Part shown: piece after piece, positions 1 through 37,110 of the stretch
Position numbering within the stretch: position 1 is the first letter of the stretch
Layout: every line of letters begins with the position of its first letter
DNA from: Candidatus Avelusimicrobium bubulum
Lineage (GTDB): Bacteria > Elusimicrobiota > Elusimicrobia > Elusimicrobiales > Elusimicrobiaceae
Reading direction: 5' to 3'
NCBI GenBank assembly: GCA_902798835.1
Contig: CADBYN010000009.1
Location: 1-37,110, forward strand
DNA: 37,110 bases
Made by a program: the position numbers and the translations under genes
Notes under the pieces: generated by a model
Database searches by the model: none
What the model saw: the letters and a program-made list of their open reading frames with translations, nothing else
Told to the model about the DNA's origin: nothing

Positions 1-1
1 G

Positions 2-889
2 CTCCCCAAGAGCTATGCGTCATCGTCCCTGACTATCAAGGGTATCTTGCGTGCGGCAAGTAACTACAAGAAAGCCGGTAACCCCCGTCAGGCTGCCCAG
101 ACCTTCTTGTTCATCACCAACAACTTCCCGCAAGATTCCATGGCCTTCCAGGCAATTGGTTTTGCTGCCCAGACTTTCGATTCCATCCCGGATAAGAAAC
201 AGGCTGCTGTGACTTACGAACTGGCTTACAAGCGTTACCCCAAGGATGAACGTACTCCGAGCTTCCTCTATAGCGCCTGCTTGAGCTACGACGAAGCCCA
301 GATGACCGACGAAGCCATTCGCTGCTCCAAGGACCTTGTCCACGACTATCCCAAGAGCACCTACGCCCTCGATGCTGCCTTCAGCATTCCTGTGGCTTAC
401 GGTAACGCCAAGAAGTGGGAAGAAGCCGCCAAGGAATACCATTTCTTCATCAAGAACTACACCGAAGACAAACAGGCTTTAGTTACTACCGGTGGCCAGG
501 CAATTTTAATTAAAGGTATGGCGCTTAAAGAAATTGATGCCAAAGCCTTCTCCTTGGCCGTTGGAAAAGTGAGCGATCCCATTAAAACAGAAGTGGGTTA
601 TCATATCATTAAAGTAAATGAGAAACAAGCTGCGCGCACAATTTCTTATGATCAAATTAAAGATGAATTAGGTCAATACATTACTCAGACACGTGCCATG
701 GAAGCGCAAATCAAACTTTTAAGTGAGTTGACTGAACAAGCAGATATTAAAGTGACCAAAGAATTTGAGGTAGATAAGGTCATTGCAGCCGAACAAGCTA
801 AAAAAGAAGAAATAAAGAAAGACGGAACTAAGCCCGCGGAAGCTAAAAAAGAGGAAGTAAAACAACCTCAAGCCAAGCAAATGAAATAA
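2..889 (+). CDS. Chimeric partial frame: TPR fragment fused to SurA/PpiC-type parvulin tail
   Basis: The frame is open from base 2, so the 5' end is missing; the TTG at 47 is just an internal leucine codon. Residues up to about 158 look like tetratricopeptide helices (paired Ala/Tyr/Lys-rich helices with KRYPKDE and HDYPKST turns). From about base 476-495 the protein becomes the second half of a parvulin-type peptidyl-prolyl isomerase, with GKVSDPIKTEVGYHIIKV, followed by a Lys/Glu-rich tail. SurA-type isomerases are periplasmic chaperones for outer-membrane proteins, and surA next to pdxA is a known gene order, so the tail is the native gene. Codon use changes at the join: by hand count lysine is about 12 AAG to 3 AAA before it and 4 AAG to 18 AAA after it. 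I take the 5' part as foreign, most likely an assembly chimera. Confidence 0.7.
   Translation, partial: LPKSYASSSLTIKGILRAASNYKKAGNPRQAAQTFLFITNNFPQDSMAFQAIGFAAQTFDSIPDKKQAAVTYELAYKRYPKDERTPSFLYSACLSYDEAQMTDEAIRCSKDLVHDYPKSTYALDAAFSIPVAYGNAKKWEEAAKEYHFFIKNYTEDKQALVTTGGQAILIKGMALKEIDAKAFSLAVGKVSDPIKTEVGYHIIKVNEKQAARTISYDQIKDELGQYITQTRAMEAQIKLLSELTEQADIKVTKEFEVDKVIAAEQAKKEEIKKDGTKPAEAKKEEVKQPQAKQMK
470..500. other. Probable chimeric junction (codon-style and domain break)
   Basis: Codons before this point favour AAG, AAC, TTC and other C/G-ending forms; after it AAA, AAT and TTA dominate. The protein family changes from TPR to parvulin at the same place. The exact base cannot be fixed by eye; the first low-GC style codon is the TTA at about 476 and recognisable parvulin residues begin at about 492. 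Confidence 0.65.
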
Positions 890-897
890 GTTTTAAT

Positions 898-920
898 ATC
901 CCCCACGCCACGTGGGGGAT
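898..920 (+). terminator. 10-bp perfect hairpin before pdxA
   Basis: ATCCCCCACG at 898-907 pairs perfectly with 911-920 around a 3-base loop. Only a short T stretch (TTTT) follows, so it is a weak intrinsic terminator at best. The right arm (GTGGGGGA) is also the only Shine-Dalgarno-like sequence before the pdxA ATG at 929, so the hairpin may hide the ribosome binding site instead. Confidence 0.5.
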
Positions 921-928
921 CATTTTAT

Positions 929-1849
929 ATGACTAAACCTGTTATTTTAATCAGCGCCGGAGATCCGTTAGGTATCGGCCCCGAAATTACCGTCAAAGCT
1001 TTGCAAGATTCGCGGATCAAGCAAGCATGTGCTCCGGTTGTAATTGGGGAAGCATCTTCCTTGCAAAAAGCAGGTTTTACCCCCTCATTGGCCCCCCTTC
1101 TTTCCATTGATATGCCTGCTACGTTAGTCGGCAGGCCACGTCCTACAGCGTTGGGCGGTCGCGTAAGTTTCCAAGCAGCGCAAACCGGTATTAAATTGGC
1201 TCTTAAGACGGGCGCTGCGCTAGTAACAGCCCCCATTTCCAAGCAAAGTTGGCACTTGGCCGGAGTTGAATTTACCGGGCACACCGAACTTTTGCGTGAA
1301 CGTACCGGAGCAGATGGACTTATGATGTTTTGCGCCGGAAATATCCGCTGCGCGTTAGTAACAGAACATTTTGCCATAGAGGATTTACCACGTTTGCTTA
1401 CCAAAAAGCGCGTACAAAAATCAGCCATACATTTCATACAGGCATTACAAAAGTTAGGAATCAAAAAGCCGCAAATTGCGCTTTGCGCTTTAAATCCGCA
1501 TGCCAGCGATAACGGACAATTTGGCAGGCAAGAGAATAGCGTTTTAATCCCGGCCATACATGCGCTGCAAAAACAAGGGTACCTGATAGCAGGCCCCTTG
1601 CCTACCGATGCTGCGTGGATGGCTCATAGCCGTGGTCAATACGATGGGATATTGTGTATGTACCACGATCAGGCGCTATTGGGCCTAAAACTAGCCGCCC
1701 AAGAGCCCATTGTACACTTAACCGCCGGGCTCCCTTTTCTCCGCACGTCCCCTACACATGGGACAGCCTTTGACATTGCCGGGCAACATAAAGCCGACCC
1801 CAGCAGCATGATCGCCGCTATACTGTTTGCCGCCAAATCCACTTTATAG
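929..1849 (+). CDS. pdxA: 4-hydroxythreonine-4-phosphate dehydrogenase
   Basis: PdxA oxidises 4-phosphohydroxy-L-threonine with NAD in the DXP-dependent pyridoxal phosphate pathway, in the cytoplasm. The 306-residue protein is a little shorter than the E. coli enzyme (329). Visible family motifs in order: GDPLGIGPEI near the N-terminus, TAPISK, TGHTELL, ALNPHASDNGQFGRQE, GPLPTDAAW, MYHDQALLGLK and TSPTHGTAFDIAG. The three histidines expected to bind the divalent metal are seen in TEHF, NPHA and YHDQ. ATG at 929 gives the usual N-terminus. It lies 39 bases after the parvulin gene, the surA-pdxA order known from other Gram-negatives, with a hairpin between them. No other vitamin B6 gene is in the window. 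Confidence 0.95.
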   Translation: MTKPVILISAGDPLGIGPEITVKALQDSRIKQACAPVVIGEASSLQKAGFTPSLAPLLSIDMPATLVGRPRPTALGGRVSFQAAQTGIKLALKTGAALVTAPISKQSWHLAGVEFTGHTELLRERTGADGLMMFCAGNIRCALVTEHFAIEDLPRLLTKKRVQKSAIHFIQALQKLGIKKPQIALCALNPHASDNGQFGRQENSVLIPAIHALQKQGYLIAGPLPTDAAWMAHSRGQYDGILCMYHDQALLGLKLAAQEPIVHLTAGLPFLRTSPTHGTAFDIAGQHKADPSSMIAAILFAAKSTL

Positions 1850-1895
1850 TGAATAACCCTCCCGAACTAGAGTGAAATTTTGTAAAATATAAGAG

Positions 1896-2609
1896 ATGGG
1901 TTTTATGAGTAATATTTTGCATTTTGAGACGTTGGATTCCACACAGACGTACCTCAAAAACCACTTCTTAACACTAGACGATAAAACCGTCGTAACAGCT
2001 GACGAACAAACTGCCGGCCGTGGCCGTTTTGACCGCAAATGGATTAGCCAACCGGGCGGACTTTATTTTTCGATTTTATTAAAACCCACTAGAATTGACT
2101 TCTTAGCCAATCTGACCCAGCTGATGGCGTTGTCTATATGCCAAGCAGTCGAAAAATACGGCATACAGCCCAACCTAAAATGGCCCAATGATGTGCAAGT
2201 AAATGGCAAAAAATTATGTGGAATCTTAAGTGAAACAATAACGCAAAACGGGCATGTTACCTCTATTGTGTTGGGGGCAGGTGTCAATATTGCTCAAAAG
2301 GACTTATCTCATGTGGGCCAGCCAGCTATATCCCTAAGTGAATTGGGAATCAAGATAAACAAACAAGATTTTTTGCAAAACATCTTAGAGCTTTTTTTTC
2401 AAAGCTACTCCGCTGTCATTTCAGAAGGATTTGGCGTGATACGTCAAGCCTACCGGGAACGCTTCCCGTTTATTGGCAAACAGATTACCGTTAAAAACGG
2501 GACTTCCTCTCTCATGGGAGTGGCACACGATTTATCCCCACGTGGCACGTTGTTGTTACAAACCGCTTGTGACACGCAGGAAATTTTAATAGGAGATGTA
2601 ATTATATGA
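1896..2609 (+). CDS. birA: Biotin-[carboxyl carrier protein] ligase
   Basis: This enzyme activates biotin to biotinyl-AMP and transfers it to the carrier lysine of a biotin protein. The motifs are HFETLDSTQTYL, TADEQTAGRGRFDRKW (biotin/adenylate loop), KWPNDV and KLCGILSET. At 237 residues it has the catalytic and C-terminal domains only; the N-terminal helix-turn-helix of E. coli BirA is absent, so it should not repress biotin genes. It overlaps oadG by 4 bases (ATGA) and starts the oad operon, so its main client is probably OadA. No Shine-Dalgarno site is seen; a TAAAAT box at 1883-1888 lies 7 bases before the ATG, so a leaderless start is possible. A second in-frame ATG at 1905 is an alternative start. 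Confidence 0.92.
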   Translation: MGFMSNILHFETLDSTQTYLKNHFLTLDDKTVVTADEQTAGRGRFDRKWISQPGGLYFSILLKPTRIDFLANLTQLMALSICQAVEKYGIQPNLKWPNDVQVNGKKLCGILSETITQNGHVTSIVLGAGVNIAQKDLSHVGQPAISLSELGIKINKQDFLQNILELFFQSYSAVISEGFGVIRQAYRERFPFIGKQITVKNGTSSLMGVAHDLSPRGTLLLQTACDTQEILIGDVII

Positions 2610-2821
2610 ATGAAAGTTTAATTGGACAAGCCGTAAACATCACATTGATCGGTATGTCCGTAGTATTTGTATTCCTAATCATCCTCGTTTTATTGATGAA
2701 ATTATTAGGAATAGCGGTACAATCGTTGGAAAAGTACTTCCCACAAACTGTACCGGCCGTACAAGACAATGCAATGATTGCCGTAGCTATTGCTGCCGCT
2801 AAAAGATTTCAAGGAAAATAG
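2606..2821 (+). CDS. oadG: Oxaloacetate decarboxylase gamma subunit (OadG)
   Basis: This is a 71-residue small membrane protein with one N-terminal membrane helix (about residues 11-36, MSVVFVFLIILVLLMKLL) and a short soluble tail. Gamma subunits of Na+-pumping decarboxylases anchor and link the alpha and beta subunits and aid the carboxyltransferase step. The sequence is too short for sure recognition alone; size, topology and position directly before oadA and oadB decide the call. It is translationally coupled to birA by an ATGA overlap and has a good ribosome site (TAGGAG). The tail lacks an obvious proline/histidine-rich zinc-binding stretch like that of the Klebsiella subunit. Confidence 0.85.
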   Translation: MNESLIGQAVNITLIGMSVVFVFLIILVLLMKLLGIAVQSLEKYFPQTVPAVQDNAMIAVAIAAAKRFQGK

Positions 2822-2830
2822 GAGAAATTT

Positions 2831-4627
2831 ATGAAAAAAATTAACTTTATGCTTACTGCGTTTCGCGACGGATTCCAATCCGTTTACGGAGCACGCGTTT
2901 TGACCAAAGATTTTATGCCCGCCGTAGAAGCTGCCCGCCACGCCGGAATTAACCACATGGAATTTGGCGGCGGTGCACGCTTCCAAGCGTTGTATTTCTA
3001 TTGCAACGAAGACGCTTTTGATATGATGGATACCTTTCGCAAAACAGCCGGGCCGGATGCTAACTTGCAAACCCTCGCACGCGGCGTAAATGTAGTGGGG
3101 TTAGATAGCCAACCTTCTGACGTTATCAAAGCGCATGCCCAGCTATTTAAAAAACATGGCACCACCACCATCCGCAACTTTGATGCCTTAAACGATGTAA
3201 ACAATTTAATCTACTCTGGTAAATGCATCCACGACGCAGGCCTCAAACACGAAATCTGTGTGACCATGATGTCGTTAGCCCCGGGTTGGGATACAACCGG
3301 CAAAATTCATACCGAAGTTTTCTACGAAAAAATTTTACGCCAAATTCTAGATTCCGGCGTTCCGTTTGACTCCGTGTGCTTTAAAGATGCTTCCGGCACT
3401 TCTACGCCGCATACCGTCGGCAAAACGATGGCCATGGCACGCAAGCTCCTACCCAAAGGTACGAAAATTGTTTTCCATACGCACGAAACAGCCGGCAACG
3501 CCATTGCTTGCTGTTTAGCCGCTATCGAAAACGGGGCCGATAGTTTGGACCTTTCCATGCAACCTGTTTCCGGCGGTACCTGCCAACCCGATATTTTGAC
3601 AATGTGGCACGCCTTGCGCGGAAGCGATTATACGTTAGATATTGACCCTAAAAAAATTCAAGAAGCCGAAAACGTGTTTAAAGATTGTATGGCCAAATAC
3701 TTTTTACCGCCCGAGGCCACCAAAGTCAATCCGATTATTCCGTTCTCTCCTCTGCCCGGCGGTGCTTTAACTGCTAACACGCAAATGATGCGTGACAACG
3801 GTACGTTTGACAAATTCCCCGAAGTAGTCAAAGCCATGGGAGAATGCGTAAAACTCGGCGGATTTGGGACTTCGGTAACGCCTGTTTCCCAGTTCTACTT
3901 TCAACAGGCTTACTCCAATGTAATGGCCGGAGCGTGGAAGAAAATTACCCCCGGCTACGGGAAAATGGTGCTGGGATACTTTGGTAAAACCCCGGTAGAG
4001 CCGGACCCGAAGGTTGTCAAATTTGCCAGTGAACAACTCGGCTTAGAACCAACGAAAAAAACTGTTTTGGAAATCAATGACGCCGACCCGAAAAAAGGCT
4101 TAAAAGTAGCCGAAGCCAAGCTCAAAGAAGCTGGCTTGCCCGTAACCGATGAAAATAAATTCATCGTGGCTACCTGTGCCGACAAAGGCATTTTGTTCCT
4201 CAAAGGTGAGGCCAAAGTGAACGGTATCCGCTGGGCCGCTGATGCTAAGAAAGCTGCCGCGGCCGATACAGGGGCCGTCAAAGTAACCATCAACGGTCAA
4301 ACGTATGAAGTTATTTTTGACGGTGACAATGCCGCCACTGTTAATGGAAAACGCTACGATATTTCCACCGCCGCCAGCGATGCAAAAGCCCCTGCAAAGA
4401 CTGCCGCTTCCGGCAACGGTGCTACCGTAAAAGCCCCGGTCCCCGGTGCGGTACTGCGCTTTAGCGTAAAAGACGGCGACACGGTAGCCGAAGGACAAGA
4501 AATTATCGTTCTGGAAGCCATGAAAATGGAAACCCCGGTTGCTGCCCCGGCCGCAGGCACGATTCACTTTGCCGTTAAACAAGGCGACCAGGTACAAACC
4601 GGCCACACCCTGGCGGAGATTAAATAG
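2831..4627 (+). CDS. oadA: Oxaloacetate decarboxylase alpha subunit, biotin-containing
   Basis: OadA moves the carboxyl group of oxaloacetate to biotin, leaving pyruvate. The N-terminal carboxyltransferase TIM barrel shows [15 protein letters not shown] (metal Asp, family form RDxxQS), [10 protein letters not shown] (lysine equivalent to the carbamylated one) and [10 protein letters not shown] (two metal histidines), then the conserved [10 protein letters not shown]. An Ala/Lys-rich linker (about 510-535) precedes the biotinyl domain, with the acceptor lysine K565 in [11 protein letters not shown]. The length of 598 matches the family. The ribosome site AGGAGA and gaps of 9 and 8 bases place it firmly between oadG and oadB. 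A sister activity such as methylmalonyl-CoA decarboxylation is less likely, because those use a different, CoA-type carboxyltransferase. Confidence 0.94.
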
Positions 4628-4635
4628 GAGAGGTT

Positions 4636-5802
4636 ATGGACTTCGCACAAGCATTTACTCAAATCTGGCATACTACCGGTATCTACACGATGGTATGGCA
4701 ACAGGCGGTGATGATTGCCGTGTGTTGTTTCCTATTGTGGCTGGGAATTAAAAAGCAATTTGAACCGCTCTTGTTGGTCCCCATCGCCTTTGGCGGTATT
4801 TTGGCCAACATCCCCATGCCGCCCGGTGAAATGATTGCCGGCCCTAATGGTTTTTTGGGAATTGTATTTAATGCCGGGATTAACACCGGGTTATTCCCGT
4901 TATTCATCTTTATGGCCGTAGGGTCTATGACGGACTTTGGGCCATTAATCGCTAACCCAAAAATGGCTCTGTTGGGTGGGGCGGCACAGTTTGGTATCTT
5001 CGCCACCTTGATTGGTGCCATTGGGCTTTCCTACGTTACCTTTGGGGATTCCCACCCGTTTGCCTTCGGGCTCAAGGAAGCCGCCTCCATTGGTATTATC
5101 GGCGGGGCAGACGGACCAACGTCTATTTATTTAACCGCACGCTTGGCTCCGCAACTGCTGGGCTCTATTGCCGTAGCGGCGTATTCATATATGGCGCTCG
5201 TGCCGGTTATCCAGCCGCCCATTATGAAACTCTTAACTACGGATGCGGAACGTAAGATCCGCATGACACAGTTGCGCCCGGTTTCTAAACGTGAAAAAAT
5301 CTTGTTCCCGCTAGTAATCCTCATTTTGTGTACGCTCTTGTTGCCCTCGGCAGCACCGTTAATCGGCTGTTTGACGTTTGGTAACTTAGTCAAAGAATCC
5401 GGCGTAGCGGAACGTTTAAGCAAAACGTTACAAAATGAATTTTGCAACATTGTTACGATTTTGCTGGGGTTATCAGTAGGATCAAAATTACAATATGATC
5501 ACTTTTTGACTACCGAAACACTGGGTATTTTGGCCCTAGGAATTATTGCGTTCTCCGTAGCCACCGCTTCGGGCGTACTGCTAGCCAAACTGATGAACGT
5601 GTTTTCCAAAGAGAAAATTAACCCACTTATCGGCTCTGCCGGCGTGTCCGCCGTGCCGATGGCAGCGCGTGTGTCTAACAAAGTAGGCCTTGAGTATGAT
5701 AAGCAAAACTACCTCCTCATGCACGCCATGGGCCCCAATGTGGCCGGTGTAATCGGCAGTGCAGTAGCGGCCGGTGTGTTGCTCGCAATCTTGGGAAAAT
5801 AA
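4636..5802 (+). CDS. oadB: Oxaloacetate decarboxylase beta subunit, Na+ pump
   Basis: OadB decarboxylates carboxybiotin and uses the energy to export Na+ across the cytoplasmic membrane. The 388-residue protein is almost entirely hydrophobic, with many membrane helices. The key motif [10 protein letters not shown] contains D159, equivalent to the essential Na+-site aspartate of the Klebsiella subunit, and is followed by the conserved [12 protein letters not shown]. The C-terminal [15 protein letters not shown] and [14 protein letters not shown] segments are also typical. Ribosome site TAGGAGAGG. The gene ends the operon 13 bases before a strong terminator. The pump would give the cell a Na+ gradient during anaerobic citrate, malate or pyruvate-related metabolism; the exact feeding pathway is not shown here. 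Confidence 0.95.
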
Positions 5803-5814
5803 AATATCTGCATG

Positions 5815-5843
5815 AAAAAACCCCGCCAATCGGCGGGGTTTTT
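5815..5843. terminator. Bidirectional terminator between oadB and nth
   Basis: CCCCGCC (5821-5827) pairs with GGCGGGG (5832-5838) around AATC, with six A on the left and five T on the right. It serves oadB from the left and nth from the right. Confidence 0.92.
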
Positions 5844-5844
5844 G

Positions 5845-6486
5845 TTAGGAAATTTTTACGCCTTTTTGCGAGCAATACTTTTGCAAAGTACAATTTTCGC
5901 AATCCGGCTTGCGAGCCGGGCACACGCTACGTCCATGTAAAATAAGCGCAATTGCAATCCAACCCCAGTATTCATAAGGAATAATTTTTGTAAGATCTTT
6001 TTCTATTTTGACGGGATCGGTGTTCTTCGTGAGTCCCAAACGAAACGCCAGGCGTTTGACGTGTGTATCCACCACGATCCCAGCTGGTTTTTTGAAATAA
6101 TCCCCCAGCATCACATTAGCGGTTTTACGTGCTACGCCGCGAAGCGTGAGTAAATCTTCCATGGTTTGTGGTACCTCGCCACCGTACACCTCGCAAATAC
6201 GCTTAGACATTTCGATAAGACTAAGCGCTTTACTGTGATAAAATCCGGCAGAATGAATAATTTTTTCCACGTCTTTTAGGTTAGCCTTGGCCAAATCATA
6301 CACGGTTGGATATTTTTTGAATAAATGCGGAGTAATTGTATTTACGCGCGCGTCCGTGCATTGGGCGGACAAAATGACCGCACACAACAACTCCCAGGCA
6401 TTTTTATGGTGTAACGGTATCACATGTTTTGGATATAATTTTTTGAGCGCTTTTAGTAGTGCAATCACATCCTGTTTAGCGGGCAT
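5845..6486 (-). CDS. nth: Endonuclease III (DNA glycosylase/AP lyase)
   Basis: Endonuclease III removes oxidised pyrimidines and cuts the resulting abasic site in base excision repair. The helix-hairpin-helix LRGVARKTANVML holds the catalytic lysine K121, and IVVDTHVKR holds the catalytic aspartate D140. The C-terminal 4Fe-4S loop has the exact family spacing C-x6-C-x2-C-x5-C (C189, C196, C199, C205). The length of 213 is normal. The ATG at 6486 has a ribosome site (GGGGGGAA) and lies inside the end of znuB (11-base overlap), so it is probably the last gene of the zinc operon transcript. No functional link to metal uptake is implied. Confidence 0.96.
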   Translation of the reverse strand: MPAKQDVIALLKALKKLYPKHVIPLHHKNAWELLCAVILSAQCTDARVNTITPHLFKKYPTVYDLAKANLKDVEKIIHSAGFYHSKALSLIEMSKRICEVYGGEVPQTMEDLLTLRGVARKTANVMLGDYFKKPAGIVVDTHVKRLAFRLGLTKNTDPVKIEKDLTKIIPYEYWGWIAIALILHGRSVCPARKPDCENCTLQKYCSQKGVKIS

Positions 6487-7291
6487 TTGTTCCCCCCGCT
6501 CTGCTCCACAGATAGCTACTTAATAGAATTGCCAAATTGACTAAAATAATGGAAGCGCCCGATGGGATATTGCACACAAAAGAAATCCAAACCCCCACCC
6601 ATACGCTGACTGCACCAAAAAGCGCCGCCAGCCATAATACTTGTTTAAATGTGCGAGAAATTAAGAGTGCCGCTACAGGCGGAATAATGAGCAAAGCGGA
6701 AATTAGGAAAATGCCTACCACCTTAAAGGCCAATACAACCGCCACAGAGGTAATCATTACCAGTACTGTATTTACAGTTTGCACGGATATTCCGCGCGTG
6801 TGTGCAAAAGGAGCATCAAAACAAGCCGAAACCAAATAGCGATAAAATGATAACAAGCAGAGTAGAACTATTCCCAACAATACCGCACACAATACGGCTT
6901 CAGAAAAAGACACAGTCAAAATGCTACCAAATAAGTAACCTAGTAAATCGGTATTAAATCCGCCAGCTAACGACGTAAGTAACAATCCCACGGACAAACC
7001 TGCCGCGCTGACAATTCCGATAGCGGCATCCCCGTAGATTTTAAATTTTTGCGTGAGTTTCATAATCCCTACACTAGCCGCCATGACAATAGGAACGGAC
7101 ATATACACAGGGCTGGTAGACGTAAGAAGTGCTACCGCCACTCCGGTCAAACATACATGGCTCATCCCGTCGCCGATTAAAGACAAACGTTTGAGTACCA
7201 AGAACACACCCAAGAGCGCACATGCCACTGCCACAAACGTTCCCGCCACCAATCCACGCTGCACAAAGGAATAACTTAAAAACTCAAGCAT
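6476..7291 (-). CDS. znuB: Zinc/manganese ABC transporter permease
   Basis: This is an integral membrane permease of the ABC-3 family that forms the channel for Zn(II) or Mn(II) import. About 271 residues, with eight or so hydrophobic helices and the family stretch LSLIGDGMSHVCLTGVAVA after the second helix. I place the start at 7291 (MLEFLSYSF) rather than the ATG at 7303, because GGAGG at 7297-7301 sits 5 bases before the 7291 ATG and would be inside the longer version. It overlaps znuC by 8 bases and nth by 11. Metal specificity cannot be told from the permease. Confidence 0.92.
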   Translation of the reverse strand: MLEFLSYSFVQRGLVAGTFVAVACALLGVFLVLKRLSLIGDGMSHVCLTGVAVALLTSTSPVYMSVPIVMAASVGIMKLTQKFKIYGDAAIGIVSAAGLSVGLLLTSLAGGFNTDLLGYLFGSILTVSFSEAVLCAVLLGIVLLCLLSFYRYLVSACFDAPFAHTRGISVQTVNTVLVMITSVAVVLAFKVVGIFLISALLIIPPVAALLISRTFKQVLWLAALFGAVSVWVGVWISFVCNIPSGASIILVNLAILLSSYLWSRAGGTNAR

Positions 7292-8090
7292 GCTTTCCTC
7301 CATGCGCGCACTCTTCGCAATCTTCCCCTAACGGGCAATGCCCATGATGATTATGCAGGTGATCAATGGTATGTTGGGCAAACGGCCCCAGTTGCTTGGC
7401 AACTGCTTCGCTATGGCAAAATTCTTGTTTCGTTCCAAAGAAAATTACCGTTTTGTCCACGTACATAAATTTGGAAATATGCTTGCCTACTTCGCCGGTA
7501 TCGTGTGTGATGAGTAAAATAGTTACGCCGTGTTTCTTGTTGAGTTCCCCCAATAAATCAAAAAACATCTCACGACTTTGCGCATCTAATGCAGTGGAAG
7601 GTTCATCTAAAATAAGCAGCTCCGGCTGGCTGACAATAGCACGCGCCAAAAGAACACGTTGTTGCTGGCCAATTGATAGATCGTGAAAAATCGTACCCGC
7701 ATACTGACGGGTTCGAGTTTTTTGCATAGCTTCGTGTACTTGTTTTAATTCGCTCACGCAGGTTTCACTACCGCATCGATTGGGCAACCCCATCAGTACT
7801 ACTTCTTCAGCAGAAATAGGGAAACGACTTTGCGAAACAGGACTCTTTTGCGCCAGATACCCGATCTTATGCCAATCTTTAAAATTAGCTAATGGCACTC
7901 CAAACAGCGCAATATTTCCTTCGCCTCTTTCGAGTCCTAACAATAATTTCAATAGCGTAGTTTTACCCCCGCCATTAGGACCAATAATACCCACATAATC
8001 ACCAGCCTGCACATCGAAAGAAACATGCTCTAACACAGGCACGCGTGTGTAAGCGAAAGATACATTTTGCGCTTTTAAGACGCTTGACAT
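7284..8090 (-). CDS. znuC: Zinc/manganese ABC transporter ATPase with His/Cys-rich tail
   Basis: This is the ATPase subunit that powers metal import. Walker A is GPNGGGKTT (37-45), the signature is LSIGQQQR (138-145; Ile replaces the usual Gly of LSGGQ), Walker B is LLILDEP (158-164) and the switch histidine is in LLITHD. Residues 240-268 form an extra tail with seven histidines and three cysteines, including HLHNHHGHC and CEEC. Such a tail can bind Zn(II) and may sense or buffer the metal at the cytoplasmic mouth; that role is inference, though it supports zinc rather than manganese. The gene overlaps znuA by 16 bases and znuB by 8. Confidence 0.94.
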   Translation of the reverse strand: MSSVLKAQNVSFAYTRVPVLEHVSFDVQAGDYVGIIGPNGGGKTTLLKLLLGLERGEGNIALFGVPLANFKDWHKIGYLAQKSPVSQSRFPISAEEVVLMGLPNRCGSETCVSELKQVHEAMQKTRTRQYAGTIFHDLSIGQQQRVLLARAIVSQPELLILDEPSTALDAQSREMFFDLLGELNKKHGVTILLITHDTGEVGKHISKFMYVDKTVIFFGTKQEFCHSEAVAKQLGPFAQHTIDHLHNHHGHCPLGEDCEECAHGGKHA

Positions 8091-8989
8091 TTAAGCCCCC
8101 GCACCAAACTTTCTAAATTGCGACGCATCAACTGCGCGTAGGTCACATTGGCATTGAAGTCTTTTTTAGAAATATGCTCAATGGGGTAAAGTGGCAAAAC
8201 CTGAGTTCCCGTCTCTTGCGAAACTGTTTTTGCCAAACGGGAAGAAAGCATCTCTTCCGTAAAGATGGCCGACAAATGCTTCCCCTTGATTTGCTCAACC
8301 AATTCGGCTAGTTTTTTGGCAGAATGTTCACCCTCATGGCTCGTGCCCGATAAGGCGGTAAGTGTAAGGCCATAGGCATCCGTTAAATTTTTAAAAGCCA
8401 AGTGCCCCACATGTACTACTTCGCGCGAATTGCAAGCAGCTAACGAGTTTTTGAATTCTTGATCTAGCGCGTCTATTTCTTCATTAAATTTTTTCAAATT
8501 TTCAGTATAGAAAAGTTGCTGACCGGGGTTAATCTTTATAAGCATTTTCTTTATCTCCCCCGCCAATATTTTAGTATTTTGCAAATTCATCCATATATGT
8601 GGATCTTGCGCAATGGGCAGTGTAGAGGATAACTCCAGCACATTCTCTTTTTCGTCGGCAGCTTGTACCAATTCCTGGGCCCAAGGCTCCAACTCGTTGG
8701 ATACATAAATAAAAGCGTTAGCATGTTTTAGGCTGACCAACACCCCCGGCGTAGGCTCAAAAGCATGTGGTTCCGCGCCCGGTGGTAAGAGCATAATTAA
8801 ATTAACGGTATCGCCGGCTAATTGCTTGGTAAGCGTATACGGAACGTACCCTGACACTACTACAACGGGGTTATTATTATCGGTATAGGGGTTGCGTACC
8901 GTAGAAGAAATGGAAGCCCACCAAATCAGCCCGGCTACCACCAAAAATAAAATAGGTAAAAGATGTTTACGCATACATATATTATACAA
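8075..8989 (-). CDS. znuA: Zinc/manganese ABC transporter substrate-binding protein
   Basis: This is the periplasmic metal receptor of the TroA/ZnuA family. An N-terminal hydrophobic segment (LLPILFLVVAGLIWWA) acts as signal or anchor; there is no lipobox. Metal-ligand histidines are seen in the usual order: GAEPHAFEPTP, DPHIWMNL and VHVGHLAF, with an acidic ligand candidate later (FTEEMLSS). The His-rich loop typical of ZnuA from proteobacteria is missing, so zinc versus manganese is open. The start is ambiguous: TTG at 8989 has AGGAGG four bases upstream, while ATG at 8974 lies 6 bases after a perfect TATAAT (8986-8981) and could be leaderless. First gene of the operon. Confidence 0.9.
   Translation of the reverse strand: MYNICMRKHLLPILFLVVAGLIWWASISSTVRNPYTDNNNPVVVVSGYVPYTLTKQLAGDTVNLIMLLPPGAEPHAFEPTPGVLVSLKHANAFIYVSNELEPWAQELVQAADEKENVLELSSTLPIAQDPHIWMNLQNTKILAGEIKKMLIKINPGQQLFYTENLKKFNEEIDALDQEFKNSLAACNSREVVHVGHLAFKNLTDAYGLTLTALSGTSHEGEHSAKKLAELVEQIKGKHLSAIFTEEMLSSRLAKTVSQETGTQVLPLYPIEHISKKDFNANVTYAQLMRRNLESLVRGLKCQAS
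8981..8986 (-). promoter_or_regulatory. TATAAT -10 box of znuA
   Basis: A perfect TATAAT on the minus strand, 6 bases before the ATG at 8974. If this is the promoter, transcription would begin at or next to that ATG and the upstream AGGAGG/TTG pair would not be in the mRNA. Confidence 0.5.
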
Positions 8990-9010
8990 AAAGCCTCCTA
9001 TACGTTTTTT

Positions 9011-9019
9011 TGATACAAT
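9011..9019 (+). promoter_or_regulatory. Extended -10 box (TGATACAAT) of the EamA gene
   Basis: TGA plus TACAAT gives the extended -10 form, ending 6 bases before the ATG at 9026. No clear -35 and no Shine-Dalgarno site is seen, so the mRNA is probably leaderless. The box lies back to back with the znuA promoter in a 36-base divergent gap. Confidence 0.6.
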
Positions 9020-9025
9020 AAGTTT

Positions 9026-9922
9026 ATGAATTATTTTTTGGCATTTTGTTTAGCCCTGTGTTGGGGCACGGCTTTTTTGGCCTCTAAAAATATTGTGGAC
9101 GTGCTTCCGCCTTATTGGGGCACGTTCTTGCGTGTAGTCGCAGGACTTCTATTCTTTGTAATTTTCTTCGGTATACGCCATGCCTCTTTTAAGTGTCCCG
9201 CACGCGAGTTATGGCGTCCGTGGACCATTAGTTTGCTGCTTATTTTGCTGCCGTTTGCGGCGCTGTCGTGGGGACTCCAGTATACAGCCCCTACTGTTGG
9301 AGGTATTTTTAACGGAACCGTGCCAATTTGGAGTTTTATTGCCGGGGCAATTATCTTAAAAGGGATCGACCGCTTTACGTGGAGGCGCGCCGTCGGCGTA
9401 CTTATCGGTTTAGTGGGACTGCTCGTTATTATGCACCCCCAATTGCAAGCCGCCTTGCAAGTGCCGACCGGAAAAATGGCTCTTTGGGGATATTTTGCCC
9501 TCTTACTTATGGCACTTTCTTACGGTTTAGGAAACGTTCTTACCAAAAAAATTATGGTGGACAATACAAACGTCGGTTGGGAAGCAAATACGTTCCACCA
9601 GTACCTGTTTGCCGCGGTAATTCTGGGAATTATTTCCGTCCTTGCAGAGCCGACCCCCACCTTGCACATTTTCAACACAAAACTGGTACTTTCTATCGTT
9701 AGCGCGGGCGTGTTTTCCTCTGCAGTCGCATTTTTACTAATGATTGCACTACTCAAACACTGGGGTGCTACACGCATGGCATCCGTGACTTATTTCACAC
9801 CTATTGTCGCTATGGGTACAGATATCTTATTCCGCGGGCGTATGCCACACGGAGCAGAGTTAATAGGTATGGGATTTATTTTTGTAAGTCTGTGGCTCAT
9901 CCAGAAAAAAGTAGAAGGATAA
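9026..9922 (+). CDS. EamA/DMT-family transporter
   Basis: A 298-residue membrane protein with about ten hydrophobic helices in two homologous halves, the EamA layout. Typical pieces are WGTAFLASKNIVDVLPP at the start, GGIFNGTVPIWSFIAGAIIL closing the first half, and GLVGLLVIMHP before the second. Members export amino acids, metabolites or drugs; the substrate cannot be read from the sequence. It is a single-gene unit, divergent from znuA and ending at a shared terminator with the pilin genes. A basic C-terminal IQKKV tail follows the last helix. Confidence 0.88.
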   Translation: MNYFLAFCLALCWGTAFLASKNIVDVLPPYWGTFLRVVAGLLFFVIFFGIRHASFKCPARELWRPWTISLLLILLPFAALSWGLQYTAPTVGGIFNGTVPIWSFIAGAIILKGIDRFTWRRAVGVLIGLVGLLVIMHPQLQAALQVPTGKMALWGYFALLLMALSYGLGNVLTKKIMVDNTNVGWEANTFHQYLFAAVILGIISVLAEPTPTLHIFNTKLVLSIVSAGVFSSAVAFLLMIALLKHWGATRMASVTYFTPIVAMGTDILFRGRMPHGAELIGMGFIFVSLWLIQKKVEG

Positions 9923-9941
9923 ATAAACTTTGAACTTTAAA

Positions 9942-9976
9942 AAAATACCCCGGGGATTTTCCCCGGGGGTTATTTT
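9942..9976. terminator. Bidirectional terminator between EamA gene and pilin 1
   Basis: CCCCGGGG (9948-9955) and CCCCGGGG (9961-9968) pair around ATTTT, with an A run on the left and TTATTTTT on the right. Serves both converging genes. Confidence 0.85.
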
Positions 9977-11301
9977 TAATCGTCGTAACAACTCATACCA
10001 GATTTAGGGGCTCCATCTTTTGCAGTACACTTACGCCACTGTCTGCCCGTTGTGTCACCACCTGGGGTTGTCGGCGGAGCCGGCGTACCAGCAGGGCAGT
10101 AACTAAATTTAGAATCATTTTCTCCCGTACAATAGGACGTATTATCGTAGGTGCTTTGACTAATTGGACAAGTACCCGAAGCCCGGGCTTCGCAAACAGA
10201 TCCATTTGTGAAGTTACTCTTATCACACGCATTGCCCCCTCTGCCTATACAACGCGAACCATCAAAAAGAGAGTTCCCACATCCTCCATTTGTTGCGTTT
10301 GATGTACAGGTGGACCCTTCTTTATACCAACTGCGTCCGCAACCAAAAGAGTTGGTAGATTCATTAACGCATTCGGAATTGTAGTATTGTGCAGAATTGG
10401 CACCTGTGGTATCTGTCTTACCGCCTTTATCGTTCCCTCCACAAGCCGTATTAACTGCGCCACTTGCATTGTTTTGGTTCACAACACACACCGATCCATT
10501 TGTAAAAACACTTTGCTGACAACCGGCTACCGGGCTTGTTCCTCCTCCTGTTTGACCGGCGGTACAAGTGGAATTGTTTGAAAATTCAGAGAATGCACAT
10601 CCCTGCTTTCCCCCGTTGGCTATACTACACGCAGATCCGTCATCATAAGAAGAATTAGCACAACCTCCATTGACCCCCGTAGCCTCACATTCAGCACCTG
10701 AGGCTTGCAAATTTTGACATGCATTAGCTTGTGTGGCCGAACAGGTATCTCCTTCTTCGAGTGTAAGGTTGGATTCGTTGGTATAAGCAATGGCAAACGC
10801 GCCATCTTCCGTATTCCCTTGAATAATATAGGTATCATACCCTTTGGTAAGACTCCCGTGAGATACTTTGGTTCCTCCCAGCGCATTTTGGCACAACCAA
10901 GTGGCCATGGCATCGCCTTTTTTCGCTTCGCAATGTATGTTAGAAGGATATTGTTTGCTGCGAGACTGATACATCACATAATTGTTATTTACGCCCGGCC
11001 GGTTTACAAGTACGTAGCTAAAATTATCATTATCCGCTAATTGAACGCTCGTACCATCAGGATATTCATTTTGGCCTGTTACAATGAGGGAAGATAAATT
11101 GGTAGCATATCGGCGATTCCCCAAGTAATATACCTCGTTTCCTTGATAAATGCCTTTTGCTACCGGCATCAACGCATGAAAACGGCTTTTATACACCGCC
11201 CGCTGATACTGCGGAACAGCAATAGATGCCAGCGTAGCAATAATCAAAACAACCACCAACACCTCAAGAAGGGTAAAACCTAATTTTATATTCTTGTTCA
11301 T
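9976..11301 (-). CDS. Type IV pilin-like protein with Cys-rich repeat domain (copy 1)
   Basis: The N-terminus is a class III prepilin signal: leader MNKNIKLG, cleavage before F, then FTLLEVLVVV with the conserved Glu at mature position 5 and a long hydrophobic helix. A pilin-like body follows to about residue 190. The remainder is about 250 residues rich in Gly, Ser and Asn with 22 cysteines, built from modules with two Cys 10 residues apart in the pattern GCxxSxFxNGSxC. At 441 residues it is about three times a normal major pilin. I start it at 11301, which has AGGAG upstream; the upstream frame to 11343 lacks a proper leader. It would be processed by a prepilin peptidase and may be a large minor pilin or adhesin; no pilus assembly gene is nearby. 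Its neighbour at 11436-12761 is a close paralogue. Confidence 0.85.
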   Translation of the reverse strand: MNKNIKLGFTLLEVLVVVLIIATLASIAVPQYQRAVYKSRFHALMPVAKGIYQGNEVYYLGNRRYATNLSSLIVTGQNEYPDGTSVQLADNDNFSYVLVNRPGVNNNYVMYQSRSKQYPSNIHCEAKKGDAMATWLCQNALGGTKVSHGSLTKGYDTYIIQGNTEDGAFAIAYTNESNLTLEEGDTCSATQANACQNLQASGAECEATGVNGGCANSSYDDGSACSIANGGKQGCAFSEFSNNSTCTAGQTGGGTSPVAGCQQSVFTNGSVCVVNQNNASGAVNTACGGNDKGGKTDTTGANSAQYYNSECVNESTNSFGCGRSWYKEGSTCTSNATNGGCGNSLFDGSRCIGRGGNACDKSNFTNGSVCEARASGTCPISQSTYDNTSYCTGENDSKFSYCPAGTPAPPTTPGGDTTGRQWRKCTAKDGAPKSGMSCYDD

Positions 11302-11325
11302 ATATTTGTTCTCCTGTTGCATTTT

Positions 11326-11334
11326 AGTATAGCA
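11326..11334 (-). promoter_or_regulatory. Extended -10 box (TGCTATACT) of pilin copy 1
   Basis: TGC plus TATACT on the minus strand, 24 bases before the ATG at 11301, leaving room for a short leader with an AGGAG ribosome site. No clear -35. Confidence 0.55.
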
Positions 11335-11399
11335 AAAAAACAATTAAAATAGAATATTTAGTCTGCTCAAAACAGCGAATTAAGTACACGAATGGCTCT

Positions 11400-11427
11400 A
11401 AAAAAAGCCCCGAGCAATGCCCGGGGT
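11400..11427 (-). terminator. Terminator of pilin copy 2
   Basis: On the minus strand CCCCGGGC (11426-11419) pairs with GCTCGGGG (11415-11408) with one G-U pair and a 3-base loop, followed by C and a T run. It separates the two pilin copies, so each has its own promoter and terminator. Confidence 0.8.
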
Positions 11428-11435
11428 TTGTGTTT

Positions 11436-12761
11436 TTAATTGTCGTAACAACTCATACCAGATTTAGGAGCTCCATCGCTCGCAGTACACTGACGCCATT
11501 GTTTTCCGGTTGTGTCACCGCCAGGCGTTGCCGGTGGAGCCGGCGTACCGACAGGGCAGTAACTGTATCGGGAATTATTTTTCCCCGCACAATAAGAAGT
11601 GTTATCGTACGTGCTTTGATCACTTGGACAAGTACCCGAAGCCCGCGCCTCGCAAACTGACCCGTTTGTAAAGTTACTCTTATCGCAGGCGTTGCCCCCT
11701 CTGCCTATACAACGCGAATTATCAAAACGCGAATTTCCGCAGCCCCCGTTATTGGTACTTGATGTACAGGTAGAACCTTCTTTATACCAACTGCGTCCGC
11801 AACCAAAAGAGTTGGTAGATTCATTAATACATTCGGAATGATAGTATTGTGCCGAATTGGCGCCCGTGGTATCTGCTTTACCGCCTTTATCGTTTCCGCC
11901 GCACGCCGTATTAACTGCGCCGTTGGCATTATTTTGGTTCACAACGCACACAGATCCTTCTGTAAAGACACTTTGCTGACATCCAGCTACCGGGCTCGTT
12001 CCGCCTGTTGTTTGACCGGCGGCACAAGTAGAATTATTTGAAAATTCGGAATTCGCGCATCCCTGCTTTCCGCCATTTGCTGTACTACACGTAGAGCCAT
12101 CATTGTAAGAAGAATTGGCACAACCCCCGTTGACTCCTGTCGCTTCACACCCAGCACCGGAGGCTTCCAAATGTTGACAGCCATTGGCTTGTGTGGCCGT
12201 GCACGTATCCCCTTCTTCCAGCGTAAGGTTTGATTCGTTTGTGTAGCTAGAAGACAGTGTCCCGTCGGCTTCGCTTCCTTTAAGAATATAGGTATCATAT
12301 CCCTTGGTGAGGTTCCCGCGGGAAATTTTAGTTCCTCCCAAAGACTCTCCGCATAACCAAGCTGCCTTTTCATCGCCTTTTTTAGCTTCACAGTGAATGT
12401 TGGAAGGGTAACGTTTGCTGCGGGCCTGGTACATAACGTAATTATTATTTAAATTATCCCGTTTTACAAGCACGTAACTGTATTTGTCATCTGTGGCCAA
12501 TTGAACACTCGTTCCGTCCGGATACTCGTTGGCACCTGTTATCATCAATGATGATACATCTGTTGCGTAATGACCATTCGTTAAATAAAAGTCCTCATTT
12601 CCCTGATTGATCCCTCGGGCAATTGACATCAGGGTGCGGAAACGACTTTTGTACACAGCTTTTTGATACTGCGGAACGGCCACTGCTGCTAATACGGCCA
12701 CAATTATGACAGCAATTAATATTTCGATAAGGGTAAAACCCAAATTTGTTTCATGGTTCAT
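11436..12761 (-). CDS. Type IV pilin-like protein with Cys-rich repeat domain (copy 2)
   Basis: A paralogue of the gene at 9976-11301 with identical length (441 residues from the ATG at 12761). Leader MNHETNLG, then FTLIEILIAVIIV with Glu5. By eye the N-terminal third differs at many positions (for example VAKGIYQGNE against IARGINQGNE), while the C-terminal Cys-rich half is nearly the same and keeps all 24 cysteines of the protein. The start is chosen for the leader and for the AAGGGAG ribosome site; the frame upstream to 12791 is not needed. The shared 3' half may reflect recent duplication, gene conversion or strong constraint. Function as for copy 1: exported pilin-type surface protein, role unknown. 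Confidence 0.85.
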   Translation of the reverse strand: MNHETNLGFTLIEILIAVIIVAVLAAVAVPQYQKAVYKSRFRTLMSIARGINQGNEDFYLTNGHYATDVSSLMITGANEYPDGTSVQLATDDKYSYVLVKRDNLNNNYVMYQARSKRYPSNIHCEAKKGDEKAAWLCGESLGGTKISRGNLTKGYDTYILKGSEADGTLSSSYTNESNLTLEEGDTCTATQANGCQHLEASGAGCEATGVNGGCANSSYNDGSTCSTANGGKQGCANSEFSNNSTCAAGQTTGGTSPVAGCQQSVFTEGSVCVVNQNNANGAVNTACGGNDKGGKADTTGANSAQYYHSECINESTNSFGCGRSWYKEGSTCTSSTNNGGCGNSRFDNSRCIGRGGNACDKSNFTNGSVCEARASGTCPSDQSTYDNTSYCAGKNNSRYSYCPVGTPAPPATPGGDTTGKQWRQCTASDGAPKSGMSCYDN

Positions 12762-12781
12762 TTGCTTACTCCCTTTCTTAT

Positions 12782-12790
12782 AGTATATCA
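12782..12790 (-). promoter_or_regulatory. Extended -10 box (TGATATACT) of pilin copy 2
   Basis: TGA plus TATACT on the minus strand, 20 bases before the ATG at 12761, in the same place relative to the gene as the box of copy 1. Confidence 0.55.
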
Positions 12791-12832
12791 AAAAATAAAA
12801 ATATAATCTGCTAAACTAATTAATATTTTCCC

Positions 12833-12860
12833 TTGTACAAGGCCCTAAATATGCTAAAAT
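12833..12860 (+). promoter_or_regulatory. Promoter of the DUF4912-GH57 operon
   Basis: TTGTAC at 12833-12838 and an extended -10 TGCTAAAAT at 12852-12860 with a 16-base spacer. A leader of about 55 bases follows, ending in an AAGGGG-type ribosome site before the ATG at 12921. Confidence 0.5.
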
Positions 12861-12920
12861 ATATTTACAAAGTTTTACAGTCTTTTTATCGAAACAAAAT
12901 TATATAAGGGGAAAAGGGTT

Positions 12921-13787
12921 ATGGCACAAAATTTATCATCCAGCTCGCTACTCAAGCCGCTCTTGCGAGACCGCCAAATGGAAACTGATATTCCATCGGG
13001 CTATGGCAAAACAGAAAGTTATCTGTTGCCCAAAGATCCGGCGTGGATGTTCTTGTTTTGGGAAATTACTCAAAGCACACTTGATTTTATCAGGAGTCAA
13101 TACGGCGAAACTGTACTCAAAGCAGCCCGCACTATCATCCGGTTGCATGATGTAACTGATGTAGCTCTGTTTAATGGCACCAATTCCGTAAAATACTACG
13201 ACATGCCCGTGCTGTTGGAAGCACGCAGTTGGTACATTAACGCCCCCGAGTCGGGAAGAGCATATATCGCCGATTTGGGATATCTTACGGAAGATGGCCG
13301 ATTTATTTTGATTACCCGCAGCAACGCGACCACGTTGCCGCCCGGTCGCATTTCCAATGTAATTGACGACAAGTGGATGATTGTGGAAGGAGATTTCCAA
13401 AAACTCTTAAAACTTTCTGGTGCCGATTACATCGGTCTGGGAGCCAGCGAACTTATGCAAGTAGTTGGCCAACGTTGGAAACTTACCGAGTTGACCCCTT
13501 CAGGCGCTCCCACTTCTTGGTCCTCCTTTGCCTTACATTTAGACAAAGTACAAGACGAAGATATTTGGCTCAATGCCGACTGTGAAATTATCATCTACGG
13601 GTCAGCTTCCAAAAACGCTATTGTATCTATCAACGGTAAAGATATCGAACTTAAAGACGGAAAATTCACAATCCATCGTCATTTATCGGCCGGAGATATT
13701 GTTGACTTGCCTATCCATGCGCGTAACGCGTGCGGTGATAAAACTAGACATATAGAGATAAAAGCTCTGCGCGAACAGGGGAAATAA
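12921..13787 (+). CDS. DUF4912 domain protein
   Basis: A 288-residue soluble protein without signal peptide. The N-terminal part (about 25-130) has the DUF4912 pattern SGYGKTESYLLPKDPAWMF, FWEIT, RLHDVTDV and YINAPESGRAYIADLGY, a beta-rich fold often compared to carbohydrate-binding modules. The C-terminal part (about 200-285) is another beta-rich stretch that may be a second module. DUF4912 proteins commonly sit beside GH57 glucan enzymes, as here, one base before the next gene, so a glycogen-binding or accessory role is likely but unproven. Ribosome site AAGGGGAAAAGGG. Confidence 0.82.
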   Translation: MAQNLSSSSLLKPLLRDRQMETDIPSGYGKTESYLLPKDPAWMFLFWEITQSTLDFIRSQYGETVLKAARTIIRLHDVTDVALFNGTNSVKYYDMPVLLEARSWYINAPESGRAYIADLGYLTEDGRFILITRSNATTLPPGRISNVIDDKWMIVEGDFQKLLKLSGADYIGLGASELMQVVGQRWKLTELTPSGAPTSWSSFALHLDKVQDEDIWLNADCEIIIYGSASKNAIVSINGKDIELKDGKFTIHRHLSAGDIVDLPIHARNACGDKTRHIEIKALREQGK

Positions 13788-13788
13788 T

Positions 13789-15411
13789 ATGGGACAAGAA
13801 AAGGGTTATCTCGCGCTCGTATTGCATGCGCATCTGCCGTTTATCAAACATCCGGAATATCCGGACTTCTTAGAAGAAGACTGGTTTTACGAAGCCATGG
13901 TGGAAACCTATATTCCACTGCTCAGCGTATTTGAAAAGCTCACGGAAGAAGGATGTGATTTTCGTCTCACCATGTCACTCACTCCGCCTTTGTGCAATAT
14001 GATGGAAGATTCGCTGCTCATTGACCGCTTCCGTCATTACTTAAATCAACGGGTAGAATTATCCGAAAAAGAAATCCACCGCACAAAAGGAACCGAATTC
14101 GAAGGCGTAGCAAGGATGTACTTCGATAAATTCCGCCGCTATCAAGACTTATTTGAAAACCATTATCACGGACATGTGCTGCAAGGTTTTAAAAAATTCC
14201 AGGATATGGGCAAGTTGGAAATTATCACTTGTTGTGCGACTCACGGCTATTTGCCACTGATGGTACACAAAGAAAGTGTTAATGCCCAAATTAAAATTGC
14301 CGCTCATGATTACCGCAGCCGATTTGGTAAAAATCCGCGCGGAATTTGGCTGGCTGAATGTGCCTATAATCCTGGGGATGATAAGTTTTTACGTGAAGAA
14401 GGAATCCGTTTTTTCTTTACCGAAACGCATGGCATTTTGCATGGAACACCGCGCCCGAAATACGGCGTGTATGCCCCTGTGTATTGCCCCGAAACGGGAG
14501 TAGCCGCGTTTGCACGCGACATGGAATCAGCCCAACAAGTATGGAGTGCCGACTCCGGTTATCCCGGCGATCACCGCTATCGTGAATTCTATCGCGATTT
14601 AGGTTACGACTTAGATTATGATTATATCAGACCCTATCTTCATTCCGACGGGGTTCGCCGCAACATCGGCATGAAATACCATAAAATTACCGGCAAAGTA
14701 TCCCTCAACCAAAAACAGGCTTATAACCCTTGGGAAGCACGCGATGTGGCCGCCGAGCACGCCGGCAACTTTATGTTCAACCGCCAAAAACAAATTGAGT
14801 ATTTGAGCACTATTATCGACCGCAAACCGTTGGTTGTTTCTATGTATGATGCGGAGTTATACGGCCATTGGTGGTATGAGGGAATTGATTTCTTGGAGTT
14901 TTTATTCAAAAAGATCTACTACGATCAAAATGAAATCAAACTTATTACCCCCATGGAATATTTACAAATTTACCCGGAAAATCAGGTAGTACAACCGTCT
15001 ATGTCCAGCTGGGGAGATAAAGGGTATCATGACGTATGGCTTAATAGCGGAAATGATTGGATTTACCGCCATTTAATTAAATCTTCCGAACGCATGATGA
15101 ACTTGGCCAATCGTTTCCCCAATGCGCAAGGGCTTTTACGTCGAGCACTTAACCAATTGGCGCGCGAATTGGTACTCATGCAATCGTCCGATTGGGCCTT
15201 CTTAATGACCACGGGTACTGCCAAAGAATATTCCACCAAGCGCACCAAAGATCACATCAAACGGTTTAACGAACTCTACGAACAGATTATCGGCAATCGT
15301 ATTGATGAGGGCTATGTGTATAGCTTGGAAATGCGTGATTCTATCTTCCAGCAGATAGATTATAACGTATATTCTACGTCGTCAAAAGAAGCTGTTTTGG
15401 CTAAATATTAA
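13789..15411 (+). CDS. GH57 1,4-alpha-glucan branching enzyme-like protein
   Basis: A glycoside hydrolase of family 57, 540 residues, the size of branching enzymes of this family. Conserved regions: HAHLPF (12-17), WLAECAY with the probable nucleophile E190, and SMYDAELYGHWWYEG with the probable acid/base D354. A C-terminal helical domain follows (about 430-540). GH57 branching enzymes cut an alpha-1,4 chain and rejoin it as alpha-1,6 branches in glycogen. The partner DUF4912 gene ends one base upstream, and both share one promoter. Alternatives in the family are 4-alpha-glucanotransferase or amylase, which differ in these motifs. No other glycogen gene is in the window. A hairpin closes the operon. 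Confidence 0.85.
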   Translation: MGQEKGYLALVLHAHLPFIKHPEYPDFLEEDWFYEAMVETYIPLLSVFEKLTEEGCDFRLTMSLTPPLCNMMEDSLLIDRFRHYLNQRVELSEKEIHRTKGTEFEGVARMYFDKFRRYQDLFENHYHGHVLQGFKKFQDMGKLEIITCCATHGYLPLMVHKESVNAQIKIAAHDYRSRFGKNPRGIWLAECAYNPGDDKFLREEGIRFFFTETHGILHGTPRPKYGVYAPVYCPETGVAAFARDMESAQQVWSADSGYPGDHRYREFYRDLGYDLDYDYIRPYLHSDGVRRNIGMKYHKITGKVSLNQKQAYNPWEARDVAAEHAGNFMFNRQKQIEYLSTIIDRKPLVVSMYDAELYGHWWYEGIDFLEFLFKKIYYDQNEIKLITPMEYLQIYPENQVVQPSMSSWGDKGYHDVWLNSGNDWIYRHLIKSSERMMNLANRFPNAQGLLRRALNQLARELVLMQSSDWAFLMTTGTAKEYSTKRTKDHIKRFNELYEQIIGNRIDEGYVYSLEMRDSIFQQIDYNVYSTSSKEAVLAKY

Positions 15412-15424
15412 ACTTCAAATTGAA

Positions 15425-15451
15425 GGGGATCCGACAAATAACCGGGTCCCC
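15425..15451 (+). terminator. Terminator-like hairpin after the GH57 gene
   Basis: GGGGATCCG (15425-15433) pairs with CGGGTCCCC (15443-15451), 9 bp with one wobble, loop of 9. The T tract after it is weak (TAAATTC), so termination may be partial. Confidence 0.55.
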
Positions 15452-15528
15452 TAAATTCAAAAGACCCACCGCTTTTATAGGCCTAAAGACCCTCGCTCTC
15501 GTTGTTAAATACTGCTAAAGTATTAGTA

Positions 15529-16725
15529 ATGAGGTCCTTAACCGCCGTTATTTTATCTTTTATCACCTTCGTGGGTATTTCAGCAAATTTACCCGCGTGG
15601 GGAGGGCCGTCTAAACTCAAAAAGGTCAAAACACCCTCTCCTAGCAAATTCTTTCCCAAAAGACATGCCGTAATGGATATGCTCCACGATACAAGACCGG
15701 AGATACGCCTCACGCGCCGGGCTCATATGTATGAGGTGGCTACCTCGTATACCCCCGCCAAAAAAAATTTAAATGCCCGTTTGCGTTATCTTAACGAAAT
15801 TAAAGAAGCTGGCAGATTATACGATCATATTCGTCATACAGGCCTTTTGTCTAATACTTTTCCCCATTTGCGCCGTAGTATTGAAAAAACTATTGTTAAT
15901 AAAACGCTGCGTGCTAGCTTATTAAAGCACATGGAAGAGGGGCATCGCTCCTCTATGCTTCATGAGTTAGAAGATTACTACCACCTTACGCCCAATCATG
16001 TCCCGCTTTTTTATGCTTCCATGGAACCGGCCGAACTGTTTGCCAGACATGCATTAGAATATTTACAAAATCACCCTCACAAACCTAATTGGCCCTTACG
16101 TCATATTTTAAAAACAGAAGGGATAGATCCTGCTTTGAAGGAAGAAATTCGCGATGTGTTTAATAAAGGGGTGGTGCCGCCTAATCGCGTGAATCATATT
16201 TTGCAAGTTTTACAAACTGTTTATTTACAATATCAGCATATTTTAAAAGAAAGCGAAGCAGATGGAACTGTTCAAGCTACCGTAGCTATTTATCAATATT
16301 TAGCTGATGAGCTGGAAACTTTCACAACAACTCACAAACGCTTGCCCGAATTTCGATTTGAAGAAGAACGCGAATTTTATAATTTACTCAACGTCTTGGC
16401 ATACTTTCATGAGGCTAATCGCTTTGAGAAAGCACTTCCCCAAATACGCAGACTGTATACTATACTGGAGCGATTCCCTACCCCGTTTTATGATGAAGCC
16501 GGAACTATAAAAGAGCTTAATAAATTTATAGAAAAATATAATGATTTCCCGCAAAGTGTAGAAGTGCGTGATTTACTGCAACCGCGCGAGCACGAAGACA
16601 TGCTCTACACGTCAATAGAATATTGGAAACGAAAAAGCCCTGCTTTCCAGAAGCATTTTAACGATCTGTTCTTGCGTCGGACGATAAAAACAGAACATCT
16701 TCCCCCTCCTTTCAATTACTACTAA
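15529..16725 (+). CDS. Secreted protein of unknown function
   Basis: I do not recognise the family. From the ATG at 15529 the protein is 398 residues: a signal peptide (MRSLTAVILSFITFVGISANLPAWG), then a mostly helical, charged chain rich in Leu, His, Arg and Glu, without cysteines in the mature part. The frame is open further upstream to a TTG at 15502, but the ATG gives a proper signal peptide. No Shine-Dalgarno site is seen; a weak TGCTAAAGT box ends 8 bases before the ATG, so a leaderless start is possible. It stands alone between the glucan operon and the convergent greA, 11 bases away, with no clear terminator between them. Probably periplasmic. Confidence 0.7.
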   Translation: MRSLTAVILSFITFVGISANLPAWGGPSKLKKVKTPSPSKFFPKRHAVMDMLHDTRPEIRLTRRAHMYEVATSYTPAKKNLNARLRYLNEIKEAGRLYDHIRHTGLLSNTFPHLRRSIEKTIVNKTLRASLLKHMEEGHRSSMLHELEDYYHLTPNHVPLFYASMEPAELFARHALEYLQNHPHKPNWPLRHILKTEGIDPALKEEIRDVFNKGVVPPNRVNHILQVLQTVYLQYQHILKESEADGTVQATVAIYQYLADELETFTTTHKRLPEFRFEEEREFYNLLNVLAYFHEANRFEKALPQIRRLYTILERFPTPFYDEAGTIKELNKFIEKYNDFPQSVEVRDLLQPREHEDMLYTSIEYWKRKSPAFQKHFNDLFLRRTIKTEHLPPPFNYY

Positions 16726-16736
16726 AAGGGGAAGTT

Positions 16737-17210
16737 CTATTTGTATTCCAATTTAATCAATTTGTAAGTACGAGGGCCGCGAGGAAGTTGTGCTTCGAAA
16801 GTTTCCCCTTGTTTTTTACCCAATACCGCATTGGCTAATGGAGATTTAACCGATAGAAGGCCCTTGTCCGGATTTGCTTCCGAAGGTCCTACCAATGTAT
16901 AAGTAAATTCAAGGTCTGCCGCCTGGTCTACAATGGTAACAGTCGCTCCGATACGGGCTTCACTTTTATCTACTGTTAAATCATCCGTAATTTGTGCATT
17001 GCGCAAGCGCAATTCCAGTTCATTGATACGTGAAAGTGTTTCTGCCTGCTTTTCTTTGGCAGCATGATATTCAGCATTTTCTTTAAGATCTCCCTGGGCG
17101 GCAGCGGTGCCAATCTCTTGGGATAATTGTTGTTTGATCTCTTTTAAATTTTTGAGTTCTTCGAGCAACTCTTCATATTTTTTCCTGCTTACATAAAATA
17201 CTTCTGCCAT
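16737..17210 (-). CDS. greA: Transcription elongation factor GreA
   Basis: GreA enters the secondary channel of RNA polymerase and triggers cleavage of backtracked RNA. The 157-residue protein has the N-terminal coiled coil with the acidic tip (GDLKENAEYHAAKEKQ, about residues 40-55) and the C-terminal FKBP-like domain ending with SPLANAVLGKKQGE. Length and motifs are normal. The ATG at 17210 has a good ribosome site (AAGGAG). It is a single-gene unit, divergent from the protease at 17306. Confidence 0.96.
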   Translation of the reverse strand: MAEVFYVSRKKYEELLEELKNLKEIKQQLSQEIGTAAAQGDLKENAEYHAAKEKQAETLSRINELELRLRNAQITDDLTVDKSEARIGATVTIVDQAADLEFTYTLVGPSEANPDKGLLSVKSPLANAVLGKKQGETFEAQLPRGPRTYKLIKLEYK

Positions 17211-17290
17211 AATTCACTCCTTACTTATTATCTAAGTGTACAATTTCAAAACGCAGATTTCAACTAGCTTTCCCATACCTTCCTATTTCT

Positions 17291-17299
17291 TGCTATAAT
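17291..17299 (+). promoter_or_regulatory. Extended -10 box (TGCTATAAT) of the protease gene
   Basis: TGC plus a perfect TATAAT, ending 6 bases before the ATG at 17306. There is no -35 match and no ribosome binding site; this is the clearest leaderless-type start in the window. Confidence 0.7.
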
Positions 17300-17305
17300 A
17301 CAGAT

Positions 17306-18079
17306 ATGAAGAAAATGGGAGCGGTACTTATTGCGGGTTGGTTACTCATCGTTGCAAACGCCCAAGCGTACGATCATGTGTACATTGCCCAACGCAATAT
17401 GCCGGCTGTCGTACAAATTAACGTCCTGTCCAACGATGGGAAAACTTCTACCGGGACAGGGTTTATAGTCGACCCTAAAGGGCTTATTGTAACCAATCGT
17501 CACGTCCTTGAACAGTCCCTTTATGCCAACATTACCTTTAATAATGGCATTACATCCGGCGAGGCAATCACGCTAGCACAAGATCCCCTATTAGATATTG
17601 CTCTTATAAAAATTGAAGCAAAAAATCTGCCACATGTTACTTTATCCAATGATGACAATGTGCTAATAGGGCAAACCATTACCGTCATTGGCAACCCGCG
17701 ACGACTTCAAAATACCGTCACTTCGGGTATTATCAGTCAACTACGCAAACAAAAAGACGGAACTGTATGGCACCAAATCAGTGCCCCCATTTCCCCTAGT
17801 TCTAGCGGCAGCCCCGTATTTAATGACAAAGGGGAAGTTGTTTCCGTAGCCTTTGCCAGTATGACCGGAGAAGGAAATCAAAACTTAAATTTCGCTATAC
17901 CTATACGTTATGTACGGGAATTAGCTGAAAAAAATACCATTGCGTTTCCCGAGCCAGCCACAACCGCCCAGGAAAACAGACTAGTAAAACATGTAAAAAA
18001 ATCATGGGAAATTACAAAGCGGTTGTTTCGCCGGTGGTTTACCGGCCAAGAAGTTGAAAAACAGGTAGGAAATAATTAA
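17306..18079 (+). CDS. Exported trypsin-like serine protease (HtrA/S1C-like)
   Basis: A 257-residue protein with a signal peptide (MKKMGAVLIAGWLLIVANAQA) and a chymotrypsin-fold protease domain. The triad is visible: H66 in VTNRHVLEQ, D97 in LLDIALIKIE and S167 in PSSSGSPVFN. The domain is like DegP/HtrA, but there is no PDZ domain; after about residue 215 only a basic tail remains (KRLFRRWF). It probably acts in periplasmic quality control or in processing a specific partner. It is 22 bases upstream of the 657-residue anchored protein and likely shares its transcript, so that protein is a candidate partner or substrate. The start is fixed by the -10 box directly upstream. Confidence 0.88.
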   Translation: MKKMGAVLIAGWLLIVANAQAYDHVYIAQRNMPAVVQINVLSNDGKTSTGTGFIVDPKGLIVTNRHVLEQSLYANITFNNGITSGEAITLAQDPLLDIALIKIEAKNLPHVTLSNDDNVLIGQTITVIGNPRRLQNTVTSGIISQLRKQKDGTVWHQISAPISPSSSGSPVFNDKGEVVSVAFASMTGEGNQNLNFAIPIRYVRELAEKNTIAFPEPATTAQENRLVKHVKKSWEITKRLFRRWFTGQEVEKQVGNN

Positions 18080-18101
18080 ACTATACATATAGGACAAAAT
18101 T

Positions 18102-20075
18102 ATGAAAAAAATTATTTTTAAAACCGGATTCATTCTTTTATGTGTGGGCGTTGTGGTCTTCTTACTTTTGCCTTTTTTGGAAACCACTACACCCGCCCCT
18201 TCAACCTCGAACATGGACCAGGCTCAGGTAGTTACTGAAAACCCTTTAAATGCTATCTCAAAACGTATAGCTTCCTTGTTTGGTTTAAACAAAGAACGCA
18301 AACAAAAAACATTGCCGGGGCAAACCAATGTTGCCGCTAATTCCGCAGATGGAACGACGGAAAACGCCAACAATATTTCTTCCGCTTCTGCGGATTGGAG
18401 AGCATCCGCAAACACTCCCCGTACGTCGGCAACTACCAGAGAGGCACCGAATGCCGCTCAATCACAAACTATCGAAGTGCCTCCTCATAACTCTGCCGCT
18501 GATTATGAAAATGCTTCTTTTCAAACCGACGATGGCGAGTGGGTACTTGTACAACAAACAGCCCCCGAACATAGCGCCCCGGGCATGCACGAAGTAAATG
18601 TGCACGAGAATCCATATGATCAATATGTCCACCAAGAGAGAGCGAGAAGCTTCGGCCCGCAAATGCCCAAGCAAGAAATTCCCGATTCCAAATGGGCGCG
18701 CATTATTCAACCGGTCAAAAACCTCCTGGGTTTTGGCAAATCTTCTGAGGAACCTTCCGTCAGTACTCGTGCGGCGCAACACGCAAATAATGAAAAAGGC
18801 CTTTCCCTGGGGGCCGGATCCGATAAATTGGCTTCTAACAAGGGAAATGAATCTTCCAGTTTTTCGCAAGTACGCTTGCCTACACCTGACATCACCCCTA
18901 TAGAGTGGTCCATGCTGACCCCTAGAGAACAACAGGAATCTGAAAAAAGCGACTCTTCATCTGACAAATCCAATGCGCGCGAGGTTGCAGAAGCGCTTGG
19001 CAATGCCAAATTCCCCAACCCGAAGACACCAAAAGAACGCCAGCAGAGAGAAGATTTTATCAACCAAAAAGAAGCCGAGCTACTACAACGTATGGACGAA
19101 GCACTCTTGCAAGTGCTTACGACAAATTCAAAGAACAGACCGCAGAAGATTGGTGTGGATAATGTGGTAGGTTGTTCGGACGGAGTCCGACAACAAACCG
19201 GATGCCGTAGCAATCTTACTCCAGATAATAGTGATAATCTATCTACTCTAAGCGAGGAGCAAGAGACGCAGAAAGAAAAGGTTTTGGAAAAAGAAAGAGA
19301 CAACAACCGATACAACATCCGCCAAGAAACCGGAACAATACTTGACGACAATTACAGCATTACAGTACTCCTAGGACCTTCTATGGAGGACCTTAACTTT
19401 GATGATCTTAGGCGAAGTGCCCCTGAAGTAGCAGAAAAATATGAATACCTTGCAAAGGCCAAGAACTGCTATGAAGAAAATTGTTATTGGGTACCTAGCT
19501 CCGCCCCCTCGGACCCTACTTTAAAAGATGCGGTTTCTACTGTCGGTCTGCCAAAAGGTGACCCCCTGGGCGTGGAGGAAAAATTAAAACAAGAAGCGAG
19601 TAAAGCGAATAAGAAAATATTGGAAACACCTATCAACTGGATCCCTTATAACGAAAAAGATGTTAAACAACTTAAAGACCGCCCTGAACATGTTCTGCCA
19701 TCAGACTCTGAAGTAGCATTATGGTATGGCCAAAACGTGGGCCTTGAAAACATCTTGGTATCTTCGCTACCATCCCCTTTGTCTTCATCTAGACAAACGA
19801 CGGGATCTTCCAAAACATTCATGAAGAGAAATTTTATAACTCAAGAAGAAGAATTCGCACGACAGCGACAAACACCCCACGAGAAAAGCGTCCTCAAATC
19901 CGGCAACTCCCAGGATAAACAAGAAGAATATAGCGAGAGCAAACAAATGGGAAAGCAGATTGCCAAGTATGTAACTGAAGACATCATCACGCGTAACGAA
20001 ATAAAAAACCAGGTTTTTGAAAACCCTGTACAAGAGGCAACGGAACTGCGGTTAAAAACGATATTGGAAAAATAA
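18102..20075 (+). CDS. Large membrane-anchored, probably disordered protein of unknown function
   Basis: I recognise no family. The 657-residue protein has one N-terminal hydrophobic helix (about residues 4-26) that serves as signal or anchor, followed by a long Ser/Thr/Asn/Gln/Glu/Lys-rich chain of low hydrophobicity. Two close cysteine pairs occur (VGCSDGVRQQTGC and KNCYEENCYW), the second in a more ordered-looking region at about residues 415-470. Charged helical stretches appear near 305-330 and 610-657. It follows the HtrA-like protease by 22 bases and precedes the promoter of the next operon. The codon style matches its neighbours, so it is not obviously foreign. A surface or periplasmic role is likely, specific function unknown. 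Confidence 0.7.
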   Translation: MKKIIFKTGFILLCVGVVVFLLLPFLETTTPAPSTSNMDQAQVVTENPLNAISKRIASLFGLNKERKQKTLPGQTNVAANSADGTTENANNISSASADWRASANTPRTSATTREAPNAAQSQTIEVPPHNSAADYENASFQTDDGEWVLVQQTAPEHSAPGMHEVNVHENPYDQYVHQERARSFGPQMPKQEIPDSKWARIIQPVKNLLGFGKSSEEPSVSTRAAQHANNEKGLSLGAGSDKLASNKGNESSSFSQVRLPTPDITPIEWSMLTPREQQESEKSDSSSDKSNAREVAEALGNAKFPNPKTPKERQQREDFINQKEAELLQRMDEALLQVLTTNSKNRPQKIGVDNVVGCSDGVRQQTGCRSNLTPDNSDNLSTLSEEQETQKEKVLEKERDNNRYNIRQETGTILDDNYSITVLLGPSMEDLNFDDLRRSAPEVAEKYEYLAKAKNCYEENCYWVPSSAPSDPTLKDAVSTVGLPKGDPLGVEEKLKQEASKANKKILETPINWIPYNEKDVKQLKDRPEHVLPSDSEVALWYGQNVGLENILVSSLPSPLSSSRQTTGSSKTFMKRNFITQEEEFARQRQTPHEKSVLKSGNSQDKQEEYSESKQMGKQIAKYVTEDIITRNEIKNQVFENPVQEATELRLKTILEK

Positions 20076-20123
20076 TGGATTGCCGATAATGAAATAGAGG
20101 TTTATTTTACAGTTTAAAATGGG

Positions 20124-20129
20124 TATAAT
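20124..20129 (+). promoter_or_regulatory. TATAAT -10 box of the six-gene envelope operon
   Basis: A perfect TATAAT 21 bases before the ATG at 20151, with an AAAGGAG ribosome site between them. The -35 is weak (TTTATT at 20101-20106, 17-base spacer). Confidence 0.6.
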
Positions 20130-20150
20130 TAGGTGTAGAAAGGAGAATTT

Positions 20151-20705
20151 ATGACCAAAAAATATGTTGTTTTGGCAACAATTTTGTTGTGTTTGTGCGC
20201 TGCGTGCCGCAAACAGACCGAATATGACCGCAACGACCCCAACCAAGATTACGAACGCTTTATTAATTCCCACGTGTTTGCTGCCTGTGAGGCAGTTGGA
20301 CATCCTTACGCCCGCTACTCGTTAGCCGAGCTTTTGCAACGCCCCAGCGATAATTCTTCTGAATATAAAATTACGTTTGTTAACGGTCCATGCAAAGGGG
20401 TTACCGTGTGGACCTCGGATGTTATTTTGAAAACCAGCCCCGTAGATGATGCCACCCTTATTCCCACGGGCACCGCTGTACTGCGTAATTTTGATAATCC
20501 CAAAGAACCCTACGATAAAGATACTACCGACCACTGGAACGTAGGTGTTGTGATGGGAACTAGCCGCGCCAAACAAGGAATTATTGACCTGGGCTTCCCG
20601 CGCGATCGAAACGATTTTTTCCCTGCACGGGAAAGTGTTTACGCACATAATGTACGTTATATTATTTCCCCCAAGGGTAAAGATGTACGCAAATTCATAA
20701 AGTAA
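20151..20705 (+). CDS. Predicted lipoprotein of unknown function
   Basis: A 184-residue protein with a lipoprotein signal: hydrophobic stretch VVLATILLCLC and lipobox CAAC with the lipidated Cys at about residue 19. The mature part has a possible disulfide pair (AACEAVG and NGPCKGVT) and a beta-rich middle with TVWTSDVILKTSP. I do not recognise the family. It is the first gene of a tight operon that continues to 25121: the next gene starts 11 bases downstream. Clear promoter and ribosome site. Probably anchored in the inner leaflet of the outer membrane, facing the periplasm. Confidence 0.78.
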   Translation: MTKKYVVLATILLCLCAACRKQTEYDRNDPNQDYERFINSHVFAACEAVGHPYARYSLAELLQRPSDNSSEYKITFVNGPCKGVTVWTSDVILKTSPVDDATLIPTGTAVLRNFDNPKEPYDKDTTDHWNVGVVMGTSRAKQGIIDLGFPRDRNDFFPARESVYAHNVRYIISPKGKDVRKFIK

Positions 20706-20716
20706 AAGGAGCTTGT

Positions 20717-21454
20717 ATGAAATTCTCTCGTTTTTTCTCAGTCGTATTTGCCGCTTTGTGTATGGCAGCGCCCGCCTGGGCTGCGGAAGGAGATCCCATC
20801 TCCACTGAAATAACTATCATTGATGTTCCCACCGCAGAGGTATTAGATCGCTATCAAGCGTCTTTTAATACTCGCGTGTATGAACATGGTACTGTTATGG
20901 AAAGTATCGATTTTGGGGTTTATCCGCGTATTAATATTGGAGTCAGCGTGGCGATTGACAATTGGATAGGTTCTTCCCACACCGTAAAAGTATTAAATCC
21001 CGAATTTCAAGCCAAATGGAAAGTATATGACGGCAGTTTGTACTTGCCCGCTATTGCTATCGGATACGATGGCCGCCGTTATGGTTACGGATACAATCCG
21101 GAAACACGCGAGTATATCCGTTCCAAACGTTATTTGGACAATCGAAAAGGCGGGTATGTAACTTTAACACGCGAAATTTTTGTTCCTAACCTTACGCTAA
21201 ACGGTGGGGTCAACTTCTCGGATTTTGACTGGAATGAAATCTATATGTTTACCGGTTTGTATTACAAAATTATTCCGCAAATTACATTGTTAAGTGAATG
21301 GGATAATATCCGTAATATGCGCGACTCACGCTTGAACTTAGGGGCTCGCTTCTACTTGCACCCCTCGTTGGCTTTGGATGCTTCTTTCCGCCGGGTTGGC
21401 CGCGGAGATGAAAACGAACGCATCCTGCAGTTGCGTTATGTTACTACGTTTTGA
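20717..21454 (+). CDS. Predicted outer-membrane beta-barrel protein
   Basis: A 245-residue protein with a signal peptide (FFSVVFAALCMAAPAWA) followed by alternating, aromatic-rich strands such as SIDFGVYPRINIGVSVAI and LRYVTTF. It ends in Phe, as most outer-membrane barrel proteins do. The length suits a barrel of about 10-12 strands. Pieces resemble YjbH-type or general porin-like families, but I cannot assign one. It lies between the lipoprotein and the HAMP-only protein with gaps of 11 and 8 bases. Possible roles are a small-molecule pore or part of an envelope complex encoded by this operon. Confidence 0.72.
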   Translation: MKFSRFFSVVFAALCMAAPAWAAEGDPISTEITIIDVPTAEVLDRYQASFNTRVYEHGTVMESIDFGVYPRINIGVSVAIDNWIGSSHTVKVLNPEFQAKWKVYDGSLYLPAIAIGYDGRRYGYGYNPETREYIRSKRYLDNRKGGYVTLTREIFVPNLTLNGGVNFSDFDWNEIYMFTGLYYKIIPQITLLSEWDNIRNMRDSRLNLGARFYLHPSLALDASFRRVGRGDENERILQLRYVTTF

Positions 21455-21462
21455 GGAAAATT

Positions 21463-21909
21463 ATGGATAACAAAGCCATCAAATCAGGTTTTCAACGTCG
21501 CACAATTTTTATTAAAAGAAATCTGCAGATTCGTTATATGATTTTGATGGTAGCTTGTGTACTGTGCGGCCTGGCCATCATGGGTTTGGAACTGACAGCC
21601 ACACTCAATGATCTGTTTGATGACTACCCTGTTTTAGTACAACCCATTTATGATGAATTCATCCCCATTGTTGCCAGTTTCTTTTATAAAATTTCCATTT
21701 ACGTATTACTGGTGATAATCATTTCCGCTATTGTATCCCACCGAATGGCCGGCCCCGTATATCGTTTCGAACAAACCTGCAAACAAATTGCAAAGGGAGA
21801 TTTTTCGCAGCGGGTACATTTGCGTAAAGGGGATCAACTAACTGAACTACAGCAAGAATTTAACACCATGATGGACGAAATAGAAAAGCGCTTGAACGAA
21901 AAATCTTAA
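21463..21909 (+). CDS. HAMP-only membrane protein
   Basis: About 148 residues from the ATG at 21463, which has a GAGGAAA site; an upstream TTG at 21451 is unlikely. Two membrane helices (about residues 28-48 and 80-102) frame a periplasmic segment of roughly 30 residues. Then comes a HAMP domain with the marker PVYRFEQTCKQIAKGDFSQR and a closing coiled coil (ELQQEFNTMMDEIEKRL). HAMP domains pass signals from membrane sensors to kinases, cyclases or chemoreceptor tips, but no such output domain is present. The protein ends after the helix and is not a frameshifted longer gene, since the next gene starts 5 bases later in normal form. It may signal by protein contact. Function unknown. Confidence 0.82.
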   Translation: MDNKAIKSGFQRRTIFIKRNLQIRYMILMVACVLCGLAIMGLELTATLNDLFDDYPVLVQPIYDEFIPIVASFFYKISIYVLLVIIISAIVSHRMAGPVYRFEQTCKQIAKGDFSQRVHLRKGDQLTELQQEFNTMMDEIEKRLNEKS

Positions 21910-21914
21910 AACTT

Positions 21915-23204
21915 ATGAAAAAACAACTTTTAATGATAGGATGCTTATTGGGTGCACTTAGCGTTGCCGCACAAAGCAATTATGGTGTGGAATTTTCCAG
22001 TTTGCTTAGCGATAACCTCTCGTTGGAAAGTGCTATTCGTTTGGGCCTTGAAAACAACTCCGATTTTTTATCCGCCAAGGAAGAAATTACCGTTGCTGAG
22101 CAAAAGGTAAGTGAGGCGAAATTTCGCTATTTGCCCCAATTTGCCTTGCAAGGCACAGCAACCTGGTACGAAGCAGACTCCCCCATGGTGCTCCCGGAAC
22201 CGGGAATCAACCGTTTCTTGCCGGACACAAAATCGCTTGACGCCAAACATTTTTACGGCGTAGGTGTAACGGCCACGCAGTATATCTATTCCGGTGGCCG
22301 CATTAACGGATCCCTGAAGATTGCACGAGCTAATTTAAAACAGGCCCAAAGCCGCTACGAAACCGTTAAAAACGCCGTCGTGTTGGAGATCAAAAAATCC
22401 TTTGCCAATTTGCTTTATGCACAAGAAAATGTCGCTTTCACACAAAAACTTTATGAACAAGTGAAAAATTGGCGCTACTCGTCAGGCCCGTGGACGCGCA
22501 TACGACAAAAAGCAATTGTGGCCCAGATAAAAGCCCGCTACCAGGAAGCCCAAAGCGAGCTCAATCGCGCCAAACTAGCAATGTTAGTTAGTTTAAACAA
22601 GGAATTAAATTCCCCCCTTACGGTTTCAGGGAGCTTAGAGCCGGTATCCACTCAGGGAGATTTACCCCATTTCCAATTATGGGCTACCGAATTTCGCCCG
22701 GAGTTAAAATCTGCCATTTATGCATTGGAACTTGATAACATCGCCATTGATTTGGCCCTTTCTAAACGCTATCCGGACATTTTATTAAATGCTTCTTACG
22801 AGCGTGTAGGCGATTCCGACTTGGATGACGAAAACAAACAAGTATCGCTAGCCGTGCGCTTGCCCATTCCGTATACTTTCTCGCAACAAGTCAATCAAAA
22901 GAAAGCAGAGCAGCGCAAAAGCACGTTACACAGAAGCGCCATCGAAGACAAAATTCACGTTCAAGTAGCTACCAGTTTTGAGCAAATGATCTTTTGGCAG
23001 CAAGAAGTTTTGGACCGTCAAGCCATTTACCAAGAATTGACTTCCTTACTAGATCGTAACGCTAAGAATGCACCCCTGGATGATCTGGTCTCCTTGGAAG
23101 CTCGCCGGGAATATCTCCAAATGGGGCAATCCTATTTAGAAGCCTTGCGCGAAAATCACATTGCCAAAGCTCAGTTGGAATGGGCTATCGGCAAGGACTT
23201 ATAA
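21915..23204 (+). CDS. TolC-family outer-membrane efflux protein
   Basis: A 429-residue protein with a signal peptide (MKKQLLMIGCLLGALSVAAQ) and the outer membrane efflux layout of two homologous halves of long helices and short strands. Recognisable pieces are LSLESAIRLGLENNSDFLSAKEE at the start, TATQYIYSGGRINGSLKIARANLKQ in the first half and SLAVRLPIP in the second. TolC-type proteins form a trimeric tunnel through the outer membrane, fed by an inner-membrane pump and adaptor. Neither is encoded in this window, so the partner is unknown. The gene is 5 bases after the HAMP gene and overlaps the patatin gene by 1 base (TAATG). Confidence 0.88.
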   Translation: MKKQLLMIGCLLGALSVAAQSNYGVEFSSLLSDNLSLESAIRLGLENNSDFLSAKEEITVAEQKVSEAKFRYLPQFALQGTATWYEADSPMVLPEPGINRFLPDTKSLDAKHFYGVGVTATQYIYSGGRINGSLKIARANLKQAQSRYETVKNAVVLEIKKSFANLLYAQENVAFTQKLYEQVKNWRYSSGPWTRIRQKAIVAQIKARYQEAQSELNRAKLAMLVSLNKELNSPLTVSGSLEPVSTQGDLPHFQLWATEFRPELKSAIYALELDNIAIDLALSKRYPDILLNASYERVGDSDLDDENKQVSLAVRLPIPYTFSQQVNQKKAEQRKSTLHRSAIEDKIHVQVATSFEQMIFWQQEVLDRQAIYQELTSLLDRNAKNAPLDDLVSLEARREYLQMGQSYLEALRENHIAKAQLEWAIGKDL

Positions 23205-24157
23205 TGAAGTCCGTGCGCTTCTTTCTTCTGTTACTGAGCGGACTGCTATGTCTGCCGACCCAGGCCTTAACTCCTCCCTCCGATGATGCAATTTTACGTG
23301 AATTTATGTGGCAACGTTTTGTGGCTTTGCCCAAAAACGAACGGCCCCAGATCGGTTTGGCACTTTCGGCCGGAGGGGTGCGTGGTTTTGCCCACGTTGG
23401 AGTATTGGAAGTGCTTGATAATGCCCAAGTGCCGATTGACTACTTAGCCGGAACTTCTATGGGATCAGTAGTGGGAGGCTTCTACGCCGCAGGCTTATCT
23501 ACGGATAAATTGTGGGAATTGGGCAACCACATCAAACTCAATACCATTACTCCTGATTGGAATGCGGCGGGATTGTTTCGTTTTCTGTTCGCACGCAAAT
23601 TACCAACTTCGGCCAATTTATCTAAATTCTTTGAACAACAACTAGGCGATATGCAATTTGAAGACATGCCTATTCCGTTTTCATGTTCGGCCATGGACGT
23701 AAAAACGGGGGAGCGCGTAGTATTTAACTCGGGTCCCTTGGCTATTGCCGTACGTGCTAGCATGAATTTACCGGGGGTGTTCGAACCGGTGGAATACCGG
23801 CACCGTTCTTTGGTAGACGGAGCCGTGGTCGATTATTTACCCGTTGAATCAGTAGAACAAATGGGAGCTGATTACATTATTGCTTCCGTCACACCGCTCG
23901 ATTTTTCCTCCAAAACCCCTACCAGCATTTTGGGGTACGTCAACCGCGTCAATGATGTACGCGCGGCAGCTATGATTGAGGAATCCGCCCGCAAAGCGAA
24001 CTTTGTACTCACTAACCGAGTGCTAGATACAGGAACGTTGGAATTAAAGAAACTTCATCAGGCCGGAGAAGTAGGTGTTAAAGAAACTTATTCTAATTTA
24101 GGAGCGCTGCAAGAAGATATCTTGCTTCATGCATTGCCTTATGTATTTAAAAAGTAA
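23204..24157 (+). CDS. Exported patatin-like phospholipase
   Basis: A patatin-fold serine lipase, 317 residues. I start it at the ATG of a TAATG overlap with the TolC gene (23204), which gives a clean signal peptide (SVRFFLLLLSGLLCLPTQA); the ATG at 23180 would add eight residues before it. The oxyanion loop is SAGGVRG (56-61), the nucleophile is S85 in GTSMGS, and the catalytic aspartate is D205 in VDGAVVDYLP, so the Ser-Asp dyad is complete. Unlike PlpD-type (type Vd) proteins it has no POTRA or barrel part. It would hydrolyse phospholipid acyl chains in the periplasm or outer membrane. The neighbours suggest an envelope-remodelling or secretion role, which is inference. Confidence 0.9.
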   Translation: MKSVRFFLLLLSGLLCLPTQALTPPSDDAILREFMWQRFVALPKNERPQIGLALSAGGVRGFAHVGVLEVLDNAQVPIDYLAGTSMGSVVGGFYAAGLSTDKLWELGNHIKLNTITPDWNAAGLFRFLFARKLPTSANLSKFFEQQLGDMQFEDMPIPFSCSAMDVKTGERVVFNSGPLAIAVRASMNLPGVFEPVEYRHRSLVDGAVVDYLPVESVEQMGADYIIASVTPLDFSSKTPTSILGYVNRVNDVRAAAMIEESARKANFVLTNRVLDTGTLELKKLHQAGEVGVKETYSNLGALQEDILLHALPYVFKK

Positions 24158-25121
24158 ATACGTTTTCATCATGATACTTTGTTTCTTGTTTGTAGAAGGA
24201 TGCAGCTCGCTCCAAAATGGGTTTTTGGGCATAGCTCCTTTTGGGGATAAGCAAGAGTATGTACGTGCTCGCAATCTATATAATGAACAAAAGTATGAAG
24301 AAGCTGTGAACGAATTAACCCGTTATATTTACAAAGCTGGGAACGTCAATCGTCGGGAAGCCCGCGCCTATCGCTTATTAGGTATGAGCTATGAACAACT
24401 CAACCAATTGGGCAAAGCCTTGGAGACATATTTGGAGGCACTCGAATTTCACCCCAATAATGTCCCGTTGTTAATAGCAGCTGCCGCGCTCTACCAACGA
24501 ACCGAACTCATTGATAAATCCCAGGCCCTTTATCAACGGGCTCTAGAACAAGAACCGAACAATTTACAAGCCTTGGCCGGGCAAGCTGAAAATTACCGCG
24601 CTTTCGGGTTCTTCTCACAAGCCCGCAATTATTATGATAAATTTTTTAAACTAAATCCAAGTGCTTCCCCACAATACCGCGCAAAATATGCTTCTACATT
24701 TTTAAATCAGGGAAATTTCGAACAGGCCTTCATTCATATCACTATGGCTTTGTCGGAAGATGCTTACCAACCTGATTATTGGCTTATTAGCGCTAAGGCC
24801 TCTTTTGGGTTGGGGCGCTATAATGATGCCTTAAACGCAATCGATACTGCCTTGGATTTAGCTCCGGATCGTACCGATCTGCAACTTTACAAAATTATTG
24901 GTCTTTACCAAACCCAGCATTATAAAGACTCAGCCCGCTGGGCACGTCAATTTATCCAAAAAAACCCTGACAATCAACTTGGCTGGTTACTGCTGGCTCT
25001 TAACGAGTGGAAATTAAATCAACGCACCTCAGCGCGAACACATCTACAAAAAGCAACAGCCTTTGAAGAAAACTCTTTTACCGGGCAAGTAGCTTCTAAA
25101 TTATTACAAGAATGGAAATAA
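24141..25121 (+). CDS. TPR-repeat lipoprotein
   Basis: A 326-residue protein with a lipoprotein signal (MILCFLFVEGC, lipidated Cys at about 21) and roughly seven tetratricopeptide repeats, for example QKYEEAVNELTRYI, GKALETYLEALEFHPNN and GRYNDALNAIDTALDLAPDR. TPR lipoproteins act as scaffolds for complexes at the outer membrane; BamD and PilF are known types, but neither is clearly matched here. The start is uncertain: ATG 24129 adds four residues. Either way the gene overlaps the patatin gene, so the two are coupled. It is the last gene of the operon, followed directly by a terminator. Confidence 0.85.
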   Translation: MYLKSKYVFIMILCFLFVEGCSSLQNGFLGIAPFGDKQEYVRARNLYNEQKYEEAVNELTRYIYKAGNVNRREARAYRLLGMSYEQLNQLGKALETYLEALEFHPNNVPLLIAAAALYQRTELIDKSQALYQRALEQEPNNLQALAGQAENYRAFGFFSQARNYYDKFFKLNPSASPQYRAKYASTFLNQGNFEQAFIHITMALSEDAYQPDYWLISAKASFGLGRYNDALNAIDTALDLAPDRTDLQLYKIIGLYQTQHYKDSARWARQFIQKNPDNQLGWLLLALNEWKLNQRTSARTHLQKATAFEENSFTGQVASKLLQEWK

Positions 25122-25147
25122 AAAGACCGCCCTAAAGGCGATCTTTT
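25121..25147. terminator. Bidirectional terminator between TPR gene and TldE-like gene
   Basis: AAAAGA-C-CGCC pairs with GGCG-A-TCTTTT around a 5-base loop with one internal mismatch. It closes both converging operons. Confidence 0.82.
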
Positions 25148-25153
25148 AAATGA

Positions 25154-26833
25154 TTATGGTTTGGAAACAAATGGTTTCTTGTCTGGTTTTTTATCAGTAG
25201 GAACAAATTCCAGCTCATCTATTAGCAATGCCGGCGAAGACACACTTTGTTTAGGCAGTCCGTTGGAAGACGGCTCCGTCTGCCTCCATAAAACTTTGGC
25301 TTGATTCCCTGCCGCGGTAATATCACGCAAGGCGCGTGTAGTCAAATTAGCCAAACGCAAACCGTACACGGTTTCACGCTTGTTTCCAGTAGTATAAACA
25401 CGTACCGCACGCGACACAATGCCATCATCGCTTGCAGGGAAATCATACAATATGTATCCGTAGTCTAACCCTAATTCACGACAGCGGCTCAATAGTCTCT
25501 CTTCCAATTCCCGGTCTGATAACGCAACTTGTGGCTCCACCAGCACATTGGTCAGCCGCTCACGCGGAAAAGATTGAGGGGCAAAACGCGCATGTCCGTT
25601 ACTGGAAAGCTTAGCACCAAACGGACGGCTGGTACGCGGCAACTGCTGCAAACGCCCAGCTTCTACCAAAGTCAATTTTTGTGCTGCTGCTCCTTCATCA
25701 TCTACCGGCATAAAACCACCTAAAGGGATATTTTCCACAGAGCCAGGGACCGAACGCACTTGTGGGTTATCATAGACAGTTATCCCAGGCGCCATAACCC
25801 GTTGGCCCGGGGTGCGCATCTTGCCGGCAGTTATATCTACTTCACTACGACTAGAGAGTAAGGGATTTAGATTTTGTAGATTTTCAACTAGTAAATTATG
25901 TATAAACTGTCCGGCCGCTTGCGGGCGCAATAACACCGGTCCCAAATAAGGCGCAGGCTTTACAGCTTGCTGAAGTGGCTCGAGTTCTTTTAGAAATTGC
26001 GCAGTCTGCTGGGTTAGTTTTTCATAAGCATCTTTCCCCAAAGAGGACCACCAAAATTCATTCTCATAATCTTGCTTATACCCACTTGTATTACGAAACT
26101 TAGCAAAGAGACGTACTCGTACCGCCGGTTGGGAAACCTGATAAAATCCGCCTAAATTATTAAGATAATAGGTGTCGCGCTGACGGGGTTCAATGCGCAC
26201 CGAAAACTGTTCCAGAAACGGATACGCCTTCCCCATAGCCGATAATTGTTTTACCCATTTTTGCAATTGCTCAATATCATACTTCTCAACAGGTTGAATT
26301 TCCTCTACATAATGGGCTTGTTTAGAAGGCATAAAATCAGGAAGTTTTGTTTCATTTTCTTCTTGCTTAGTACGCTTATAAGCTTCTTTTTGCTGATAAA
26401 GTTCCGCTGCAAACAAATAGCTCTCGTCTGTCATTTTCCATAAAGCTTGGCGAATGCCATCATAACTTTTGGCAATATTGTTGTAATATTCCGGAGCATA
26501 AGCATACCGAGGCGAATAGGAATCGTGTTTATAACCCAAACTATCGTTCTTGTTTGTGCCGATAGAAATCATCACGCTGCCATTCAATTTATCATCGCGT
26601 TGCGAAACGGGGTACAATTCCCCCAGAGAAGCTTCCACCGACGAAGCCGCACGCAAATTTTCCAACTTATAAACTATAAATAACGGCGCGGGCACCCCTT
26701 GCCGATGAAGTTTTTTGACAGTGCGGGACATTTCATCTCTCATGGCCTTAAAATACATATTATCCGGCAAAGCGGCGCTTTGTGCGAGTCCACACATTCC
26801 TAAAAAACAAAAAAGCAAACTGAGTTTTTTCAT
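25154..26833 (-). CDS. Exported TldD/TldE-family protein without the zinc motif
   Basis: A 559-residue protein with a signal peptide (MKKLSLLFCFLGMCGLAQSA) and overall similarity of layout to the upstream TldD-like protein. The zinc motif HExxxH of TldD is replaced: at the aligned place the sequence reads FIHNLLVENL, with H312 kept, the Glu turned to Asn (313) and the second His to Glu (317). The conserved Cys near the C-terminus is also absent. This is the state of TldE (PmbA), the inactive partner in the TldD-TldE protease. The two genes are one base apart, so a secreted heterodimer is likely. The C-terminal tail is rich in Lys and Pro. Substrate unknown. Ribosome site GGGGAGGG. Confidence 0.8.
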   Translation of the reverse strand: MKKLSLLFCFLGMCGLAQSAALPDNMYFKAMRDEMSRTVKKLHRQGVPAPLFIVYKLENLRAASSVEASLGELYPVSQRDDKLNGSVMISIGTNKNDSLGYKHDSYSPRYAYAPEYYNNIAKSYDGIRQALWKMTDESYLFAAELYQQKEAYKRTKQEENETKLPDFMPSKQAHYVEEIQPVEKYDIEQLQKWVKQLSAMGKAYPFLEQFSVRIEPRQRDTYYLNNLGGFYQVSQPAVRVRLFAKFRNTSGYKQDYENEFWWSSLGKDAYEKLTQQTAQFLKELEPLQQAVKPAPYLGPVLLRPQAAGQFIHNLLVENLQNLNPLLSSRSEVDITAGKMRTPGQRVMAPGITVYDNPQVRSVPGSVENIPLGGFMPVDDEGAAAQKLTLVEAGRLQQLPRTSRPFGAKLSSNGHARFAPQSFPRERLTNVLVEPQVALSDRELEERLLSRCRELGLDYGYILYDFPASDDGIVSRAVRVYTTGNKRETVYGLRLANLTTRALRDITAAGNQAKVLWRQTEPSSNGLPKQSVSSPALLIDELEFVPTDKKPDKKPFVSKP

Positions 26834-26834
26834 T

Positions 26835-28523
26835 TTATTTACCCTCCCCGAACGGTGGCGGCAAAAGCGGAGGCTTTGTATTGGATTTGCCTGTCTTTTC
26901 GATTTCTAATCTGCGCAATAATACGCTAGGCGCAATGCTGGAAACAGGAACCCACCCGGACTCTGCACCGCAACTGCCGTTAAAAACATCATAATCATCC
27001 GCTACCGCCATCACTTCGTGAAAAGCAGCCAATGGGGTCCCCACAATGTCCGCTCCGCGCACTACTTCTCTGCGACCATCCGGATAAACCCGGTACACTA
27101 GGGTAGGTGTCAATTTGAAAGTTTGCGGATAACTGGTATCCGTCATTGTAAAACCACCCGATAAATCTTCAATAATAAACCCATAGGGTTTTTGTTGGCG
27201 TTTGATTTCTTCTAAGAATTGTTGCTCCAATGCTTCATATGAAACAGTTTTAGAAGCAATTACCCGCGTATTCCCCATACGGGCCACGGGGCGCTTGCCC
27301 ATATCGCCGCGGCCGTGACCGTTGGAAACAGAAAATCCTTTAATAGGACTAGAACTCATCAAGAATCCTTTTAAGATGCCGTTTTCCACCAACGTAACCG
27401 GGCGTGCTTTTACTCCCTCGTCATCATATAAGTAAAATCCACGCAACGGTTGCCCGTTAAATTCTGCCAACGTGGCATCATCCACGATGCTAAGCAACGG
27501 AGAAGTCACCTCTTGCCCTACTTTATCGGTGAAAGTTTTCCCAAACGAATCTTCTTTTTGGCGATGCCCCTCCACACGGTGCCCTAACACTTCATGCACA
27601 AAAACGGCCATAGCCTTGTTTTTGAGCAATACCGGCACAGCCACAGGATCAGCTTCGGGAGCATTTAACAACGCCTCCAATTCCTGCAAACTTTGCTTGA
27701 TGTCGGCCGTTAATTTCGCTTCATCCGGCAATTGTTCCTGCGTCAATACGTCATAATTTTGAGAACGATCTGCCCACGCTCCGTCAGCTGTTTTCCCCCA
27801 TAACGAATAAGACAGGCGAGCTAAACGTACCGGGGTTTTTAGTTGCGTACCTATCGAATCGGCAAAATAGCGACTTCCGCTTTGTACTTCAAAAGAAAAT
27901 GAACTTCCTAGCACAAATGGTTTCCCGCGTGTCAAATTAGAAACTTTTAACAAAAGTTCCTTGATTTGTTCCATATCAAATGTCAATGAAGGGGACTCTT
28001 GACAAAAAATTTCTTTGGGCGGAAACACAAAATCCGGGGAATCATCTAATCGTTTCGCCCCTGTTTGTGAATCAGCACGGACACGGTTAAAATCCTGTTG
28101 GGCATCTTCGGCGGCTTGTTCCGTCAAACGCCACACCGCTGCCGAAAAAGCCTTCCCGTCTTCCCCAATGGCGGGCATATCTGCTATTTCTAAAGAACGA
28201 TACGTATTCCCCGTTTTCAATGTGCGGGTATTATCCATTTGCAAACTTCCGGCGCGTACTTGCACTTGCAACATAGCATCATGCCGCTTGGTATGATTGG
28301 TAACCCCTTTTTCTTCTACATCTATACCATATACATCTAAATCATCAAAGTTATAAGCCACATAGTAAATGGGCGGATTTTGTTTCTTGAACGTTTTCAT
28401 GCTGCGGTTAATTTCTTTGGACATTAACTGCAGCGGCCGTTGGTCTTGTACGCGGCATATTGTCTGAGCAAAGACCGGAAAGGCGAATACCAATAATACG
28501 CAAAGTAGTAGGAGTCTTTTCAT
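26835..28523 (-). CDS. Exported TldD-like metallopeptidase
   Basis: A 562-residue protein with a signal peptide (MKRLLLLCVLLVFAFPVFAQ). The zinc site is FVHEVLGHRVEGH, with HExxxH at H310, E311 and H315, and the third ligand is probably C518 in GSCGAESGWVPV, matching the C-terminal GMCGK region of TldD. DSFGKTFTDKVGQEV and YDDEGVKARPVTLVENG are also TldD-like. TldD cuts unfolded peptides inside a closed TldD-TldE cavity in the cytoplasm of E. coli, where it matures microcin B17; here both partners have export signals. It heads a two-gene operon. The ATG at 28523 lies 7 bases after an extended -10 box, with no ribosome site, so it is probably leaderless. It is divergent from the tRNA gene. Confidence 0.88.
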   Translation of the reverse strand: MKRLLLLCVLLVFAFPVFAQTICRVQDQRPLQLMSKEINRSMKTFKKQNPPIYYVAYNFDDLDVYGIDVEEKGVTNHTKRHDAMLQVQVRAGSLQMDNTRTLKTGNTYRSLEIADMPAIGEDGKAFSAAVWRLTEQAAEDAQQDFNRVRADSQTGAKRLDDSPDFVFPPKEIFCQESPSLTFDMEQIKELLLKVSNLTRGKPFVLGSSFSFEVQSGSRYFADSIGTQLKTPVRLARLSYSLWGKTADGAWADRSQNYDVLTQEQLPDEAKLTADIKQSLQELEALLNAPEADPVAVPVLLKNKAMAVFVHEVLGHRVEGHRQKEDSFGKTFTDKVGQEVTSPLLSIVDDATLAEFNGQPLRGFYLYDDEGVKARPVTLVENGILKGFLMSSSPIKGFSVSNGHGRGDMGKRPVARMGNTRVIASKTVSYEALEQQFLEEIKRQQKPYGFIIEDLSGGFTMTDTSYPQTFKLTPTLVYRVYPDGRREVVRGADIVGTPLAAFHEVMAVADDYDVFNGSCGAESGWVPVSSIAPSVLLRRLEIEKTGKSNTKPPLLPPPFGEGK

Positions 28524-28530
28524 ATACGTT

Positions 28531-28539
28531 ATTGTAGCA
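28531..28539 (-). promoter_or_regulatory. Extended -10 box (TGCTACAAT) of the TldD-like operon
   Basis: TGC plus TACAAT on the minus strand, ending 7 bases before the ATG at 28523. No ribosome site, hence probably a leaderless mRNA. Confidence 0.65.
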
Positions 28540-28566
28540 AAAAGAAATGCAAGACGTAGGCAAAAA

Positions 28567-28575
28567 TGGTAGAAT
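28567..28575 (+). promoter_or_regulatory. Extended -10 box (TGGTAGAAT) of the tRNA gene
   Basis: TGG plus TAGAAT, ending 18 bases before the first base of the tRNA at 28594. No clear -35. Confidence 0.5.
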
Positions 28576-28593
28576 AGTATGAACTTATTTTAT

Positions 28594-28666
28594 GCTGAGG
28601 TAGCTCAACTGGCAGAGCAACGGTTTTGTAAACCGTAGGTTGTGGGTTCGATTCCCATCCTCAGCT
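28594..28666 (+). tRNA. tRNA-Thr (anticodon UGU)
   Basis: A complete 73-base cloverleaf. The acceptor arms GCTGAGG and CCTCAGC pair fully, the D arm is GCTC/GAGC, the anticodon stem ACGGT/ACCGT encloses the loop TTTGTAA with anticodon TGT, and the T arm GTGGG-TTCGATT-CCCAT is normal. The 3' CCA is not encoded and must be added by a nucleotidyltransferase. A terminator follows at 28698. Confidence 0.97.
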
Positions 28667-28697
28667 ATTTTGTTGCTCTTTTTTCCATTTTACTCAT

Positions 28698-28727
28698 AAA
28701 AAGCCCCGGCACAAACCGGGGCTTTTT
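28698..28727. terminator. Bidirectional terminator between tRNA-Thr and pilin 3
   Basis: AAAAAGCCCCGG (28698-28709) pairs with CCGGGGCTTTTT (28716-28727) around a 6-base loop. Confidence 0.92.
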
Positions 28728-28741
28728 ATGACAACAAATCA

Positions 28742-29257
28742 TTAATATCCGGTATCGTTATAAATCCACCCTTGTCCTCTTAAAATATTACAAATATAAC
28801 GACCAACTTCCGTTTCCTGTGTAAAACATCCATATGGTTTGTTATTTTCATTACCTGCTAAGGTATACAAAGAATGGTGAGAAGGCCCCAATCTGTAAAT
28901 TTCTATCACGCAACCATAACTCGCACATGAAACTTCATAATACCCAAAATTTTCGGTTACGTTAGAGGATTCTTCTTCATCCCAATGCCCTAAATTAATT
29001 TCTATTGGACATTTCATATCTTCCAAGCTCACATATTCACCTTGTTTTGGCAACCCATGTTCTAGTTTATACCAATCAAAACATTCTTCAATAAGTTTGA
29101 TATTATGTAATGCTTCTGTTAAACGGCTTTTTTCAACAGCACGTTGATATTGCGGAAGCGCAATGGCCGCCAAAATACCGATGATGAGCACAACAACAAG
29201 TAATTCGATGAGCGTGAAACCTTTTCCTCGTGTCACTTCCTTATTCTTTTTTTCCAT
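28742..29257 (-). CDS. Type IV pilin-like protein (PilE-like)
   Basis: A 171-residue pilin of ordinary size. The prepilin leader ends in GKG, then [32 protein letters not shown], with Glu5 of the mature protein and the typical hydrophobic helix (shown here only in outline: residues 14-45). The globular part has six cysteines, four of them in the last 70 residues, and lacks the repeat domain of the two large pilins at 9976-12761. The leader of 13 residues is longer than in those. Ribosome site AAGGAGA. A TATAAA box about 30 bases upstream may be the -10. Stands alone, without assembly genes nearby; major or minor pilin cannot be told. Confidence 0.88.
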
Positions 29258-29457
29258 ATCTTCTCCTTAAAATCGTTTATACGGCGTTTTAAACCCAGAC
29301 AAATACCCCCCTATTTATACAAACCAAACTACGCGTATAACCCATTATAAAAAAAAAAAAAAATGATTCAAGCAGTATTTATTTTTTGATAAAAAACAAC
29401 ACGGACAACAAGAACAACTTTTCAAAAATTTCACGTAATTATCTATAATATACATAT
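29258..29457. other. AT-rich divergent intergenic region with A15 run
   Basis: A 200-base gap between the divergent pilin and TerC genes, the longest gene-free stretch in the window. It holds the pilin promoter side, a run of 15 A at 29349-29363, a short T6-GAT-A6 palindrome near 29381-29395 and the TerC promoter. I see no small RNA or riboswitch. Confidence 0.6.
29444..29449 (+). promoter_or_regulatory. TATAAT -10 box of the TerC-family gene
   Basis: A perfect TATAAT ending 8 bases before the ATG at 29458, with TTCAAA (29421-29426) as a 4/6 match -35 at a 17-base spacer. No ribosome site, so probably leaderless. Confidence 0.6.
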
Positions 29458-30399
29458 ATGGAACCCGTATCTACTTCTGTTTCAATTGGTCTATGGGTGG
29501 CATTTTGGATTACCGTCGTTGCTGCCTTGTTTATTGACTTAACCGTGCTTAACAAGCATCACGGGCACGTGTCTATCAAAGAAGCGGCCGTAATGGTCTG
29601 TGCGTGGGTTAGTTTAGCGCTTGTATTTGGCGGAGCTATTTGGTTATTTGAAGGGCCCCAACATGCACTTGCTTTTTATACAGGCTACGTACTGGAATAC
29701 TCCCTCTCTATAGACAACATGTTTGTCTTTATCCTCATTTTCAGCTATTTTGCCATCCCGCACGATTTGCAACCCAAAGCCTTATTATGGGGAATTTTAG
29801 GGGCGGTTGCTTTGCGTTTTGTGTTTATTTTTGTGGGCGTACAGTTGATTTCGCTATTCTCGTGGACTATTTACGTCTTTGGCGCGCTGCTTATCTTTAC
29901 AGCTCTTAAAATGCTCCTACAAAAAGAAGACGATGAATTTGATCCTTCCAACTCGTTGCCGCTTAAAGTTCTAAAGAAGTTTATGCCCTTAAAAACTGAT
30001 TATCACGGAGAAAACTTTTTTATTAAAGAAGGAGTCAAATGGTTTGCCACCCCGCTTTTTGCCGCGGTACTGGTAATTGAAATGAGCGATTTGATTTTTG
30101 CGGTCGATTCCATCCCTGCGGTTTTATCCATCACACAAGATACGTTTTTGGTCTATTCATCTAACATTTTTGCCATCATCGGGCTGCGCTCTTTGTATTT
30201 CTTACTATCCGGCATGGCAGGCAAATTTCCCTATCTTAAGTATGGGATCTCGGTCATTTTGTTCTTTGTGGGAATTAAAATGATCCTCTCGCACTACGTC
30301 AAGATCCCGATTTTAGCCTCTTTGGGCGTTATTGTAGGGGTGCTCTTCTTGTCAATTATTGCGGGCAAACTGTTTCCTCAAACCCCCAAAGAGGACTAG
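29458..30399 (+). CDS. TerC-family integral membrane protein
   Basis: A 313-residue protein with about nine membrane helices and the two TerC signature regions: EYSLSIDNMFVFILIF (first acidic motif) and VIEMSDLIFAVDSIPAVLSI (second). TerC-family proteins are named for tellurite resistance, but many, such as Alx and YceF/MeeF types, export Mn(II) at the membrane, in part to metallate exported enzymes. Manganese efflux is the better general guess here; no other ter genes are nearby. The start fits the promoter directly upstream. The stop codon overlaps the -35 box of the L28 gene. Confidence 0.9.
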   Translation: MEPVSTSVSIGLWVAFWITVVAALFIDLTVLNKHHGHVSIKEAAVMVCAWVSLALVFGGAIWLFEGPQHALAFYTGYVLEYSLSIDNMFVFILIFSYFAIPHDLQPKALLWGILGAVALRFVFIFVGVQLISLFSWTIYVFGALLIFTALKMLLQKEDDEFDPSNSLPLKVLKKFMPLKTDYHGENFFIKEGVKWFATPLFAAVLVIEMSDLIFAVDSIPAVLSITQDTFLVYSSNIFAIIGLRSLYFLLSGMAGKFPYLKYGISVILFFVGIKMILSHYVKIPILASLGVIVGVLFLSIIAGKLFPQTPKED

Positions 30400-30425
30400 A
30401 CAATTTCCCCCTAAAATTATAAAAT
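30397..30425 (+). promoter_or_regulatory. Promoter of rpmB
   Basis: TAGACA (5/6) at 30397-30402 and TAAAAT (5/6) at 30420-30425 with an ideal 17-base spacer. The -35 overlaps the terC stop codon. It is the best two-box promoter in the window, as fits a ribosomal protein gene. Confidence 0.7.
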
Positions 30426-30464
30426 AGTAGTAACGAAATTTATCTTAGTTAAGGAAGGAAACTT

Positions 30465-30659
30465 ATGGCTTATAAATGTGCAGTATGTGGCAAAGCATCC
30501 GTCTCCGGCGGTTCTTACAGCCACTCTAACTTGCGGACAAAAAGAAGTTTTAAACCCAACCTGCAGAAACAAAAAATCGTTTTGGATGGAAAGACCCAAA
30601 CGGCCTACGTGTGCACGGGTTGTATCAAAAGCGGACTTGCCAAAAGACCCGCTAAATAA
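30465..30659 (+). CDS. rpmB: 50S ribosomal protein L28
   Basis: A 64-residue basic protein with the L28 pattern MAYKCAVCGKASVSG, SHSNLRTKRSFKPNLQ and a C-terminal VCTGCIKSGL. The two C-x2-C pairs (CAVC and CTGC) mark the zinc-binding (C+) form of L28. ATG at 30465 with a strong ribosome site (AAGGAAGG). It is a single-gene unit with its own promoter and terminator, and it is not next to rpmG as in many bacteria. Confidence 0.97.
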   Translation: MAYKCAVCGKASVSGGSYSHSNLRTKRSFKPNLQKQKIVLDGKTQTAYVCTGCIKSGLAKRPAK

Positions 30660-30681
30660 GTATCTTTTTGTACCAAACTTG

Positions 30682-30711
30682 AGCCCGTGCTATGCGTAGT
30701 GCGGGCTTTTT
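30682..30711 (+). terminator. Terminator of rpmB
   Basis: AGCCCGTGCTA (30682-30692) pairs with TAGTGCGGGCT (30697-30707) with two wobble pairs and a 4-base loop, followed by TTTTT. Confidence 0.88.
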
Positions 30712-30719
30712 GATTTTTT

Positions 30720-30728
30720 TGATAGTAT
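30720..30728 (+). promoter_or_regulatory. Extended -10 box (TGATAGTAT) of the bamA-lpx operon
   Basis: TGA plus TAGTAT ending 11 bases before the bamA ATG at 30740. The leader would be only about 5 bases, so this is near-leaderless; AGGGG close to the ATG is too weak and too early to be sure. Confidence 0.5.
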
Positions 30729-30739
30729 AGGGGTTTGAA

Positions 30740-33112
30740 ATGACAATTTTAAAGCGGTCCTTGGCTTTGGTTTTGGGCTTGTTATTTGCTTTTTTTTCGT
30801 ACGCGCGCGCGGAAGAACCTGCTGCCGAATTAGACCCAAATGGGCCTTGGATGATCTGTAACATTTCGGTGGACGGGCTTCAAAATATCCGCAAAAAGAC
30901 GGTTACCAAAGCCGCTCATTCCAAAAAAGGCGAACTGTATGAACGGATGAGTGTGTCGGAAGATATTCAAGATATCTCCGCCTTGGGCAGCTTTGATTCT
31001 GTAGAAATTGATATTTCCCCCATGCCTGGTACTCGTAAAGAAAAAGAAACCGGCACGGCTTACAACTGCCACCGCATCACATATTTAGTGAAAGAAAAGC
31101 CTATTTTTGACCGTATTACCTATCAAGGACGTAAACATTTGGGAAAAGGCGCCATCACTCAGGCCATGACGCTAAAAATTAAGGATCCCTTCAATGAAGC
31201 AAAATTACAAAGTGATCTGCCTCGTATTACCGCTAAATACGCCGAAAAAGGCTACGTCAATGCCCAAGTGGCTTATGAGCTTGAACGTAATGAAAAATTG
31301 GGCGTGGTATATGTAAAATTAATCATTGATGAAGGCGAACGCGTGCGTGTGGCGGCACTTAACCTAGATACACATGGGGAACAAACCGAACTTCCTTTGG
31401 AGAAAATTGCCAAAAAAGCTTCTAACCGTCCGCATAAGGTTTTTAAACCGCAAAATCTACAAAAAGATTGGATAAAAATGATGCTTTACGGCCGCAACAA
31501 AGGATACAGCGAATTTAACTTGTCTCAGCCGCAAATCGCCTACAATGATGAGAAAACCGAAGCCACCCTGACGTATGAATTAACCGAAGGACCGCAAGTT
31601 GACTTTGGTACTGTAAGCTTTGAGGGAAATAGTGTTTTTACCCAACAAGAGTTAGACAAACAAATTTATTTTCGTACCGGGAAACGTTATAATCAGAAAG
31701 ATTTTGACGATACTATCTCCGCTATCCAAGAACAATACGCCGATCGCGGCTACTTACAAGCGCAGGTTGTTCCTGTTAAAGACATCCAAAATGGCTTGTT
31801 AAATATTACCTTCGATATTACCGAAGGGCATACATTTTACATTGATCACGTGGATGTAACCGGCTACGAACATACCAAAAAGTATGTCTTTACACGCGAA
31901 ATAACTATCCACCCCGGTGATTTGTACGATAATGCTAAAATTAAACGCAGCCAAACCAAAATTATGAATTTAGGGTTTATTAACGACGTACAAATTGGCC
32001 TGCAACCTACGGCGGATCCCAATAAAGTCGACCTCGATTTTAACGTCCAGGAAGGACGCCCCGGCATGTTTACGGCCGGTTTGGCTATGAGCTCTATGGA
32101 TGGGTTGTACGGAGAAGTATCTCTTAACCATCTCAACCTCTTTGGCCGCGCTCAACGCCTTTCTCTGCGCACCTTATTCGGAAAAGAAATTTTGGACTAT
32201 ACTGTCAGTTGGTATACGCCATGGATTTTTGATAAACCTACTTCCCTGGGGATCGATGCCTTCAACACACGCCGTTACCGTTCATTCGCCACTGAAAACC
32301 AAGCCTACACCGAAAAACGTATCGGCGGACGCTTAAAAGTAGGGCCGCGTTTCAATGATGACATTTATCAGCTCTCTTTCGGGTATTCCTTCGAACACAT
32401 CAACATCTACGATATTGATGCCAAATATCAATGCACCCCGGGGAAAAGTTATGAAGAGTGTATTGAGAAAGGAAAAACAAATCTTTCTACAATCAGTACA
32501 GATTTTGCCATCGATACCCGCGACAATATGTGGGATCCCACACGCGGATGGAGAAACTCTATCGGATTGGCATTGGCCGGCGGTCCCGTCGGCGGAGACC
32601 TTGACCTGTGGTACTTAAATGCCCGCTCTATCTTCAACTACACCGTACTTAACGTAGGCGGCAATTATCCTATCGTATTTGTTTTATCAAACAAAATCGG
32701 TTCCGTACGCCCTTATGGCCGCACAGACGAAGTTCCTCCGTTTGAGAAATTCTTCCTGGGAGGGGCAGATACCATCCGCGGATATGAACGTGCCGGAGAA
32801 ATCGGCCCCAAATACGGTGGGACAACTTACTACGTAATGAATGCGGAATTACGCTTCCCCTTGGCACGCGAGGGCCGGCGTAACATGGCGCAATTCGCCT
32901 TCTTCTTTGACTTGGGTAACTCTTGGAACCGCTTTGATGATTTGGAATTTTCCATGGGCCCGGATGAAAATCAATTCAAGGCCGGTGTAGGGGTGGGCTT
33001 ACGCTTAACGACCCCGTCCTTACCTATCCGCATTGACTGGGGGTATGGCCTCAATCACCGTTCGGGCGAAGATCGATCCCATTTCTACTTCAACATCTCC
33101 AACATGATGTAA
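30740..33112 (+). CDS. bamA: Outer membrane protein assembly factor BamA
   Basis: BamA inserts beta-barrel proteins into the outer membrane. The 790-residue protein has a signal peptide (MTILKRSLALVLGLLFAFFSYARA), about five POTRA domains (first from about residue 36, ICNISVDGLQNIRKKTV; later ones with GTVSFEGNSVFTQQEL and FYIDHVDVTGYEHTKKYV) and a C-terminal 16-strand barrel. The lid-loop motif appears in FFLGGADTIRGYERAGEIGP (VRGF/Y-type RGY). The last residues are HFYFNISNMM: aromatic alternation is kept but the final residue is Met rather than Phe or Trp. It leads the operon with skp and the lpx genes, the order of Gram-negative envelope loci. Confidence 0.95.
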   Translation: MTILKRSLALVLGLLFAFFSYARAEEPAAELDPNGPWMICNISVDGLQNIRKKTVTKAAHSKKGELYERMSVSEDIQDISALGSFDSVEIDISPMPGTRKEKETGTAYNCHRITYLVKEKPIFDRITYQGRKHLGKGAITQAMTLKIKDPFNEAKLQSDLPRITAKYAEKGYVNAQVAYELERNEKLGVVYVKLIIDEGERVRVAALNLDTHGEQTELPLEKIAKKASNRPHKVFKPQNLQKDWIKMMLYGRNKGYSEFNLSQPQIAYNDEKTEATLTYELTEGPQVDFGTVSFEGNSVFTQQELDKQIYFRTGKRYNQKDFDDTISAIQEQYADRGYLQAQVVPVKDIQNGLLNITFDITEGHTFYIDHVDVTGYEHTKKYVFTREITIHPGDLYDNAKIKRSQTKIMNLGFINDVQIGLQPTADPNKVDLDFNVQEGRPGMFTAGLAMSSMDGLYGEVSLNHLNLFGRAQRLSLRTLFGKEILDYTVSWYTPWIFDKPTSLGIDAFNTRRYRSFATENQAYTEKRIGGRLKVGPRFNDDIYQLSFGYSFEHINIYDIDAKYQCTPGKSYEECIEKGKTNLSTISTDFAIDTRDNMWDPTRGWRNSIGLALAGGPVGGDLDLWYLNARSIFNYTVLNVGGNYPIVFVLSNKIGSVRPYGRTDEVPPFEKFFLGGADTIRGYERAGEIGPKYGGTTYYVMNAELRFPLAREGRRNMAQFAFFFDLGNSWNRFDDLEFSMGPDENQFKAGVGVGLRLTTPSLPIRIDWGYGLNHRSGEDRSHFYFNISNMM

Positions 33113-33119
33113 GGAGTTT

Positions 33120-34007
33120 ATGCAAAAACGGTTATTAGCGGTTTTATTATTATTTTTGGCAGCCGGTTTAAGCGCACAAGAATTGACGCTAACCGAAGAA
33201 GAAAATGCTGCTGTAGCCGCTATTTTGGCTAAAGCTCAAAGCACCGAGAAAAAAGATCCCGAATATCTGACCGCTCCGGCAAAGGCTCAAGTGGAGGCTA
33301 AGCAAGCTATAGATGAAGCCGACCCAGAATCGGAAGCAGATGAAGTCGAGGATACGGCCACTCCCAAAAAATGTTTAACCGTGGCCTTTGTTGATATTGA
33401 CGAGGCTTTTAATGCGCATCCGCGCACCATAGCTGTAAAAGAACAAATCCGCCAAAAAATTCTATCCAAAGAAGAAGAAGTAGCCAACGCCAAGGAATTG
33501 ATTACTCGCTTACACGAAGAAAACGAACGTCTTATAGGGCTGATTCGTCAACTAAAACCATTTTATGAACGCATCGTAGTGGAACCCCACAAAATGCTCC
33601 CCCGCCCCATAGAAAACGCAGATGAATTGGAACTGGGCAACATATTAAACCGGCTAACTTTCGCCGGAACGGATGTATTCTATTCCAGCCCCTTAAACAT
33701 CCCTGCCCAATTAGAAGATCTGAAAGCGCGCATCGCTTCAAACAAACAAGTGATCGAAGAACGCGGGTTCTTTATTGATAATTATAAAGCTCAAACGCGC
33801 GAAGAAATTTTGCAACTAGAAGAACAGGAAGTGAAGGAAATTTTAAAGGATATTTACCTGGAAATTAAATCCTTTGCCAAAAAACGCAATATTGGGGTGG
33901 TGGTGCGTAAAGATGAAGTATTATATGGCGAAAAACCGGTAAATGTTACTAAAGATTTTATTAATCGCTTAAAAAAAGCAAAAAAATACCGCAAACGCGG
34001 GAAGTGA
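33120..34007 (+). CDS. skp: OmpH/Skp-family periplasmic chaperone, extended form
   Basis: Skp holds unfolded outer-membrane proteins in the periplasm. This protein has a signal peptide (MQKRLLAVLLLFLAAGLSAQ), then a 70-residue acidic Ala/Glu-rich stretch. The OmpH core begins at about 86 with LTVAFVDIDEAFNAHPRT, continues into long coiled-coil arms and ends with the family's closing strand (NIGVVVRKDEVLYGEKPVNVTKDFI). At 295 residues it is nearly twice as long as E. coli Skp (161); the extra length is the N-terminal acidic part and an insert of about 60 residues in the arm (about 140-200). Position between bamA and lpxD, 7 bases from each, confirms the family. Ribosome site AAGGAG. Confidence 0.88.
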   Translation: MQKRLLAVLLLFLAAGLSAQELTLTEEENAAVAAILAKAQSTEKKDPEYLTAPAKAQVEAKQAIDEADPESEADEVEDTATPKKCLTVAFVDIDEAFNAHPRTIAVKEQIRQKILSKEEEVANAKELITRLHEENERLIGLIRQLKPFYERIVVEPHKMLPRPIENADELELGNILNRLTFAGTDVFYSSPLNIPAQLEDLKARIASNKQVIEERGFFIDNYKAQTREEILQLEEQEVKEILKDIYLEIKSFAKKRNIGVVVRKDEVLYGEKPVNVTKDFINRLKKAKKYRKRGK

Positions 34008-34014
34008 GGTATTC

Positions 34015-35091
34015 ATGAAACCCTTATCTATTGAACAGATTACAAAAATTACTGATACGCAAGCTAATGCACAGCCCGACTTGCAAATTACGGCCTTGTG
34101 CGCCTTGGAAAATGCGCACGAAGGCGGTATTTGTTATGTCACTTCTTTAGACAAACCAGAACTTTTGGCCCAGTTGAAAGCCTCAGCAGTGTTTGTACCA
34201 GAATCCGCTAAAGGACAAAATCTCCCCTTTGACGGAGTTTTACTCTACGCAAAAAATCCTGAATGGGCATTCATCTTGCTTATGAAGTACATAGATGCAC
34301 AATTTCAAAAACATACGCCCGGCATCCACCCTACTGCCATCATTAGCCCCAACGCAAAATTAGGACAAAATGTTTCCGTGGGAGCTTATAGTGTAATCGA
34401 AGATGGCGCAGTTATTGGTGATAATACCGTTATTTTTCCGCAATGTTATATCGGCAAGGAAGTTACTATCGGTAAAAACTGCTATATTTACCCACAAGTA
34501 GTTATCCGCGAGCAATGTGTACTGAAGGATTATGTCATTTTGCAGGCAGGTGCACGCATTGGAAGTGATGGTTTTGGATTTACTTTTCATGACGGCAAAC
34601 ACCAAAAAATCCCACAAATTGGCAACGTAGTATTGGGGAATGATGTGGAAATTCAATCCAACGCTTGTATAGACCGCGCCAAAATTGCCAGCACCACGAT
34701 CGGAGACAATACAAAGATTGACAATCTCGTGCAAATCGGTCACAATGTAACTGTTGGCATGAGTTCCATTTTCTGCTCTCAAGTTGGCGTAGCCGGTACT
34801 ACCCATATTGGAAACGGTGTTATTTTAGCAGGGCAAGTAGGATTGGCCGGACACATGAGCGTGGGAGATCGCGCCCAAGTGGGAGCCCAATCAGGGGTCA
34901 TGAATTCCATCCCGGCAGGGCAAACATATCTGGGTTGCCCAGCCATGCCACAACGGGAAGCTTTTAAACAAATGGCAATTTTGCGAAAACTGCCCGATAT
35001 GTATAAACAGTTTCAACAATTTCAAAAGGAAACGCAGTCTTTCCAAAAACTCTCATTTTGGGGCCGCGTGAAAAAATTATTAGGACGTTAA
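34015..35091 (+). CDS. lpxD: UDP-3-O-acylglucosamine N-acyltransferase
   Basis: LpxD adds the N-linked hydroxyacyl chain to UDP-3-O-acylglucosamine, the third step of lipid A synthesis. The 358-residue protein has the N-terminal uridine-binding domain (to about 100), a left-handed beta helix of hexapeptide repeats (about 105-320) and a C-terminal helical tail. The catalytic histidine is H243 in VQIGHNV. GSDGFGF precedes it, as in the family. Ribosome site GTGAGG; gaps of 7 and 3 bases to skp and lpxC show one operon. Confidence 0.95.
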   Translation: MKPLSIEQITKITDTQANAQPDLQITALCALENAHEGGICYVTSLDKPELLAQLKASAVFVPESAKGQNLPFDGVLLYAKNPEWAFILLMKYIDAQFQKHTPGIHPTAIISPNAKLGQNVSVGAYSVIEDGAVIGDNTVIFPQCYIGKEVTIGKNCYIYPQVVIREQCVLKDYVILQAGARIGSDGFGFTFHDGKHQKIPQIGNVVLGNDVEIQSNACIDRAKIASTTIGDNTKIDNLVQIGHNVTVGMSSIFCSQVGVAGTTHIGNGVILAGQVGLAGHMSVGDRAQVGAQSGVMNSIPAGQTYLGCPAMPQREAFKQMAILRKLPDMYKQFQQFQKETQSFQKLSFWGRVKKLLGR

Positions 35092-35094
35092 ATT

Positions 35095-35919
35095 ATGCGA
35101 AAAACTATTAAACAACCCGCCGTAGTCAGTGGCCCCGGCCTACATACCGGCGTACCTGCTACAATGACCTTTAAACCCGCGCAAAACGGCATTACGTTTT
35201 TACGTACCGATTTGCCCAACGCCAAACCGATTGCGGCGCACGTAGATAACGTAGGCTCTACATTACGCGGTACTAATTTAAAAAATGAAACGGCTGAAGT
35301 ATGGACTATTGAACACGCAATGTCTGCTCTGCATGCGTTAGGTATCACCGATGTATCCGTGGAAATGGATGGGCCGGAACCTCCGGTAACCGATGGGGCC
35401 AGCGATGTGTATGTGGAGGCTCTATTAAAAGCCGGCATACAGGAATTAACCGACGAACAACCCATGTTGGTCATTAAAAAACCTATTACTTATACGTGCG
35501 GAAATATTTCTTATAGTGCCACTCCCGCTGATAAACTGACCTTTACTTTTGTGTACCGTCACAAACATCCTCTTTTGGCGCATTGTGAGTATAGCTTTGA
35601 ATTCACACAAGATAACTATATTAAACAAATTGCCCGTGCACGCACGTTCGGCTTTGAAGAAGAACTTGAATTTTTAAAAGCACACGGCCTGGCCAAAGGC
35701 GGCAATTTGGAAAATGCCGTCATCATCGGGAAGGATGGATTCATCAATGAGCGGCGTTTCCCAGATGAACCGGTACGCCATAAACTATTAGACCTCATTG
35801 GCGACATCAGTTTAACCGGGCGCAAACTTCCCCCGCTGGATATCCGCTGCGAATGTGGCGGCCATAAGCATAATGTTATTTTTGCGCGCTTGTTATTGGC
35901 CAATTCGGAGGACAAATGA
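35095..35919 (+). CDS. lpxC: UDP-3-O-acyl-N-acetylglucosamine deacetylase
   Basis: LpxC is the zinc deacetylase that commits UDP-acyl-GlcNAc to lipid A. Zinc ligands are visible: H74 in WTIEHAM, and H229 and D233 in VRHKLLDLIGD; the catalytic base histidine is in CGGHKHN. The conserved ARARTFGF segment of the second domain is present. The length of 274 is slightly short (E. coli 305), since the C-terminal tail is missing. It ends in an ATGA overlap with fabZ. In Bacteroidota lpxC and fabZ are fused into one gene; here the pair is adjacent but separate. Confidence 0.95.
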   Translation: MRKTIKQPAVVSGPGLHTGVPATMTFKPAQNGITFLRTDLPNAKPIAAHVDNVGSTLRGTNLKNETAEVWTIEHAMSALHALGITDVSVEMDGPEPPVTDGASDVYVEALLKAGIQELTDEQPMLVIKKPITYTCGNISYSATPADKLTFTFVYRHKHPLLAHCEYSFEFTQDNYIKQIARARTFGFEEELEFLKAHGLAKGGNLENAVIIGKDGFINERRFPDEPVRHKLLDLIGDISLTGRKLPPLDIRCECGGHKHNVIFARLLLANSEDK

Positions 35920-36404
35920 GCACTAAAAAAAGTTTGCATACCTTTTTGACGTTGCCTGTACAAAAAGTAATTGACCAGGAACAAATCAAGTCTTCTATCC
36001 CGCACAGAGATCCGTTCCTTCTGGTAGACGAAATACGCGTGTTGGAAGATGGGAAAAAATATTTAGGCATTCGCCATGTTACCGCCGATGAATTTTATTT
36101 CCAAGGGCATTTTCCGGGCAATCCTGTCATGCCGGGAGTACTGGTAATAGAAAGCATGTCTCAGACATATGGCGGCGCTGTGATGGATCGAGTTGCCAAC
36201 GGAAAAAACAATAGCATCCCCTTATTTTTAAGCATCGAAGATGCCAAATTTCGAGGTATGATTTGCCCCGGGGACACCTTGCAAATGCCCATTGAAATTT
36301 TACGACTCGGAAAAATTTCCAAAATTTATGCCGAAGCCTATGTAAACGGAAAACTGTGTACACAAGCTACACTTAACTTTTTTTTAGGAGAAAAACATGT
36401 CTAA
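35916..36404 (+). CDS. fabZ: 3-hydroxyacyl-[ACP] dehydratase FabZ
   Basis: FabZ dehydrates 3-hydroxyacyl-ACP in fatty acid elongation and so competes with LpxA and LpxD for the hydroxyacyl-ACP pool. The hotdog fold shows SIPHRDPFLLVDEI at the start and FQGHFPGNPVMPGVLVIES, with the catalytic H65 and E79 14 residues apart as in the family. The 162 residues include an extra 25 or so at the N-terminus compared with E. coli FabZ (151), which may be the remnant linker typical of LpxC-FabZ fusions. It overlaps lpxC by 4 bases and lpxA by 8. Confidence 0.94.
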   Translation: MSTKKSLHTFLTLPVQKVIDQEQIKSSIPHRDPFLLVDEIRVLEDGKKYLGIRHVTADEFYFQGHFPGNPVMPGVLVIESMSQTYGGAVMDRVANGKNNSIPLFLSIEDAKFRGMICPGDTLQMPIEILRLGKISKIYAEAYVNGKLCTQATLNFFLGEKHV

Positions 36405-37110
36405 TATTCACCCTACTGCGATCATTGATCCTACAGCTCAGATTGACCCCTCTACCGCTGTGGGGCCCTATACCGTTATCGGGCCGGATGTACAAATCGG
36501 TAAAAATAATAAAATTGGCCCTTTCTGCGTGATTGAAAATACTACCATGGGCGACAACAATGAACTCATTGCCAGCGCCTTTGTGGGTGTGAAACCGCAA
36601 GATTTATCTTATAAGGACGAACATACCCGCGTTGTAATGGGTAACGGTAACAAAATCCGTGAGTGCGTTACTATCCACCGTTCAACTTTTGTGGATAAAC
36701 CCACTACCTTAGGGAATAATAACTTATTGATGGCCAACTCACACTTGGCACATGATGTGCAAATGGGAAATAACTGCATCGTCGCTAATAGTACCGGAAT
36801 TGCCGGCCATGTTATAGTGGAAGACCGCGCAGTAATATCGGGCATGGTGGGTATTCACCAGTTCTCTCACATCGGAACATTGGCTATGATTTCGGGCGGA
36901 ACCATGGCCACTTTAGATATTCCCCCATATATGATCGCACAAGGCGAGCGGGCCAAACTTATTGGCCTAAATATTGTGGGCTTACGCCGAGCGGGTTTTG
37001 ACCGCAAAGTCATCCTGGAAATTAAAAATGCTTATAAACTTATGTTCCGTAGCGGCAAACGTTTAGAGGAAGCCATGGCAGAACTGGAAGCGGCCCCGCA
37101 CTGTGGCGAA
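36397..37110 (+). CDS. lpxA: UDP-N-acetylglucosamine acyltransferase (3' end beyond window)
   Basis: LpxA adds the first hydroxyacyl chain to UDP-GlcNAc, starting lipid A synthesis. The frame from ATG 36397 stays open to the window end, giving 238 residues; E. coli LpxA has 262, so about 25 are missing. Hexapeptide repeats begin at once (IHPTAIIDPTAQIDP), and the catalytic histidine is H119 in SHLAHD. MVGIHQFSHIG, PPYMIAQGERAKLIGLN and the C-terminal helices (RAGFDRKVILEIKNAYKL) match the family. It has a TAGGAG ribosome site inside the end of fabZ (8-base overlap). Downstream, lpxB or another envelope gene would be expected. Confidence 0.95.
   Translation, partial: MSNIHPTAIIDPTAQIDPSTAVGPYTVIGPDVQIGKNNKIGPFCVIENTTMGDNNELIASAFVGVKPQDLSYKDEHTRVVMGNGNKIRECVTIHRSTFVDKPTTLGNNNLLMANSHLAHDVQMGNNCIVANSTGIAGHVIVEDRAVISGMVGIHQFSHIGTLAMISGGTMATLDIPPYMIAQGERAKLIGLNIVGLRRAGFDRKVILEIKNAYKLMFRSGKRLEEAMAELEAAPHCGE

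What the first reader, a model, noticed from the sequence alone, without database searches (positions are those of the whole stretch)
20151..25121. Unexplained six-gene envelope operon: lipoprotein, barrel, HAMP-only, TolC, patatin, TPR lipoprotein
The genes are coupled (gaps of 11, 8 and 5 bases, then 1- and 17-base overlaps) between one promoter and one terminator. They place proteins in the inner membrane, periplasm and outer membrane, including a phospholipase with a full catalytic dyad. No pump, adaptor or regulator is included. This is the best candidate in the window for an undescribed system, perhaps for lipid remodelling or export.
Basis: partly seen in the sequence, partly recalled or inferred. 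Interest (0 to 1): 0.58.

Follow-up and report, generated by a model that had tools for sequence, protein, structure and literature searches.

The report
TolC-patatin-TPR envelope cassette of Elusimicrobiota
The six envelope genes are real and kept in order in close relatives, and inside them lies a three-gene unit (an outer-membrane channel, a phospholipase and a repeat protein) kept together across most of a bacterial phylum, perhaps to manage outer-membrane lipids.

Summary
In detail: six ORFs, with gaps 11, 8 and 5 and overlaps 1 and 17, in an Elusimicrobiaceae-like genome. Of 40 loci from named records, 30 carry all six genes in order; the other 10 are cut but keep the order.

Across the phylum the set splits by age. 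A was seen only in the window's family. B is a near-universal Elusimicrobiota outer-membrane protein (270 of 294 genomes). C belongs to a HAMP-only family with several genomic homes. D-E-F (TolC-like, patatin, TPR) is the persistent unit: D and E adjoin in 40 of 46 genomes, and the unit occurs in two settings, after B-pfk-C or after argGH.

E is a stand-alone relative of the PlpD patatin domain, with the Ser-Asp dyad invariant in 27 of 27. D is the only one of four OEPs in this genome without a pump beside it. PldA was found in 0 and MlaA in 1 of 24 genomes.

Best reading: a periplasmic phospholipase cassette for outer-membrane lipid homeostasis, working somewhat like PlpD or MlaYZ but built differently. 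The gene unit is shown; the function is inferred.

The parts
20124..20129 (+). possible -10 element (TATAAT) ahead of A
   Evidence: sequence; not found by the promoter scan
20151..20705 (+). A: small lipoprotein, no family; weak tandem Tudor/Agenet-like fold; seen only in the window's family f1, in the window's genus and three of five other genera sampled
   Evidence: lipobox-like Cys in 33 of 34 relatives
20717..21454 (+). B: outer-membrane beta-barrel, phylum-wide, nearly always one match per genome; distant YjbH-like signal
   Evidence: 270 of 294 genomes; alignment A6 ending in F; PF06082 in 7 of 27 members at E <= 1, best E 5.9e-4
21463..21909 (+). C: inner-membrane HAMP-only protein, two spans plus HAMP, no output domain
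21915..23204 (+). D: TolC-like outer-membrane protein without a pump or adaptor beside it
   Evidence: PF02321 116.5 bits; TolC structures matched by profile, E 1.6e-10
23204..24157 (+). E: patatin-like phospholipase with signal-peptide-like N-terminus, PlpD type, dyad Ser85/Asp205
   Evidence: PF01734 109.7 bits; PlpD 5fqu E 1.4e-34 single, 2.3e-71 profile; dyad invariant in 27 of 27
24141..25121 (+). F: TPR (lipo)protein
   Evidence: lipobox-like Cys in 18 of 36 near relatives
25121..25147 (.). 12-pair hairpin, possible terminator between F and the convergent tldE
   Evidence: listed on the - strand
17306..20075 (+). upstream context: trypsin-like protein (17306-18079) and fast-evolving 657-aa protein (18102-20075); both found with A in 32 of 40 loci from named records

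Best explanation
The operon is a lineage-specific assembly around an old Elusimicrobiota cassette, D-E-F. E is exported to the periplasm and hydrolyses phospholipids at the outer membrane through a Ser-Asp dyad. D, a TolC-like protein with no pump of its own, is its outer-membrane partner: an anchor, or a path for lipids or lysolipids. F, a TPR protein, scaffolds or regulates the pair. In part of the window's class a HAMP-only inner-membrane protein (C) came to precede D, perhaps to signal envelope state. In part of this family the barrel B became directly contiguous with C, and the lipoprotein A was gained. Shown here: gene content, conservation, catalytic residues, kinship to PlpD, lack of an adjacent pump, and rarity of PldA and MlaA. 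Inferred: periplasmic location, contact between D, E and F, phospholipid substrate, the roles of C and F, and the order of events.
For: D and E are same-strand neighbours in 40 of 46 genomes that I chose to cover 27 of the 28 family labels seen, and in 25 of those 27 families. In 55 loci selected for having D and E, F follows E in 50, and two more hold a TPR ORF there. The upstream flank differs (C in 30 of 55, argH or argG in 23 of 55) while D-E-F stays. E at E <= 1e-50 is in 184 of 198 genomes of at least 90% completeness. E is close to the PlpD patatin domain; PlpD's patatin lies in the periplasm and its loss raises phospholipids (PMC11116518, passages). MlaYZ pairs an OM protein with a phospholipase (PMC12569750, PMC11131202, passages). 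PLA1 is in 0 of 24 genomes and MlaA in 1 of 24; both control searches found E. coli. MlaD is in 22 of 24. D is the one OEP of four in this genome with no adaptor or pump beside it.
Against: No function was tested. Conserved order here also includes arg, lys and dap genes that are surely not part of a lipid system, so neighbourhood alone is weak. G001, G030 and G053 lack an E orthologue by my reading and G238 has only a more distant, lipoprotein-like patatin with no D or F beside it; these four also lack PldA and MlaA but keep MlaD, so the cassette is dispensable. G086 has MlaA together with D-E-F and no MlaD match, so a simple replacement is not shown. G008 has D apart from E-F. On plasmids E-like proteins matched 130 records and D one; that record is not among the 60 E records listed, so no pair was seen there.
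Confidence: 0.45

Rival explanations
1. D is simply a general-purpose TolC used by pumps encoded elsewhere, and E and F are unrelated envelope genes that share its transcript.
For: TolC of E. coli also serves distant pumps (recalled). D is a clear OEP, and gene order in this phylum also keeps arg, lys and dap genes together.
Against: The three other OEPs of this genome each have their own adaptor and pump. D-E-F stays together while the upstream flank changes. The D profile scores its own copy above the other OEPs of the same genome, by a wide margin here (579 against 45 bits) and a smaller one in distant families (265 against 166 in G004).
Confidence: 0.25
2. E is secreted through D to the outside as an effector or nutrient-scavenging lipase.
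For: E has a signal-peptide-like N-terminus and neighbours an OM channel.
Against: No ABC or adaptor for type I secretion is adjacent; a Sec-exported patatin passing a TolC has no precedent known to me. The PlpD patatin, once thought secreted, was found in the periplasm (PMC11116518, passages).
Confidence: 0.08
3. The genes are only co-ordered by common descent; there is no functional unit beyond each gene's own role.
For: In near relatives even greA and the tldDE region are co-ordered in many loci; elsewhere B and C have other neighbours.
Against: D-E neighbours recur in 25 of 27 families sampled and D-E-F in two genomic settings; in L035 the block lies inverted relative to greA yet intact.
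Confidence: 0.22

Closest known systems
PlpD / PL-Omp85 phospholipases (Pseudomonas aeruginosa, Fusobacterium FplA)
   Same: Same patatin type with Ser-Asp dyad, exported, linked to an outer-membrane barrel; PlpD affects phospholipid levels (PMC11116518, passages seen).
   Different: E has no POTRA and no Omp85 barrel; its conserved outer-membrane neighbour is a TolC-like protein, with a TPR protein in the same unit.
MlaYZ of Pseudomonas aeruginosa
   Same: An outer-membrane protein plus a lipase proposed to remove misplaced phospholipids (PMC12569750, PMC11131202, passages; the primary paper PMC10374164 was not held).
   Different: MlaZ is MlaA-family; D is TolC-like. MlaY was not compared by sequence.
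mlaEFD-tolC-tamB operon of Veillonella and other Negativicutes
   Same: A TolC homologue encoded with phospholipid trafficking genes in a diderm lacking MlaA and PldA (PMC10665443, passages).
   Different: There the TolC adjoins the MCE transporter; here the MCE genes of the genome lie on other contigs and a phospholipase adjoins instead.
Tripartite efflux pumps and type I secretion (TolC family)
   Same: D has the OEP domain.
   Different: No adaptor and no energised inner-membrane pump beside D.
HAMP-only receptors such as Af1503
   Same: Membrane spans and a HAMP without output domain (Af1503 recalled; papers seen only in a listing).
   Different: C is a separate, partly multi-copy Elusimicrobiota family; not compared by sequence with Af1503.

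Membership tests
PL-Omp85 (PlpD) | patatin domain with Ser-Asp dyad | tested here: met
PL-Omp85 (PlpD) | C-terminal POTRA and Omp85 barrel in the same chain | tested here: not met
   317 aa, only Patatin matched; the one Omp85 match of the genome is the POTRA-bearing protein at 30740-33112
PL-Omp85 (PlpD) | periplasmic location of the patatin | not testable with these tools
   signal-peptide-like N-terminus by eye only
Tripartite efflux / type I secretion | OEP domain | tested here: met
Tripartite efflux / type I secretion | adjacent HlyD-type adaptor and RND or ABC pump | tested here: not met
   none in the operon; none recognised by eye among the D-E-F neighbours; present beside the three other OEPs
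Mla pathway | MlaA, MlaC or MlaEFD encoded in the unit | tested here: not met
   no such domain in the operon; the genome's MCE genes lie on other contigs
MlaYZ | MlaA-family outer-membrane partner | tested here: not met
   no MlaA match in this genome
RssA (NF007623) | score over the curated cut-off of 272 bits | tested here: not met
   101.2 bits
YjbH (PF06082), for B | match to the family model | tested here: inconclusive
   7 of 27 B proteins match at E <= 1, best E 5.9e-4; the window protein does not
HAMP-only receptor, for C | membrane spans plus HAMP and no output domain | tested here: met

The most novel reading that the evidence does not exclude
Elusimicrobiota keep a near phylum-wide outer-membrane lipid quality-control machine of a new build: a PlpD-type phospholipase in the periplasm working with a dedicated, pump-free TolC-like channel and a TPR protein, in a phylum that has MlaD, often long, but hardly any MlaA and no detected PldA. 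In part of the window's class it is coupled to a HAMP-only transmembrane sensor.
Probability: 0.3. Interest if true: 0.7.

Novelty: new variant of a known kind. Interest (0 to 1): 0.5.

Why it matters
How diderm phyla without PldA and MlaA remove or recycle misplaced phospholipids is open. A core cassette pairing a PlpD-type phospholipase with an orphan TolC-like protein would give TolC-family proteins a role outside efflux and secretion, and would name candidate genes in a phylum that has cultured members (Elusimicrobium minutum, Endomicrobium proavitum; both appear in the listing). It also corrects the unit: three genes are the core, and three are later or independent neighbours.

Tried and rejected
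Foldseek against the PDB gave no hit at E <= 0.001: mostly barrels for B, with some unrelated proteins; tandem Tudor/Agenet folds and unrelated proteins for A. So no D-E or E-F co-model was possible.

A profile search of solved structures gave one meaningless hit for B (E 0.2).

A secretion reading and a drug-pump reading of D were considered and set low (see rivals). A tie of B to Mla was considered because in G023, an Endomicrobium-like genome by its neighbours and size, B lies downstream of mla-radA-aroC-aroK genes (L181; names other than MlaD by eye); not followed further.

C was tested as a marker of the system; its other copies have mixed neighbours by eye, so it is not specific.

G238 seemed at first to lack E; one search shows a 338-aa frame there, and its neighbourhood holds no D or F, so it was not counted as a pair.

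Outside the phylum only plasmid records were tried: E matched 130 of 72,556, D one. Chromosomes of other phyla could not be searched with what was left.

Literature: no paper held Elusimicrobi, patatin and TolC together; two held Elusimicrobi and patatin, judged unrelated from the listing; one held Elusimicrobiota, outer membrane and phospholipase (listing only); a search for patatin with efflux-protein and TPR terms showed nothing relevant in the ten titles and abstract starts listed. PMC10434189 passages showed patatin and TolC only in separate lines of gene lists. PMC4104836 has no mention of Elusimicrobi.

Full report
What is there. The six ORFs and their spacing are as described. Families: C HAMP, D OEP, E Patatin, F TPR, A and B none. 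The window is contig 9 of a 1.35-Mb, 65-contig genome. Its 40 matching loci in the species collection come from records titled Elusimicrobia, Elusimicrobiales, Elusimicrobiaceae, Elusimicrobium or Avelusimicrobium, or simply uncultured bacterium (four); several titles name rumen, colon or rectum samples. Two of the 40 (L021, L041) are from one MAG.

Near relatives. tblastn of window proteins on the 40 loci shows the same order. 30 of 40 hold A-F in order; the remaining 10 hold part of the set, in order, and are cut by an end of the locus. F of L025 is counted present, though its open frame is only 106 aa. The trypsin-like and 657-aa genes are found with A in 32 of 40. In L035 the block lies inverted relative to greA. 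Shared descent alone could explain part of this.

Phylum level, B. A profile of B finds it in 270 of 294 genomes, once in all listed rows but one (G202, twice). I read 60 B loci chosen over families: 27 carry B, C, D, E and F, 6 of them with A; L044, L114 and L119 hold the first part and end at a contig end; L050 has C but no D, E or F beside it; 29 have B without C-F. A was seen only in family f1: in g2, g3 and g4 as well as the window's genus, not in the single loci of g5 and g6. Phosphofructokinase lies between B and C in 24 loci, directly after B in 20 (identity of one by Pfam); it is missing there in the window and in g2 and g3. Elsewhere B is followed by accA in many loci (one confirmed), with fba or pfk nearby, and often preceded by a HEAT-repeat protein (one confirmed), by eye.

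Phylum level, D-E-F. Searches with E and D profiles in 46 genomes, chosen by me over 27 of 28 family labels, show D and E as same-strand neighbours in 40. G008 has them apart; G238 has a more distant patatin without D; G001, G030, G039 and G053 have no E orthologue by my reading. Two settings appear in 55 loci selected for carrying D and E: C adjoins D in 30 (f1, f2, f7, f8, f10, f13), and argH or argG precedes D in 23 (f3, f6, f9, f11 of the window's class, and the families outside it); L151 and L153 show neither. Typically lysA, dapF and dapA follow F in the second setting, dapF and dapA in much of the first. F follows E in 50 of 55, fails in L136 (the best F hit lies elsewhere, but a weaker F-like ORF follows E), and was not detected in four: L142 and L145 hold a TPR ORF there, L044 is cut, L151 shows none. 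E at E <= 1e-50 is in 184 of 198 genomes of at least 90% completeness; at 1e-90 I count 177, so a few of the 184 may be paralogues. The 14 misses cluster: family f22 (4), genus g8 (2) and genus g55 (5).

The enzyme. In 27 E sequences from across the phylum the nucleophile Ser85 and Asp205 are invariant. The profile matches the PlpD patatin structure 5fqu at 2.3e-71, far better than VipD, ExoU and CBASS phospholipases (1.1e-11 and weaker). Passages of PMC11116518 report that the PlpD patatin is periplasmic and that loss of PlpD raises phospholipids. E lacks the POTRA and barrel, so it is not a PL-Omp85 member.

The channel. This genome has four OEP proteins (my count of its nine matches, one of which falls inside an adaptor ORF). 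Three lie beside pumps: OEP-HlyD-ABC-MacB, OEP-HlyD-RND, and HlyD-RND followed by an OEP. D does not.

Lipid context. MlaD is found in 22 of 24 genomes; 18 of 25 matches lie in open frames of 428-510 aa, 7 in frames of 273-322. PLA1 is in 0 of 24; its control rang in E. coli and Methanocaldococcus, over the cut-off in one. MlaA is in 1 of 24, G086, which shows no MlaD match; its control rang in E. coli and Caulobacter. Results against a simple replacement: G086 has MlaA and D-E-F; G001, G030, G053 and G238 lack D-E, PldA and MlaA.

C and A. C belongs to a family of HAMP-only proteins; its profile matches 24 of 32 genomes at 1e-10, some matches being long HAMP proteins, and G002 has four short ones. 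Elsewhere C copies have mixed neighbours by eye. A is conserved in near relatives, with a weak tandem Tudor/Agenet-like fold.

Conclusion. The finding is real, but its unit should be redrawn: D-E-F is the old cassette, C joins it in part of the class, B is an independent core outer-membrane protein drawn in, A a family novelty. Outer-membrane phospholipid homeostasis is the best-supported role, by homology and context only.

Noticed in passing
25154-28523 (-): Two adjacent PmbA/TldD-type proteins have signal-peptide-like N-termini, unusual for a family known as cytoplasmic (recalled); found downstream of the operon in many relatives.
   Followed up: no
18102-20075: A 657-aa protein with a hydrophobic N-terminus, no family, evolving much faster than its neighbours (pN/pS 0.58-0.64); L042 of G034 holds two related ORFs.
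   Followed up: partly
L159-L178: HAMP-only proteins of the C family recur across Elusimicrobiota, several in some genomes, many ending in FKI or FRI; in L168, L172 and L175 they sit between panC-like and nadB-like genes by eye.
   Followed up: partly
L055:1346-3364, L057:267-2336: A second patatin of about 680 aa with a cyclic-nucleotide-binding domain near dnaE in families f7 and f8.
   Followed up: partly
L179-L182: MCE (mla) clusters encode a long MlaD (424-440 aa) after an alr-like gene; in L181 the cluster lies a few genes upstream of B (MlaD of L179 confirmed).
   Followed up: partly
L183:4042-7255: This genome has a second MCE set with an MlaE permease and a following lipoprotein-like ORF.
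   Followed up: no
L025, F gene at about 7370: F homology spans 320 residues but the open frame stops after 106 aa: a broken gene or an assembly error.
   Followed up: no
L184:7114-8031 (-): G238 has a lipoprotein-like patatin with no TolC or TPR gene beside it.
   Followed up: partly

What the first reader, a model, noticed from the sequence alone, without database searches (positions are those of the whole stretch)
25154..28523. Exported TldD-TldE-like protease pair
One protein keeps the HExxxH zinc motif and C-terminal Cys; the adjacent one has HNxxxE instead. Both have signal peptides. Known TldD-TldE works in the cytoplasm on unfolded peptides such as microcin B17. A secreted version would act on periplasmic or exported peptides and its substrate is unknown.
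Basis: partly seen in the sequence, partly recalled or inferred. Interest (0 to 1): 0.58.

Follow-up and report, generated by a model that had tools for sequence, protein, structure and literature searches.

The report
Exported two-part TldD-like metalloprotease
A gut bacterium carries a pair of adjacent genes for a secreted relative of the TldD/TldE protein-shredding enzyme, one half active and one half inactive, and the inactive half seems to have evolved separately from the one already known.

Summary
Two adjacent genes on the minus strand (A 26835-28523, B 25154-26833) encode signal-peptide-bearing proteins of the TldD/PmbA superfamily. A keeps HExxxH plus the distant Cys in all 46 relatives aligned (45 distinct); B has lost the zinc site. 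B's HNxxxE is peculiar to this genome (His in 1 of 46).

The pair is adjacent in all 45 related loci collected and present in all 61 related genomes searched. In the window's own genus it is the only TldD/E-type system left: the cytoplasmic form is absent in 37 of 37 genomes but present in 23 of 24 of the sister family. Predicted folds match only TldD/TldE.

The main addition is evolutionary. With active-site columns left out, A and B group together against cytoplasmic TldD plus TldE, and a tree joining B with TldE is rejected (AU p 7e-5 and 6.5e-4). So the dead partner probably arose a second time: it works like TldE but is not a TldE orthologue.

Most likely function: a periplasmic heterodimeric zinc peptidase trimming unfolded peptides. 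Substrate unknown; a pilin link is not supported. In 9 of 20 sister-family loci the pair lies among xanthine-dehydrogenase-type genes. Location, metal, dimer and activity are inferred, not shown.

The parts
26835..28523 (-). A: exported TldD-like catalytic subunit, 562 aa (signal peptide about residues 1-19; HEVLGH 310-315; C518)
25154..26833 (-). B: exported partner, 559 aa, same superfamily, zinc ligands lost (signal peptide about residues 1-20)
28467..28523 (-). Predicted Sec signal peptide of A (about the first 19 residues), by eye and rule scan
26774..26833 (-). Predicted Sec signal peptide of B (about the first 20 residues), by eye and rule scan
27579..27596 (-). HEVLGH zinc-binding/catalytic motif of A (residues 310-315)
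26970..26972 (-). C518 of A, aligned with the third metal ligand C454 of E. coli TldD
25121..25147 (-). Terminator-like hairpin just after B
28695..28732 (-). Strong terminator-like hairpin after the upstream prepilin gene, separating it from A
   Evidence: -27.1 kcal/mol, z -8.3; seen in the sequence; not listed by the scan
28594..28666 (+). tRNA-Thr between prepilin and A, opposite strand (not part of the system; marks the boundary)

Best explanation
The two genes form a bicistronic unit for a secreted heterodimeric zinc metallopeptidase of the TldD fold. Both chains leave the cytoplasm by the Sec route and are expected to work in the periplasm. A carries the metal (H310, H315, C518) and the general base E311. 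B has the same fold without a metal site and closes the other half of a hollow shell. Unfolded peptides enter and are cut a few residues at a time from the N-terminus, as worked out for E. coli TldD/E. I expect a general role: degrading or scavenging unfolded and partly digested peptides in the cell envelope, rather than maturing one dedicated product. The inactive partner evolved from an active exported ancestor, independently of TldE. Shown here: genes, motifs, fold of B and of A's N-terminal half, pairing, phylogeny, loss of the cytoplasmic form in the window's genus. Inferred: location, metal, dimer, activity, substrate.
For: Active-site residues invariant in 46 of 46 A. B-type site degenerate. 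Signal-peptide-like N-termini kept in 87 of 92 A/B proteins, 0 of 24 cytoplasmic relatives. Pair adjacent and co-directional in 45 loci plus the window, mostly with overlapping or nearly touching genes. A and B both found in 61 of 61 related genomes. Foldseek against the PDB returns only TldD/PmbA entries with E under 0.001 (16 of 16 for each model); VIA-align Z 18.6 for B and 12.9 for A, next unrelated 5.5 and 5.1. Profile A against E. coli TldD 77 bits, E 8e-21. Gene neighbours differ between lineages, which fits a general rather than a pathway-specific role.
Against: No experiment, and no signal-peptide program was available. The A model is poor over the catalytic half (mean pLDDT 54; 290-433 under 50). 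The dimer was not modelled. The Lys456-Asp272 salt bridge that tethers the clamp in E. coli is not kept (position 520 Ala in 44 and Ser in 2 of 46; position 320 His in 41 of 46), so the cleft may differ. Nine of 20 sister-family loci tie the pair to xanthine-dehydrogenase-type genes, which points to a more specific role there.
Confidence: 0.62

Rival explanations
1. A dedicated maturation protease: the pair removes a leader from one exported peptide (RiPP, pilin-like or other), as TldD/E does for microcin B17.
For: Known TldD/E matures several RiPPs (PMC5810440 abstract and sections read; PMC10885120 passages). A prepilin gene lies beside A in the window.
Against: No partner gene is shared beside the pair across families (only ORFs of 70 aa or more were compared, so a very small precursor gene could have been missed). 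A prepilin is near the pair in 5 of 41 loci at varying places and the genome has 66 N_methyl matches. In the window a terminator-like hairpin and a tRNA gene separate the prepilin from A.
Confidence: 0.17
2. A periplasmic amidase acting on a small amide or peptide-linked heterocycle, feeding xanthine-dehydrogenase-type hydroxylases; related in chemistry to the N-deacetylase branch of the TldD family (LmbQ/CcbQ, recalled).
For: In 9 of 20 sister-family loci, from 5 genera, the pair stands co-directionally among genes for one or two xanthine-dehydrogenase-type triads and a CsgG/FlgO-like protein, with gaps from -4 to 312 bases beside A and B.
Against: The window's own family has no such neighbours. 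The other 11 of 20 sister-family loci lack them; 6 of these have a polysaccharide deacetylase instead. Pairing with a dead subunit resembles the peptidases.
Confidence: 0.12
3. An ordinary cytoplasmic TldD/TldE whose N-terminal hydrophobic stretch is not a signal peptide.
For: Same superfamily and fold.
Against: Hydrophobic, mostly positively charged N-termini kept in 87 of 92 while cytoplasmic relatives have none in 24. The sister family keeps a separate cytoplasmic set in 23 of 24 genomes. In profile comparisons the exported pair is a separate group.
Confidence: 0.04
4. A acts alone or as a homodimer and B has an unrelated role, such as peptide binding.
For: Some class-level loci (L101, L105, L107) showed an A-like gene without a detected partner in the stretch fetched. 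A homodimer was reported for an archaeal TldD (cited in PMC5810440).
Against: Strict adjacency in 45 loci plus window and presence of both in 61 of 61 genomes. B keeps the full fold.
Confidence: 0.05

Closest known systems
E. coli TldD (MEROPS M103; PDB 5NJ5 chain A)
   Same: HExxxH plus distant Cys; E270 counterpart E318 invariant; C-terminal domain homologous (77 bits); N-terminal domain same fold (Z 12.9).
   Different: A has a Sec-like signal peptide and is about 80 residues longer. Lys456/Asp272 are mostly Ala/His here. It misses the N-terminal Pfam model PF01523 and the NCBIfam TldD equivalog cut-offs.
E. coli TldE/PmbA (PDB 5NJ5 chain B) and Thermotoga TM0727 (1VL4)
   Same: Inactive partner with the same fold and no metal site.
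   Different: B is exported and by phylogeny a paralogue of A; joining B with TldE is rejected.
Cytoplasmic TldD/TldE pairs of the same order (for example loci L091, L093, L096)
   Same: Paired active and inactive genes, in the sister-family genomes that also carry the exported pair.
   Different: No signal peptide, PF01523 present, separate clade; missing altogether in the window's genus.
TldD-type N-deacetylases of lincosamide biosynthesis (LmbQ/CcbQ; recalled; title of the Vobruba 2022 review seen in a reference list)
   Same: Same superfamily (recalled).
   Different: Not compared by sequence here.

Membership tests
TldD/PmbA superfamily (Pfam PF19289) | C-terminal domain PF19289 above the gathering score | tested here: met
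   108 and 58.6 bits against 22
TldD/PmbA superfamily | TldD/TldE two-domain fold | tested here: met
   B Z 18.6 over 391 residues; A mainly over about 23-288, Z about 12.8. A's catalytic half was modelled too poorly to test
TldD/PmbA superfamily | N-terminal domain PF01523 (PmbA_TldD_1st) by sequence | tested here: not met
   No hit in A or B nor anywhere in G000; the fold is nevertheless present
TldD (M103 catalytic subunit) | HExxxH plus third ligand Cys | tested here: met
   H310, E311, H315, C518 in 46 of 46, aligned with H262, E263, H267, C454
TldD (NCBIfam equivalogs NF008006, NF040952) | score above curated cut-off | tested here: not met
   70.4 of 513 and 89.3 of 635 bits
TldD (M103) | metal binding and peptidase activity as heterodimer | not testable with these tools
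   needs protein
TldE/PmbA | TldE fold without HExxxH and Cys | tested here: met
TldE/PmbA | orthology: B groups with TldE | tested here: not met
   B groups with A; AU p 7.3e-5 and 6.5e-4 against B+TldE
Cytoplasmic TldD/E system | no export signal | tested here: not met
   signal-peptide-like N-termini, 87 of 92; rule scan only

The most novel reading that the evidence does not exclude
The hollow-shell TldD protease was reinvented outside the cytoplasm: an exported active subunit duplicated and one copy lost its zinc site a second time, giving a separately evolved active/inactive heterodimer that in host-associated Elusimicrobium replaced the cytoplasmic TldD/E. In the sister family with larger genomes it works together with xanthine-dehydrogenase-type enzymes on a peptide-linked substrate.
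Probability: 0.3. Interest if true: 0.68.

Novelty: new variant of a known kind. Interest (0 to 1): 0.5.

Why it matters
TldD/E is widespread but its normal substrates are largely unknown (PMC5810440, discussion read). An exported version gives the same fold a different compartment and pool of substrates. If the inactive subunit evolved twice, then a dead partner is likely a mechanical need of this protease (to close the chamber) and not an accident of history, which can be tested by comparing two independent solutions. Bacteria with small genomes that kept only the exported form would be a clean setting in which to find its substrates.

Tried and rejected
Pilin link: rejected.

Disulfide as proof of export: Cys23 and Cys174 of A occur together in 26 of 26 family-f1 sequences (25 distinct) and in 0 of 20 of family f2, never singly. 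I took this at first as a disulfide and so as support for export. But the f1 genomes show no DsbA-type protein over the cut-off (PF01323: 0 of 37), only weak Thioredoxin_4 matches, and VKOR is absent in all 61 genomes, while the f2 genomes, which lack the Cys pair, have DsbA-type proteins. The pair is real but its meaning is open.

Asp as third ligand: I suspected it in class-level relatives because a regular expression found no G-x-C-G-x-E. The alignment shows Cys there too. Rejected.

Spread beyond the phylum: not settled. 'of' takes only genome handles and the single genome-contig scan reached only close relatives (5 loci). Plasmid records (72,556) gave no match covering 80% of A (60 records matched) and one partial match for a B. 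I recall database entries for signal-peptide-bearing TldD/PmbA proteins in other phyla; this was not tested.

Literature: searches of the open-access library for TldD with TldE, signal peptide, Elusimicrobi, twin-arginine, MEROPS+secreted, periplasmic, and PmbA with periplasm (listings read only) showed no paper on an exported TldD/E. Vobruba 2022 (review of the family) and the Elusimicrobium minutum genome paper are not held and were not read.

Full report
What is there. I call the upstream one A (26835-28523, 562 aa) and the downstream one B (25154-26833, 559 aa). Both hit one Pfam family only, PF19289, the C-terminal domain of PmbA/TldD. Neither hits the N-terminal family PF01523. A scores far below the NCBIfam TldD equivalog cut-offs and B hits no NCBIfam model. 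By sequence, A's C-terminal half is closest to E. coli TldD among solved structures, and B finds no TldD/E entry as a single sequence. As a profile of 43 relatives B finds PmbA/TldE and TldD chains weakly, best E 0.0016; A as a profile of 45 finds TldD at E 8e-21.

Relatives. The window is a whole contig of a 1.35-Mb genome, 96% complete. The five named loci that match A at 61-75% identity come from uncultured Elusimicrobium/Elusimicrobiaceae, some titled from rumen. Of 61 genomes (own, 36 of the same genus, 24 of a sister family in the order), all 61 carry both an A-type and a B-type match, with some B in pieces at contig ends and two pairs in one genome. In 45 loci plus the window the two genes are neighbours on one strand. 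A phylum-wide sample of 294 genomes gave 194 with any match at E 1e-10. By my own count of that table 164 have an exported-type match (E under 1e-90): 77 of 79 in the window's family, 44 of 46 in the sister family, 42 of 64 elsewhere in the class, and 1 of 105 outside the class, where mis-binning is possible (80 genomes without a match are not listed there and I took them as lying outside the class). Signal peptides were not checked one by one in that sample.

Active site. In 46 aligned A sequences (45 distinct) H310, E311, G314, H315, E318, C518 and G519 never vary. They align with E. coli TldD so that H310, E311, H315, E318 and C518 stand on H262, E263, H267, E270 and C454, which the structure paper gives as metal ligands, HExxxH glutamate and a structural residue (PMC5810440; abstract, sections 11, 13 and 15 read). 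Lys456 and Asp272, which tether the clamp in E. coli, are mostly Ala and His here, so the cleft is probably built somewhat differently. B has no conserved residue at these places; the window's HNxxxE is one of many combinations. B is under constraint elsewhere: 29 invariant columns in 43 sequences, including the S-N-G-H motif also seen in A.

Export. Both N-termini look like Sec signal peptides without a lipobox. A simple rule scan passes 43 of 46 A and 44 of 46 B, and 0 of 24 cytoplasmic TldD/TldE treated alike; it also passes 198 of 386 neighbouring ORFs, so the contrast with the cytoplasmic relatives matters, not the raw rate. One A (L046) has a lipobox-like site. No signal-peptide program was at hand. 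The window encodes a BamA-type protein, so export should lead to a periplasm.

Fold. AlphaFold on six sequences gave a fair model of B (pLDDT 68) and, for A, a good N-terminal domain but a poor catalytic half (pLDDT 54 in all). Foldseek finds 16 PDB chains with E under 0.001 for each model, all TldD/PmbA; the next hits are at about 0.02 and 0.01. VIA-align gives Z 18.6 for B over 391 residues and 12.9 for A over 226, with the next unrelated entries at 5.5 and 5.1. The N-terminal domain is thus TldD-like although Pfam misses it.

Cytoplasmic form lost. PF01523, which marks cytoplasmic TldD/E, is found in 0 of 37 genomes of the window's genus (own included) and in 23 of 24 of the sister family. 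PF19289 counts agree: two per genome in the first group (one and four in two incomplete genomes), and four or more in the sister family except one genome with two. The small genomes of the window's genus therefore kept only the exported pair.

Descent. Profile comparisons already show A closest to B (score 738), TldD closest to TldE (306), A to TldD 250, B to TldE 131, B to TldD 121. A tree of the C-terminal domain with active-site columns left out separates A, B and class-level exported relatives from TldD plus TldE at 100/100. Holding all HExxxH-bearing rows together is rejected (AU p 2e-6), as is B with TldE (p 7e-5). With a new alignment and five doubtful rows dropped the split stays at 100/100 and B with TldE is again rejected (p 6.5e-4). 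Branches between the two groups are long and cytoplasmic sampling is thin, so I hold the second origin of a dead partner as likely, not proven. One class-level relative (L106) has a possible third case, not resolved (AU p 0.06 for joining it with B).

Surroundings. In the window's family the pair stands between opposite-strand genes: TolC-type and patatin genes on one side in 19 of 21 loci (window included), TerC on the other in 18 of 21. This is conserved order without shared transcription. B is followed by a terminator-like hairpin. The prepilin upstream of A is cut off by a strong hairpin and an opposite tRNA-Thr, and this genome has 66 N_methyl matches, so that neighbour means little. In the sister family, 9 of 20 loci from five genera carry the pair among xanthine-dehydrogenase-type genes: an FAD subunit, a [2Fe-2S] subunit and a molybdopterin subunit on one or both sides, plus a CsgG/FlgO-like protein, all co-directional and mostly close-packed. 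Another 6 of 20 have a polysaccharide deacetylase just after B, and 5 of 20 have neither. No partner is shared by all, which is why I favour a general peptidase, while the xanthine-dehydrogenase link is the best lead to a specific one.

How it works. By analogy with E. coli TldD/E, A would hold the metal and cut; B would complete the shell; the narrow entry would admit only unfolded chains (PMC5810440). Each of these steps is inferred for this pair. What I can show is that the residues needed for it are conserved in A and that B's metal site is gone.

Novelty. I found no paper on an exported TldD/E in seven listings of the open-access library; the main review of the family could not be read. 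The pair is a new variant of a known kind. It is not a TldE-containing system by descent.

Noticed in passing
L039, L042, L044, L046, L048, L050, L051, L052, L058 (sister family): The exported pair sits among co-directional genes for one or two xanthine-dehydrogenase-type triads and a CsgG/FlgO-like protein, in 9 of 20 loci from five genera.
   Followed up: partly
A residues 23 and 174 (window 28455-28457 and 28002-28004, minus strand): A cysteine pair is present in all 26 A sequences of the window's family and absent in all 20 of the sister family, yet the genomes that have it lack a recognisable DsbA or VKOR.
   Followed up: partly
whole genome G000; window 29156-29224, 11218-11283, 12678-12740: 66 prepilin N-methylation motif matches in a 1.35-Mb genome, many in short proteins; far more than I would expect for one type IV pilus.
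   Followed up: no
L106: An exported active gene followed by a partner that lost HExxxH and groups with it in one tree: a possible third origin of an inactive TldE-like subunit.
   Followed up: partly
G039:C10, G040:C46, G044:C18, G046:C7 and C26, G051:C26, G056:C100: Several sister-family genomes hold more than one cytoplasmic-type TldD/E pair.
   Followed up: no
G196:C53 (L110): The only exported pair found outside the class, in a genome with 4% contamination; related genomes listed from its family have none, so it may be mis-binned.
   Followed up: no
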